In this document: in pieces, positions 1 through 41,995 of the stretch
How positions within the stretch are numbered: the first letter of the stretch is position 1
Layout: every line of letters begins with the position of its first letter
Assembly (NCBI GenBank): GCA_003213165.1
Contig: QCNO01000006.1
Coordinates: forward strand, 1-41,995
Reading direction: 5' to 3'
Source of the DNA: OCS155 cluster bacterium AG-426-D23
Lineage (GTDB): Bacteria; Actinomycetota; Acidimicrobiia; Actinomarinales; Actinomarinaceae
Length of the DNA stretch: 41,995 nucleotides
Notes under the pieces: model-generated
Seen by the model: the letters and a program-made list of their open reading frames with translations, nothing else
The model's database searches: none
What the model was told of the DNA's origin: nothing
Position numbers and translations under genes: made by a program

Positions 1-153
1 GATGGAATAAGTAAAAAGATTGAGTTAACACTAACTGATAGAGGGCCGATGGACTACACCATGTTGATTGGAAAAAAAGCACTCGGAAGAAGATGGCTTG
101 TTAATCCAGCAATAAGTTTTTTAACAAGCGCAAATAAAGAAGATACGAAGTGA
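1..153 (+). CDS. RimB/RimK-linked zinc protease-like protein, C-terminal fragment
   Basis: This reading frame is open from the window edge to a TGA at 151-153 and gives the last 50 residues of a protein whose 5' end lies outside. The tail has LTDR, then MLIGKKALGRRWLVNP, which resembles the C-terminal segment of the COG4067 family (retropepsin-like putative ATP-dependent zinc protease, PF05618), where an LIGR-ALG-RFLVDP pattern is usual. Members of this family are commonly encoded beside rimK and are linked to removal or processing of glutamate tails on ribosomal protein S6. Its stop overlaps the GTG start of rimK by 4 bp (GTGA), so the two are translationally coupled. The assignment rests on a short tail plus the neighbour. 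Confidence 0.72.
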   Translation, partial: DGISKKIELTLTDRGPMDYTMLIGKKALGRRWLVNPAISFLTSANKEDTK

Positions 154-1052
154 AACTTGGAATTTTATCACAAGACGTAAGACTGTACTCAACAAGTAGA
201 TTATATGAGACTGCTAAGGAAAGAGGACATACTACCGAGGTGGTTAGTTATCTGAGGTGTTACATGAATATTGCGAAAGCAAAACCCAGAATTTTTTTTC
301 AAGGCAGAGAAGTAAATTTTGATGTAGTTATCCCAAGAATCGCAGCTACATGGACCTTCTATGGTGCAGCCGTGGTAAGACAATTTGAATTGATGGGTTC
401 GCTATCTGCTAATTCATCTGCATCAATAAGTAGATCAAGAGATAAATTAAGAGCATTGCAATTAATTGGTAATAGTGGTGTAGAAATGCCAATAACTGGA
501 TACGTACACTTGTCTAGAGATATTGAGTCTGTTTTAAGAACTGTAGGTACTCCGCCATATGTAATTAAATTACTTGAGGGTACGCAAGGGCGTGGAGTTG
601 TTCTGACTGAGACCATGGAGGCAGCAATCAGTGCAGTTGAAACTATGAAAAAAGTAGACGCAAATATTCTCATTCAAGAATTCATAAGCGAATCAAGTGG
701 ACAGGATATTAGAGCAATTGTTGTTGGAGATAAAGTGGTTGCTTCAATGAAGAGAATCGCAAAGCCTGGTGAATTTAGATCAAACGTCCATCTTGGCGGA
801 AGGGTTGAAGACTATAAATTAACGGCTCAGGAACAAGAAAGTGCGATAAAAGCAGCTAAAGTATTAGGCTTGTCTGTTGCAGGTGTTGATTTAATTCAAT
901 CAAATAGAGGTCCTTTGGTTCTAGAAGTAAACTCTTCTCCAGGATTAGAGGGAATTGAAAAGGCAACAGGAATTGATGTTGCTGATGAAATAATAAGATA
1001 CTTAGAAGAGCAACACTCTAATCGAGATCGATCAAAACCAATAGATATTTAA
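150..1052 (+). CDS. rimK: Ribosomal protein S6--L-glutamate ligase, RimK-type ATP-grasp
   Basis: The 300-residue product has the length of classical RimK. It begins MKLGILSQDVRLYST, matching the RimK N-terminal strand, and carries an ATP-grasp fold from about residue 90: IKLLEGTQGRGV is the ATP-binding loop region, IQEFI the linker strand, and LEVNSSPGLEGIE the metal/ATP-binding C-terminal motif. The family uses ATP to add glutamate to the C-terminus of ribosomal protein S6 or related acceptors; the substrate cannot be read from the sequence. It starts on GTG overlapping the stop of the upstream RimB-like gene, the usual rimB-rimK arrangement. Its stop overlaps by 4 bp the stop end of the convergent small thioredoxin-fold gene. 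Confidence 0.9.
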   Translation: MKLGILSQDVRLYSTSRLYETAKERGHTTEVVSYLRCYMNIAKAKPRIFFQGREVNFDVVIPRIAATWTFYGAAVVRQFELMGSLSANSSASISRSRDKLRALQLIGNSGVEMPITGYVHLSRDIESVLRTVGTPPYVIKLLEGTQGRGVVLTETMEAAISAVETMKKVDANILIQEFISESSGQDIRAIVVGDKVVASMKRIAKPGEFRSNVHLGGRVEDYKLTAQEQESAIKAAKVLGLSVAGVDLIQSNRGPLVLEVNSSPGLEGIEKATGIDVADEIIRYLEEQHSNRDRSKPIDI

Positions 1053-1270
1053 ATAGCTAATTTTTTTATAATCTTCCAAATATTAAAAATACCTTCATCA
1101 ATTACTTCTTCATTTTTTAACAAAACTGGAATTCTTAGTAGATATTCATCATATCCATCACTTACATCAACGATTGTCATTGGTAATAAATAAGTTAGGG
1201 GTTTAATTTTTTTTAAAGCCTTGCTACAAAGTTCACAATTTTCGGAAGTAACAAAGATAATTTTTGACAT
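1049..1270 (-). CDS. Glutaredoxin-like thioredoxin-fold protein (DUF836 type)
   Basis: A 73-residue protein that opens with a beta strand (IIFVTSENCELCSKAL) carrying a CxxC pair, CELC, at about residues 12-15 after the first strand, as in the glutaredoxin 2-like DUF836 family. A later RIPVLL segment supplies the cis-proline region typical of thioredoxin folds (IPV). It is likely a cytoplasmic thiol-disulfide protein; the electron partner is unknown. It is very short for a thioredoxin, but normal for this family. It converges on rimK with a 4-bp stop-to-stop overlap, and no strong ribosome-binding site is visible. Confidence 0.75.
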   Translation of the reverse strand: MSKIIFVTSENCELCSKALKKIKPLTYLLPMTIVDVSDGYDEYLLRIPVLLKNEEVIDEGIFNIWKIIKKLAI

Positions 1271-1283
1271 GTATTATGTTCTT

Positions 1284-1373
1284 ATGAGACCTTGGACTTT
1301 AGTATTTGTAATTTTACTTATATTAATAATTTTCATTTCAGGTTCAATCGCTTTGTCAAATTTTCAGCTTTAA
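1284..1373 (+). CDS. Possible 29-residue single-span membrane peptide
   Basis: A short ATG-initiated frame encodes MRPWTLVFVILL followed by a continuous run of isoleucine, leucine and phenylalanine, then a short polar tail ending SNFQL. This gives one convincing transmembrane helix. It starts in the 62-bp gap between the divergent thioredoxin-fold gene and the end of the SAM hydroxide adenosyltransferase gene, and overlaps the latter by about 41 bp on the opposite strand. There is no clear Shine-Dalgarno. The composition is suggestive, but a chance frame in AT-rich DNA is possible. Confidence 0.3.
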   Translation: MRPWTLVFVILLILIIFISGSIALSNFQL

Positions 1374-2163
1374 TAGTAACTTTTGATCCATCTTTACAGT
1401 TTAAAAGTTTGCTTGCGTCACCATTGGAAAGAAATATTGAAATCATACCCCAAGAATCAGTAACTATGCCCACTCCTCCGACACTATTTTCATAATTGTT
1501 ACACCACTTGCTAGTTAATTCTTGATTTTCTACTTTCAAGCTTAAAGAATCACCAATTTGAAAGTTTTTTTCTTTTAATTCCTCTGGTGAAATATTTGTT
1601 TGACAGTTCCCAAAATTATCTACATAGAGTATTTCACCTTTAATTTCTTTGTCACTAATATCAGTCAACGGAATTAAATATTGTTTAAGATCTTCTAAAT
1701 TTAATTCCTGCCCAAAATCTTCTAATTCAAGTTGCCCAGAGGCATATGCTGCAGCAAATGGAGAAAATATATCTCTTGCATGAAAAGTATTACCTTCATG
1801 AGGAATTATCCAGTTTTCATTCTCTAATTCAAATGCTTGTTTAGCACCTCCAACGGTTGCACATGCCAAATTAAGTAGTCCATTGTCAGGTCCAATCATT
1901 ACTCCCCAATCTGTCTTTATTGCAATTGGTTTCCTCTCAGAACCAACACCTGGATCTACTACTGCTAATAAAACACCTGGGGGAATATATTGAATTGCTC
2001 TCATCAGAAGTAAACTTCCATATTTGATATTTTGAGGAGGAATTCCATGAGATATATCGATTACTTTTAAATCTTCATCAATACGATTTATTACACCTTT
2101 TACAACTCCAACAGATCCGTCTTCAAGACCAAAATCAGAAGCGAAAGAAATTATTTTTTTCAT
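1333..2163 (-). CDS. S-adenosyl-L-methionine hydroxide adenosyltransferase (DUF62 family)
   Basis: The product begins MKKIISFASDFGLEDG and shows the family landmarks: DFGL with an aspartate near the N-terminus, DISHGIPP, VVDPGVGS and IGPDNGLL, then HARDIFSPFAA, followed by a C-terminal beta-barrel domain with YVDNFGNCQTNI. Proteins of this family (PF01887, related to fluorinase and chlorinase) hydrolyse SAM to adenosine and methionine using a hydroxide bound by a conserved Asp/Arg/His set; ARD and DNGLL are visible here. The start at 2163 puts DFGL at the usual distance from the N-terminus; ATGs at 2172 and 2193 would add 3 or 10 residues. It is cytoplasmic, with no partner evident, and diverges from the hydrolase pair. 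Confidence 0.88.
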   Translation of the reverse strand: MKKIISFASDFGLEDGSVGVVKGVINRIDEDLKVIDISHGIPPQNIKYGSLLLMRAIQYIPPGVLLAVVDPGVGSERKPIAIKTDWGVMIGPDNGLLNLACATVGGAKQAFELENENWIIPHEGNTFHARDIFSPFAAAYASGQLELEDFGQELNLEDLKQYLIPLTDISDKEIKGEILYVDNFGNCQTNISPEELKEKNFQIGDSLSLKVENQELTSKWCNNYENSVGGVGIVTDSWGMISIFLSNGDASKLLNCKDGSKVTIKAENLTKRLNLK

Positions 2164-2265
2164 ATTACACATTATAAGGACAATAGAAATCAAGATAATA
2201 TTGAACGATAATTAGCAAATTTTTATTTATTGATTATATTGTAAATTGAGCATATAGGGGGATAT

Positions 2266-3213
2266 ATAAAAAAATTCTTAATTTTCTTTTTAGTCTTAAT
2301 CATCGGTGGGTATTTTGGTCTTGGTTACTACGTCTATGGTGTTGCAGCTTCAGTCCCATGTGAGATTTGGATTGAAGAAATTGATAACAAGCCAGAAAGT
2401 TGGTCTCTAGGTAGTAAAGCAGATTGGAACCCTGCAGAATATTTCATCACTGACTATGAAGAAGTAACTATTTTGGCTGATAATGGTGAAATTGAGTTGA
2501 ACTCTTGGTGGGTTGAAAACGATTTATCAAACCCCACTATAATTCTCCTACACGGTCTCACAAGTAGTAAGCACTCTCCTGATATTTTGCTACCAATGGG
2601 AATGATGAATAAAAGTAATTTTAATTTATTGGCAATTGATATGAGAGATCACGGTGAAAGTACATGTGAAGATGGTTTTTATGCTGCAGGACAAAATGAA
2701 ACTGACGATGTTGTCGCCGCTATAGACTGGTTAAAGGCTAAGGGTATAGCTCCATCAAATATTGGAATCTATGGAAATTCTTTAGGTGCTTTAATTGGTT
2801 TAATGACTCCGGCAAAAACTAACGACTTCAATTCACTAGCTGTCATAGATCCCCCTGTTGATTTTAAAACGCTAGTTAGGGAAGAGATGGAATTTCAAAA
2901 CTTGCCTACCTTTTTATGGGAACCTCTTTATCACTATGCTTTAGTGTTTGAGAGAATAAACATGTTAAAGGATATTCCTGTAGATGCCTTACCTAAAGGA
3001 AATAAACAGCCAATGTTAATTTTTACAGGAATGAGGAGTGATAGAATTCTTCCGCACCATTCAGATGACTTAGTTAATATAGCCGAACAAAATGGAATCG
3101 AGTATGAAATACATAAGTATGATGATATGGGACATACACAAATTCTCTATTTCTATACCCAAGAATACTCAGAGTTATTGATTGATTTTTACGAGAGTAC
3201 GTTAAGTGGTTAA
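2266..3213 (+). CDS. Membrane-anchored alpha/beta hydrolase, apparent ATA start
   Basis: An alpha/beta hydrolase with HGLTSS (oxyanion region), nucleophile elbow GNSLGA (Ser172 in this numbering), an acid in RSDRILP (Asp259) and MGHTQ (His290). The first ATG/GTG/TTG is a TTG at 2473, which would cut into the first strand. The frame is open upstream to a stop at 2242 and encodes KKILIFFLVLIIGGYFGLG, a clear signal anchor, then SVPCEIWIEE. The only plausible initiation point is ATA at 2266 (or ATT at 2275), preceded by an AGGGGG ribosome-binding site at 2256-2261. The N-terminus resembles that of the next gene, another anchored hydrolase, which overlaps it by 8 bp. The substrate is unknown; a lipid or ester at the cell surface is an inference. 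Confidence 0.75.
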   Translation: MKKFLIFFLVLIIGGYFGLGYYVYGVAASVPCEIWIEEIDNKPESWSLGSKADWNPAEYFITDYEEVTILADNGEIELNSWWVENDLSNPTIILLHGLTSSKHSPDILLPMGMMNKSNFNLLAIDMRDHGESTCEDGFYAAGQNETDDVVAAIDWLKAKGIAPSNIGIYGNSLGALIGLMTPAKTNDFNSLAVIDPPVDFKTLVREEMEFQNLPTFLWEPLYHYALVFERINMLKDIPVDALPKGNKQPMLIFTGMRSDRILPHHSDDLVNIAEQNGIEYEIHKYDDMGHTQILYFYTQEYSELLIDFYESTLSG

Positions 3214-4420
3214 AAAACTTGGCTATTCCTTAATCTTTATATTATTGCTTGTATTGGGCGGCGCAGGTTGGTATTTTTCAGGGGTTATATATAACGGAGG
3301 GTTAAATCCTGAATTTACTGATTCTTCAAGCATTGGTACTGCAGAAGACAGAGTTATTGTAACTAATATAACCGCTAACTCAATTCAATTAAATGTTGAA
3401 GAAGAGTTGTGGGGGCCACTTCTAGAAAGAGGAATCTATGGAATTATTGGACAAAATGGTGATGCACTTGTTGGTAATATACTCTCTACGAGTGGAACTG
3501 TTGTCCAAAGAGAGCTCCTTGAGTTAAATGGAACAATTGTTGAGGGAGACAGGATTAGAGGAACTAGTCTTGTCATTCGTGAAGAAAACAATGGTTATAA
3601 AATTCTTGGAACATCAGGCTGGTCAGGACAAGCTGAAGAAGGAGTTTATACGCCAAAATCAGTATCTAATCTAGATTATGAAACAATATTTTATAAATCT
3701 GATTTGGGAGAATTTCCTGCATATCTAACAAAAGAAGGTGACACTGGAATAGTAATTTTCGTTCATGGTTACCGAGGTGATTATTCAAGAGAAGTTTTTG
3801 CAAAAATGCGTGCTGGAGATTTAGTAAACATGGGTTATCGATCGATGATTATATCCTACAGAAACGACAGAGGGCTTCCGAAAGACCCATCAGGAATCTA
3901 TCAATATGGCGCTACTGAATGGAGAGATCTTGATGCTGCGATAAATAAGGCTCTAGAGTTTTCAGACAACATAGTTCTTTGGGGAACTAGCGGTGGTGGA
4001 GGTCCAGTATCTTCTTGGTTAGTAAATACAGATGATAAAAATAAAATAAAAGGAATAATTTATGAAGCACCTGTAATTAATTTTTGGGAAAGTGTTGAAG
4101 TAAATGGTGCTGCTAGATTTCCATGGCTTCCAAGTCAACTTTTTTCATATTTTAAAATTTTTACTGAGGTACGTTACGGTGTTGATTTTTCAGAAATGGA
4201 TTTTACTGATGCCGTAATTAATTCAACAATACCTACTTTGTTATTTCATGGTGATGATGATGAATGGGTCCCAGTATCAATGTCAGATTTGATAGCGAGC
4301 GAAAGAAAAGAAAATTTTACATATATTAGGTATGAGAATGTTGGACATGTAACATCATGGAATGCAGATCCTGATAATTATGTTTATCAATTGGAGTTGT
4401 TCCTTAATTCCTTGAATTAA
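3206..4420 (+). CDS. Membrane-anchored alpha/beta hydrolase
   Basis: A 404-residue protein. Residues about 5-25 form one membrane span (LGYSLIFILLLVLGGAGWYF). A ~140-residue extracytoplasmic region follows, and then an alpha/beta hydrolase domain with VHGYRGD, nucleophile elbow GTSGGG (Ser262), acid loop HGDDDEWVP and NVGHVTSW (His381). The triad is complete, so it is probably an active serine hydrolase facing the outside. It starts on GTG overlapping the upstream hydrolase by 8 bp, and the pair probably forms an operon. Its stop overlaps by 4 bp that of the convergent glycosyltransferase. The substrate is not recognisable. Confidence 0.8.
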   Translation: MVKKLGYSLIFILLLVLGGAGWYFSGVIYNGGLNPEFTDSSSIGTAEDRVIVTNITANSIQLNVEEELWGPLLERGIYGIIGQNGDALVGNILSTSGTVVQRELLELNGTIVEGDRIRGTSLVIREENNGYKILGTSGWSGQAEEGVYTPKSVSNLDYETIFYKSDLGEFPAYLTKEGDTGIVIFVHGYRGDYSREVFAKMRAGDLVNMGYRSMIISYRNDRGLPKDPSGIYQYGATEWRDLDAAINKALEFSDNIVLWGTSGGGGPVSSWLVNTDDKNKIKGIIYEAPVINFWESVEVNGAARFPWLPSQLFSYFKIFTEVRYGVDFSEMDFTDAVINSTIPTLLFHGDDDEWVPVSMSDLIASERKENFTYIRYENVGHVTSWNADPDNYVYQLELFLNSLN

Positions 4421-5550
4421 ACAATAATTCTGTATATCTCTTCTATTTCTCTTGCTGTAATTTTCCAATCATAATTTATAGATTTTTCAATACAATTAAA
4501 CATAGTCTCTTCAAACGTTTTATTATCTCGGAGTAAATCTCTAACATAATTATTTACTTTGCCGTCTATTAAATTATCTGCCAAATAACCATTTACACCA
4601 CTAAAAATAATTTCTGGAAATGAGCCACTGTTCGTGGATAATACAGGAACTCCCATTGAATTTGCTTCAATTGCAACTAATCCAAATGTTTCAAATTGAG
4701 ACGTGTGGATTAAAAGTTTAGATTTATTAAGTAATTCTTTAATTTTAGTTTGTGGAAGATTTTCTAAAAACTTAACATGAGTTTCAAGATTTAATTCCAC
4801 AACTTGTTCTTTGAGTTCAACAAGATATTCTTTACCTGAGTTTCCACTTGGACCTCCAATAAAATAACAAACAAAATCATTTTCAACTTTTCGAAAATTG
4901 TTAAGAAAATCTATGGTAACGCGTTGTCCCTTTTGTTGTTGTATTCTTCCTATCGATAAAAAAATATTTTTTCTCTTAGTGGATAAATCTGGAGCAAATA
5001 ATGATCTGTCAATACCTGGGGTTATTTTCTTGATTTTATTTTTATCAATTTGATAACTTTCTGAAATCAAGTTTTGTTCAAAATTTGATGAAGCAGTTAT
5101 ATAATTAGACGAAGTCATTATTAATTTTTCACAATCTACACGTTCTTTGTTATAACCGTCAAGGAATACCCCTAAACTATGAGCTGTAAAAACAAAAGGT
5201 ATATTAAATTCATTTGAAATATGTTTAGCTACTAAGCCAGAAAGCCAATAGTGTGCATGAATTACATCAAAACTTTTTAAATCATAATTTTCATTTAATT
5301 TTTCAATAAATTCTTGTAGATACTTTTCTTTATCCTCTGTTCCAAGTCCAGAGTCAAACAAATTTAATGATAGAAAGTTTATATTATCTAATTTAAAATT
5401 TTCTGCCTTTTCAGCCGTAATGATTGTCAGGTTATGGTTTATTGATAAATGATGACATACTTGTTGGACATAAACATTAAGGCCCCCTGAATCAAATTTA
5501 CCAATACTGCTGAAAGGGGCCGTATGAAAACTTATTTGTAGAATATTCAT
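4417..5550 (-). CDS. Family 4 glycosyltransferase, MshA-like
   Basis: A 377-residue GT-B glycosyltransferase. The N-terminus has SFHTAPF and DSGGLNVYVQQV, very close to the HTSP/DAGGMNVYVREL pattern of D-inositol-3-phosphate glycosyltransferase (MshA) and related sucrose-synthase-like GT4 enzymes. HAHYWLSG and FTAHSLG follow, then LSIGRIQQQKG and the EX7E motif ETFGLVAIE of the donor-binding domain. A role in the first step of mycothiol synthesis would fit an actinobacterium, but other GT4 acceptors are possible. It is the last gene of a three-gene minus-strand operon, sharing an ATGA overlap with the acyltransferase-like gene upstream. Confidence 0.8.
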   Translation of the reverse strand: MNILQISFHTAPFSSIGKFDSGGLNVYVQQVCHHLSINHNLTIITAEKAENFKLDNINFLSLNLFDSGLGTEDKEKYLQEFIEKLNENYDLKSFDVIHAHYWLSGLVAKHISNEFNIPFVFTAHSLGVFLDGYNKERVDCEKLIMTSSNYITASSNFEQNLISESYQIDKNKIKKITPGIDRSLFAPDLSTKRKNIFLSIGRIQQQKGQRVTIDFLNNFRKVENDFVCYFIGGPSGNSGKEYLVELKEQVVELNLETHVKFLENLPQTKIKELLNKSKLLIHTSQFETFGLVAIEANSMGVPVLSTNSGSFPEIIFSGVNGYLADNLIDGKVNNYVRDLLRDNKTFEETMFNCIEKSINYDWKITAREIEEIYRIIV

Positions 5551-6362
5551 AATTCCATCGACAAGTCATACAGTTGTACTGAATCCCCACCCAAATCATA
5601 CTTATATCTTTCAGTTCCTTTTAGAAAGTCAAAGAAATTCATTTCCCTTTCAATAAGTTTTTGAATGATCAAGTCATATAGAATTATTCCGGGGTTCATG
5701 TAATCAAATTCTTTATTTCTGCTTGAGTTATAAAGATAACAACCGTTCTTGTTTTCGTAACAAAAAGCGATAGAAAGTGGGCCTTTTTTGGAATTAATGT
5801 AATAGATTTTCCAACCTTCTAAATTTAAAAGATTTCTAAAGTATGTCTCGACCAAATCAGTCATAAATCTTCCCTTGTCACCTTTTGAAGTTTTATGTTG
5901 TGAGATAAAAATATCAAAAATATCTAACTCTTTAGATTCTTCTAATTTGTACTGAATATTCTCATTGTCAAATTTTCTTTTTTTTCTTCTTAATTCATGT
6001 CTGTTCTTTTTTGTGAGGCCATCTAAATATTCGTCATAGGTTCTTGGCAGAATTAAATTAACAGCTATATCAGATTTTTTAATCTGGATAGTTTTAAAGT
6101 CTATTTTTTCAACTAAACTTTGTATTTGAAAAAAATGTAAAGAGTCAAGATTGATATTTGTGATGTTATTGTCATTTATAACTTCCGGCTCAATAAAAAT
6201 ATCTGGTCGATAGTCAACAAAATTTCGGTTGCCAACATTTACAATTGATGATTTAGAAATTGCATAATTATTGTATTTTGTTATTTTTTCTTCACTTACA
6301 ATTTCAGCTAAATCTAAAAATTCAGTTCTGCAAAATGGTGAGTTTAATACCTGTTCTTTCAC
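5547..6362 (-). CDS. GNAT/FemAB-like acyltransferase
   Basis: A 271-residue protein with a C-terminal GNAT-like domain of the FemAB/CelD (Acetyltransf_6) type: a basic NRHELRRKKRK segment around residue 120, then AFCYENKNGCYLYNSSRN, then a late FFDFLKGTERYKYDLG segment that matches the usual ending of these domains. Such enzymes transfer acyl or aminoacyl groups to sugars, lipids or amines; the substrate is not identifiable. It starts on GTG, 5 bp after the upstream membrane-protein gene, and overlaps the MshA-like glycosyltransferase by 4 bp, so the two enzymes probably act in one pathway. No membrane span is seen. Confidence 0.65.
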   Translation of the reverse strand: MKEQVLNSPFCRTEFLDLAEIVSEEKITKYNNYAISKSSIVNVGNRNFVDYRPDIFIEPEVINDNNITNINLDSLHFFQIQSLVEKIDFKTIQIKKSDIAVNLILPRTYDEYLDGLTKKNRHELRRKKRKFDNENIQYKLEESKELDIFDIFISQHKTSKGDKGRFMTDLVETYFRNLLNLEGWKIYYINSKKGPLSIAFCYENKNGCYLYNSSRNKEFDYMNPGIILYDLIIQKLIEREMNFFDFLKGTERYKYDLGGDSVQLYDLSMEL

Positions 6363-6367
6363 AGATA

Positions 6368-7213
6368 CTAGAATAAACCATTTACTACATTTAATGCATC
6401 AAGTAAGTATAGAGATAATAAAAATGCAAACATATAATCAAAGACGTATATTTGACTTGATAATTTTGAAGTAATTTCATATTCAAAACGCAATTTTGTA
6501 AAAACATAAGTTATAAAAGTAGTAAATAGTGCTATTGAGGTACCTGCAATAATTATGTTGACGGTTTTAAAGTCATAGAAACTGCTTATTCCACTAAAAA
6601 TTATAAATAACAAGAAAAAGTTAAAGAAAAATTGAAAATTACCAAATTGCACATTGAAATATGTAGCCAGCGTTTTTAAAAAAAGTAAAAGTAAAAAAAT
6701 ATATGCTAGATAAAGGATGTTTTCTTGAAAAAATGGATCAACTATATACCCGTTAACTAAAAAAGTAATGACAGTTAGAAATAAAGAATTTCCTATTTTA
6801 AAGATATTTACATCTCTTTGAAATAAAAAGAACATCAATAAGAGAATTAAAAAAATAATAAATAACAAATTTGAATCTATTAAAGAAAAAAGATTATTCA
6901 AAGCAACTGATGAAAAAGACAATAGCAAAAGAGTTAATATAACATAATATTTATTACTATTTACATCGAATTGTCCAGAGAGCATCTCTGTAAGCCAAAC
7001 TAATGTTAAACCAACAAAACAGGATGATATTAGAGGAGTACTTGAAATTAATATACCAACAAATATTGATAGAGATAAAATATATTGGAAATATCTAAGT
7101 TGAATTTGAAACATCTTCGCGAAAATTTTACTTGGATAAGCTTGAAATTTAAAGAACTTTATTATATAGTTAACAAACACTACATTTAGTGTATTTTTGT
7201 ATCTACCATACAA
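6368..7213 (-). CDS. Polytopic membrane protein of unknown function
   Basis: A 281-residue, very hydrophobic protein with roughly eight transmembrane segments separated by short loops. No catalytic or transport motif is recognised. As drawn it starts on TTG, only 25 bp from the divergent nrdJ start; the ATG at residue 34 (position 7114) or a GTG at residue 12 are alternative starts. It is the first gene of the operon that continues with the acyltransferase-like and MshA-like genes, which suggests a membrane step in the same lipid or glycan pathway, but this is context only. Confidence 0.6.
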   Translation of the reverse strand: MYGRYKNTLNVVFVNYIIKFFKFQAYPSKIFAKMFQIQLRYFQYILSLSIFVGILISSTPLISSCFVGLTLVWLTEMLSGQFDVNSNKYYVILTLLLLSFSSVALNNLFSLIDSNLLFIIFLILLLMFFLFQRDVNIFKIGNSLFLTVITFLVNGYIVDPFFQENILYLAYIFLLLLFLKTLATYFNVQFGNFQFFFNFFLLFIIFSGISSFYDFKTVNIIIAGTSIALFTTFITYVFTKLRFEYEITSKLSSQIYVFDYMFAFLLSLYLLDALNVVNGLF

Positions 7214-7238
7214 TATTTAGTGATAAAAAGGAGATGAA

Positions 7239-10200
7239 GTGGCACAGAAATCAGGGCTTAAAGTTACAAGAAAATATACAACACTAGGCGACCCCTATAA
7301 CAATATCGAATGGGAAAGCCGTAGTTCAAAAATAACAAATCCAGATGGATCAGTTGTCTTCGAAATGAACGACGTGGAAATTCCTTCAACATGGTCCCAA
7401 GTTGCTACGGACATTATGGTTTCAAAATATTTTAGAAAAGCCGGAGTACCACAAACAGACATCGACGGTAATGTACTTAAAGATGAAAATGGTGACACTG
7501 TATTGGGTCCTGAAACTTCTTCTAGACAAGTTTTTGATAGATTAGCTGAAACTTGGAGACACTGGGGAGAGAAAACTGGTTATTTTGCATCTTCAGAAGA
7601 TGCTCAAGCCTTTGAAGATGAACTCAAATACATGCTTGCAACACAAATGGCTGCTCCAAATAGCCCTCAATGGTTCAACACCGGACTAAATTATAAATAT
7701 GACTTAACTGGCCCACAACAAGGTTTTTGGTATGTGGATCCAAAAACTGGCAAATTAACTCCTGGAGAAGATTCATATTCACGTCCACAACCGCATGCTT
7801 GCTTTATACAGTCAATTGATGATGACCTAGTTAATGAAGGTGGAATTATGGACCTATGGGTTAAAGAAGCTCGTCTGTTCAAGTTTGGTTCAGGTACAGG
7901 TACAAACTTCTCAAATTTAAGAGGAGAAGGTGAACAACTTTCAGGTGGTGGAGTTTCCTCAGGTGTTATGTCTTTTCTTAAGATAGGTGATAGAGCTGCT
8001 GGAGCTATTAAGTCAGGTGGTACAACAAGAAGAGCTGCAAAAATGGTCATTTTAGATTTAGACCATCCAGATATCGAAGACTTTATCGAATGGAAAGCTA
8101 TAGAAGAAGATAAAGCAAGAGCATTAATTGCAGCTGGATATCCTTCCGACTTCAATGGTGAGGCTTATGCAACTGTTTCTGGACAAAATTCAAATAACTC
8201 AGTTAAAGTTCCGTCTGAATTTTTAAAAGCAATTGAAGAAGATGGTGACTGGGATCTCATTGCAAGAACAGATGGATCAGTAATGAAAACTGTCAAAGCC
8301 AGAGATCTTTGGAACAAAATTGCAGATGCAGCATGGAGATGTGCAGACCCAGGTGTCCAGTACGATACAACTATTAACGAATGGCACACATCACCGATGG
8401 GCGGAAGAATAAGAGCTTCTAACCCATGTTCAGAATATCTATTCTTAGACAATACAGCATGTAATTTAGCCAGTCTTAATCTAGTTAAGTTTTACGATGA
8501 TGAAACACAAATTTTTGATGTTGCTTCATATAAACACGCACTTAGAATCTGGACTATCGTTCTTGAAATTTCAGTTGAGATGGCTCAGTTCCCGTCAAAG
8601 GAAATTGCACAAGGTTCTTATGACTACAGAACATTAGGCCTTGGATACGCAAACTTAGGCTCTCTATTAATGAGAAAAGGAATTGCATATGATTCAAAAC
8701 TAGGAAGAGCAATAGCAGGTGCTTTAACTGCAATGCTTACAGGAGAAGCATACAAAGCTTCTGCTGAAATGGCAGGAATTGTTGGACCTTTTCCTAAATA
8801 CAAAGAGAATGCTGAAAATATGTTGCGTGTTATGAATAACCACAGAAAAGCAGCATACGATTCAAACGACTACGAGGGCTTAAGCCATGATCTTATTGCA
8901 ATTGATCAAGAACTATGTCCAGAATATTTATTAGAAGCTGCCCAAGCTTCTTGGGATGATGCTGTTGAACTCGGGACCAAAAATGGCTATAGAAATGCGC
9001 AAGCAACCGTACTTGCTCCAACCGGAACTATCGGTCTACTAATGGATTGTGATACTACCGGTGTTGAGCCTGACTTTGCGTTAATGAAATTTAAAAAACT
9101 CGCTGGTGGTGGTTACATGAAGATAGCTAATCAGTCAATTGGACCAGCTTTACATGCACTAGGGTACAAATCTAATGAGGTTGATGAAATAATTAATTAC
9201 GTAATTGGATCAATGTCATTAGATAATTCTCCATATATTAATAAAGATTCATTAATGGAAAAAGGCTTCAGTGAAGAAGATGTTACAAATATCGAAGCAG
9301 CACTTCCAGGTGCTTTTGAAATTCAACACGCCTTTAATGTCTTTGTTTTAGGTGAAGAGACATTAAAAGGCTTAGGCATTGAAGAAGAGACATATACATC
9401 TTTTGATTTCAACTTGCTGGAAACTTTAGGATACACACGAAACGAAATTTCACAGGCAAACCTCTTTATATGTGGAACACAAAAAATTGAGGGTGCACCT
9501 TATCTAAAAGATGAACATTTAGATGTCTTTGATTGTGCAAACAAGTGTGGAAAAGATGGAGAACGATTTATTCATTATATGGGACATGTTAGGATGATGG
9601 CTGCAGCTCAACCGTTCATATCTGGAGCAATCTCAAAAACTGTAAATATGCCTAACGAAGCAAGTATTGAAGATATTGAAGATTGCTATTTTGAAGCAGC
9701 AAAAATTGGTGTTAAGGCTATTGCCATTTATAGAGATGGATCAAAAGCTTCTCAACCACTATCAGCTTCATCTGATGAAGGTGACTCCGATGAGAGTGAC
9801 CCAGAAGTTAATAAGATTCTTGAAGAGGAAGCTATGCTTGTACAAGGCAATTTTGCACCAGGAACTAGTCCTACAAAAGCCTACGCAGGAGTAAACAGGC
9901 CAAGGTTTCTTCTACCTGAAAGAAGACAAGGATGGACACAAGAAGCTAGAGTTGCCGGACATAAAGTTTATCTTAGAACAGGCGAGTACCCTGATGGTAC
10001 ATTAGGTGAAGTCTTTATTGATATAGCAAAAGAAGGAGCCACTTTAAAGGGTGTTCTTGGTTGTTTTGCAATAGCCGTATCCAAAGGATTACAATATGGA
10101 GTTCCACTAGAAGAGTTTGTTGATACATTTACTTTCCAAACTTTTGAACCTAGAGGAATGGTAGAAGGTCATGAGAATATCAAAATGAGCAACTCTATTG

Positions 10201-10616
10201 TTGACTACGTATTTAGAGCTCTTGGGCTTGAGTACCTTAACAGAACAGACATTGTACAGGTTCCACCAAAAGATTCATCTGCAGAGAACCTAGAAACAGT
10301 AGAACCCGTTCAAGAGGTTAAGCCTGCAGAGAACCTAGAAACAGTAGAACCCGTTCAAGAAATTGAACCAACAAGCAATGTTAAAAATACAGAGCCTACT
10401 GCTAGTGCACAGGAAATACAGTTTGTTACTAAAGTAGAGGAAGTAGAAATCAGCGAATCAGCTGAGACGGTCGCTAACTCTGTCACAACTGTACAAGAAG
10501 TCTTAGGAGATATGATGGGTGATGCTCCAGCTTGTAATGAATGTGGACATATAACAATAAGAAACGGATCATGTTATAAGTGTTTGAATTGTGGTAACTC
10601 ATTAGGCTGTAGCTGA
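7239..10616 (+). CDS. nrdJ: Vitamin B12-dependent (class II) ribonucleotide reductase
   Basis: A 1125-residue adenosylcobalamin-dependent ribonucleoside reductase. Visible landmarks are HACFIQS with Cys188, the FGSGTGTNFS loop, NPCSE with Cys397 in the finger-loop region, and LAPTGTIG around residue 590. A C-terminal cysteine-rich zinc-ribbon-like tail begins at Cys1099 (CNECGH, then CYKC, CLNCG). It converts ribonucleotides to deoxyribonucleotides without oxygen, through a cobalamin-generated thiyl radical, in the cytoplasm. The GTG start is set by a strong AAGGAG site a few bases upstream. The linker before the tail contains a perfect 45-bp tandem duplication. Only 25 bp separate it from the divergent gene, and no cobalamin riboswitch is visible there. 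Confidence 0.96.
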   Translation: MAQKSGLKVTRKYTTLGDPYNNIEWESRSSKITNPDGSVVFEMNDVEIPSTWSQVATDIMVSKYFRKAGVPQTDIDGNVLKDENGDTVLGPETSSRQVFDRLAETWRHWGEKTGYFASSEDAQAFEDELKYMLATQMAAPNSPQWFNTGLNYKYDLTGPQQGFWYVDPKTGKLTPGEDSYSRPQPHACFIQSIDDDLVNEGGIMDLWVKEARLFKFGSGTGTNFSNLRGEGEQLSGGGVSSGVMSFLKIGDRAAGAIKSGGTTRRAAKMVILDLDHPDIEDFIEWKAIEEDKARALIAAGYPSDFNGEAYATVSGQNSNNSVKVPSEFLKAIEEDGDWDLIARTDGSVMKTVKARDLWNKIADAAWRCADPGVQYDTTINEWHTSPMGGRIRASNPCSEYLFLDNTACNLASLNLVKFYDDETQIFDVASYKHALRIWTIVLEISVEMAQFPSKEIAQGSYDYRTLGLGYANLGSLLMRKGIAYDSKLGRAIAGALTAMLTGEAYKASAEMAGIVGPFPKYKENAENMLRVMNNHRKAAYDSNDYEGLSHDLIAIDQELCPEYLLEAAQASWDDAVELGTKNGYRNAQATVLAPTGTIGLLMDCDTTGVEPDFALMKFKKLAGGGYMKIANQSIGPALHALGYKSNEVDEIINYVIGSMSLDNSPYINKDSLMEKGFSEEDVTNIEAALPGAFEIQHAFNVFVLGEETLKGLGIEEETYTSFDFNLLETLGYTRNEISQANLFICGTQKIEGAPYLKDEHLDVFDCANKCGKDGERFIHYMGHVRMMAAAQPFISGAISKTVNMPNEASIEDIEDCYFEAAKIGVKAIAIYRDGSKASQPLSASSDEGDSDESDPEVNKILEEEAMLVQGNFAPGTSPTKAYAGVNRPRFLLPERRQGWTQEARVAGHKVYLRTGEYPDGTLGEVFIDIAKEGATLKGVLGCFAIAVSKGLQYGVPLEEFVDTFTFQTFEPRGMVEGHENIKMSNSIVDYVFRALGLEYLNRTDIVQVPPKDSSAENLETVEPVQEVKPAENLETVEPVQEIEPTSNVKNTEPTASAQEIQFVTKVEEVEISESAETVANSVTTVQEVLGDMMGDAPACNECGHITIRNGSCYKCLNCGNSLGCS
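10279..10360 (+). repeat. 45-bp tandem duplication inside nrdJ linker
   Basis: A 37-bp segment beginning CTGCAGAGAACC occurs at 10279-10315 and again without mismatch at 10324-10360 (period 45 bp). It keeps frame and duplicates a 15-residue Glu/Pro-rich unit (ENLETVEPVQE) in the flexible linker before the C-terminal cysteine tail. Confidence 0.95.
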
Positions 10617-11827
10617 TAAACACTAAAAACTTTTATAAATATTTCTTTTATACGAGTTTAGTAATAAGCTCATTTCTCAAATTAGATCGACTAAAGCTCT
10701 CTGAGTTTAAATACGACCAGATGAAAGCACTTTTTGTTGCAAAACAATGTAATTCTGGTCAGTACTTTCATTATGCAGATTCTTCAACTTCACTACCCCA
10801 AGGACCCTTATACTATTTTTTTGAATGTTTATTTGGAAGCTTAGGGATAACTGATTATCTAAATATTCTAAGATTAGAAATTATTATTTCACAGTTGTTG
10901 ATATTTTTCAGTTTCTATATATTTAAAAAATTCGTTAGTGAAAATATCTTGTACTTGTCTATTAGTCTATATTTGTTAAATCCATATTTAATTGTTTCAG
11001 CAAGGAATACAACATCTCATTATCATCAAGAAATAATTCTTGTTTTTTTCTTTTTATTTTTATTAAAAAGAAACGATAGTAAAAATACATCAATTTTGCT
11101 TGGATTAATGTGTGCGTTGACTTTTAGTGCTTACTATCTGCTTTTTATTTTTACAGTTTGCATGTTAATTACATTTGCAATAGCAAAAAAAATAAAGTAC
11201 CCAGGTCAAATATTAATAGGTGGAATAATTGGATTTATTATTAATGCAATTTTATACATCCCGTATCTTCAGACCAATGGATTAAATAATATAATTTTTC
11301 AAAATTCATCTTGGGGTCTCTCGTCATATTGGAGAATATTAACAAGCTTTTTATCAGGTAAATCAACAGTGAATAAAATAAATAATCCTGTTGATTATGA
11401 CAATTTTGTGAATCAATTCAGTAACTTTGAAGCACTAATAAATCTTACTACTTTTATTATTTTGGGCTTTATAGCAGCAACATTATATCAACTTTATAAA
11501 AAAAGGATTTACGACGATTTAAACTTAATCGGAATAAATATATTTATTACCTATGGAATAATAATGACTATCTTAGACGTTGCATTATATCCTCATTACA
11601 TGTTCTCAGTATTTATTTTTGGATACATATTTTTGTTACGACAGCTTGAAAAAATAAAGTATTTAATAATCCCTGTACTCTTTTTAAGCTTTTCTAGTTT
11701 TTTAATATTTACGAATTTTAATAACTATATCGCAAATAATAATGGGGCAGTAAATAGTGATTTTGGTCAAACTTACGAAACATGCGGATGTTGCGTTGAA
11801 GATGCAAGGGTCTGTAGAGGACAATGA
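10613..11827 (+). CDS. GT39-like polytopic membrane glycosyltransferase, non-canonical start
   Basis: A membrane protein of about 404 residues with an N-terminal polar loop (FKYDQMKALFVAKQ, SLPQGPLYYFF) like the first periplasmic loop of GT39/ArnT-type glycosyltransferases, followed by about eight spans and a short Cys-rich tail (CGCC). The first conventional start is the ATG at 10721, but this lies inside the conserved loop. The frame is open back to a stop at 10610 and encodes KYFFYTSLVISSFLKLDRL, the expected first helix. No ATG, GTG or TTG exists there. A CTG at 10613, overlapping the nrdJ TGA as CTGA, or ATA at 10616, would allow coupled initiation. The donor and acceptor are unknown. 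Confidence 0.6.
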   Translation: MINTKNFYKYFFYTSLVISSFLKLDRLKLSEFKYDQMKALFVAKQCNSGQYFHYADSSTSLPQGPLYYFFECLFGSLGITDYLNILRLEIIISQLLIFFSFYIFKKFVSENILYLSISLYLLNPYLIVSARNTTSHYHQEIILVFFFLFLLKRNDSKNTSILLGLMCALTFSAYYLLFIFTVCMLITFAIAKKIKYPGQILIGGIIGFIINAILYIPYLQTNGLNNIIFQNSSWGLSSYWRILTSFLSGKSTVNKINNPVDYDNFVNQFSNFEALINLTTFIILGFIAATLYQLYKKRIYDDLNLIGINIFITYGIIMTILDVALYPHYMFSVFIFGYIFLLRQLEKIKYLIIPVLFLSFSSFLIFTNFNNYIANNNGAVNSDFGQTYETCGCCVEDARVCRGQ

Positions 11828-11868
11828 AAAATTTGTAGTTGTTATAATATAAGGATATTAGGAGTTGA

Positions 11869-13278
11869 ATGTACGATTTGGTAATCATTGGAGCTGGTCC
11901 TGCTGGCTTGACTGCAGCTTATGAACTATCTAATTCAGAAAAAAAAGTTATTGTATTAGAAAAAAAACCACAAGTTGGAGGCCTGGCTGAAACAAAAGTG
12001 TTTGGAAGTTATCGATATGATATAGGCCCACATAGATTTTTCACAAAAAACAAGGAAGTGTATCAATTATTTTTAGAAATGCTGGGGAGTGACGCTGTTG
12101 CAGTTAACAGAAAAACCAGAATACTATTCAAAAATAGTTACTTTGACTACCCACTTACACCGTTAAATGCTCTTTTTGGCCTTGGATTGGGTGAGTCTAT
12201 AGTAATTGGCTTTTCGTATATATTTGCGAGAGTAAAAAGCTACCTGAAGATTTCAAAAATTAACAACTTCGAAGACTGGGTTGTAGATAGGTTTGGAAAA
12301 AAACTGTTCAATAATTTTTTTAAAAATTACACTGAAAAAGTATGGGGAATAGACTGTAAAGATATTGGTTCTGATTGGGCAGCTCAAAGAATAAAAGGCT
12401 TGAGTTTGTCTACAGCAATAAAATTTGCGTTATTTCCTAACAGTAAAAAAAGACCCAAAACTTTAGTAGACAAGTTTTATTACCCAAGGCTTGGTGCTGG
12501 AATGTTATGGGAAAAATTCGAAGAATATATTACAAATAGAGGTATTGAGGTCACAAAAAACAAAAAAGTAACTGCTGTTAAAAGAAGTGAAGACAACTTT
12601 ATGATCACATATGAAGACACCGAAGGTAATAAAACTTCGATAGAGTCGAAGGATGTGTTTTTTAGCAACCCTCTTTTAGAGTTCATTGCTATATACGATT
12701 CTGAGGTGCCACAGTCAGTTATCGATTCTGCTAAAGCTCTTAACTATAGAAATCATATAAGTGTTCATATCACTATAGATAAAAAATTATTTGACGATAA
12801 TTGGATTTATATTCACTCACCAAATCTGGATATGGCTAGAATTGCAGACTTCACTAACTTTTCAGATGATATGAGTGAAGCTGGAACATATCCACTAACT
12901 CTTGAGTATTTTTGCTTTGAAGATGATGATATCTGGAATAAACAAAATAAAAATATTATTGATTTTGCTCTAAATGAGTTGAGAAGTATTTTTGATGATA
13001 AATTTAATGTAATTCATTCTGAGGTAAGTAGAAATGCTAATGCTTATCCTGTAATCAAAACAGGATATCAGGAACATATTGATGTGATTAAAGATTGGCT
13101 TTCAGGCTTACCAAATATTACAGCTATAGGAAGGTCTGGGATGTTTAAATATAATAATCAAGATCACGCCATGGCTACTGGATTATATGCAGCAAGAACA
13201 CTCATGGGGCAGGGTGATTATGACCCATGGGAAGTTAATGTAGATGGTGAGTATCACGAAGAAGTGAGCAGTAATTAA
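11869..13278 (+). CDS. FAD-dependent amine-oxidase/UDP-galactopyranose-mutase-like protein
   Basis: A 469-residue flavoprotein. The N-terminal Rossmann motif GAGPAGLTAA (residues about 8-17) and LEKKPQVGGL are followed by IGPHRFF, a pattern of COG1232-type oxidoreductases found near polysaccharide genes and related to UDP-galactopyranose mutase and protoporphyrinogen oxidase. The C-terminus has the second FAD motif region (AIGRSGMFKYNNQDHAMATG). It likely acts on a sugar nucleotide or polyprenyl-linked sugar in the cytoplasm; the exact substrate is uncertain. A TAGGAG ribosome-binding site sits just before the ATG. It follows the GT39-like gene by 41 bp and is followed by tRNA-Val. Confidence 0.8.
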   Translation: MYDLVIIGAGPAGLTAAYELSNSEKKVIVLEKKPQVGGLAETKVFGSYRYDIGPHRFFTKNKEVYQLFLEMLGSDAVAVNRKTRILFKNSYFDYPLTPLNALFGLGLGESIVIGFSYIFARVKSYLKISKINNFEDWVVDRFGKKLFNNFFKNYTEKVWGIDCKDIGSDWAAQRIKGLSLSTAIKFALFPNSKKRPKTLVDKFYYPRLGAGMLWEKFEEYITNRGIEVTKNKKVTAVKRSEDNFMITYEDTEGNKTSIESKDVFFSNPLLEFIAIYDSEVPQSVIDSAKALNYRNHISVHITIDKKLFDDNWIYIHSPNLDMARIADFTNFSDDMSEAGTYPLTLEYFCFEDDDIWNKQNKNIIDFALNELRSIFDDKFNVIHSEVSRNANAYPVIKTGYQEHIDVIKDWLSGLPNITAIGRSGMFKYNNQDHAMATGLYAARTLMGQGDYDPWEVNVDGEYHEEVSSN

Positions 13279-13330
13279 TCAAAATTTACTCTATTTAATT
13301 ATGTCATTTACAATATAATAGATTTACTTA

Positions 13331-13404
13331 GGGCGCTTAGCTCAGTCCGGCAGAGCGCTTCCCTTACAAGGAAGAAGTCACAGGTTCAAATCCTGTAGCG
13401 CCCA
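13331..13404 (+). tRNA. tRNA-Val(UAC)
   Basis: A complete cloverleaf. The acceptor stem GGGCGCT pairs with AGCGCCC, the D arm is GCTC/GAGC, and the anticodon stem CTTCC/GGAAG encloses loop CTTACAA (anticodon TAC). The T arm ACAGG/CCTGT has loop TTCAAAT, and the discriminator is A. CCA is not encoded. It is the intact anchor of the repeat array downstream. Confidence 0.96.
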
Positions 13405-13422
13405 CAAGGGTTTTTCAGAAAT
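13358..13422 (+). repeat. att-like repeat copy 1 (inside tRNA-Val)
   Basis: A 65-bp segment starting in the anticodon stem and running 18 bp past the tRNA end (through ACAAGGGTTTTTCAGAAAT). It recurs exactly at 14614-14678, and its first 50 bp recur at 16137-16186. The position over the anticodon-to-3'-end half of a tRNA is typical of a tyrosine-recombinase attachment core. Confidence 0.93.
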
Positions 13423-13442
13423 ACAGCAAGAAATAACCCTAC

Positions 13443-13468
13443 CGCACGCACATTACACGCACATTTTT
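13443..13468 (+). repeat. Left paired 11-bp repeats of E1 (arm-type-like site)
   Basis: Two tandem 11-bp units, GCACGCACATT (13444-13454) and ACACGCACATT (13455-13465), lie within a 26-bp sequence found identically and in the same orientation at 14477-14502. It begins about 40 bp after the tRNA end and lies just upstream of the cargo gene. Confidence 0.9.
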
Positions 13469-13482
13469 GAGATAATTATCCT

Positions 13483-14472
13483 GTGAAAGTTTCAAAAGAA
13501 TACAAAAAGACAATTAATAGGAATCCTTTTAATGAAAAATTAATTCATAGATATTATTTGGAATCCTTGTATTTCTTTGAAAACACTATTGATAAATCTC
13601 TATTAATTCCTAAATTAGAAAACCCAAGGATTAAATTTAACAATTTGGCTTTAGTTGTCCCAGAAGATGCAAGAAAAAAAGGATACAGACCCGATTTCAC
13701 TTTATATTTTAAAAACTATCAAAAAGAAGTGCCTGTTGAAGTTAAATGGAAATCGAGTGAATTCAATAAGAGGAATCAAATTGATTATATAAAAAATAAT
13801 AATGGTTTTTTGGTTGTCTTTGAAAATGATTCTAATGTAGATGTTCCAACAGTTGTTATAAACCCAAAAGACTTTCAAGAATGGATGGCTAAAAGAATTT
13901 ATACACTAACTAGAGATTCTCTGAATAGTAAAAATATAGGTGACGCAACCGGTAATAAATGGATAGTCGCATTAAGAGGAGGAACTCCGATGATTAACTT
14001 CAAAAGAATGATGAATGCAACTAACCAAAATTTTTGGGCTTTTAAAAATTCTAAATATGTCACAAACCAAATATTTAATTTACAAAAAAATGACAGTATG
14101 GTTTTTCTGTTCTTTAAAAGCCCAAACACTGGAATGGGTATGACATTAGGTCAACAAAACAAAAAAATAGAGATTCTTGGTTGGGCTGAAGTCAATATTA
14201 TTGAGCCTTACTATATTTGTTTAGAAGGAGAACAAGCGGAGTTTTTTGAAAAGATAAGAAAATCAAATAACCAGATAATTTCTGTTGCTGATAGAAAATG
14301 GGTTCACTTTATTGATTTTAAAATTAACGAATTTAAAGATGGTGTATCTTTAGTAAGAAAAAGAGGAGACTTAGACAGCTTCTTGGTTAATTCAAGTAAT
14401 CAAGGTGGAGCTTTAACATCAATACCTCAAAATATCTATGAAGATTTAATTTCATACATTAAAACTCAGTAA
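13483..14472 (+). CDS. Predicted PD-(D/E)XK nuclease with EVE/PUA-like reader domain
   Basis: A 329-residue protein not matched to a named family. The N-terminal half contains a PD-(D/E)XK-type signature: RPDFTLYF (Pro70-Asp71), a short hairpin, then PVEVKWK (Glu86, Lys88), preceded by a helix with Glu27. The second half, from Trp160, resembles EVE/PUA-like modified-base readers: WIVALRGG, FWAFKNS, a basic/GD-like turn before a hydrophobic strand (KNDSMVFLFF), and GWAEV. A nuclease fused to an EVE-like domain suggests a modification-dependent (type IV) restriction enzyme. This is a function inferred from motifs. It starts on GTG without a clear ribosome-binding site. It is the only gene of E1 and is framed by identical repeat pairs. 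Confidence 0.65.
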   Translation: MKVSKEYKKTINRNPFNEKLIHRYYLESLYFFENTIDKSLLIPKLENPRIKFNNLALVVPEDARKKGYRPDFTLYFKNYQKEVPVEVKWKSSEFNKRNQIDYIKNNNGFLVVFENDSNVDVPTVVINPKDFQEWMAKRIYTLTRDSLNSKNIGDATGNKWIVALRGGTPMINFKRMMNATNQNFWAFKNSKYVTNQIFNLQKNDSMVFLFFKSPNTGMGMTLGQQNKKIEILGWAEVNIIEPYYICLEGEQAEFFEKIRKSNNQIISVADRKWVHFIDFKINEFKDGVSLVRKRGDLDSFLVNSSNQGGALTSIPQNIYEDLISYIKTQ

Positions 14473-14476
14473 TTTT

Positions 14477-14502
14477 CGCACGCACATTACACGCACATTT
14501 TT
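14477..14502 (+). repeat. Right paired 11-bp repeats of E1 (arm-type-like site)
   Basis: An exact 26-bp copy of 13443-13468, again as two 11-bp tandem units (14478-14488, 14489-14499). It starts 4 bases after the TAA of the nuclease gene and 136 bp before the tRNA copy. The 111 bp between it and the tRNA copy hold no gene. Confidence 0.9.
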
Positions 14503-14613
14503 TTAAAAAACAAATGGTACAGCCTCATATCTTCTAGTAATACCTGATATAAGCCTTGTTTTTATTGAAGTTGTAATTTGAGAACCTCTGATACTCTCTA
14601 GTATTTAATCGTT

Positions 14614-14678
14614 CTTCCCTTACAAGGAAGAAGTCACAGGTTCAAATCCTGTAGCGCCCACAAGGGTTTTTCAGAAAT
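14614..14678 (+). repeat. att-like repeat copy 2 (tRNA-Val 3' part)
   Basis: An exact 65-bp copy of 13358-13422, lacking the 5' half of the tRNA, so it is not a functional tRNA gene. It is interpreted as the attR of E1 and at the same time the left junction of the next interval. Confidence 0.93.
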
Positions 14679-14684
14679 CTACTT

Positions 14685-14701
14685 ATAGATTTACAATCTA
14701 T
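14685..14701. promoter_or_regulatory. 7-bp inverted repeat upstream of the E2 lipoprotein
   Basis: ATAGATT, a 3-base spacer TAC, then AATCTAT form a perfect dyad ending 14 bp before the ATG at 14716. It could be an operator or an RNA hairpin near the initiation site. Confidence 0.45.
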
Positions 14702-14715
14702 GGAATAATAATTGA

Positions 14716-16128
14716 ATGAAAATCAAATTAATTTTATTACTTATTTTTCTAATTTCTTGTGGTTCAGAAACATCTACTGAAAATTTTAATCAGGTCAATA
14801 ATGAAGAAGATGAGTACTTGGAAGAAGAGTACGAAGAGGATGATGGAGAAGAGTACGAAGAGGATGATGGAGAAGAGTACGAAGAGGATGATGGAGAATC
14901 ATTATATGATGAATACGGGGAATGGGATAAAGGTTCAACGTATTTTGACACCTCTTCATCAACAAGTACTGGATGGTATATGGGTCAAGGAACAGATCGT
15001 GAAGAGCACGTCCATGAAGGTATGCAGACCTTAGATGGAGGATTTATAGCCATTGGTCATCACTGGGAAAAAGAGGAAGACCCAACGGGATTTACAGATA
15101 TGATCATTTTAAAAACCGATTCTAAAGGCAATGAGTTGTGGCAGACAATTATTGGAACTCCAAACAAGTTTGATGTAGGTTATGCAGTGAATGAATTATC
15201 CGATGGGTATGTTGCCAGTGGAGGACTTTATAAAGATGGATTTCAAAAAAGTGCAATTGTAAAACTTGATTTTAATGGAAATATAATATGGCAGAAAATA
15301 TTTACACATGATGGTGTTGGTGGAATTAGAGGGATAGAAGTTCTAAATAATGACGAAATAGTCGTTACTGGATACAAAGAAGGAGATGAAGAAGGGTTTT
15401 TGTTCATATCTGATGGATCAAAAGGTTTTATAACGAAAATGTCAACAACTGGTGAAGTAATTTGGGATAAAGACTTATCTGCTATGCAAGGCACAAAAGT
15501 TAAGCAAACATCTCAAGGCGGATTTGTTGTCGGATCTGTTGAGTGGGTTGATGTAGGTTTAAATGCATCAATGCATTATTTAGACTCAAATGGAAATACA
15601 CTCTCAATTAAATTATTCGGGGGCAACAATAACGTGCAATTGTTTGACATGGACATTACGAGCAATGACTATGTTGTGTTTACAGGACATACAACTGGAT
15701 ACCAGACTGCAAATTGGGATTGTATTGTTATGTTAATTGATGACCAAGGAAATGAAGTTTGGAAAAATATCTTTGGTAATCCAAGAGGTTATGATCCCAA
15801 ATATATTCTTGATGAATGTTATGGGGTCAGAGAAACTTTAGATGGTGGATTTGTAGTAACTGGTGGTACCGGTGATCACTCAGATTATTTTGGTACAGGG
15901 CATCCAAACGGTACATCTGACGATTGGAAAGTTTTGTTATCTGAGTTTGATAAAGATGGCAACATGACATCTATTAATGTTTTTGGTGGTGGTTTCGATA
16001 AAGGAAATGATGCTGGAGAATTTATTGATGTAACGTCAGATGGTGGATATATTATTTTTTCAGACACCGATTCCAAAGGGTCAAAAGGACCAAATAATTT
16101 TGGTTTTTTATATATTAAAAATCCTTAA
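14716..16128 (+). CDS. Acidic-linker beta-propeller lipoprotein
   Basis: A 470-residue predicted lipoprotein. The signal is MKIKLILLLIFLISCGSE with lipobox LISC (Cys15). A strongly acidic Glu/Asp/Tyr linker (residues about 30-70) includes three perfect 24-bp DNA repeats. The rest consists of repeating blocks of about 45-60 residues with the pattern DGGF-(I/V)-GH/GG, then (I/V)-LK-D--GN--W, seen at least five times, as in extracellular beta-propeller-type repeat proteins. It is probably surface-exposed, with a binding or adhesion role at most inferred. It is the sole cargo between tRNA-Val copies 2 and 3. Confidence 0.75.
   Translation: MKIKLILLLIFLISCGSETSTENFNQVNNEEDEYLEEEYEEDDGEEYEEDDGEEYEEDDGESLYDEYGEWDKGSTYFDTSSSTSTGWYMGQGTDREEHVHEGMQTLDGGFIAIGHHWEKEEDPTGFTDMIILKTDSKGNELWQTIIGTPNKFDVGYAVNELSDGYVASGGLYKDGFQKSAIVKLDFNGNIIWQKIFTHDGVGGIRGIEVLNNDEIVVTGYKEGDEEGFLFISDGSKGFITKMSTTGEVIWDKDLSAMQGTKVKQTSQGGFVVGSVEWVDVGLNASMHYLDSNGNTLSIKLFGGNNNVQLFDMDITSNDYVVFTGHTTGYQTANWDCIVMLIDDQGNEVWKNIFGNPRGYDPKYILDECYGVRETLDGGFVVTGGTGDHSDYFGTGHPNGTSDDWKVLLSEFDKDGNMTSINVFGGGFDKGNDAGEFIDVTSDGGYIIFSDTDSKGSKGPNNFGFLYIKNP
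14824..14895 (+). repeat. Three perfect 24-bp tandem repeats in lipoprotein linker
   Basis: The 24-bp unit at 14824-14847 is repeated exactly at 14848-14871 and 14872-14895, encoding EEYEEDDG three times. The perfect identity suggests recent slippage and length variation among relatives. Confidence 0.95.
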
Positions 16129-16136
16129 TTAGCCTA

Positions 16137-16186
16137 CTTCCCTTACAAGGAAGAAGTCACAGGTTCAAATCCTGTAGCGCCCACAA
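16137..16186 (+). repeat. att-like repeat copy 3 (tRNA-Val 3' part)
   Basis: An exact 50-bp copy of tRNA-Val from the anticodon stem (CTTCCC) to 3 bases past its end (ACAA). It then diverges (ATATTTGG) from copies 1 and 2, which both continue GGGTTTTTC. Confidence 0.93.
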
Positions 16187-16192
16187 ATATTT

Positions 16193-16242
16193 GGCCTGTC
16201 TTTCTCGCTCTTGAATCACTCTAAGAACTTGCTAGACAGACC
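16193..16242. repeat. 9-bp inverted repeat after att copy 3
   Basis: GGCCTGTCT (16193-16201) and AGACAGACC (16234-16242) pair with one G-T position, with a 32-base loop. It sits directly after the tRNA copy and could be a terminator remnant or a recombinase/accessory site. No T-run follows. Confidence 0.4.
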
Positions 16243-16283
16243 TTTGGATTTAATTAATATACATACTTAATTAAAATACAGAT

Positions 16284-16400
16284 ATGAGAGAATTTTTTGA
16301 TTATTTAATTGTGAATGAATCTATGATCCAGCTTGTTGTTCTTTCATCAATTGGTCTAACTGCATTTATTTTTATTCTTATGTTGGCAACTAAAAAATAA
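16284..16400 (+). CDS. 38-residue single-span membrane protein
   Basis: A short ATG frame has an amphipathic start (MREFFDYLIVNES), one transmembrane helix (LVVLSSIGLTAFIFILML) and a KK end, consistent with a small N-out membrane protein. It is the only plus-strand frame in the 330 bp between tRNA copy 3 and the converging dimeric-barrel genes. No clear Shine-Dalgarno and no known family. Confidence 0.45.
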   Translation: MREFFDYLIVNESMIQLVVLSSIGLTAFIFILMLATKK

Positions 16401-16518
16401 ATTTTTTAGTACTTCAATAAATCGAGTTAAATACTTTGACAGTCAATATTTAGACTTTTCAATTTACATTGATAATTAATTAATATTTAACCCACAAAAA
16501 CTTCACAAATTTTAAAAA

Positions 16519-16893
16519 TTAGTTTAATCCTGCTTTAAAAGTTCTAAACTTTGGTCCCATAGCAGCTAAGTTTTCTTTCATTTCATCTGATACGTCACCC
16601 AAAATTGTCATATTTTCAAAAGTTGTAATTTCACGAAATTTTAAATTTACTGGAGTTCCTATTGCTTTAGTTGCTATCTCTTTAAAACTCTCAGCATTAT
16701 CTAATTCTTCAATCAATGTCGCTGTATTTGTTTCCTTATCAATATACCATTCAAACTTCTTGAGACCTTCTACTCCTAAGCTTTCAATAAATTGGCATTG
16801 CTCATTTTCGATAAAATCTATAAATTCATCGGCTGATTCATAGCTCACATCAATAATAACTCTGAGTGATCCGCTGTCTTTATGTAATTCCAT
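16519..16893 (-). CDS. Small dimeric alpha/beta-barrel-like protein
   Basis: A 124-residue cytoplasmic protein with no signal or membrane span. Residues about 9-90 follow the pattern of antibiotic-biosynthesis-monooxygenase-like ferredoxin folds: a strand (LRVIIDVSY), an acidic helix (DEFIDFIENE), FEWYID with NTATLIEELDNAESF, then KFREITTFENMTILG. The family includes monooxygenases and many proteins of unknown role. An AAGGAG site lies about 8 bases upstream of the ATG. It is the second gene of a two-gene minus-strand operon, 14 bp after its partner, which has a similar size and may share the fold. Specific activity unknown. Confidence 0.55.
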   Translation of the reverse strand: MELHKDSGSLRVIIDVSYESADEFIDFIENEQCQFIESLGVEGLKKFEWYIDKETNTATLIEELDNAESFKEIATKAIGTPVNLKFREITTFENMTILGDVSDEMKENLAAMGPKFRTFKAGLN

Positions 16894-16907
16894 TTATACT
16901 CCTTTTC

Positions 16908-17189
16908 TCATATACTAGCTTTTACTAAACCTTGAAACTCATGAACAATTTGTGCACCAATTTCATCTGTTGCGTCTTTTCTATATTCTTCTAACTTTGA
17001 TTTGTACTGTTCATATTTTTCCTGTGAACTATAAACTGCTACGGAACCGTGTGTAGCAGCATCTATTTCATACCATGTAACTTCCTCTGCAGCACCTTCA
17101 TCATTTCTTAATTGTTCCAAGCCTTCTTTCATAGCATCCCAATCTATATCATTTGGGTGATTCCAGACTGTGTTTACAACATATTTCAT
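16908..17189 (-). CDS. Small hypothetical protein, possible dimeric barrel fold
   Basis: A 93-residue soluble protein beginning MKYVVNTVWNHPNDIDW, with a helix (MKEGLEQLRNDEG), two strands (VTWYEID and GSVAVYSS) and a long C-terminal amphipathic helix. The strand-helix-strand order resembles EthD or monooxygenase-like ferredoxin-fold proteins, but no diagnostic residue is recognised. An AAGGAG sequence lies about 6 bases before the ATG, one of the strongest ribosome-binding sites in this region. It is the first gene of the pair, between tRNA-Val copies 3 and 4. Confidence 0.55.
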   Translation of the reverse strand: MKYVVNTVWNHPNDIDWDAMKEGLEQLRNDEGAAEEVTWYEIDAATHGSVAVYSSQEKYEQYKSKLEEYRKDATDEIGAQIVHEFQGLVKASI

Positions 17190-17239
17190 TAATACTCCTT
17201 AATTATTGCAACATTTATTTTAGCTTAAAATGATGAGCA

Positions 17240-17295
17240 CTTCCCTATGAGGAACAACTCACATATTAAAATCCTAAAGCACCTACAAGTGTTTT
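17240..17295 (+). repeat. Decayed fourth tRNA-Val 3' copy
   Basis: Hand alignment of 17240-17295 with tRNA-Val from CTTCCC onward gives about 44 matches over 57 columns with one gap, retaining CTTCCCT, GGAA, TCACA, AATCCT and ACAAG-GTTTT in order. The preceding GAGC also matches the D arm. It reads as an old attachment-site remnant that marks the far end of the array. Confidence 0.7.
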
Positions 17296-17305
17296 AGATT
17301 TGTAA

Positions 17306-17425
17306 CTAAGAAAAAAGAGGTATAAGAATTGTTAGAGGTATTGAAATTAATGCGAAAGAAATGTAAATTAAAAAAATTATAATTATAGATATAAATGCAC
17401 CTATCAAGATTTTGTTTAAATTCAT
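17306..17425 (-). CDS. Possible 39-residue membrane peptide
   Basis: A minus-strand ATG frame encodes MNLNKILIGAFISIIIIFLI followed by a second hydrophobic stretch with two prolines, ending LFS. One or two membrane segments are likely. It fills most of the ~300-bp space upstream of the two-gene operon, beside the decayed tRNA copy. No Shine-Dalgarno is seen, so a chance frame in AT-rich DNA is possible. Confidence 0.3.
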   Translation of the reverse strand: MNLNKILIGAFISIIIIFLIYISFALISIPLTILIPLFS

Positions 17426-17489
17426 AAGAATTACTTTACATACAAAATTTCTTTTTCAGTAATTGCAACATATATACTTATTTTTACGA

Positions 17490-19565
17490 CTAGCTATCTG
17501 CAATTGTAAACGTGAATTGATCTAAGTAGTACACACTATGAGTTGACTTTGTACCAAGTGTCACATTTTCGAGTTCACTGTTATTTTTGAATATTAGCTC
17601 TGATACGCCATCGTTAATTTTTACATAGTTTAAAACATAACGATATCCACTCTCCCAAGCTCCACTTGTAAAGACTGGGGAAGTTGAAATTGAAGTTATT
17701 GTAGAATTATATTTATATTCTCCATTATTAGGTGAAAAAATTATTTTTCTTGTTGAACTTGATTTTGTCCCTGTAGGGAACATTTTAAATTCTAACTCGA
17801 TAAATTTTATTTCATTATTGCCTGAAACGATACCTGCAAAATCAAAACTTATAGTATCTCCAACAGCATACGTTGCTTCTCTTGGTCCAAGGTTTAAAAA
17901 TTGACCAGTACTTGGATCTGATGCAAACATGTCAGGAAATATATAATTTTCAATACCCTGATAAAGGGTGAAGCTATCATTTGATATAACAGCATCAGCA
18001 CCTCCAAGGTCAACTGACCTGGTGAATGACTCCCCTTTTTCTCTCCAAGCAAAGACTTTTATATAATCTAACGAGTACAGGTCTTTGGGACATGAATCTG
18101 ATATTGTAAATCTTGTTGGAACACCCTCGTTACCCAGTGACACGGCAAATTGATATCCTTTTTCCCCCTTAAACACTGCGTACCCTCTTACTGCTTTCAT
18201 GTCAGTATCTGTGACAAGTTTTTGAACAGAGGTTCCAACTCCATGTATTTGCTTTAGTGAATTTCTATAGCCTCTTTCGACCGTAAATGTTTGAGCGGAA
18301 ATCTCTTGAATTAACATAAACTCGTTATCAACCAAGATAATATCTCCGGTAGCATAGTTGTCACTGCTTACGAGAGTTATAGTGTTGGATGAAATACTTA
18401 CTTCATTTGATATTGTTGAAAATGAGTTAAAACCAGTATCCATGATGTATGTAATATACATCTCAGAATTATTGGGTACAAACTCTGCATTGCTAATTAA
18501 GTCTTCAGATGTATGCAGCCATACATTATTAAACGAATTTATATTTACATCATTTTGAACTAAGGCTGGCCCGGATAAAAATTCTCTTAACCCGTCGGCT
18601 CTTACTATTCCCCCTCTACCACTGTCGGCATAGCCATAAAACCAATAGCCCTGTTTTAATCCATTCTTTGAAAAAGTAGCTTCGGTAAGACCTGAGCTGG
18701 TAGAAATATTTATCGGTTCTAAAGACACATAAGAGGATGTAAAAGGTTCAATAAAATAGAATTTAAAATTTTCATCGCCGTTACCGTTTACTTGGATTGT
18801 GAAAGTAGTGGAGGTGTTTGAAGTAATTTGAGTTGTCACACCAGAAGTTACTGATGGGGTTGATGGGTATAAATTATAAATTGGAGGAAAGCCTAAATCG
18901 CTTTTTTGATTTTGTTCGGAGTATGTAGGTGCTATTCCGGAACAAAATGAATTGTTTTCATTTTGGTTTGATATAATATCTTGAAAATTACCATTTTCTG
19001 GTGAAATCATCCCTTGGAACCCGTAGTCATATGTAGCGGCAATGACTGTAGTTGTTGTGGTTACTGGCACAGTAGTAGTGGTTGTAGTGGTGTCAGTATT
19101 CTCTTCTTCTACAATTGTTGTGGTGGTTGTAGTCGTCGATTCATAGTCGTTTACTCTTGATTCGCATCCAGTATAATTTCTCATTTTTCCATATGTTGTA
19201 GGACCTAAATCGCCATCTACATTGATTCCAACGTATGCTTGAAATCTTTTTATTGCCTCACGTGTTTGACTTCCACTAACGCCATCTTCTGTTCCTGCAT
19301 CAAACCCATATCTGTTTAGAAAATTTTGAACATTTTTTAAATCTTCAAAATTTATATTTTGGTTATCTTCGGGTATGCATCCATCATAAATTATTTCGGT
19401 CGTAGTTGTTGTTTCAGGAACGGAAGTAATTGTTGTAGTTACTAGAACAGTAGTAGTTGTCGTTGTAGTGTCGAGTGGGGCAACAACTTCATCATCATCT
19501 AAAATGCCACACGCAACAAAGAAGAATAAAACAGCAGAAAGAGATATAAGCTCTAATTTTTTCAT
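17490..19565 (-). CDS. Peptidoglycan-binding lipoprotein with threonine-rich linkers
   Basis: A 691-residue predicted lipoprotein. The signal peptide ends FFFVACG (Cys19 lipidation). A Thr-rich linker (TTTTTTVLVTTT) leads to a PG_binding_1 domain at about residues 68-135 (VQNFLNRYGFDAG, VSGSQTREAIKRFQ, VDGDLGPTTYGKM). A second Thr-rich linker follows, then a ~500-residue C-terminal region of beta-rich character without a recognised family. The PG-binding module anchors or positions the protein at the cell wall, and the rest faces outside. It starts with ATG and stands alone between the tRNA-Val array and a polytopic gene on the same strand. Confidence 0.8.
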   Translation of the reverse strand: MKKLELISLSAVLFFFVACGILDDDEVVAPLDTTTTTTTVLVTTTITSVPETTTTTEIIYDGCIPEDNQNINFEDLKNVQNFLNRYGFDAGTEDGVSGSQTREAIKRFQAYVGINVDGDLGPTTYGKMRNYTGCESRVNDYESTTTTTTTIVEEENTDTTTTTTTVPVTTTTTVIAATYDYGFQGMISPENGNFQDIISNQNENNSFCSGIAPTYSEQNQKSDLGFPPIYNLYPSTPSVTSGVTTQITSNTSTTFTIQVNGNGDENFKFYFIEPFTSSYVSLEPINISTSSGLTEATFSKNGLKQGYWFYGYADSGRGGIVRADGLREFLSGPALVQNDVNINSFNNVWLHTSEDLISNAEFVPNNSEMYITYIMDTGFNSFSTISNEVSISSNTITLVSSDNYATGDIILVDNEFMLIQEISAQTFTVERGYRNSLKQIHGVGTSVQKLVTDTDMKAVRGYAVFKGEKGYQFAVSLGNEGVPTRFTISDSCPKDLYSLDYIKVFAWREKGESFTRSVDLGGADAVISNDSFTLYQGIENYIFPDMFASDPSTGQFLNLGPREATYAVGDTISFDFAGIVSGNNEIKFIELEFKMFPTGTKSSSTRKIIFSPNNGEYKYNSTITSISTSPVFTSGAWESGYRYVLNYVKINDGVSELIFKNNSELENVTLGTKSTHSVYYLDQFTFTIADS

Positions 19566-19612
19566 TATTAAAATACTAAAAGAATGAGCTAAATATTCAA
19601 TAAAGTATTAAT

Positions 19613-21292
19613 TTATCTATTAATAATAAATGATTTATTTCTAAATATTAGAAAAAAGAAACTTGCCAGAATCAAAAATAAAAAGATTCTGTTAATTTGC
19701 GGAGTTCTGTCGTCAACTATATTTGATTGAATTTTTGTATATCCTCCTGACAAATAGTGAAGGCATTCTGCATATCCAGAAACAGTGACTGAATTTCCAT
19801 CTGAGTCTTGTAAGTTTGTACTTTGAAAAAACTCATCAGGTTGAAATATTAAATATCCATCTTGATGTTGAATTGGCTCATTAAAAACTTCATATGTACC
19901 ACAAGTAGCTAATTCTTTTGTCAAGCATTCAATATCAATGTCAGTTATAGTCTCAAAATAACTTGATGTAACTCTACAACTAAGAGTTGTTGGAATCTTT
20001 TCTGAAAGTTCATATTTAAAATTATCATCATAATTTTTTGGAAATCCAACTATAAAGGTAAACATTAAAAACGCTAAAACTGTAGTTATGATTTGCGTGT
20101 TAGCTTTTGATCTTCGAAGAAAATTAATAATTATAAATACAAACGAAAACGCTAACAAAAAGAAGTAGTAATGGGTTTTTACTGTATCTCCTTTGTTTGG
20201 ATTAAAGTGAAGACCGAAAACACCAAGTGATGTAAGAAGCAATATAAAAACACCAATTAAGTAAACCTTTGTGTAGGTTGAGAATGTATAAGACTTTTGC
20301 TTCATAAAAGTGAAGATAAAAAATAATATTGAAAGAATAGCTGATAAGTTTCTTCTTGGATAATCAAGAAAAGTTATAACTTGTCTCCTATTTGATACAA
20401 ATAAGCTTCGTTCATGATCCCAGTAGCGATTAAAGTAATCGCCAAATAGATCAATAACAGTAATCCCAAAAAGTGAACTTGCGTGTACATTACGAAATGG
20501 GTTAGTAAATATCTCTGCAAAACTTAGAGTATAAATAAAAGATAATGGTGCACGAAATAAATAGGACTCTAGCTCGGGGTGTGAAAGCATACTTACACCA
20601 TTAATTGTAAGATTTTCTTGATAAAGAAGATATGACATAACTAAGAAGATTGATACAGAAATAACTAAGTCTGAGATTTTAATTGTTTTAATTTTTTTTA
20701 TATAAATAAAAGCAATAGCGGAACCTGTGAGGACAAAAACAGTACCCTTGCTTGTTGCAATAACAGCTAACAGCGGGGTTATTATTAAAAGACTCATAAT
20801 ATTTTTGCTTTTAAAATAATTCTCAATACCTATTAAAACCCACGGAAATAAAGCAAACGCTAGCATTTCTGGTTTCATGATTAATCTTCCTCCAAATACT
20901 GGAGGAAAGAGATTTAATAAAGTTAACGCAAGAAAAATTTGTGTTGAATTAACTTTTTTAATTTTCATAAAGAGAAATAGACCTAATAAGCCAATTAGAT
21001 AAAAAATAAAGTTTGCAAATTGTATTGCTGAGCTATAAATGTATTCCCACTTATCAGCTATATAGAACTGTTCAGAAAATTCAATAAATAATGAAATAAA
21101 CCAAAAATAAAATAAGCCCTGCTCCCTAGAAGGACTTTCAATTGTTCCATTGAAGTAATCAATATACCTGAAGTATCTGTAAAAATCTGTACCGTCAATA
21201 CTATTGTAAAATATCTCACCAATGCTGAAAGTAAAAAATAGAGAGAGAAAAAATGAAAAAATTGAAAATATTTTTATATTTTTCTTTAACAT
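19613..21292 (-). CDS. Large polytopic membrane protein, GT-C-like
   Basis: A 559-residue protein with about eleven transmembrane segments. The first loop after span 1 carries acidic residues (DGTDFYRYFRYID), as in GT-C fold lipid-linked-sugar glycosyltransferases, and an extracytoplasmic C-terminal domain (residues about 420-530) is closed by a last helix. No family signature is certain; a polymerase or flippase of surface glycan is an alternative. It is divergent from the next polytopic gene across an 89-bp spacer with a long dyad. The 47 bp between it and the lipoprotein gene hold no obvious terminator. Confidence 0.6.
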   Translation of the reverse strand: MLKKNIKIFSIFSFFLSLFFTFSIGEIFYNSIDGTDFYRYFRYIDYFNGTIESPSREQGLFYFWFISLFIEFSEQFYIADKWEYIYSSAIQFANFIFYLIGLLGLFLFMKIKKVNSTQIFLALTLLNLFPPVFGGRLIMKPEMLAFALFPWVLIGIENYFKSKNIMSLLIITPLLAVIATSKGTVFVLTGSAIAFIYIKKIKTIKISDLVISVSIFLVMSYLLYQENLTINGVSMLSHPELESYLFRAPLSFIYTLSFAEIFTNPFRNVHASSLFGITVIDLFGDYFNRYWDHERSLFVSNRRQVITFLDYPRRNLSAILSILFFIFTFMKQKSYTFSTYTKVYLIGVFILLLTSLGVFGLHFNPNKGDTVKTHYYFFLLAFSFVFIIINFLRRSKANTQIITTVLAFLMFTFIVGFPKNYDDNFKYELSEKIPTTLSCRVTSSYFETITDIDIECLTKELATCGTYEVFNEPIQHQDGYLIFQPDEFFQSTNLQDSDGNSVTVSGYAECLHYLSGGYTKIQSNIVDDRTPQINRIFLFLILASFFFLIFRNKSFIINR

Positions 21293-21325
21293 TTACTTCC
21301 CTGAATTAAAAAATTTAATTTTTCG

Positions 21326-21354
21326 GCATTACTATAAATTTATATCAGTAATGC
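21326..21354. promoter_or_regulatory. 29-bp dyad between divergent membrane-protein genes
   Basis: GCATTACT (21326-21333) and AGTAATGC (21347-21354) are perfect inverted repeats separated by 13 bases that include the self-complementary ATAAATTTAT. The location midway between two divergent starts suggests a shared operator. Confidence 0.5.
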
Positions 21355-21381
21355 TTCAACTTAAAGGATAGCTTTATTTAT

Positions 21382-23376
21382 ATGAGTTTAAAAAAGAAAA
21401 ATAGAAAACTAATAATAAAATTGCTTTTTATATTTATTTATATTTTTCCAGTTAAAGGACTCGGATACTTTTCAGGTTTTCCATTTTCATCAAAAACATC
21501 TTTAATTTTATTTGTACTCATGGCTACAACCATTTTTAAAGCTCACGAAAGGTCCCTAACAAGAAGTATTGTGTTTTTTGCTGCTCTATTCTTGTTAAAA
21601 TTCTTTTTTATATTGAATCCCCAAAATTTGTGGTTAGTTTGTGTAAATGATGACTCAACACCAATTCAAAATAGTTTTGAATATGAATACTATGACTCTA
21701 CGTGTGCAAAAAGCTTTAATAATCTTAATTCTGAATTTACTGATAAGGTAGATTCAGTAAATTATCAAACCTACGACGAGAACTACCAATGGCTAGGCGC
21801 TAATTCTGCTAATTTTCCACTTGGTTACATAAACCATTCAAAATTTAATATTTACGAGTTAAGAAGAGATTGGCTTCCTTTTGAGATGAATCTATATAAA
21901 AAACTTGATGAAGGTACCAGTCAATTAGAAATTAATTACATAGGTGAAATAACAATTAAGTTTAACGACGGTTCAACAGGTTATGGAATTCCTTCACGGT
22001 ACTGGAATGAAAATACAGTAGTAATAGATGTTCCTAAAAATGCAGATTTTGTAACTGTAAAATACTCGTATACGCAATGGAAAATTGAACACATTCCAAC
22101 ATTGAAAAGTGGATATCCCTACGAAAAATTTGCGAAATTAATCATTGAAGAAAAAGGCCGTTCGGAAAATGATTATGAGTTGTATTCAATTCTTCTTGTA
22201 ATTGGTTATTTGTTATTCAATCTAAAAAACTTGCTGGATGGTGTTAATAAAAATTATTTAATTCTATTTTCTTTATCAATTGTTTTGTGTCTAATTTATA
22301 ATTTTGATTTATCTCAAAATAGGTCTATAAAATTATACGCTTATCTGTGTCTATTAATAATTTTTATGTTTTTTAATAATTCAAGAACAACACATCTCAA
22401 CTTTTTACATATATTTATACTGTTAAGTTTTATCATTATTGACTATCCATGGAATAATTTTGATTTAATCGTTAAACCAGGGGGATCTGATAGTCTGACG
22501 TACGAAAATCAGGCCCGATTAATATTAGAAGGTGATGGTCTTCGAGGCGGAGCAAAAGTCTTTTTATACTCACCAGGCTATAGGTATTTCTTATACCTAC
22601 TACATATAATCTTTGGTGACTTTTGGAATGTGGTGTGGATTACAATTTTATCTCTATGTGTAAATTGCATCTTTATAAATTCTGATAAATACAACCCACT
22701 TTCGTTTTTGTTTGTTCTATTTCTAATATCAGATAATGTAAGAAACGTGTTTTTATACGGTATGTCTGAAGCAAGTGCTTTGGCATTATTTTTAATCTCA
22801 ATATATTTTATAAAAAGAGAGAAAATTTTTTCAGGAATTATTTTATTGGGCGTAGGTGTTTTGATAAGGCCTGAGACCGGCTTATTTGCATTACTTGTTT
22901 TGTTCATGAATAGAAAAAAGTTAAAATTAGAAAATTATCTGAGTTTTGGTAGCTTATTATTATTACCTCTTTTACACAACCTTTATTTTGGAGGTGAATT
23001 TGTATTCTTAACATCAGGTTGGAACTATGGAAGAAATTTAGACTTTGATATTTATAAAAACTTAAATTATTTGATCATGAATCCATTTAATGAAAAAATT
23101 CTCATGACACTGGGTTCTACAATTATCTTTATTGGCTTTGGTGTTATTGTTTTGTCGATATTTAACTTTATAATTTCAATTTATAAAAAACAAGGTCTAA
23201 AAAGTAATCAATTTTTCCTATTTGGTATTTTGAATCTTCTACCTTTTATTATTTATGATCCTGAACTTTTTTACCCAAGACATATAATAATTGGTCTGTG
23301 TTTCTTATCATTAAATACTCTTTACAATAGTGGTTGGGTATTCGAGCTAGAGAAGAGTATAAAGAAAAGATTATGA
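21382..23376 (+). CDS. Large GT39-like membrane glycosyltransferase
   Basis: A 664-residue polytopic protein. Residues 1-80 hold about three spans. Residues about 85-265 form an extracytoplasmic insert rich in Tyr, Asn and Asp. A second membrane core then begins with a loop containing GGSDSLTYENQARLIL and FLYSPGYRYFLYLL, the acidic-then-SPGYRY arrangement typical of GT39-type enzymes that use polyprenyl-linked sugars. The long soluble insert is unusual for the family. It is the first of three plus-strand genes, with an ATGA overlap to the second gene. Donor and acceptor unknown. Confidence 0.65.
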   Translation: MSLKKKNRKLIIKLLFIFIYIFPVKGLGYFSGFPFSSKTSLILFVLMATTIFKAHERSLTRSIVFFAALFLLKFFFILNPQNLWLVCVNDDSTPIQNSFEYEYYDSTCAKSFNNLNSEFTDKVDSVNYQTYDENYQWLGANSANFPLGYINHSKFNIYELRRDWLPFEMNLYKKLDEGTSQLEINYIGEITIKFNDGSTGYGIPSRYWNENTVVIDVPKNADFVTVKYSYTQWKIEHIPTLKSGYPYEKFAKLIIEEKGRSENDYELYSILLVIGYLLFNLKNLLDGVNKNYLILFSLSIVLCLIYNFDLSQNRSIKLYAYLCLLIIFMFFNNSRTTHLNFLHIFILLSFIIIDYPWNNFDLIVKPGGSDSLTYENQARLILEGDGLRGGAKVFLYSPGYRYFLYLLHIIFGDFWNVVWITILSLCVNCIFINSDKYNPLSFLFVLFLISDNVRNVFLYGMSEASALALFLISIYFIKREKIFSGIILLGVGVLIRPETGLFALLVLFMNRKKLKLENYLSFGSLLLLPLLHNLYFGGEFVFLTSGWNYGRNLDFDIYKNLNYLIMNPFNEKILMTLGSTIIFIGFGVIVLSIFNFIISIYKKQGLKSNQFFLFGILNLLPFIIYDPELFYPRHIIIGLCFLSLNTLYNSGWVFELEKSIKKRL

Positions 23377-23858
23377 AAGAACTTACCAAGCTTGTTGTTA
23401 CAATAACTGCAACTTTTGTATTTTTACTCCAATTTGATATTTTAAGAATTACAAAAATATATTTTTTTGATGGTATATATCTCTTAATTGTTGCATCTAT
23501 TATCAACTATTTAATTTTTAGAAATAGAACTAAAAATATTGCAATTTTGATCGTAACTGTATTTTCAATGAATTTTGGTTTTTTTGTTCTTTTTCCCGTA
23601 AGCTACGAAAGATCTGTTTCGGTTGAGTTGCTGACAAATCTTAGCAATAAAACTGATTTAGAATTAAGCGAAGATGAAATAAGAGATGAGATTATAAACA
23701 TAACGAACACTGAAGCTTTTACTGAAAAAAGAATTGAAGAACAACTTTATACTGGTTATCTCGAACAAACTGAAAATGGATATAAGATTTCCAATACAAT
23801 AAAAAATTTTATTTCGCTTAAAAATTTAATATCAACAATTTTTAATACCGGTAGTTAA
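23373..23858 (+). CDS. Small membrane protein with extracytoplasmic helical tail
   Basis: 161 residues. Three N-terminal membrane segments (LVVTITATFVFLL, IYLLIVASIINYLIF, IAILIVTVFSMNFGFFVLF) precede a soluble C-terminal part of about 85 residues, rich in Glu and Thr. The ATG at 23373 is preferred over the upstream TTG at 23334 because it forms a canonical ATGA overlap with the stop of the preceding gene, and an AAGAAAAG stretch precedes it. No family is recognised. Its placement between two large glycosyltransferase-like genes suggests an accessory subunit. Confidence 0.6.
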   Translation: MKELTKLVVTITATFVFLLQFDILRITKIYFFDGIYLLIVASIINYLIFRNRTKNIAILIVTVFSMNFGFFVLFPVSYERSVSVELLTNLSNKTDLELSEDEIRDEIINITNTEAFTEKRIEEQLYTGYLEQTENGYKISNTIKNFISLKNLISTIFNTGS

Positions 23859-25073
23859 TTGAAATCAATAAAACTTGTATTTGGAAAATTTAAGGTACAA
23901 ATAACATTATCTCTAGCTGCGAGAATTACTTTATTACTTATTGGTAGTGGATTAGATTTTTATTCTTGGGCAAGAGTAGGGCATATTAAACAAGCATACT
24001 TCTCTCATTATGGAGTGATGAGGCAATATAACTATGGGCCATTTTTTTCAGAGGTACTATCAATTATTTGGAGAATAAGTGAATTAACACAATCGCGAAT
24101 CATTGACACGACCTTATTTACTTATCCAGATTCTTACCCAGTTTCAATTGAATCATTCACAATTGATATAGGATTTAATTTTAAATTATTTTTATTGCTT
24201 TTTATATTTATGTTTGATTTATTAATTATGTTATTACTTTATAAATTGTTTAACTCCAAAGTGGCTTCCTTCTGGATAGTAAATCCCTATTCAATATTGA
24301 TATCCTCATTTTGGTTAAGAGAAGATTCTATAATGATTGCTTTCATTCTGCTGTTCATATATTTTTATAAAAAAAATAATTTTAGATTCGCTTTGTTGTT
24401 TCTTTCTTTATCTATAATCACAAAACATCTTTTTATATTTTTACCTATATGGCTAATATTCAAAAATTTCAAAAAGAATTTTATCTATCTCTCTAGTTAT
24501 ATTTTTTTTGCGGCTTCATTTATTCCATATGTATTGAGTTTTTCAAATAAAGACATCCCATCTAGTCATTCTTTAAACGACATAGGAATCTATGGCATAT
24601 TCAATGATGTTATCAACTACAGAGCATCAAACCAATACCCACTTCTCAGCCTGTTGAGTTTCCTTAATATAAATTCATATGAAATTTGGGGATCTCTATT
24701 CTTTTACTCAGTGATACTAATAATTGGTTATTATTGTCGAAATAAGTCGGAAGTTAACAGTTTCCTAATTTATCTTCTTTGTATAGTTGGCTTTACTCCA
24801 GGTTTCCAAGGAAACTACTTACTTTATGTTTTAATACCTTTATATCTATACAACAGAAACATTGGAATTACAGTAAGTGCTTATTTTTCAATTATCATAT
24901 TTCGAGTTGGAAATTATTACTTTGAGGAAATTTCTGATTTTGTTGTATTTCTTAATAAACTAGATATCTATCCTGAATTTGTCGATACTTTAATTTGTAT
25001 ATTTTGTATATTTGTTGCTTATAAATTCTTTAAAAATACTAGTTTGGACAACCATTCTTCCAGACATCTTTGA
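23859..25073 (+). CDS. Polytopic GT-C-like membrane protein
   Basis: 404 residues with about ten spans. The first loop is GLDFYSWARVGHIKQ, a DFxxW arrangement like the acidic loop of GT-C mannosyltransferases. SFWLREDSIMIAF and KHLFIFLPIW further in also resemble mannosyltransferases of the PIG-M/ALG class. It starts on TTG directly after the preceding stop (TAATTG), so it is coupled. Its last 35 bp overlap the end of the convergent gene. The sugar substrate cannot be stated. Confidence 0.62.
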   Translation: MKSIKLVFGKFKVQITLSLAARITLLLIGSGLDFYSWARVGHIKQAYFSHYGVMRQYNYGPFFSEVLSIIWRISELTQSRIIDTTLFTYPDSYPVSIESFTIDIGFNFKLFLLLFIFMFDLLIMLLLYKLFNSKVASFWIVNPYSILISSFWLREDSIMIAFILLFIYFYKKNNFRFALLFLSLSIITKHLFIFLPIWLIFKNFKKNFIYLSSYIFFAASFIPYVLSFSNKDIPSSHSLNDIGIYGIFNDVINYRASNQYPLLSLLSFLNINSYEIWGSLFFYSVILIIGYYCRNKSEVNSFLIYLLCIVGFTPGFQGNYLLYVLIPLYLYNRNIGITVSAYFSIIIFRVGNYYFEEISDFVVFLNKLDIYPEFVDTLICIFCIFVAYKFFKNTSLDNHSSRHL

Positions 25074-26247
25074 TAGATTGATATCCGTTTGTATAATGAA
25101 AATCTTTATCTAAACCTTTTACTGCTCTTTCATTGAAATCCTGAATTAGCAAACCTTCTTTAAGGGAAATATTCAAATAAGCTTCTGATGCAGAATCTGG
25201 ACTATCAACATCGTATAGATTTAGATATAGAAAATTACTTACAAAAGATGAGATAAGTACTATTGCTACTAAATTATTTTTAATCTCTATTTCCTTCATT
25301 AAGAAAATCAATGCAACAAATGCTGGTAATAAATGTCCTTCTTCGGTTGGTAGTCTTAAAAAACTCAATTGAAAAAAAATAAATAAAAGAATAAAGTGAA
25401 TATTTTTTTGTAAATTAATATTCCTCAACATATTAATGATTAGATAAAACATAATAACAAAACCTATAATTCCAAAGAAATCTATTTGTTTTAGGAAAAA
25501 CCTACCAAATCTGTAAATTACCGAATGATCAGTATTTGTCAGGTTAAAAATGCAAACCATTTCTGTGGGTGATTTTATACTTGTTGAAAGTGTTGTGCTC
25601 CATAAGCTTAAGTAAGCAACCCCATAAATAACAGAAGTAAAAAAAGATGTTAAAACTACAAGAATTGATATTTCTTTTTTTAATTTTTTTTGATAAATAA
25701 ATAATGCAAAAACTGTAATTAAAAAAATAAGATTTGATAAACGTATACCAATTGAAACAGCAAGGAAAAAAGGTACAAATAGAATGTAATTAGAGGAGTG
25801 ATATGATAAATAAATTGCTAACAGACCAAAAAATAGACCTGCTTGGTAGTCAATTATTGAAAAACCACTAATTAGATATACAGGTGAAAGTGCAATTAAA
25901 TAGTAATAAATAAATTTTGAATTATTTTCTCTCTCAAAAAATTTAAAAATCAAGTAATTATTTGATAAAAGAATTAAGAATTGAACTATTAAAAAAACTT
26001 TTTCAAATTGAAAACTAAAAATACTGGATACTTTAAATAAAAAACTTAAAAAAAGTTCATAAATTGGAAACCCAGGTGGCCTTGATGGCAAATACACAGA
26101 GTCTTGTATGTAATTATTGACTGTTCCTATTAAAGCATATGAGTCCCAATCAGAACCTATGTATCCCTGAATAAGAAAAGGTACAAAAAAAATGGCTTGA
26201 ATTAGAGAACAAATATAGAAATGTTTCTTACCTAACTCAAGATTCAT
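25039..26247 (-). CDS. Polytopic GT39-like membrane protein
   Basis: 402 residues, about ten spans. The first loop IGSDWDSYALIG and the second RPPGFPIYELFLSFLF match the acidic-loop and RPPG-P-Y patterns of GT39/GT83-like membrane glycosyltransferases. A late loop reads LPTEEGHLLPAF, a glutamate-rich lumenal motif. It is the last gene of the seven-gene minus-strand operon beginning with gmd, overlapping the methyltransferase start by 4 bp, so it likely transfers a sugar within the same glycan pathway. It overlaps the convergent GT-C-like gene by 35 bp. Confidence 0.65.
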   Translation of the reverse strand: MNLELGKKHFYICSLIQAIFFVPFLIQGYIGSDWDSYALIGTVNNYIQDSVYLPSRPPGFPIYELFLSFLFKVSSIFSFQFEKVFLIVQFLILLSNNYLIFKFFERENNSKFIYYYLIALSPVYLISGFSIIDYQAGLFFGLLAIYLSYHSSNYILFVPFFLAVSIGIRLSNLIFLITVFALFIYQKKLKKEISILVVLTSFFTSVIYGVAYLSLWSTTLSTSIKSPTEMVCIFNLTNTDHSVIYRFGRFFLKQIDFFGIIGFVIMFYLIINMLRNINLQKNIHFILLFIFFQLSFLRLPTEEGHLLPAFVALIFLMKEIEIKNNLVAIVLISSFVSNFLYLNLYDVDSPDSASEAYLNISLKEGLLIQDFNERAVKGLDKDFHYTNGYQSIKDVWKNGCPN

Positions 26248-26783
26248 TTAGTGCATTCCAAGTTTAGACTTATGTGTATACCGTTTTCCTTATCCATATG
26301 GGGAAAATATGCTTGTGAGTGATCGTCATAATCTTGATTTTTGAATACTGTTTTCCAGTCCCAATTTCTAATGTTTCTAAAGCCTGCTTGTTCTAAGACA
26401 ATTGTCAGGCTTTTTTCGTCGTAAACTGTTTTATGATAAATACTTTCTTTATCAATTTTCCATTTTCCATAAAGTGGGCCAAGTATCTTGCTCAAGTCGT
26501 TAGAAGTTTCATATACTTTAATCAGTTCTGGAAAGTTAGGTACAGCTAGCCGCAAAACTCCATTTTTTTTAAGCACTCTATTCCATTCCTTTAGTACCGA
26601 TTTAATTTCTTCCCTATCAAAATATTCTATTACATGGGACGCATATATTTCTTCAGCTGAATTGTCCGAAAATATTTCTAAATTGTCTACTGGCATTTCG
26701 TAATCAATATGATCATATTGAGCTAAATCAACATGAATGAACCCCTCTAAGTATCTTTCGCCACAACCCAAATGTAATTTCAT
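26244..26783 (-). CDS. Class I SAM-dependent methyltransferase
   Basis: 179 residues. Motif I is at the N-terminus (KLHLGCGERYLEGFIHVDL), with an acidic end of strand 2. Then come EEIYASHVIEYFDREE (motif II region), a helix (LKEWNRVLKKNGVLRLAVPN, the motif III/post-II segment) and a shortened C-terminus. This short form is common among methyltransferases in polysaccharide clusters. The likely acceptor is a sugar or lipid-linked glycan, inferred from position. It lies 1 bp after the GT2 gene and overlaps the membrane gene by 4 bp. Confidence 0.82.
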   Translation of the reverse strand: MKLHLGCGERYLEGFIHVDLAQYDHIDYEMPVDNLEIFSDNSAEEIYASHVIEYFDREEIKSVLKEWNRVLKKNGVLRLAVPNFPELIKVYETSNDLSKILGPLYGKWKIDKESIYHKTVYDEKSLTIVLEQAGFRNIRNWDWKTVFKNQDYDDHSQAYFPHMDKENGIHISLNLECTK

Positions 26784-26784
26784 G

Positions 26785-27465
26785 TTATCTTTTTATTGAA
26801 AAAATACCTCTAAGAATTTTTAAACCATCTATCAACGCATTGACTTTGGTTTTACCGGCATATCTTTCTCTTTCCTCACTTAGAATTTCAGTATATCTTA
26901 ATTTTTTCTGATGAACTTTCACAGGAAGCTCTAAACAAAGAGTAAAGTCATTTGATTGGAGTTCTATGAAATTTAATATATCTTTTTTAAACATAGGATA
27001 AAAAAATAAAGAGTCTGAAATATTGCATTTAAATCTTAATCTAACTAAAGCAGTAAAAAACTTATTTCCTAAAGCTCTTATGAAAGTGTCATCAGGGCTT
27101 TTTGCACCATCTTTATATCTTGAACAAAAAACTGCATCAAAGTCTTTTATAAGACTTTTCATTTCATGGAGAGCTTTTGGATTATACGAGCCATCTCCGT
27201 CCATATATGTAATGTATTCTTTGGATGACTGGCTTATAGCTTCTTTGACAGCACCTCCCCAACCATCTTTTGTTTGGGTGATAAATTTTACATCATAGCT
27301 TTCTACAATATTTTTTGTATTGTCTGTTGAGCTTTTATCAATAATAATAATTTCACCAATATTCAAATCTTTTATCTCATTAAGAACATACCCAATCGAT
27401 TCTTCCTCATTATATGTAGCAATAATTAGTGAAACATCATTTAATTCAGCTTCTTTTATGTTCAT
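26785..27465 (-). CDS. Family 2 glycosyltransferase (DPM1/dolichyl-phosphate-sugar synthase-like)
   Basis: 226 residues with the GT-A fold signatures SLIIATYNEEESIGYVL, IIIIDKSSTDNT and YMDGDGSYNP (metal-binding DxD in the DGDG form). There is no membrane span, so it resembles short DPM1-type enzymes that place a sugar on polyprenyl phosphate. It would supply the lipid-linked donor for the GT-C/GT39-like proteins nearby. It lies 4 bp after the aminotransferase and 1 bp before the methyltransferase in the gmd operon. Confidence 0.82.
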   Translation of the reverse strand: MNIKEAELNDVSLIIATYNEEESIGYVLNEIKDLNIGEIIIIDKSSTDNTKNIVESYDVKFITQTKDGWGGAVKEAISQSSKEYITYMDGDGSYNPKALHEMKSLIKDFDAVFCSRYKDGAKSPDDTFIRALGNKFFTALVRLRFKCNISDSLFFYPMFKKDILNFIELQSNDFTLCLELPVKVHQKKLRYTEILSEERERYAGKTKVNALIDGLKILRGIFSIKR

Positions 27466-27469
27466 TTTT

Positions 27470-28558
27470 TTAAAACCCTTTAGCTAAATCACTAATTTCA
27501 ATTTTGTCAGAAACTTGTTCTATTTGATTTTTTGTTAAATTAGTGGAAGAAGGTAACCATAGAATATTTTCAGAAATGTTTTCAGAAAATTTCAAACTTG
27601 TTTTCTCGACACTCTGTAAAAAACTTTGCTTGCTTAAAGCTGGATAGGATTCTCTTGTTAAAATATCTTGTCGTTCAAGAAGATCTTTTAAATTATCTCT
27701 ATCACTTTCAGATTCACAAATTAAATCAATAAACCAAGGAGTTTCATAATCAAAAAAATTAATAAATTTGTATCCCGATATTTTGTTTTTATAAAGTTGA
27801 AACATTTCTTTTTTTATTTTTATAAAATCATTAATCTTTTCGAATTGTGAAAGACCCAGTGCAGATTGTAGATCTGTTATTTTAAAATTAAGTCCAAATC
27901 CATCATGCCAGTCACTTCTGTCTTTTGATCTATTAAATGTTTTTAATTCTATGAGATATTCATAAAGATTGTCTTCATCAGTTAAGACTAACCCTCCTTG
28001 ACCCATCGTAATTATTTTATGAGGGGTAAAAGAAAATACACTCATTCTTCCAAGTGAACCACACATTTTATCCTGATATTGTGATCCAAGAGCGTGTGCA
28101 GAATCCTCGATTAAAATAATATCTTTTTCATTGCAATACTCTTCTATTGCTATTCCGTCTTCTGTTCTGCCATTTAGTGGGACATATATTACTCCGTCGA
28201 GCTTTTCTACTGTTTGTAATGACTTTATAGACATGCATAAGCGCTCATTAAGGTCTATTATTACTGGCTCAGCTCCTGCCCAAAGTATGGCATTAATTGT
28301 CGCAATCATAGTGATATTGGGAACTGCAACTCGCTTACCTTTAGTCAATCCTGCAGCAAGCAATGATAAGTAAATAGCAATAGTACCGTTAGGTACTGCA
28401 ATTGCATATTTTCGATCGACAAAATCTGCAATCTTCTTTTCTAATTCTTTTGTAAGTGCATGCTCAGTTATCCATGCACCACTAGACATATAATCATTTA
28501 CTTTCTGAATATCTTCTTCAGAAATATTTGGTTCTACTTGATTAATTTTTCTTGACAT
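27470..28558 (-). CDS. DegT/DnrJ/EryC1/StrS sugar aminotransferase (perosamine synthase-like)
   Basis: 362 residues. PLP-fold landmarks are visible: VPNGTIAIYLSL around residue 55-66, an EDSAHALGS segment with the pyridine-binding Asp152, and SFTPHKIITMGQGG with the Schiff-base Lys181. With gmd in the same operon the expected substrate is GDP-4-keto-6-deoxy-D-mannose, which would give GDP-perosamine; another 4-keto sugar is possible. The start overlaps the cupin gene by 17 bp. The length is slightly short for the family but all core motifs are present. Confidence 0.82.
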   Translation of the reverse strand: MSRKINQVEPNISEEDIQKVNDYMSSGAWITEHALTKELEKKIADFVDRKYAIAVPNGTIAIYLSLLAAGLTKGKRVAVPNITMIATINAILWAGAEPVIIDLNERLCMSIKSLQTVEKLDGVIYVPLNGRTEDGIAIEEYCNEKDIILIEDSAHALGSQYQDKMCGSLGRMSVFSFTPHKIITMGQGGLVLTDEDNLYEYLIELKTFNRSKDRSDWHDGFGLNFKITDLQSALGLSQFEKINDFIKIKKEMFQLYKNKISGYKFINFFDYETPWFIDLICESESDRDNLKDLLERQDILTRESYPALSKQSFLQSVEKTSLKFSENISENILWLPSSTNLTKNQIEQVSDKIEISDLAKGF

Positions 28559-28967
28559 TTACTCGTGTTCTGTCTTTATCTGGTCCAAAATAAGGACCAT
28601 TTTTAACTTCTAAAACCTTTGAGTCTTCTATCATTTCATATTCATGAACTCCTTGATACTGTACAATCATCATTCCTGATTCAACAATGGCAGAGTCAAT
28701 ATAAGTTGTGTCCTCCTCGTATAAATTACATTTAATTTTTCCTTGTATGACATAAACAACTTCTTGTGTTCTGTATGAACTCCTATCAAAGTAATTATGG
28801 AAATGTGCATCCAATATCTTATCTTTTTTATAATTCCAAGTGCCTACTTGAATGAAAGATTCATCATTAGTTAAAAAATCTAAACCTTCGGGTATATTTT
28901 TTATGTCAAAAATTGAAGCATAGATTTCTCCATCTAAAGTTATATTTTTTGTTTTTTTATCTTCCAT
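28542..28967 (-). CDS. Cupin-domain protein
   Basis: 141 residues with a single cupin barrel: the metal-site region AHFHNY, then TQEVVYVIQGKIKC (the G-x-I/V-G-like second strand), VESGMMIVQYQGVHEYEM as the second motif. It is a compact double-stranded beta-helix protein with His and Glu ligands visible. In sugar-nucleotide operons such proteins are keto-isomerases, epimerases or regulators; which one cannot be decided. It overlaps the aminotransferase by 17 bp and the upstream epimerase by 11 bp, so all three are translated together. Confidence 0.7.
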   Translation of the reverse strand: MEDKKTKNITLDGEIYASIFDIKNIPEGLDFLTNDESFIQVGTWNYKKDKILDAHFHNYFDRSSYRTQEVVYVIQGKIKCNLYEEDTTYIDSAIVESGMMIVQYQGVHEYEMIEDSKVLEVKNGPYFGPDKDRTRVNVKKN

Positions 28968-29880
28968 GCGTTTCTTTATACCAATTTATAGTTTTTTCTA
29001 TTCCATATTCTAATTCAAACTCTGGTTCCCATCCTAAAATAAGAGATCCCTTTGTACCATCAACTTTTTTTTCTAATACTCCATCCGGTTTTTCTATGTT
29101 GAATGAAAATTCGCCCTTCCATCCAACTTGTGTCTTAATGATATTTGCTAAATCAATAATAGATATTCCTTTTTTTACTCCAACGTTAAAAAAATGGTGG
29201 CCGCTACCTAGATTTATGGATTTAAGCAAAGCATTTGCACCATCCTGAACATATAACCATTCTCTTATTGGATTTCCTGTGCCCCAAATTTCAACACTGT
29301 TTTCATTATTTGTTTTTGCGTCAGATATTTTTTTAACCAATGCTCCAAGGGCATGTGACCTTTCAACATCAAAGTGATCTCTAGGGCCATACATATTGGA
29401 CAATATTATATTTGCAGAAGAAAAATTATACTCTTTGAAAAAACTAGTACCTAAGTCCACACACATTCTTTTTGACATTCCGTAGTTATAAACTGAATCA
29501 TGTGGAGGACCATCAAAAAAATTATCTTCTCTATATGTATTTAGATGTCCAGGATAAGCGCAATTGGAAATTGGGTTCACCAACATAGAAACTTTATTTT
29601 CATTTGAAACTTTATAAAGGTTTAGTGTCATTTTTGAATTTTCATAAAGCATTTTTGCCGGAAATTTATAACCATAAGAAATTCCTCCAACGAAAGCTGC
29701 ACAATTTATTACTACTTGTGGATTGTGTTTTAGAAAAAATTTATTAAGAATCTCTATATCTGTGATATCTAAATCTCTTTTCCCTTTGATTTCAATTACT
29801 TCATGTTTGTTTTCTTCAAGTAATAATTTTTTTACCCAGCCTCCGAGAAAACCCCCAGAACCAACTATTAATACTTTCAT
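28957..29880 (-). CDS. GDP-L-fucose synthase-like NAD(P)-dependent epimerase/reductase
   Basis: 307-residue SDR-family protein: GSGGFLGGWV NAD(P) loop, CAAFVGGI (compare AAKVGGI in Fcl), PISNCAYPG carrying the catalytic Ser, and YNYGMSKRM with the Tyr-x3-Lys pair. The C-terminal substrate domain has EWLYVQDGANALL. Fcl converts GDP-4-keto-6-deoxy-mannose to GDP-L-fucose. The cluster also carries an aminotransferase for the same intermediate, so the pathway may branch or this enzyme may act on another sugar. It starts 3 bp after gmd. Confidence 0.8.
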   Translation of the reverse strand: MKVLIVGSGGFLGGWVKKLLLEENKHEVIEIKGKRDLDITDIEILNKFFLKHNPQVVINCAAFVGGISYGYKFPAKMLYENSKMTLNLYKVSNENKVSMLVNPISNCAYPGHLNTYREDNFFDGPPHDSVYNYGMSKRMCVDLGTSFFKEYNFSSANIILSNMYGPRDHFDVERSHALGALVKKISDAKTNNENSVEIWGTGNPIREWLYVQDGANALLKSINLGSGHHFFNVGVKKGISIIDLANIIKTQVGWKGEFSFNIEKPDGVLEKKVDGTKGSLILGWEPEFELEYGIEKTINWYKETHGR

Positions 29881-29883
29881 GAG

Positions 29884-30918
29884 CTAAAGTTCTTTTGGAT
29901 GTTCCCAGGTTGGAAATATTAAATTATCTTTCAACAAAGCTAAATCTTTTTTTGCTTCTGTAATGTCATATTCAACCATAATTTTCACGAGTTCATCAAA
30001 ATCAACTGTTGGCTTCCATCCAAGTGTTTTCCTTGCTTTAGTTGCGTCTCCAACTAAATAATCAACCTCATTTGGTCTAAAGTATTTTTCAGAAATATCT
30101 ACATAGTCCTCCCAAGATAAACCGACAACATTAAAAGCAGCTTCAGCAAATTCTTTTACTGTTTTTGTAACTCCAGTAGCTAAAACCCAATCCTCTGCAG
30201 TATTATGTTGCATCATTTTCCACATGCCCTCGACATAATCTTTTGCATATCCCCAATCTCTACTTGCGTCTAGATTTCCTAAAGTTAATCGATCTTGAAT
30301 ACCTACTGTTATTCTTCCAACCGCTTTACTTATCTTTCTTGTGACAAATGTTTCACCTCTTAATGGTGATTCGTGATTAAATAATATTCCATTTACACCA
30401 AACAACTCATATGATTCTCTGTATATTTTTGTAATCTCGTGGGCAAAAACTTTTGATGCTCCATAAGGACTTTTTGCATCAAATAAAGATTGCTCATTTA
30501 AAGGTTCTTTGCTGGAACCACCAAACATTTCGGAAGAAGAAGCTTGGTAAAATTTCACATCTTTATTGAGATGTCTAATGCCTTCAAGTATTGAAATAGA
30601 ACCCAGAGTTCCAATTTGTGTTGTAAATATTGGGTTTATAAAAGATACCGAAACATGCGATTGAGCGGCTAAATTGTAAACCTCGTCTGGAAGAATATTA
30701 TTAAGTAAGTTTGTAATTGATGACGTATCAAGGAGATCAGAGTAATGAAGAGTCAGCTGATTATCACCAGAATATTTGGAGATTAAACCATCTATTCTCT
30801 CTGTATTTATGGATGATGAGCGTCTTACAGTACCATGAACTTCATAACCCTTTTCAAGTAAAAGTTGAGCTAAATAAGCACCATCTTGACCTGTAATACC
30901 AGTAATTAATGCTTTCAC
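29884..30918 (-). CDS. gmd: GDP-mannose 4,6-dehydratase
   Basis: 344 residues, usual for the family. Landmarks: GITGQDGAYLAQLLLEKGY at the N-terminus, HGTVRRSSS, the catalytic triad segments SSSEMFGG and YGASKVFAH (Tyr-x3-Lys), FNHESPLRG, VTRKI, and DWGYAKDYVEGMW. It converts GDP-D-mannose to GDP-4-keto-6-deoxy-D-mannose in the cytoplasm. It is the first gene of the minus-strand glycan operon; the promoter must lie in the 34 bp shared with the divergent GT4 gene or just within that gene. One of the surest assignments in the window. Confidence 0.96.
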   Translation of the reverse strand: MKALITGITGQDGAYLAQLLLEKGYEVHGTVRRSSSINTERIDGLISKYSGDNQLTLHYSDLLDTSSITNLLNNILPDEVYNLAAQSHVSVSFINPIFTTQIGTLGSISILEGIRHLNKDVKFYQASSSEMFGGSSKEPLNEQSLFDAKSPYGASKVFAHEITKIYRESYELFGVNGILFNHESPLRGETFVTRKISKAVGRITVGIQDRLTLGNLDASRDWGYAKDYVEGMWKMMQHNTAEDWVLATGVTKTVKEFAEAAFNVVGLSWEDYVDISEKYFRPNEVDYLVGDATKARKTLGWKPTVDFDELVKIMVEYDITEAKKDLALLKDNLIFPTWEHPKEL

Positions 30919-30952
30919 TATATAAACATTTTAATTAGGTAATAAATAAGTT

Positions 30953-32143
30953 ATGAAAATAATTCAATTAATTAATATAAACCTTGAAATGAAAAATATA
31001 AGCATAATTGTTTATGGGAGGTTTCCAACTGAAAAAGCTTATGGTTCACATATTATAGATACTGCTAACGGATTTATAAACAACAATTGTAATGTAAGTG
31101 TTTTTTTCTCAAAAACATCTAATAGTAAAACAATAAGCACAAGTCCTGAAGAATATTATGACAACACAAGAATTAAGTTTATTGAAATGGAAAATTATGA
31201 CTTTACTAAATTATTTCTTTACAATTTTTTACCTAGTTTCGTCCAAAAAATTTTTTGGACTTTAGGTGCTTATTTTTGGTCAAATACTTTAAAAAATCAT
31301 CTGGATGAGTTTGATACATTGTGGTCTACAAATCCTAATCTCTTAATTAACCATGTATCAAGTGATAAAACTATAATTTATGAAAAACATGGAGCAGGAA
31401 AATTTGCTCAAAAATATACAATTAAAAAACTTTCAAAACATAAAAATGTTTATTTTGTGGGAACCTCTAAAACCTCTTATAAAGAATTGGCTAAATTGTC
31501 ACCTGATAACTCAATTTACCTCACAAATGGTGTAAATTTAAATTCTTATAAAAAGAACGAACCTCAGATAAATAATCAAGAAATAAACATCGGCTATATT
31601 GGAATGCTTGAAACTTATGGTGAAGACAAAGGTGTTAAAGATGCTTTTTTAGAACTAAAAAAAATCGCAATGGACTATAAGTTTAAATTAACGTTAATTG
31701 GTGGTCCACAAGAAAAGGTTGATGAAATTGTTAAAGAGTTTGATGATACAAAGATTGAATTTTTTTATAAATATAAAATACCTAAAAATAAAGTTCCTGA
31801 ATATATGAATACCCTTGACATTGGAATTGTTCCATATCCTAACGAATTTCATATGGCAAATTATGCTTCACCTTTAAAAATATTTGAATATGCAGCTGGT
31901 AATGCAGCTATACTAGCATCCGATATTAAAAGTAATTTAGAACTCTCTGAAACTCAGCTTGGGATAATGTATTTTAAAGCAGATGATTATGATGATTTTC
32001 GTGAAAAAATAATTAATCTAATTTCTGATGATAACTTGAGAAATTCTCTAATTGAAAATTCTAAAATCAGTATTGATAATTATACTCTCTCAAAAAGAAT
32101 TGAAAGTTTAATTAATTTTTGCGTCCGTAGCTCAACTGGATAG
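30953..32143 (+). CDS. Family 4 glycosyltransferase, stop codon inside tRNA-Arg
   Basis: 396 residues, GT-B fold: ISIIVYGRFPTEKAYGSHI N-terminal strand and loop, YEKHGAG, FVGTSKTSYKEL, YLTNGVNLNSY (start of the donor domain), IGYIGMLETYGEDKG, then SPLKIFEYAAGNAAILAS carrying the donor-site Glu. The ATG at 30953 has a distant AGG; an internal ATG at 30989 gives a more usual N-terminus (MKNISIIVYG). The last eight codons and the TAG lie within the tRNA-Arg gene, so the C-terminus (CVRSSTG) is tRNA-derived. Likely a surface-glycan glycosyltransferase, divergent from gmd. Confidence 0.75.
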   Translation: MKIIQLININLEMKNISIIVYGRFPTEKAYGSHIIDTANGFINNNCNVSVFFSKTSNSKTISTSPEEYYDNTRIKFIEMENYDFTKLFLYNFLPSFVQKIFWTLGAYFWSNTLKNHLDEFDTLWSTNPNLLINHVSSDKTIIYEKHGAGKFAQKYTIKKLSKHKNVYFVGTSKTSYKELAKLSPDNSIYLTNGVNLNSYKKNEPQINNQEINIGYIGMLETYGEDKGVKDAFLELKKIAMDYKFKLTLIGGPQEKVDEIVKEFDDTKIEFFYKYKIPKNKVPEYMNTLDIGIVPYPNEFHMANYASPLKIFEYAAGNAAILASDIKSNLELSETQLGIMYFKADDYDDFREKIINLISDDNLRNSLIENSKISIDNYTLSKRIESLINFCVRSSTG

Positions 32144-32194
32144 AGCACCTGACTTCGGATCAGGGGGTTGAGGGTTCGAGTCCTTCCGGACGCG
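32121..32194 (+). tRNA. tRNA-Arg(UCG)
   Basis: Acceptor GCGTCCG/CGGACGC, D arm GCTC/GAGC, anticodon stem CCTGA/TCAGG around loop CTTCGGA (anticodon TCG), T loop TTCGAGT, discriminator G. No CCA is encoded. The 5' 23 bases overlap the GT4 gene on the left, and the 3' 35 bases overlap the end of the minus-strand GT4 gene on the right. Confidence 0.95.
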
Positions 32195-33293
32195 CTTCTA
32201 TAAAATCAATTACCCTACTCATCCTGTATTCAAGTGTTAATACAGAGATGTCTATTTTTTCAGTATTGTCATAAGCTTTAGATGCAGCCTCAAGAGCTTC
32301 CAGAAAACTTTGCTTATCCTTCAAATCGAAATAATTTATTTCATTTTGAAAAGGAAGTTCTTTATGAGCAAGTGAATTTGTAGCAATGACTTTCATTCCT
32401 GAACCAAGATATTCATAATACTTTACTGGTGAAGTGTGTCTTTGTGCATGAATGCTATCAACATTTGTCAAAATTCCAATATGTGACACACTAAGTATTT
32501 TAGATAACTCAGACCTTTTAGTGTGTCCATGAATGTAGACGGAATCTTCTTTAAACTGTTTTTTTAAATTGTTTGCAATTTCATCTGGACCACCAAAAAT
32601 ATGTAATTCAAAAATATCACTAAATCTAGACTCTAGAAAATATTCAATAATTTCATAAACACCTCGATTTTTTCCAAATCGCTGCAAATTTCCTGAATAA
32701 ATTATTTTCATTTTTTCATTTTTTTCTGGATTATGATAAAAAATGTCTTCATCATATCCATTTTGTAATACAATTACATTGCTACTTTCTTTTAGATCTA
32801 AGTCTTCTTTGATGTACTTATTAATACAAATAATTTTCGAATTGTTAGAAGTCATGGATTTTGATACTAGTTTTTTTCGAATGTTTGTTAGATCGTGGCA
32901 TTCATAGATAACTCTTATATTTTTTCGCGACAAAAAATAAAAGACCCAATCAGAAAGAGTAAAAATGATACTTGTTTCATTTTTTTTTATTTTTCTAGTT
33001 ACATAATATGCCCATAAAATATGACTGATAATATACATATATTTTTCAAAAATTTTTACTCTTCCAAATGGTAGGTAATGTTTTGTTGGATTTATGTCAA
33101 AATCTAAGTGCATCTCATAAAAATCTTGAAGTTCAGATATGCTTGTTGTGGCATTTTTTTCCCTAAGAGGAAAAATTAAGTTGACTTTAAAATTATTTTT
33201 TACGAATTGCTTAATAGTTGAAAAAGTGCATATACCAAAGGCAAAGGTATTGTAGCTAGGTATTCCCTGATATGTTATATATGTAATATTCAT
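32160..33293 (-). CDS. Family 4 glycosyltransferase, stop codon antisense to tRNA-Arg
   Basis: 377 residues, GT-B fold: an N-terminal ITYITYQGIPSY, ECHDLTNIRKKL, ICINKYIKEDL, VLQNGYDEDIF at the domain junction, IIYSGNLQRFGKNRG, ELHIFGGPDE, and SPVKYYEYLGSGMKVIAT with the donor-binding Glu. The final residues ARPEGLEPSTP are translated from the antisense of tRNA-Arg, so the natural C-terminus is essentially IDFIE plus a tRNA-encoded tail. It converges on the plus-strand GT4, which has a similar domain order but low visible similarity. Function: sugar transfer in surface-glycan synthesis, by context. Confidence 0.75.
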   Translation of the reverse strand: MNITYITYQGIPSYNTFAFGICTFSTIKQFVKNNFKVNLIFPLREKNATTSISELQDFYEMHLDFDINPTKHYLPFGRVKIFEKYMYIISHILWAYYVTRKIKKNETSIIFTLSDWVFYFLSRKNIRVIYECHDLTNIRKKLVSKSMTSNNSKIICINKYIKEDLDLKESSNVIVLQNGYDEDIFYHNPEKNEKMKIIYSGNLQRFGKNRGVYEIIEYFLESRFSDIFELHIFGGPDEIANNLKKQFKEDSVYIHGHTKRSELSKILSVSHIGILTNVDSIHAQRHTSPVKYYEYLGSGMKVIATNSLAHKELPFQNEINYFDLKDKQSFLEALEAASKAYDNTEKIDISVLTLEYRMSRVIDFIEARPEGLEPSTP

Positions 33294-33342
33294 TTATTTC
33301 TAATTCAATATTACCTTTAAATAAGCCTAAAATTTATAAAAG

Positions 33343-34185
33343 ATGAAAGCAGACCCAGGATACTTTGGCCCAAACTCCATGATGTGGAAAGTGAATAAAG
33401 AAATCACTGTTTTGTTTGGTGGCGCACGAGCTCTTTTAATGCATGCTGCTCATCCGCTAATTGCAGCAGGTGCTCGGCAAACTTCGTTCTACCAAAGAGA
33501 TCCATGGAAAAGGTTGATAAGAACATTGTCATTACAAAACTCTGTAACTTTTGGAACAAAAGAAGAAGCAGATGATAGCGCACATAGAATCAACAAATTA
33601 CATGAAGTCATCAAGGGGACTGATGAAATCACCGGTGATGTATATGATGCCTTAGACCACGAACAGTTACTTTGGGTTCACGCTTGTTTACAAATTTCTT
33701 CAATTTACTTTTATGAAAAAACTGTAAAAAAACTAACACAAGAAGAAAAAAATCAGTATCACAGAGAAAATATGCTCGCAGCAGACTTGGTTTTAATAAA
33801 CATAAAAGATATGCCTCAAACACACGAAGAGTTAAAACAGTGGGTTATTAAAAAATCTCAAACAAAAGATTATTTAATTGTTACAGATGTTGCTAAAGAC
33901 GTACAAGATATCATTGCTGGTGGACCTGTCCCAACACATATAAAACCAATATGGCCATTTATTGCTTTTACAGCATTCAATACATTACCAAAAGAATTTA
34001 AAGAACTTTATGGAGTGAGTGAATCAAAAGTCAAAGATTTAATTTTAAGCTTTAATCTTAATTTTTTGAAATATACAAGACCTTTTCTTCCACCTTTTTT
34101 TAGATTAATCCCACCAGCACGATGGGCTCGTCAACGTATTAAATCAAACCCTGATTTATTATTTAAAGATAAAACAAAGTTTTAA
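33343..34185 (+). CDS. MpaB/DUF2236-family oxygenase-like protein
   Basis: 280 residues, all-helical. It shows the family pattern of an N-terminal GPNSMMWKVNKEITVLFGGARALLM, where GGARALLMHAAHPL matches the conserved G-R-A-L-L-Q-x-A-HP block of DUF2236, and LDHEQLLWVHACL, matching the D-x-L-x-W-V-H-A heme-region motif. MpaB proteins are predicted heme-dependent oxygenases, and the family is especially common in actinobacteria. Length is typical. It starts on ATG after a 49-bp spacer and is followed closely by a small helical protein. Substrate unknown. Confidence 0.85.
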   Translation: MKADPGYFGPNSMMWKVNKEITVLFGGARALLMHAAHPLIAAGARQTSFYQRDPWKRLIRTLSLQNSVTFGTKEEADDSAHRINKLHEVIKGTDEITGDVYDALDHEQLLWVHACLQISSIYFYEKTVKKLTQEEKNQYHRENMLAADLVLINIKDMPQTHEELKQWVIKKSQTKDYLIVTDVAKDVQDIIAGGPVPTHIKPIWPFIAFTAFNTLPKEFKELYGVSESKVKDLILSFNLNFLKYTRPFLPPFFRLIPPARWARQRIKSNPDLLFKDKTKF

Positions 34186-34205
34186 GCCTAATATATTATT
34201 AACTT

Positions 34206-34520
34206 GTGGAAAACTCAAAAAACTCTTGGGATGACATATCTGATGATATATCTGACGTAACAAAAAAAATTAAGGATAAAGTATCACAGGAGAATTTAGT
34301 TGATGATTTAAAAGATTCATTTAAATCAACAATAGATACAAGTGCCGAAATTTTAAAAAACCTCATAAAAGCAATTGATGAAACAGTTAAAGATGACGAA
34401 ATAAAGTCAGAATCAAAAGAGGTTGTGAGCAAAATAACAAATGAATTAAATGAAGTTATTGATAATACTAAATCTAAAATCTCCAACATCATTAACAACC
34501 AAATAACTGAAGAAGAGTAG
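34206..34520 (+). CDS. Small acidic helical protein of unknown function
   Basis: 104 residues, nearly all charged or Ser/Thr/Ile in heptad-like spacing (ISDDISDVTKKIKDKV, LVDDLKDSFKSTID, EVVSKITNELNEVIDN), predicting one or more long amphipathic helices or a coiled coil. No cysteine, membrane segment or signal. It starts on GTG, 20 bp after the MpaB-like gene and probably in its operon, and ends 52 bp before tRNA-Lys. Similar low-complexity helical proteins are often stress- or envelope-related, but no family is recognised. Confidence 0.6.
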   Translation: MENSKNSWDDISDDISDVTKKIKDKVSQENLVDDLKDSFKSTIDTSAEILKNLIKAIDETVKDDEIKSESKEVVSKITNELNEVIDNTKSKISNIINNQITEEE

Positions 34521-34572
34521 CTTTATAAAATATTATTTAGAATCTAGTGTATTATTTATTAGACGAAAGACA

Positions 34573-34645
34573 GGGTCGGTAGCTCAATCGGCAGAGCAGG
34601 AGCCTTTTAAGCTCAAGGTCGTGGGTTCGATTCCCACCCGACCCA
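34573..34645 (+). tRNA. tRNA-Lys(UUU)
   Basis: Acceptor GGGTCGG/CCGACCC, D arm GCTC/GAGC, anticodon loop CTTTTAA (TTT) on stem GGAGC/GCTCA with a G-A opposition at its base, T arm GTGGG/CCCAC with loop TTCGATT, discriminator A. It ends 9 bp before the GtrA-like gene. Confidence 0.93.
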
Positions 34646-34654
34646 CAAAAAAAT

Positions 34655-35014
34655 ATGTTTATCAAATCACTTAAAATAACATTTGTTTCAGGTTTCAATT
34701 TTTTATCGAAAAACTTATTAGTTTTTGTTATTTTTGATTTGTTTGATAATAGTAATGAATATTTATATATTCCAATTTTGATTTACATATATTTACAAAG
34801 CTATATTTTGCATTTGAAATTTACATTAAAAAGAAAAATTGGTGTTGAGTCATTTGCTTTATTTTTAAAATTAAATCTTATTTTATTTTTGCTTGATTAT
34901 TTTATTTTTGCTTTAATAAATCAATTCTTTCCATATGTAGTTCTGTCCACAATTTTTATAAGTATCATTATTCATTTATTTAGAATTATTTTGTTTTCAA
35001 AGGAAATGGAGTGA
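34655..35014 (+). CDS. GtrA-like membrane protein
   Basis: 119 residues with four hydrophobic segments: SGFNFLSKNLLVFVIFDLF, YIPILIYIYLQSYILHLKFTL, LFLKLNLILFLLDYFIF and FPYVVLSTIFISIIIHLFRIIL. The size, topology and the LHLKFTLKRK turn after span 2 (compare N-F-x-x-R-x-x-V-F in GtrA) suggest the GtrA family, which flips polyprenyl-linked sugars. The context of a GT2 and a GT39-like gene in the same operon is the classical GtrA-GtrB-Gtr arrangement. The ATG is only 9 bp from tRNA-Lys, and the end overlaps the next gene by 4 bp. Confidence 0.65.
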   Translation: MFIKSLKITFVSGFNFLSKNLLVFVIFDLFDNSNEYLYIPILIYIYLQSYILHLKFTLKRKIGVESFALFLKLNLILFLLDYFIFALINQFFPYVVLSTIFISIIIHLFRIILFSKEME

Positions 35015-36387
35015 AAAAACTAATACTACTTGTTTTTGTTTCTATATTTCTTCTGTTTCCAAATTACCAAACTGATTTAGATAACATGCCTTATGCAGGC
35101 GATGAAATTCAATACTGGGAAATTGGATATGGAATTTTCAGCTCCGGAGAATACAAAAGAGAAATTATAAATAGTAGTATTGATGAAAATTCCAAATTGG
35201 AACTTGGTTACAGAAGAGGCGAGCTAATTTATCCATTATTGATTGCGACCGTACTTAAAATTAACAACTTTTCAAATGATATCTCTATAGAAAATTGTGA
35301 TTCAATTAATTGTTATGTTTTTGATCAAGAAGTAAGGATGCTGGTATTTGTTTCTTATTTGTTGAAAATATCAATTGTTGTGGTGACGTTTAAAAATTTA
35401 ATACAACGGTTTTCATCACCATTCAGTTTTATATTATCTCTCACATTACTACTTATGCTTCCTAACGAATACAAAGACTTGATTACTGTATTCTTATTAA
35501 CTATTGGAATTCATAATTATCACAAACAAAAAAATTGGAGTTTAATTATTTTTTGTATTTTACCTTTAAGCAACGCCGTTTTTCTTTACATTCTACCGTT
35601 TGTCTTTGTGACATATTTATATTTGAAAAAACAAAGTATTAAAAACTTGTCGATTACCATACTAGTTTTGTTGCTTCCATCATTATTGTGGATGACCAGA
35701 AATTATTTAAATTTTAACGAATTTTCTTTAACTGGAAGAGCAGCGGAGGTTCTTTCAATTAGAGCTGAATACAGTACAAACAATTTTGAACAAATACGTG
35801 CCGGCTATATATTCTACACACCCTCTAAGCCTTTCATTTTTGGTGCAATACAAGGAAATTTCTGGAATTATGTTGCGACTTCTGGATCAGATATAGTTTA
35901 TGATAGGTCAAACCCAATTTCCTCATACAAAAAGGCAAAAAATTTAACGGGTGTTGTAGGTAGTAAATTAGAGAAACAAAGTTTTGAATCTAAGACATAT
36001 ATTGAACAACAAAAAATCTTAAACACTGTTTCTATTGATTTAATCAGAGAAAACATTACTCAACACTTCTTACTAAGTACGGTGTTTGGATATAGGGGAA
36101 TGTTTCCAGCAATAAATTTTGATTTCACTGAGTTTTACTCTGTTCCTGAATGGATAACTCAATTCGTCAAAGAAATATTTTCATTATTAAGATTATTTTT
36201 TATACCTTACGGATTAATTAAATCTTTAATAAATTTTTACAATAAGAAAGTCTCTTTTTCTTCTATATTATTGATTATTCTTTGGGGATTTTTTGCTTTT
36301 TTCACTCACTTCATTCCCAGATACGCAACGTATTTATTAATTCCAGCAGTACTTTTTATAGCTAATATTGATAAAGAGGAAGCATGA
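35011..36387 (+). CDS. GT39-like polytopic membrane glycosyltransferase
   Basis: 458 residues, about ten spans. The first large loop begins DLDNMPYAGDEIQYWEIGYGIF, with the adjacent acidic residues (GDE) expected of GT39 enzymes, then GYRRGELIYPLLIATVL. A second long loop (residues about 235-360) is polar. WMTRNYLNF matches the R-N-x-x-x-F motif common in these proteins. GTG start in a GTGA overlap with the GtrA-like gene, and an ATGA overlap with the GT2 gene after it, so the three likely form one sugar-transfer machine: GT2 charges polyprenyl phosphate, the GtrA-like protein flips it, and this enzyme transfers the sugar. Confidence 0.7.
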   Translation: MKKLILLVFVSIFLLFPNYQTDLDNMPYAGDEIQYWEIGYGIFSSGEYKREIINSSIDENSKLELGYRRGELIYPLLIATVLKINNFSNDISIENCDSINCYVFDQEVRMLVFVSYLLKISIVVVTFKNLIQRFSSPFSFILSLTLLLMLPNEYKDLITVFLLTIGIHNYHKQKNWSLIIFCILPLSNAVFLYILPFVFVTYLYLKKQSIKNLSITILVLLLPSLLWMTRNYLNFNEFSLTGRAAEVLSIRAEYSTNNFEQIRAGYIFYTPSKPFIFGAIQGNFWNYVATSGSDIVYDRSNPISSYKKAKNLTGVVGSKLEKQSFESKTYIEQQKILNTVSIDLIRENITQHFLLSTVFGYRGMFPAINFDFTEFYSVPEWITQFVKEIFSLLRLFFIPYGLIKSLINFYNKKVSFSSILLIILWGFFAFFTHFIPRYATYLLIPAVLFIANIDKEEA

Positions 36388-37277
36388 AAAAGACTGCAAT
36401 AATAATACCTGTATATAATGAAGAAGAAAACTTACCAATTCTATTTGAAAATATTGAAAAGATTAATCGTCCTGAGTTCACATTTATATTTGTAAATGAT
36501 GGATCAAATGATAATTCTCTAAAAACCCTTAAGACAGCTGAATTTGATAATTACTTAATAAATCATAAAAAAAACTTGGGCTTAGCTAGTGCTGTAAAAA
36601 GTGGTATTGATACAGCAAAAAAACTAGATATTGATTATGTCGTAAAAGTTGATGCGGATATCCAACACAACCTTGAAGAAATTGATCTGCTTTTAAGTGA
36701 GATTAATGAGGAAGTTGATTTTGTGTATGGTGATAGGTTTAATGGAAAAATAAATTACAAAATGGAGTTTATAAGAAAAATAGGTAACAAATTTTTTAGT
36801 TTGCTTACAAAAAAGTTGACAAAATACGAAATAACAGATTCACAACCTGGATTTATTGCAATGAAAGTTGAACTAGCAAAAAAACTTAGAATGTTGGGTA
36901 ATTATAATTACACTCAACAAGTATTAATTGAGGCTTCTATCTTGGGTTTCAAATTTAAACAAGTGCCCATTACTTTTAACAAAAGAATTCATGGAAGCAG
37001 TTTTGTTAGTTTAAAGTATCCATTTAAGGTATTTTGGCAGATTTTCATAATTTACTCCTCATTAAAACCACTCTCTACATTTGGTAAATTGGGCAGTTTA
37101 CTCATGTTTATCTCAATTCTTATAAGTTCATATCAAATTTATCTTTTTAACGCGGGTATAAATGAAAAATTCATTCAAAACGATGATTTGGTTAGTCTTT
37201 TATTTCTGTTTGGTATTCAAACAATCTTTGTTGGAATATTAGGAAATCTAATAAACAATTTATCGAATAAAGATTAA
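36384..37277 (+). CDS. Family 2 glycosyltransferase (GtrB/DPM1-like) with C-terminal membrane spans
   Basis: 297 residues: AIIIPVYNEEENLPILFENI, FVNDGSNDNSL, LGLASAVKSGID, VVKVDADIQHN (DxD as DAD), then IRKIGNKFFSLLTKKL and RIHGSSFVS, all standard for GT2 polyprenyl-phosphate sugar synthases. Two hydrophobic helices near the C-terminus (FGKLGSLLMFISILISSYQI and LVSLLFLFGIQTIFVGILG) anchor it in the membrane. Last gene of the GtrA / GT39 / GT2 operon, followed by tRNA-Asp after 22 bp. The sugar is unknown. Confidence 0.88.
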   Translation: MKKTAIIIPVYNEEENLPILFENIEKINRPEFTFIFVNDGSNDNSLKTLKTAEFDNYLINHKKNLGLASAVKSGIDTAKKLDIDYVVKVDADIQHNLEEIDLLLSEINEEVDFVYGDRFNGKINYKMEFIRKIGNKFFSLLTKKLTKYEITDSQPGFIAMKVELAKKLRMLGNYNYTQQVLIEASILGFKFKQVPITFNKRIHGSSFVSLKYPFKVFWQIFIIYSSLKPLSTFGKLGSLLMFISILISSYQIYLFNAGINEKFIQNDDLVSLLFLFGIQTIFVGILGNLINNLSNKD

Positions 37278-37299
37278 AGTTAAGTAGTATAAGTTTTTC

Positions 37300-37374
37300 G
37301 GGGGCGTGGTGAAGTCTGGAGTTCACGCCTGCCTGTCACGCAGGAGGTCGCGGGTTCGAATCCCGTCGTCCCCG
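37300..37374 (+). tRNA. tRNA-Asp(GUC)
   Basis: Acceptor GGGGGCG/CGTCCCC with one G-T pair, D arm GTGA/TCAC, anticodon stem CCTGC/GCAGG with loop CTGTCAC (GTC), T arm GCGGG/CCCGT with loop TTCGAAT, discriminator G. It is six bases upstream of tRNA-Phe, probably co-transcribed. Confidence 0.95.
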
Positions 37375-37380
37375 CAATTA

Positions 37381-37453
37381 GGCCAGATAGCTCAGTCGGT
37401 AGAGCACTTGTCTGAAAAACAAGGGGTCGGCAGTTCGATTCTGCCTCTGGCCA
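37381..37453 (+). tRNA. tRNA-Phe(GAA)
   Basis: Acceptor GGCCAGA/TCTGGCC, D arm GCTC/GAGC, anticodon stem CTTGT/ACAAG with loop CTGAAAA (GAA), T arm GGCAG/CTGCC with loop TTCGATT, discriminator A. Its 3' part is duplicated 620 bp downstream. Confidence 0.97.
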
Positions 37454-37455
37454 CA
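37409..37455 (+). repeat. att-like repeat copy 1 (inside tRNA-Phe)
   Basis: A 47-bp segment from the anticodon stem (TGTCTG) to two bases past the discriminator, identical to 38074-38120. Confidence 0.95.
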
Positions 37456-37481
37456 AGGTTTTTAAACAAATTAAAGACTTT

Positions 37482-37504
37482 TGTCACAAAAACTGTCACA
37501 AAAC
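37482..37504 (+). repeat. Left paired repeats of the tRNA-Phe element
   Basis: TGTCACAAAAAC (37482-37493) followed directly by TGTCACAAAAC (37494-37504), about 29 bp after the tRNA end. The same unit recurs at 37940. Interpreted as arm-type recombinase sites. Confidence 0.88.
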
Positions 37505-37551
37505 TTCTCGACAGACACTTGTAATAGCCAATAAAGTAATATATTCAATAT

Positions 37552-37935
37552 ATGAAGAAACACTTTCTGTACTACACAATATTTGGAATCTCATTTTTTT
37601 TATTTGGCTTGGTTCAAAGCTACATTAGACCCAGTTATGTTGGTGGAAACGACCTTGTAATTTATTTTCTTGGAGTAGCTCCTAACTTCTTTCCAGGCAT
37701 CGGCATACCAAGTTTTTTTTATGTAAGCATTCCAGAGGTATTTAAATCTAATTCATCAGTTTACAAAAATAGATTGAAGTGGTCAGTAGTGATTTCTATG
37801 GTTGGCCTAATAGGTAACGAATTCATTGCAAAATACACACCTGGAAGAGGTGTTTTTGATTGGAATGATATACTATGGACTCTTATAGGTGGATCATTGT
37901 TTATTCTGGTTAACAAGTTAGTTGAAAAAGAATAA
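37552..37935 (+). CDS. Small VanZ-like membrane protein, sole cargo
   Basis: 127 residues with about four hydrophobic segments (YYTIFGISFFLFGLV, LVIYFLGVAPNFFPGIGIPSFF, WSVVISMVGLIGNEFI, ILWTLIGGSLFILV). NEFIAKYTPGRGVFDWNDILWTLIGG resembles the E-x-x-x-R-x-x-D-x-x-D-I-x-x-N-x-x-G pattern of VanZ-like membrane proteins, but length and certainty are low. It starts on ATG, 47 bp after the left repeat pair, without a clear ribosome-binding site; its TAA is followed after 4 bases by the right repeat pair. Function unknown; phage-exclusion or envelope roles would suit a mobile single-gene cargo, but that is conjecture. Confidence 0.6.
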   Translation: MKKHFLYYTIFGISFFLFGLVQSYIRPSYVGGNDLVIYFLGVAPNFFPGIGIPSFFYVSIPEVFKSNSSVYKNRLKWSVVISMVGLIGNEFIAKYTPGRGVFDWNDILWTLIGGSLFILVNKLVEKE

Positions 37936-37939
37936 AAAC

Positions 37940-37960
37940 TGTCACAAAACTGTCACATAC
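37940..37960 (+). repeat. Right paired repeats of the tRNA-Phe element
   Basis: TGTCACAAAAC (37940-37950) followed by TGTCACATAC (37951-37960), the same orientation as the left pair. It starts 4 bases after the cargo stop codon and 134 bp before the tRNA copy. Confidence 0.88.
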
Positions 37961-37987
37961 TCACAAAAGAAGTCTCTATTATTTACT

Positions 37988-38021
37988 GCTCATTGCGTTT
38001 TAGAGCCTCTCACAAATGAGC
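37988..38021. repeat. 7-bp inverted repeat in the right end of the tRNA-Phe element
   Basis: GCTCATT (37988-37994) and AATGAGC (38015-38021) with a 20-base spacer lie between the right repeat pair and the tRNA copy. It could be an accessory-protein site in an attachment region or a weak hairpin. The remaining bases to 38073 show no other clear signal. Confidence 0.4.
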
Positions 38022-38073
38022 GATAATTCACAACGAATAAGTTAAAATGATGAAAGGACAAATGGTTTGCCTC

Positions 38074-38120
38074 TGTCTGAAAAACAAGGGGTCGGCAGTT
38101 CGATTCTGCCTCTGGCCACA
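38074..38120 (+). repeat. att-like repeat copy 2 (tRNA-Phe 3' part)
   Basis: An exact 47-bp copy of 37409-37455 without the 5' half of the tRNA; not a functional tRNA. Interpreted as the distal attachment junction. Confidence 0.95.
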
Positions 38121-38160
38121 TTTATAAATACTTGGTACAATTCATTAAATTAAAAAACAA

Positions 38161-39813
38161 ATGAATCATAAATTAAAAATTGGTCTAATTTTAGAAAATG
38201 AATACGTTAATAGCCATCTAAAAGAGTTAATAGAATGGGTATCTAACCAAAATGAAATGGAAATATCTCACTATCTTGTTGCAGATAATGTGCCAAATAC
38301 TCAAAGTTCGAAAATTAAAAAACTATTTTCTTTAAGTTTTATAAAAAAATATTTGAATAGTTATCTTAAAAAGTTGATTATGAGATATGAAGAAAAAAGA
38401 AATTTATCAAACAGTAGGCTTCATTCGAACATATTAAACAAATTTAAAATTACTGAATTTGAAATCAACAAATTCGTATACAGTGCTCAATATTCAAAAA
38501 ATGGTATCTCCATAGTATTAGAAGAAGATTCTTTGAAAGAGCTCAAAAAATTGAACTTAGATGTTCTCTTAAGGTTTAATAAAAGAATACTAAGAGGGGG
38601 AATTTTAAATTTAAACAAATTTGGAATACTGTCACTACACCTTGGAGATGATATGAAATACAGAGGTGGTCCAAGTGGATTTTGGGAAGTGTATAATAAA
38701 GAACCAAATTCAGGGTTTATAATTCAACAGCTCACAGAAAATTTAGATAATGGAAACTTATTGTTTAGGGGACAAATTTCAACAGAAAAAACTTGGTTGC
38801 TGAATAGAGCAGAATTAAATCTCAGATCATATTTTTATTTAAAACAAACATTGAAAAAAATAGCCACAAATCAAAAGCTACCTAATTTCATTAAAAATGT
38901 TCCTTACACCGATAAAGTTTACAGAAATCCAACAAACTATCAGTTAATAAAATATATTCTTATGAGAATTCAAAATAAACTTAATGATTTAAATTTCAAC
39001 AATAAAAATAATAGATATCAAGTTGGTTTTCAAAAAAATACTTGGGGGAATCTTGAATATAGAAAATCAATTTTTATTGAAAACGAAGAAGGTACATTTA
39101 ATGCCGATCCTTTCGTAATTGAAAAAGATAATAAAAACTTCTGTTTTGTAGAGTGCTTTAACTACTCAGAAAAAAAAGCAAAAATAAATGTATACGAACT
39201 ATCTGAAAAAGGATATGTATTTCTTGGAACAGCACTAGAAGAAAGTTTTCACTTATCTTTCCCTTATATTTTTGAATTTAACAACGAGATTTATATGGTT
39301 CCAGAGAGCTCCAAAAATAGAGATATTAGATTGTATAAATGCCAGAACTTTCCTTTGGACTGGAGACTACAAGAGGTCTTAATTGATAATATAGACGCCG
39401 CCGACAGCATGATTTTTCAAAAAGATAATAAATGGTGGCTAATGACGAATGAAGATCCTCTGAGGCTTAATAATCACAATTACCAAATGAATTTATATTA
39501 TTCTGAAAATTTACTAGACGGTGAGTGGATTTCTCATAAAAATAATCCAATAATTATGGACTCCAATAAGGCAAGAAATGCGGGCTTAGTATTTGATGGA
39601 AGTGATGTATTTAGGGTTTCTCAAGCGTTTGGTTTTTACAAAAAATATGGTGAAAATTTTTCATTAAACAAAATTGAAATGTTGGATACCAATAATTATT
39701 TAGAAACAATGTTTTCTGTTCATAGAAAATTTTTTGACAAACGTATTCTTGGCTCTCACCATTTACACTCAAATAATATTTTTAGTGTGTTTGATATCTG
39801 GAAAAAAACTTAA
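38161..39813 (+). CDS. Formyltransferase-like / five-bladed beta-propeller fusion protein
   Basis: 550 residues in two parts. Residues about 1-235 resemble a methionyl-tRNA-formyltransferase-like fold: LKIGLILENEYV, LDVLLRFNKRIL, then FGILSLHLGDDMKYRGGPSGFW, matching the H-P/G-D-x-x-RG-x-x-P-x-x-W active-site pattern, and GFIIQQLTENLDNGNLL. Residues about 280-550 form a propeller-type domain (FNADPFVIE, FPYIFEFNNEIYMVPESS, WWLMTNE, ARNAGLVF) like the N-terminal domain of glucosamine inositolphosphorylceramide transferase GINT1. It may formylate or act on an amino sugar. It stands alone after the tRNA-Phe element. Confidence 0.72.
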   Translation: MNHKLKIGLILENEYVNSHLKELIEWVSNQNEMEISHYLVADNVPNTQSSKIKKLFSLSFIKKYLNSYLKKLIMRYEEKRNLSNSRLHSNILNKFKITEFEINKFVYSAQYSKNGISIVLEEDSLKELKKLNLDVLLRFNKRILRGGILNLNKFGILSLHLGDDMKYRGGPSGFWEVYNKEPNSGFIIQQLTENLDNGNLLFRGQISTEKTWLLNRAELNLRSYFYLKQTLKKIATNQKLPNFIKNVPYTDKVYRNPTNYQLIKYILMRIQNKLNDLNFNNKNNRYQVGFQKNTWGNLEYRKSIFIENEEGTFNADPFVIEKDNKNFCFVECFNYSEKKAKINVYELSEKGYVFLGTALEESFHLSFPYIFEFNNEIYMVPESSKNRDIRLYKCQNFPLDWRLQEVLIDNIDAADSMIFQKDNKWWLMTNEDPLRLNNHNYQMNLYYSENLLDGEWISHKNNPIIMDSNKARNAGLVFDGSDVFRVSQAFGFYKKYGENFSLNKIEMLDTNNYLETMFSVHRKFFDKRILGSHHLHSNNIFSVFDIWKKT

Positions 39814-39814
39814 A

Positions 39815-40855
39815 TTATTTAAGAAATTTATCTTTAAAATATTTTGTAAATCGTTTTGCTGCTTCTAAATTTGTATGGTTAGTCAATACAGACTCCTTTG
39901 CTGAAAAAACAAAGTTATGACTATCAACGACTTTTATATTTGAAAAACTATTTACTAAGTCATTATATAAATACTCTACGCACTCTGAATAAGTTTTGGT
40001 TGAAGATAGTTCTGAACTAACTGGAGATATTCCAATTATAAGATCAAAATTGTATTTCTTTGATAATTGAATCAAATAGTTAACAATTTTTTTTTCATAA
40101 TCACTTACATTACAAACAGAAGCATCTTCAAAACCTTTACTTATATAACTTATAGGAAAGTAGGTATTTAAATGATTTTCTATCTCTGCTAGAGTCACTT
40201 CTTCGTTAGCAATGTATTCAAGATGACCGTTACTAATTGAAGAGTTGTAAGATAAATTTTTTCCATCAAAATTATTTATCGAGTCTATTGTATTATTTTG
40301 CAACTTTTCTTTTAGAGTCGATTTTTCAGAGTATATTGGGATATTTATTTTTAATACTTCTTTAATATCGAATACTGTCATTTGAGACTTAAGGGACGAC
40401 ACACCTATCGGTGTATTTGCTATTAAGCTTTCGCTAAGTTGATTATATTTTGTAGGTGAGTCAAATCTTAAATCATTTTTTTCTGACATCCAGCCAGTAA
40501 AAGTTTGTAAAAATATAACTTTTTCAGCCTCAAATTTTTCTTTCTCAAAATAATTACTTATTCTCAGAATATCATCCTGTGGTGTAGATGAGCCATCGGT
40601 GCACAAATTTAATTCATTAACGTCAGGTATATACATTGAAAAACAAGAGCTATCACCTAAAAAGATAATATCTTTCTTGTCACTTATCAATTCCCATTTG
40701 TATGATGAGACTATTTTTGACGTCATGACTCTTTGGGTGCCAAATTCTGGAATACGATTATCCTTTGTTAAATAATAAACCAAAAAATTGAATATCAACA
40801 TTGAAGTTAATAAGCTAACAATAAATTTTCTAGAATTGGAAATAAACGAATTCAT
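39815..40855 (-). CDS. Membrane-anchored SGNH-like O-acyltransferase partner
   Basis: 346 residues. One N-terminal signal anchor (FIVSLLTSMLIFNFLVYYL) is followed by an extracytoplasmic domain with IIFLGDSSCFS, where GDS (Ser69) is the SGNH/GDSL block I, and VIFLQTFTGW, and a C-terminal SVLTNHTNLEAAKRF with a possible catalytic His in the D/N-x-x-H position. This matches AlgX/AlgJ/DltD-like proteins that work with an MBOAT acyltransferase to acetylate glycans outside. It overlaps the upstream MBOAT gene by 26 bp on the same strand, which supports a functional pair. It ends 1 bp from the convergent fusion gene. Confidence 0.75.
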   Translation of the reverse strand: MNSFISNSRKFIVSLLTSMLIFNFLVYYLTKDNRIPEFGTQRVMTSKIVSSYKWELISDKKDIIFLGDSSCFSMYIPDVNELNLCTDGSSTPQDDILRISNYFEKEKFEAEKVIFLQTFTGWMSEKNDLRFDSPTKYNQLSESLIANTPIGVSSLKSQMTVFDIKEVLKINIPIYSEKSTLKEKLQNNTIDSINNFDGKNLSYNSSISNGHLEYIANEEVTLAEIENHLNTYFPISYISKGFEDASVCNVSDYEKKIVNYLIQLSKKYNFDLIIGISPVSSELSSTKTYSECVEYLYNDLVNSFSNIKVVDSHNFVFSAKESVLTNHTNLEAAKRFTKYFKDKFLK

Positions 40856-41995
40856 TAACCTCCCCTTGAAAAATAAAAATTATTGAAAACAAAACTGCAA
40901 AAATAATTCCACAAATTATTGGAAATCTAGGCATTATTGTAGAGATCTTATAACCATATTTAACAATTTGTTTTTCTAAACAAATAAAAATAAAGGACAA
41001 TATCAAAACATACAAAAACTGATTATTTAATATGTTCAAACCTTCAGAACTAAATTTAAATATATTTATAAACATCAAATAAGCATGGTTAGGTCCCTCT
41101 GCTCTAAAAATACCCCATAAAATAATTATTAAAAACATTGAAATATAACGCCACAACCTGTGGTTTGTAAACCTTTTTAAGAATTTTAAATTTTCAACTA
41201 TATAAAAACAGCCATGCAGAAATCCCCAAATTAAGAAATTATAATTTGCACCGTGCCATAATCCTGAGACAACAAACACAAATAACACATTCCGCTGTGT
41301 TATTAATTCACTAATTCTGTTTCCTCCTAATGGAATATATAAATAATCTTTAAACCAACTTGTAAGAGACATGTGCCAACTACTCCAAAAACTGTGAAAG
41401 TCTTTTGACAAATATGGATAATTAAAGTTTTTTACAAGTTTGATATTCAACACTTTCCCTATGCCTCTGGCTATATTTGTATAAGAGGAAAAATCGAGAT
41501 ATATTTGAAAAGTAAAAGCCAATACTACTAGGAAGGTTGATAGAGAATTAAAATTTAAAAATTCGATTCCTGAATTTCCTGGATTAAACCCTTTATTTAC
41601 ATATATTGCCAAATAATCAGAGATCAATATTTTTTTTGCTAACCCAAGTAAAACTAAACTGCACCCCATCATGATATTGTCAAGATTTACTATTCTATTC
41701 AATTTCAATTGAGGGATGATATTATTTGCTCTCTCTATTGGTCCTGCAATAATTTGAGGAAAAAAAGTAACAAAACAGCCAAAAGTTATAAAATCTTTTT
41801 CAGGACTTATTTTTTTATAGGCAATATCAAATACGTATGAAAAAGATTGAAATGTGTAAAAAGAAATTCCTATTGGCAAGATAATCTTGAGAGTTGATAT
41901 TTGATATGGAATATTAATTAGATCAAGTAAGTCAGAAACACTAGTAACAAAAAAATTGAAATATTTAAAAAAACCTAACGTAGCAAAGTTAATGA
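40830..41995 (-). CDS. MBOAT-family membrane O-acyltransferase (5' end outside window)
   Basis: A polytopic protein continuing past the right edge: the frame is open from the window end, reading FKYFNFFVTSVSDLL and then IILPIGISFYTFQ, so the apparent TTG start at 41879 is internal. MBOAT signatures are LPIGISFYTFQSFSYVFD, FFPQIIAGPIERA, and the catalytic-His region FVVSGLWHGANYNFLIWG. These proteins transfer acyl groups across the membrane to polysaccharides such as alginate, teichoic acid or capsule. Paired with the SGNH-like gene after it by a 26-bp overlap. At least 388 residues of the expected ~470-500 are present. Confidence 0.88.
   Translation of the reverse strand, partial: INFATLGFFKYFNFFVTSVSDLLDLINIPYQISTLKIILPIGISFYTFQSFSYVFDIAYKKISPEKDFITFGCFVTFFPQIIAGPIERANNIIPQLKLNRIVNLDNIMMGCSLVLLGLAKKILISDYLAIYVNKGFNPGNSGIEFLNFNSLSTFLVVLAFTFQIYLDFSSYTNIARGIGKVLNIKLVKNFNYPYLSKDFHSFWSSWHMSLTSWFKDYLYIPLGGNRISELITQRNVLFVFVVSGLWHGANYNFLIWGFLHGCFYIVENLKFLKRFTNHRLWRYISMFLIIILWGIFRAEGPNHAYLMFINIFKFSSEGLNILNNQFLYVLILSFIFICLEKQIVKYGYKISTIMPRFPIICGIIFAVLFSIIFIFQGEVNEFVYFQF

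Follow-up and report, generated by a model that had tools for sequence, protein, structure and literature searches.

How a free-living bacterium with a genome of ~1 Mb, nearly without transposons and integrases, gains genes is an open question. At the tRNA-Val locus analysed here, one gene lies between an intact tRNA and an exact copy of part of that tRNA. The locus belongs to Candidatus Actinomarina, a very abundant, tiny-genomed, low-GC marine actinobacterium. The window, i.e. the whole stretch of DNA that was analysed (contig QCNO01000006.1, 41,995 nt), comes from a 964-kb assembly that is 86% complete; it contains five tRNAs (Val, Arg, Lys, Asp and Phe), and downstream of its tRNA-Val array lie genes for a DegT aminotransferase, a GDP-mannose dehydratase and a glycosyltransferase. 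By these sugar-envelope genes and the five tRNAs, the locus is apparently the fGI1 glycotype island of Lopez-Perez et al. 2020 (PMC7771536). The comparison set comprised 42 genomes of the genus (completeness 51-94%), most of which provided tRNA-Val loci; tRNA genes of the window were called with ARAGORN, positions in tRNA-Val were numbered from t1 onward and the flanks of displaced fragments were aligned. The side downstream of tRNA-Val is a hypervariable island in which relatives have no common flanks, so that a clean empty-site comparison between relatives could not be made.

The initial annotation described an intact tRNA-Val followed by one gene and an exact 65-bp copy, and all three are in place: ARAGORN calls the tRNA at 13331-13405, the two copies of the direct repeat (13358-13422 and 14614-14678) are 100% identical and a single ORF lies between them. 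The parts of the cassette are as follows.

13331..13405, forward strand: intact tRNA-Val(tac), the target gene, restored by the attL of the element
13358..13422, forward strand: attL copy of the 65-bp repeat, made of a 50-bp tRNA-derived core (t28-77) and 15 bp of common element left end
13444..13465, forward strand: left pair of 11-bp repeats (GCACGCACATT ACACGCACATT), proposed P'-arm integrase arm-type sites
13483..14472, forward strand: cargo gene, 329 aa, GTG start
14478..14499, forward strand: right pair of 11-bp repeats, exactly the left pair, proposed P-arm arm-type sites
14500..14613, forward strand: conserved element right end, GATACT/CTAGTATT-rich, common to cassettes with unrelated cargo; likely an accessory or excisionase binding region
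14614..14678, forward strand: attR copy of the 65-bp repeat

The length given for the repeat is exact, but not all of it belongs to a common core. Position 28 of the tRNA, where the anticodon stem begins, is the first base of the repeat, and the inverted anticodon-stem arms CTTCC-CTTACAA-GGAAG lie at the left end of the attL core. A third tRNA-Val copy agrees with it over no more than 50 bp (t28-77), beyond which the DNA is different; the recombination core is thus placed at 50 bp, the last 15 bp look like the left end of the element, and the reading of all 65 bp as common core was dropped. A decayed fourth copy lies further on. The first description of the repeats had missed a 26-bp repeat, composed of two 11-bp units, that directly flanks the 329-aa gene (13443-13468 and 14477-14502) and occurs nowhere else in the window genome.

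The 329-aa cargo has no Pfam, PADLOC or PDB match, no significant PHROGs match and a weak match to a phage endonuclease (E=0.19); an RPDF...EVKW motif, picked out by eye, suggests a PD-(D/E)xK nuclease. A single-sequence AlphaFold model (pLDDT 31) was worthless and was set aside. No relative was found in phage or plasmid records, nor beyond the genus among 296 genomes of the class. The gene is present in 2 of the 42 genus genomes, the other being G062 (92% aa identity), where it likewise lies at tRNA-Val; the arrangement is therefore not fixed in all relatives, whereas fixation was what the initial annotation had named as refuting its proposal.

That annotation saw a single element at tRNA-Val; the element stands, but the scope was underestimated, since it is one of many such cassettes. 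Further sites in the window are listed below.

14716..16128, forward strand: second cassette, with one lipoprotein-like gene of 470 aa
16137..16186, forward strand: third tRNA-Val copy (t28-77, 100%), which marks the 50-bp core
17235..17295, forward strand: decayed fourth tRNA-Val copy (t23-84, 77%), beside 93-aa and 124-aa genes
37381..37454, forward strand: tRNA-Phe(gaa), called with ARAGORN, target of the window's second cassette of paired-repeat design
37480..37503, forward strand: left repeat pair of the tRNA-Phe cassette (TTTGTCACAAAA ACTGTCACAAAA)
37552..37935, forward strand: cargo of the tRNA-Phe cassette, 127 aa, weak VanZ-like match
37936..37957, forward strand: right repeat pair of the tRNA-Phe cassette (AAACTGTCACA twice), with the motif of its left pair
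38074..38119, forward strand: tRNA-Phe 3' fragment (p29-74), the attR of the tRNA-Phe cassette

The tRNA-Phe cassette (37455-38119; 619 bp) repeats the design of the first one, with a single gene and matching pairs on both sides. The second cassette at tRNA-Val has no paired repeats and is either older or of a different class. Its lipoprotein-like gene, in which 24-bp in-frame tandem repeats (14823-14898) encode an acidic EEYEEDDG motif, shows 97.5% aa identity with a gene adjoining a tRNA-Val fragment in another species, and the DNA after the third tRNA-Val copy also follows such a fragment in another species. The 124-aa/93-aa gene pair (16519-17295) adjoins a better preserved tRNA-Val fragment in L039, L044, L066 and L069, suggesting a second chromosomal site. 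Of the tRNA genes examined in the window genome, none but Val(tac) and Phe is accompanied by displaced copies of its own 3' part; this restriction, together with recurrence in dozens of independently assembled genomes, indicates that the arrangement is not due to chance. As to an assembly artefact or a simple tandem duplication of the tRNA end, repeats can mislead assemblers and the contigs of several relatives stop near the copies, yet dozens of independent assemblies with conserved ends and differing cargo contradict this account, which merits next to no credence.

Across the genus, 68 displaced tRNA-Val fragments were found, 30 of them beginning exactly at t28, and 34 cassettes are bounded by two sites. 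One anatomy, which reads core, ~20 bp, 11-bp tandem pair, cargo, the same pair, ~110-bp conserved end and core, is shared by 19 cassettes from 15 species, which measure 377-5212 bp (median 1191) and mostly carry one gene. The smallest (L172:8090-8466; 377 bp) encodes a 56-aa membrane-protein-like product between perfect matching repeat pairs. A tandem pair occupies both expected positions in 20 of the 34 bounded cassettes, against a background of 31 such pairs in 4000 random 45-bp windows. Left and right pairs have the same sequence in 18 of these 20 and in one further cassette with a weaker left pair, and the two whose pairs differ between the sides look like fusions. In 15 of the 34, the window's second cassette included, a matching pair is absent; these are decayed, chimeric or of another class. 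The geometry is constant, the left pair lying mostly +18 to +23 after t92 and the right pair -133 to -139 before t28, and the ~110-bp right end is conserved among cassettes of unrelated cargo. Matching or similar pairs also occur at tRNA-Phe in G010 and G021 and at tRNA-Ile in G034.

The sequence of the 11-bp pair is specific to each cassette. Left and right ends of one cassette match at 17.2 of 18 positions versus 13.0 of 18 between cassettes, and none of 20,000 shuffles of right ends among cassettes reached the observed match, a result that holds with 12 non-redundant cassettes. Examples are ACACGCACATT in the window and CACCCACAAAA, AACCCCACAAA, CCCCTACATTT, AAAGACACCTA, AAAGACACACA, AACCGAACAAA, TGACCCACATT and AACAGAACAAT elsewhere. 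In the G062 counterpart of the window cassette, all four units have A in place of the G of ACACGCACATT (giving ACACACACATT), a concerted change that would be expected if one protein had to read them all. The left half of the core varies with the type of right end (CTTCC, CTTTC, CATTC or CTTAC) and the core is invariant from t32 onward, which places the crossover to the right of t31.

In G018 (L051:9506-9716, reverse strand), ~54-bp tandem repeats of element left-end sequence fill a gene-free space between two tRNA-Val fragments. A tRNA-Val fragment directly behind a tRNA-Ile gene was seen at L048:9585-9780 (reverse strand) and at L061:7491-7687; it adjoins AGTCACC-type repeats, as if a tRNA-Val site had been carried into the tRNA-Ile array. 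The tRNA-Val core is also found in L077, L108 and L112, contigs binned as Flammeovirgaceae, Flavobacteriaceae and Bacteroidia that are probably mis-binned Actinomarina DNA.

By their layout, the paired repeats are most likely integrase arm-type sites, because the same organization is seen in a phage that encodes an integrase and has an attP core derived from a tRNA. In this phage, ctQWt234, a tRNA 3' part forms the core, an annotated integrase lies ~100 bp off, and identical 11-bp pairs occur at -128/-117 and +156/+167. The layout is not universal, since phage 8P (tRNA-Val core and integrase) has tandem repeats on each side that differ in sequence between the sides. In the excised circle of a cassette, the pairs would lie about 120-145 bp from the anticodon loop on one side and 75-100 bp on the other, so that matched 11-bp pairs would flank the core as arm-type sites do in an attP. 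Comparable are the arm sites of lambda Int and the putative ones that occur in pairs in the attP of actinobacteriophages (PMC4880445, PMC10865867). Taken with the exact repeats and the restored tRNA, the matched pairs at both ends bear out the proposal of a site-specific, integrase-less element at tRNA-Val. Could the pairs instead serve replication initiation, packaging or regulation, the tRNA core alone specifying integration? Iteron-like pairs are also typical of replication initiators. The fixed distances on both sides of the core in the circle, common to unrelated cargos, and the identical layout around the core of an integrase-bearing phage make this decidedly unlikely.

Cassettes differ widely in cargo: Type II and Type I restriction-modification systems, HNH and NucS-like nucleases, T5orf172, DNA methylases, a trypsin-like protease, an HSP70/MreB-like ATPase, lipoproteins, an FkbM methyltransferase and a beta-lactamase-fold protein. 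Some are shared by divergent hosts. A restriction-modification cassette shows 99.4% identity over 2186 bp between two species whose nrdJ genes are 78.8% identical; t28 is the exact start of the block, and the cassette occupies first place in the array of one species and second place in that of the other. The window's tRNA-Phe cassette and its counterpart in G012 agree at 617 of 619 positions (nrdJ 76.7%), and identity stops at the end of the fragment. A cassette encoding a 173-aa protein is 97-99% identical across species with nrdJ identities of 81.5-93.5%; relatives of this gene (63-90% aa identity) occur in further genomes with neither a tRNA fragment nor a repeat pair detected in their vicinity, which suggests capture from chromosomes. 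As judged from these alignments, transfer of cassettes between species, bounded exactly by the repeats, is demonstrated.

No recombinase is encoded in the window cassette, where the 329-aa gene is the sole ORF between the repeat copies. A tyrosine recombinase beside a tRNA-Val copy, which the initial annotation proposed to look for across the genome, was not found: the assembly has two PF00589 genes, both on other contigs. Tyrosine-recombinase genes usually number two per genus genome and at most three, and serine recombinases (PF00239) are absent from the 42 genus genomes, the window assembly included. By number, not phylogeny, the two PF00589 genes are read as XerC and XerD. They are the sole PF00589 recombinases in the window genome and in most genus genomes, and could on that account be the enzymes that recombine the cassettes. 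Xer recombination takes place at dif-like sites, which lack arm sites; the cassette core, in contrast, is a tRNA anticodon stem-loop, and the arm-like pairs differ by cassette, so that a role for the host enzymes appears very improbable.

Integrases beyond the usual two were seen in G034, where one lies beside tRNA-Leu, and as remnants in G002 (at a tRNA-Phe fragment) and G001 (at a tRNA-Ile fragment); none was found at tRNA-Val in the genus genomes. The one in G034 is a full-length 336-aa integrase inside a tRNA-Ile element (L145:5844-10882) that also contains restriction-like and methylase genes and tRNA-Leu and is bounded by two identical complete tRNA-Ile copies. The remnants, of 73 aa (L147:1487-1708) and 145 aa (L146:8422-8859), abut tRNA-Ile and tRNA-Phe fragments, respectively, and some of the cassettes, at least, may therefore derive from elements that bore an integrase. 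It could be argued from these remnants, and from the decayed tRNA copies, that the cassettes are immobile relics of old integrase-bearing islands that spread only by ordinary homologous recombination at tRNA repeats, which would agree with the usual view of such islands as subject to homologous replacement of segments. Cassettes that are 99.4-99.7% identical between species with the repeats as exact bounds speak against it, as do intact matched pairs over many unrelated cargos and the concerted change in four units, which imply continuing selection for recognition; on balance, the relic account is unlikely.

A helper integrase with matching arm sites was sought in viral_contigs with DNA patterns (Val core, strict and loose; window arm pair; right end; left end; Phe core) and protein queries (the 329-aa cargo and the G034 integrase); no Actinomarina attP and no relative of either protein was found there. 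Matches to the loose core fell on tRNA genes of phages or on unrelated phage DNA lacking matching paired repeats, and were rejected. As the genomes are incomplete (51-94%), an assembly gap might conceal a resident helper. For the SAG AH-324-A03, the fGI1 paper reports a prophage of 24 kb in tRNA-Val (PMC7771536).

Collectively, the cassettes are probably attP-only mini-elements integrated in trans, and the window unit a non-autonomous integrative cassette. It would consist of a complete tyrosine-integrase attP (tRNA-Val anticodon-stem core, arm pairs and accessory region) and one cargo gene. An integrase supplied by a temperate phage, a satellite or a transient element would bind the four arm units and the core and insert a 1256-bp circle at the anticodon stem-loop of tRNA-Val, by a recombination that leaves the tRNA restored. 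Each insertion would push the older copy downstream, and repeated insertions would build the array. Since the arm sequence varies between cassettes and is constant within one, each cassette probably answers to its own helper class. Excision would additionally need a directionality factor, which counts against the scheme. The earlier view that mobilisation must occur in trans is thus well supported, while the integrase responsible and mobility at the present day are matters of inference.

The cassettes are about the smallest unit that phage-type site-specific recombination could move, and their sharp boundaries mark each transfer. Defence genes (restriction-modification, HNH and other nucleases) are frequent among their cargo. 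As the arm sequence is cassette-specific, each cassette predicts the binding site of its helper, which can accordingly be sought directly in viromes and single-cell data.

Among known systems, tyrosine-recombinase elements that integrate at tRNAs share the tRNA 3' repeat and the restored tRNA with the window cassette, which lacks an integrase of its own. Phage satellites (PICI, PICMI) likewise take helper functions from trans, but no hallmark gene (primase, packaging or capsid redirection) is present in the window cassettes or annotated cargos. CIMEs are att-flanked DNA without recombination genes, thought to be deletion derivatives of integrative elements. The window cassette fits that description; however, CIMEs move by accretion beside a related ICE, whereas no ICE adjoins the window cassette, its neighbours being single-gene cassettes and envelope-sugar genes with the integrase genes on other contigs, and units of the window type are ~1 kb long, hold one gene and have arm sites that differ between cassettes. 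Integron cassettes and CALINs likewise form integrase-less arrays of small one-gene units that need a tyrosine recombinase in trans (PMC11389934). The Actinomarina site, in contrast, resembles a phage attP, since paired arm-like repeats stand to either side of a tRNA core in the circle, and the newest units enter at the tRNA; by site anatomy, what is shared is a tRNA 3' part plus an element-borne end and not an attC, and at the Pfam level the only IntI candidates in the window genome are the two Xer-like PF00589 genes. Tycheposons are also marine, inserted at tRNAs and cargo-bearing, but span 4-200 kb and, in Methylophilaceae, contain a tyrosine recombinase (PMC10872708), whereas Actinomarina cassettes measure 0.4-5.2 kb (1.2 kb in the window) and have none. 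Closest are the fGI1 cassettes of Lopez-Perez et al. 2020 (PMC7771536), of the same order and apparently in the same island, for which the paper describes insertion at tRNAs, direct repeats of a tRNA part and transfer between genera. Its text does not mention integrases, and neither single-gene size, paired arm-like repeats, a conserved end, cassette-specific arms nor trans mobilisation was found in the sections consulted; within these bounds, tRNA-repeat cassettes in the island are known and their integrase-free, arm-coded, single-gene anatomy is new. It is tempting, if somewhat speculative, to go further and regard them as a distinct system of attP-only, usually one-gene cassettes, in which self-matching arms would be the address for one of many helper integrases. 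Through it, nearly integrase-free streamlined genomes would swap single genes, many of them for phage defence or the cell surface, in an integron-like way with phage-type att sites, and genes from Actinomarina chromosomes would be picked up and shared between species at tRNA-Val, tRNA-Phe and tRNA-Ile.
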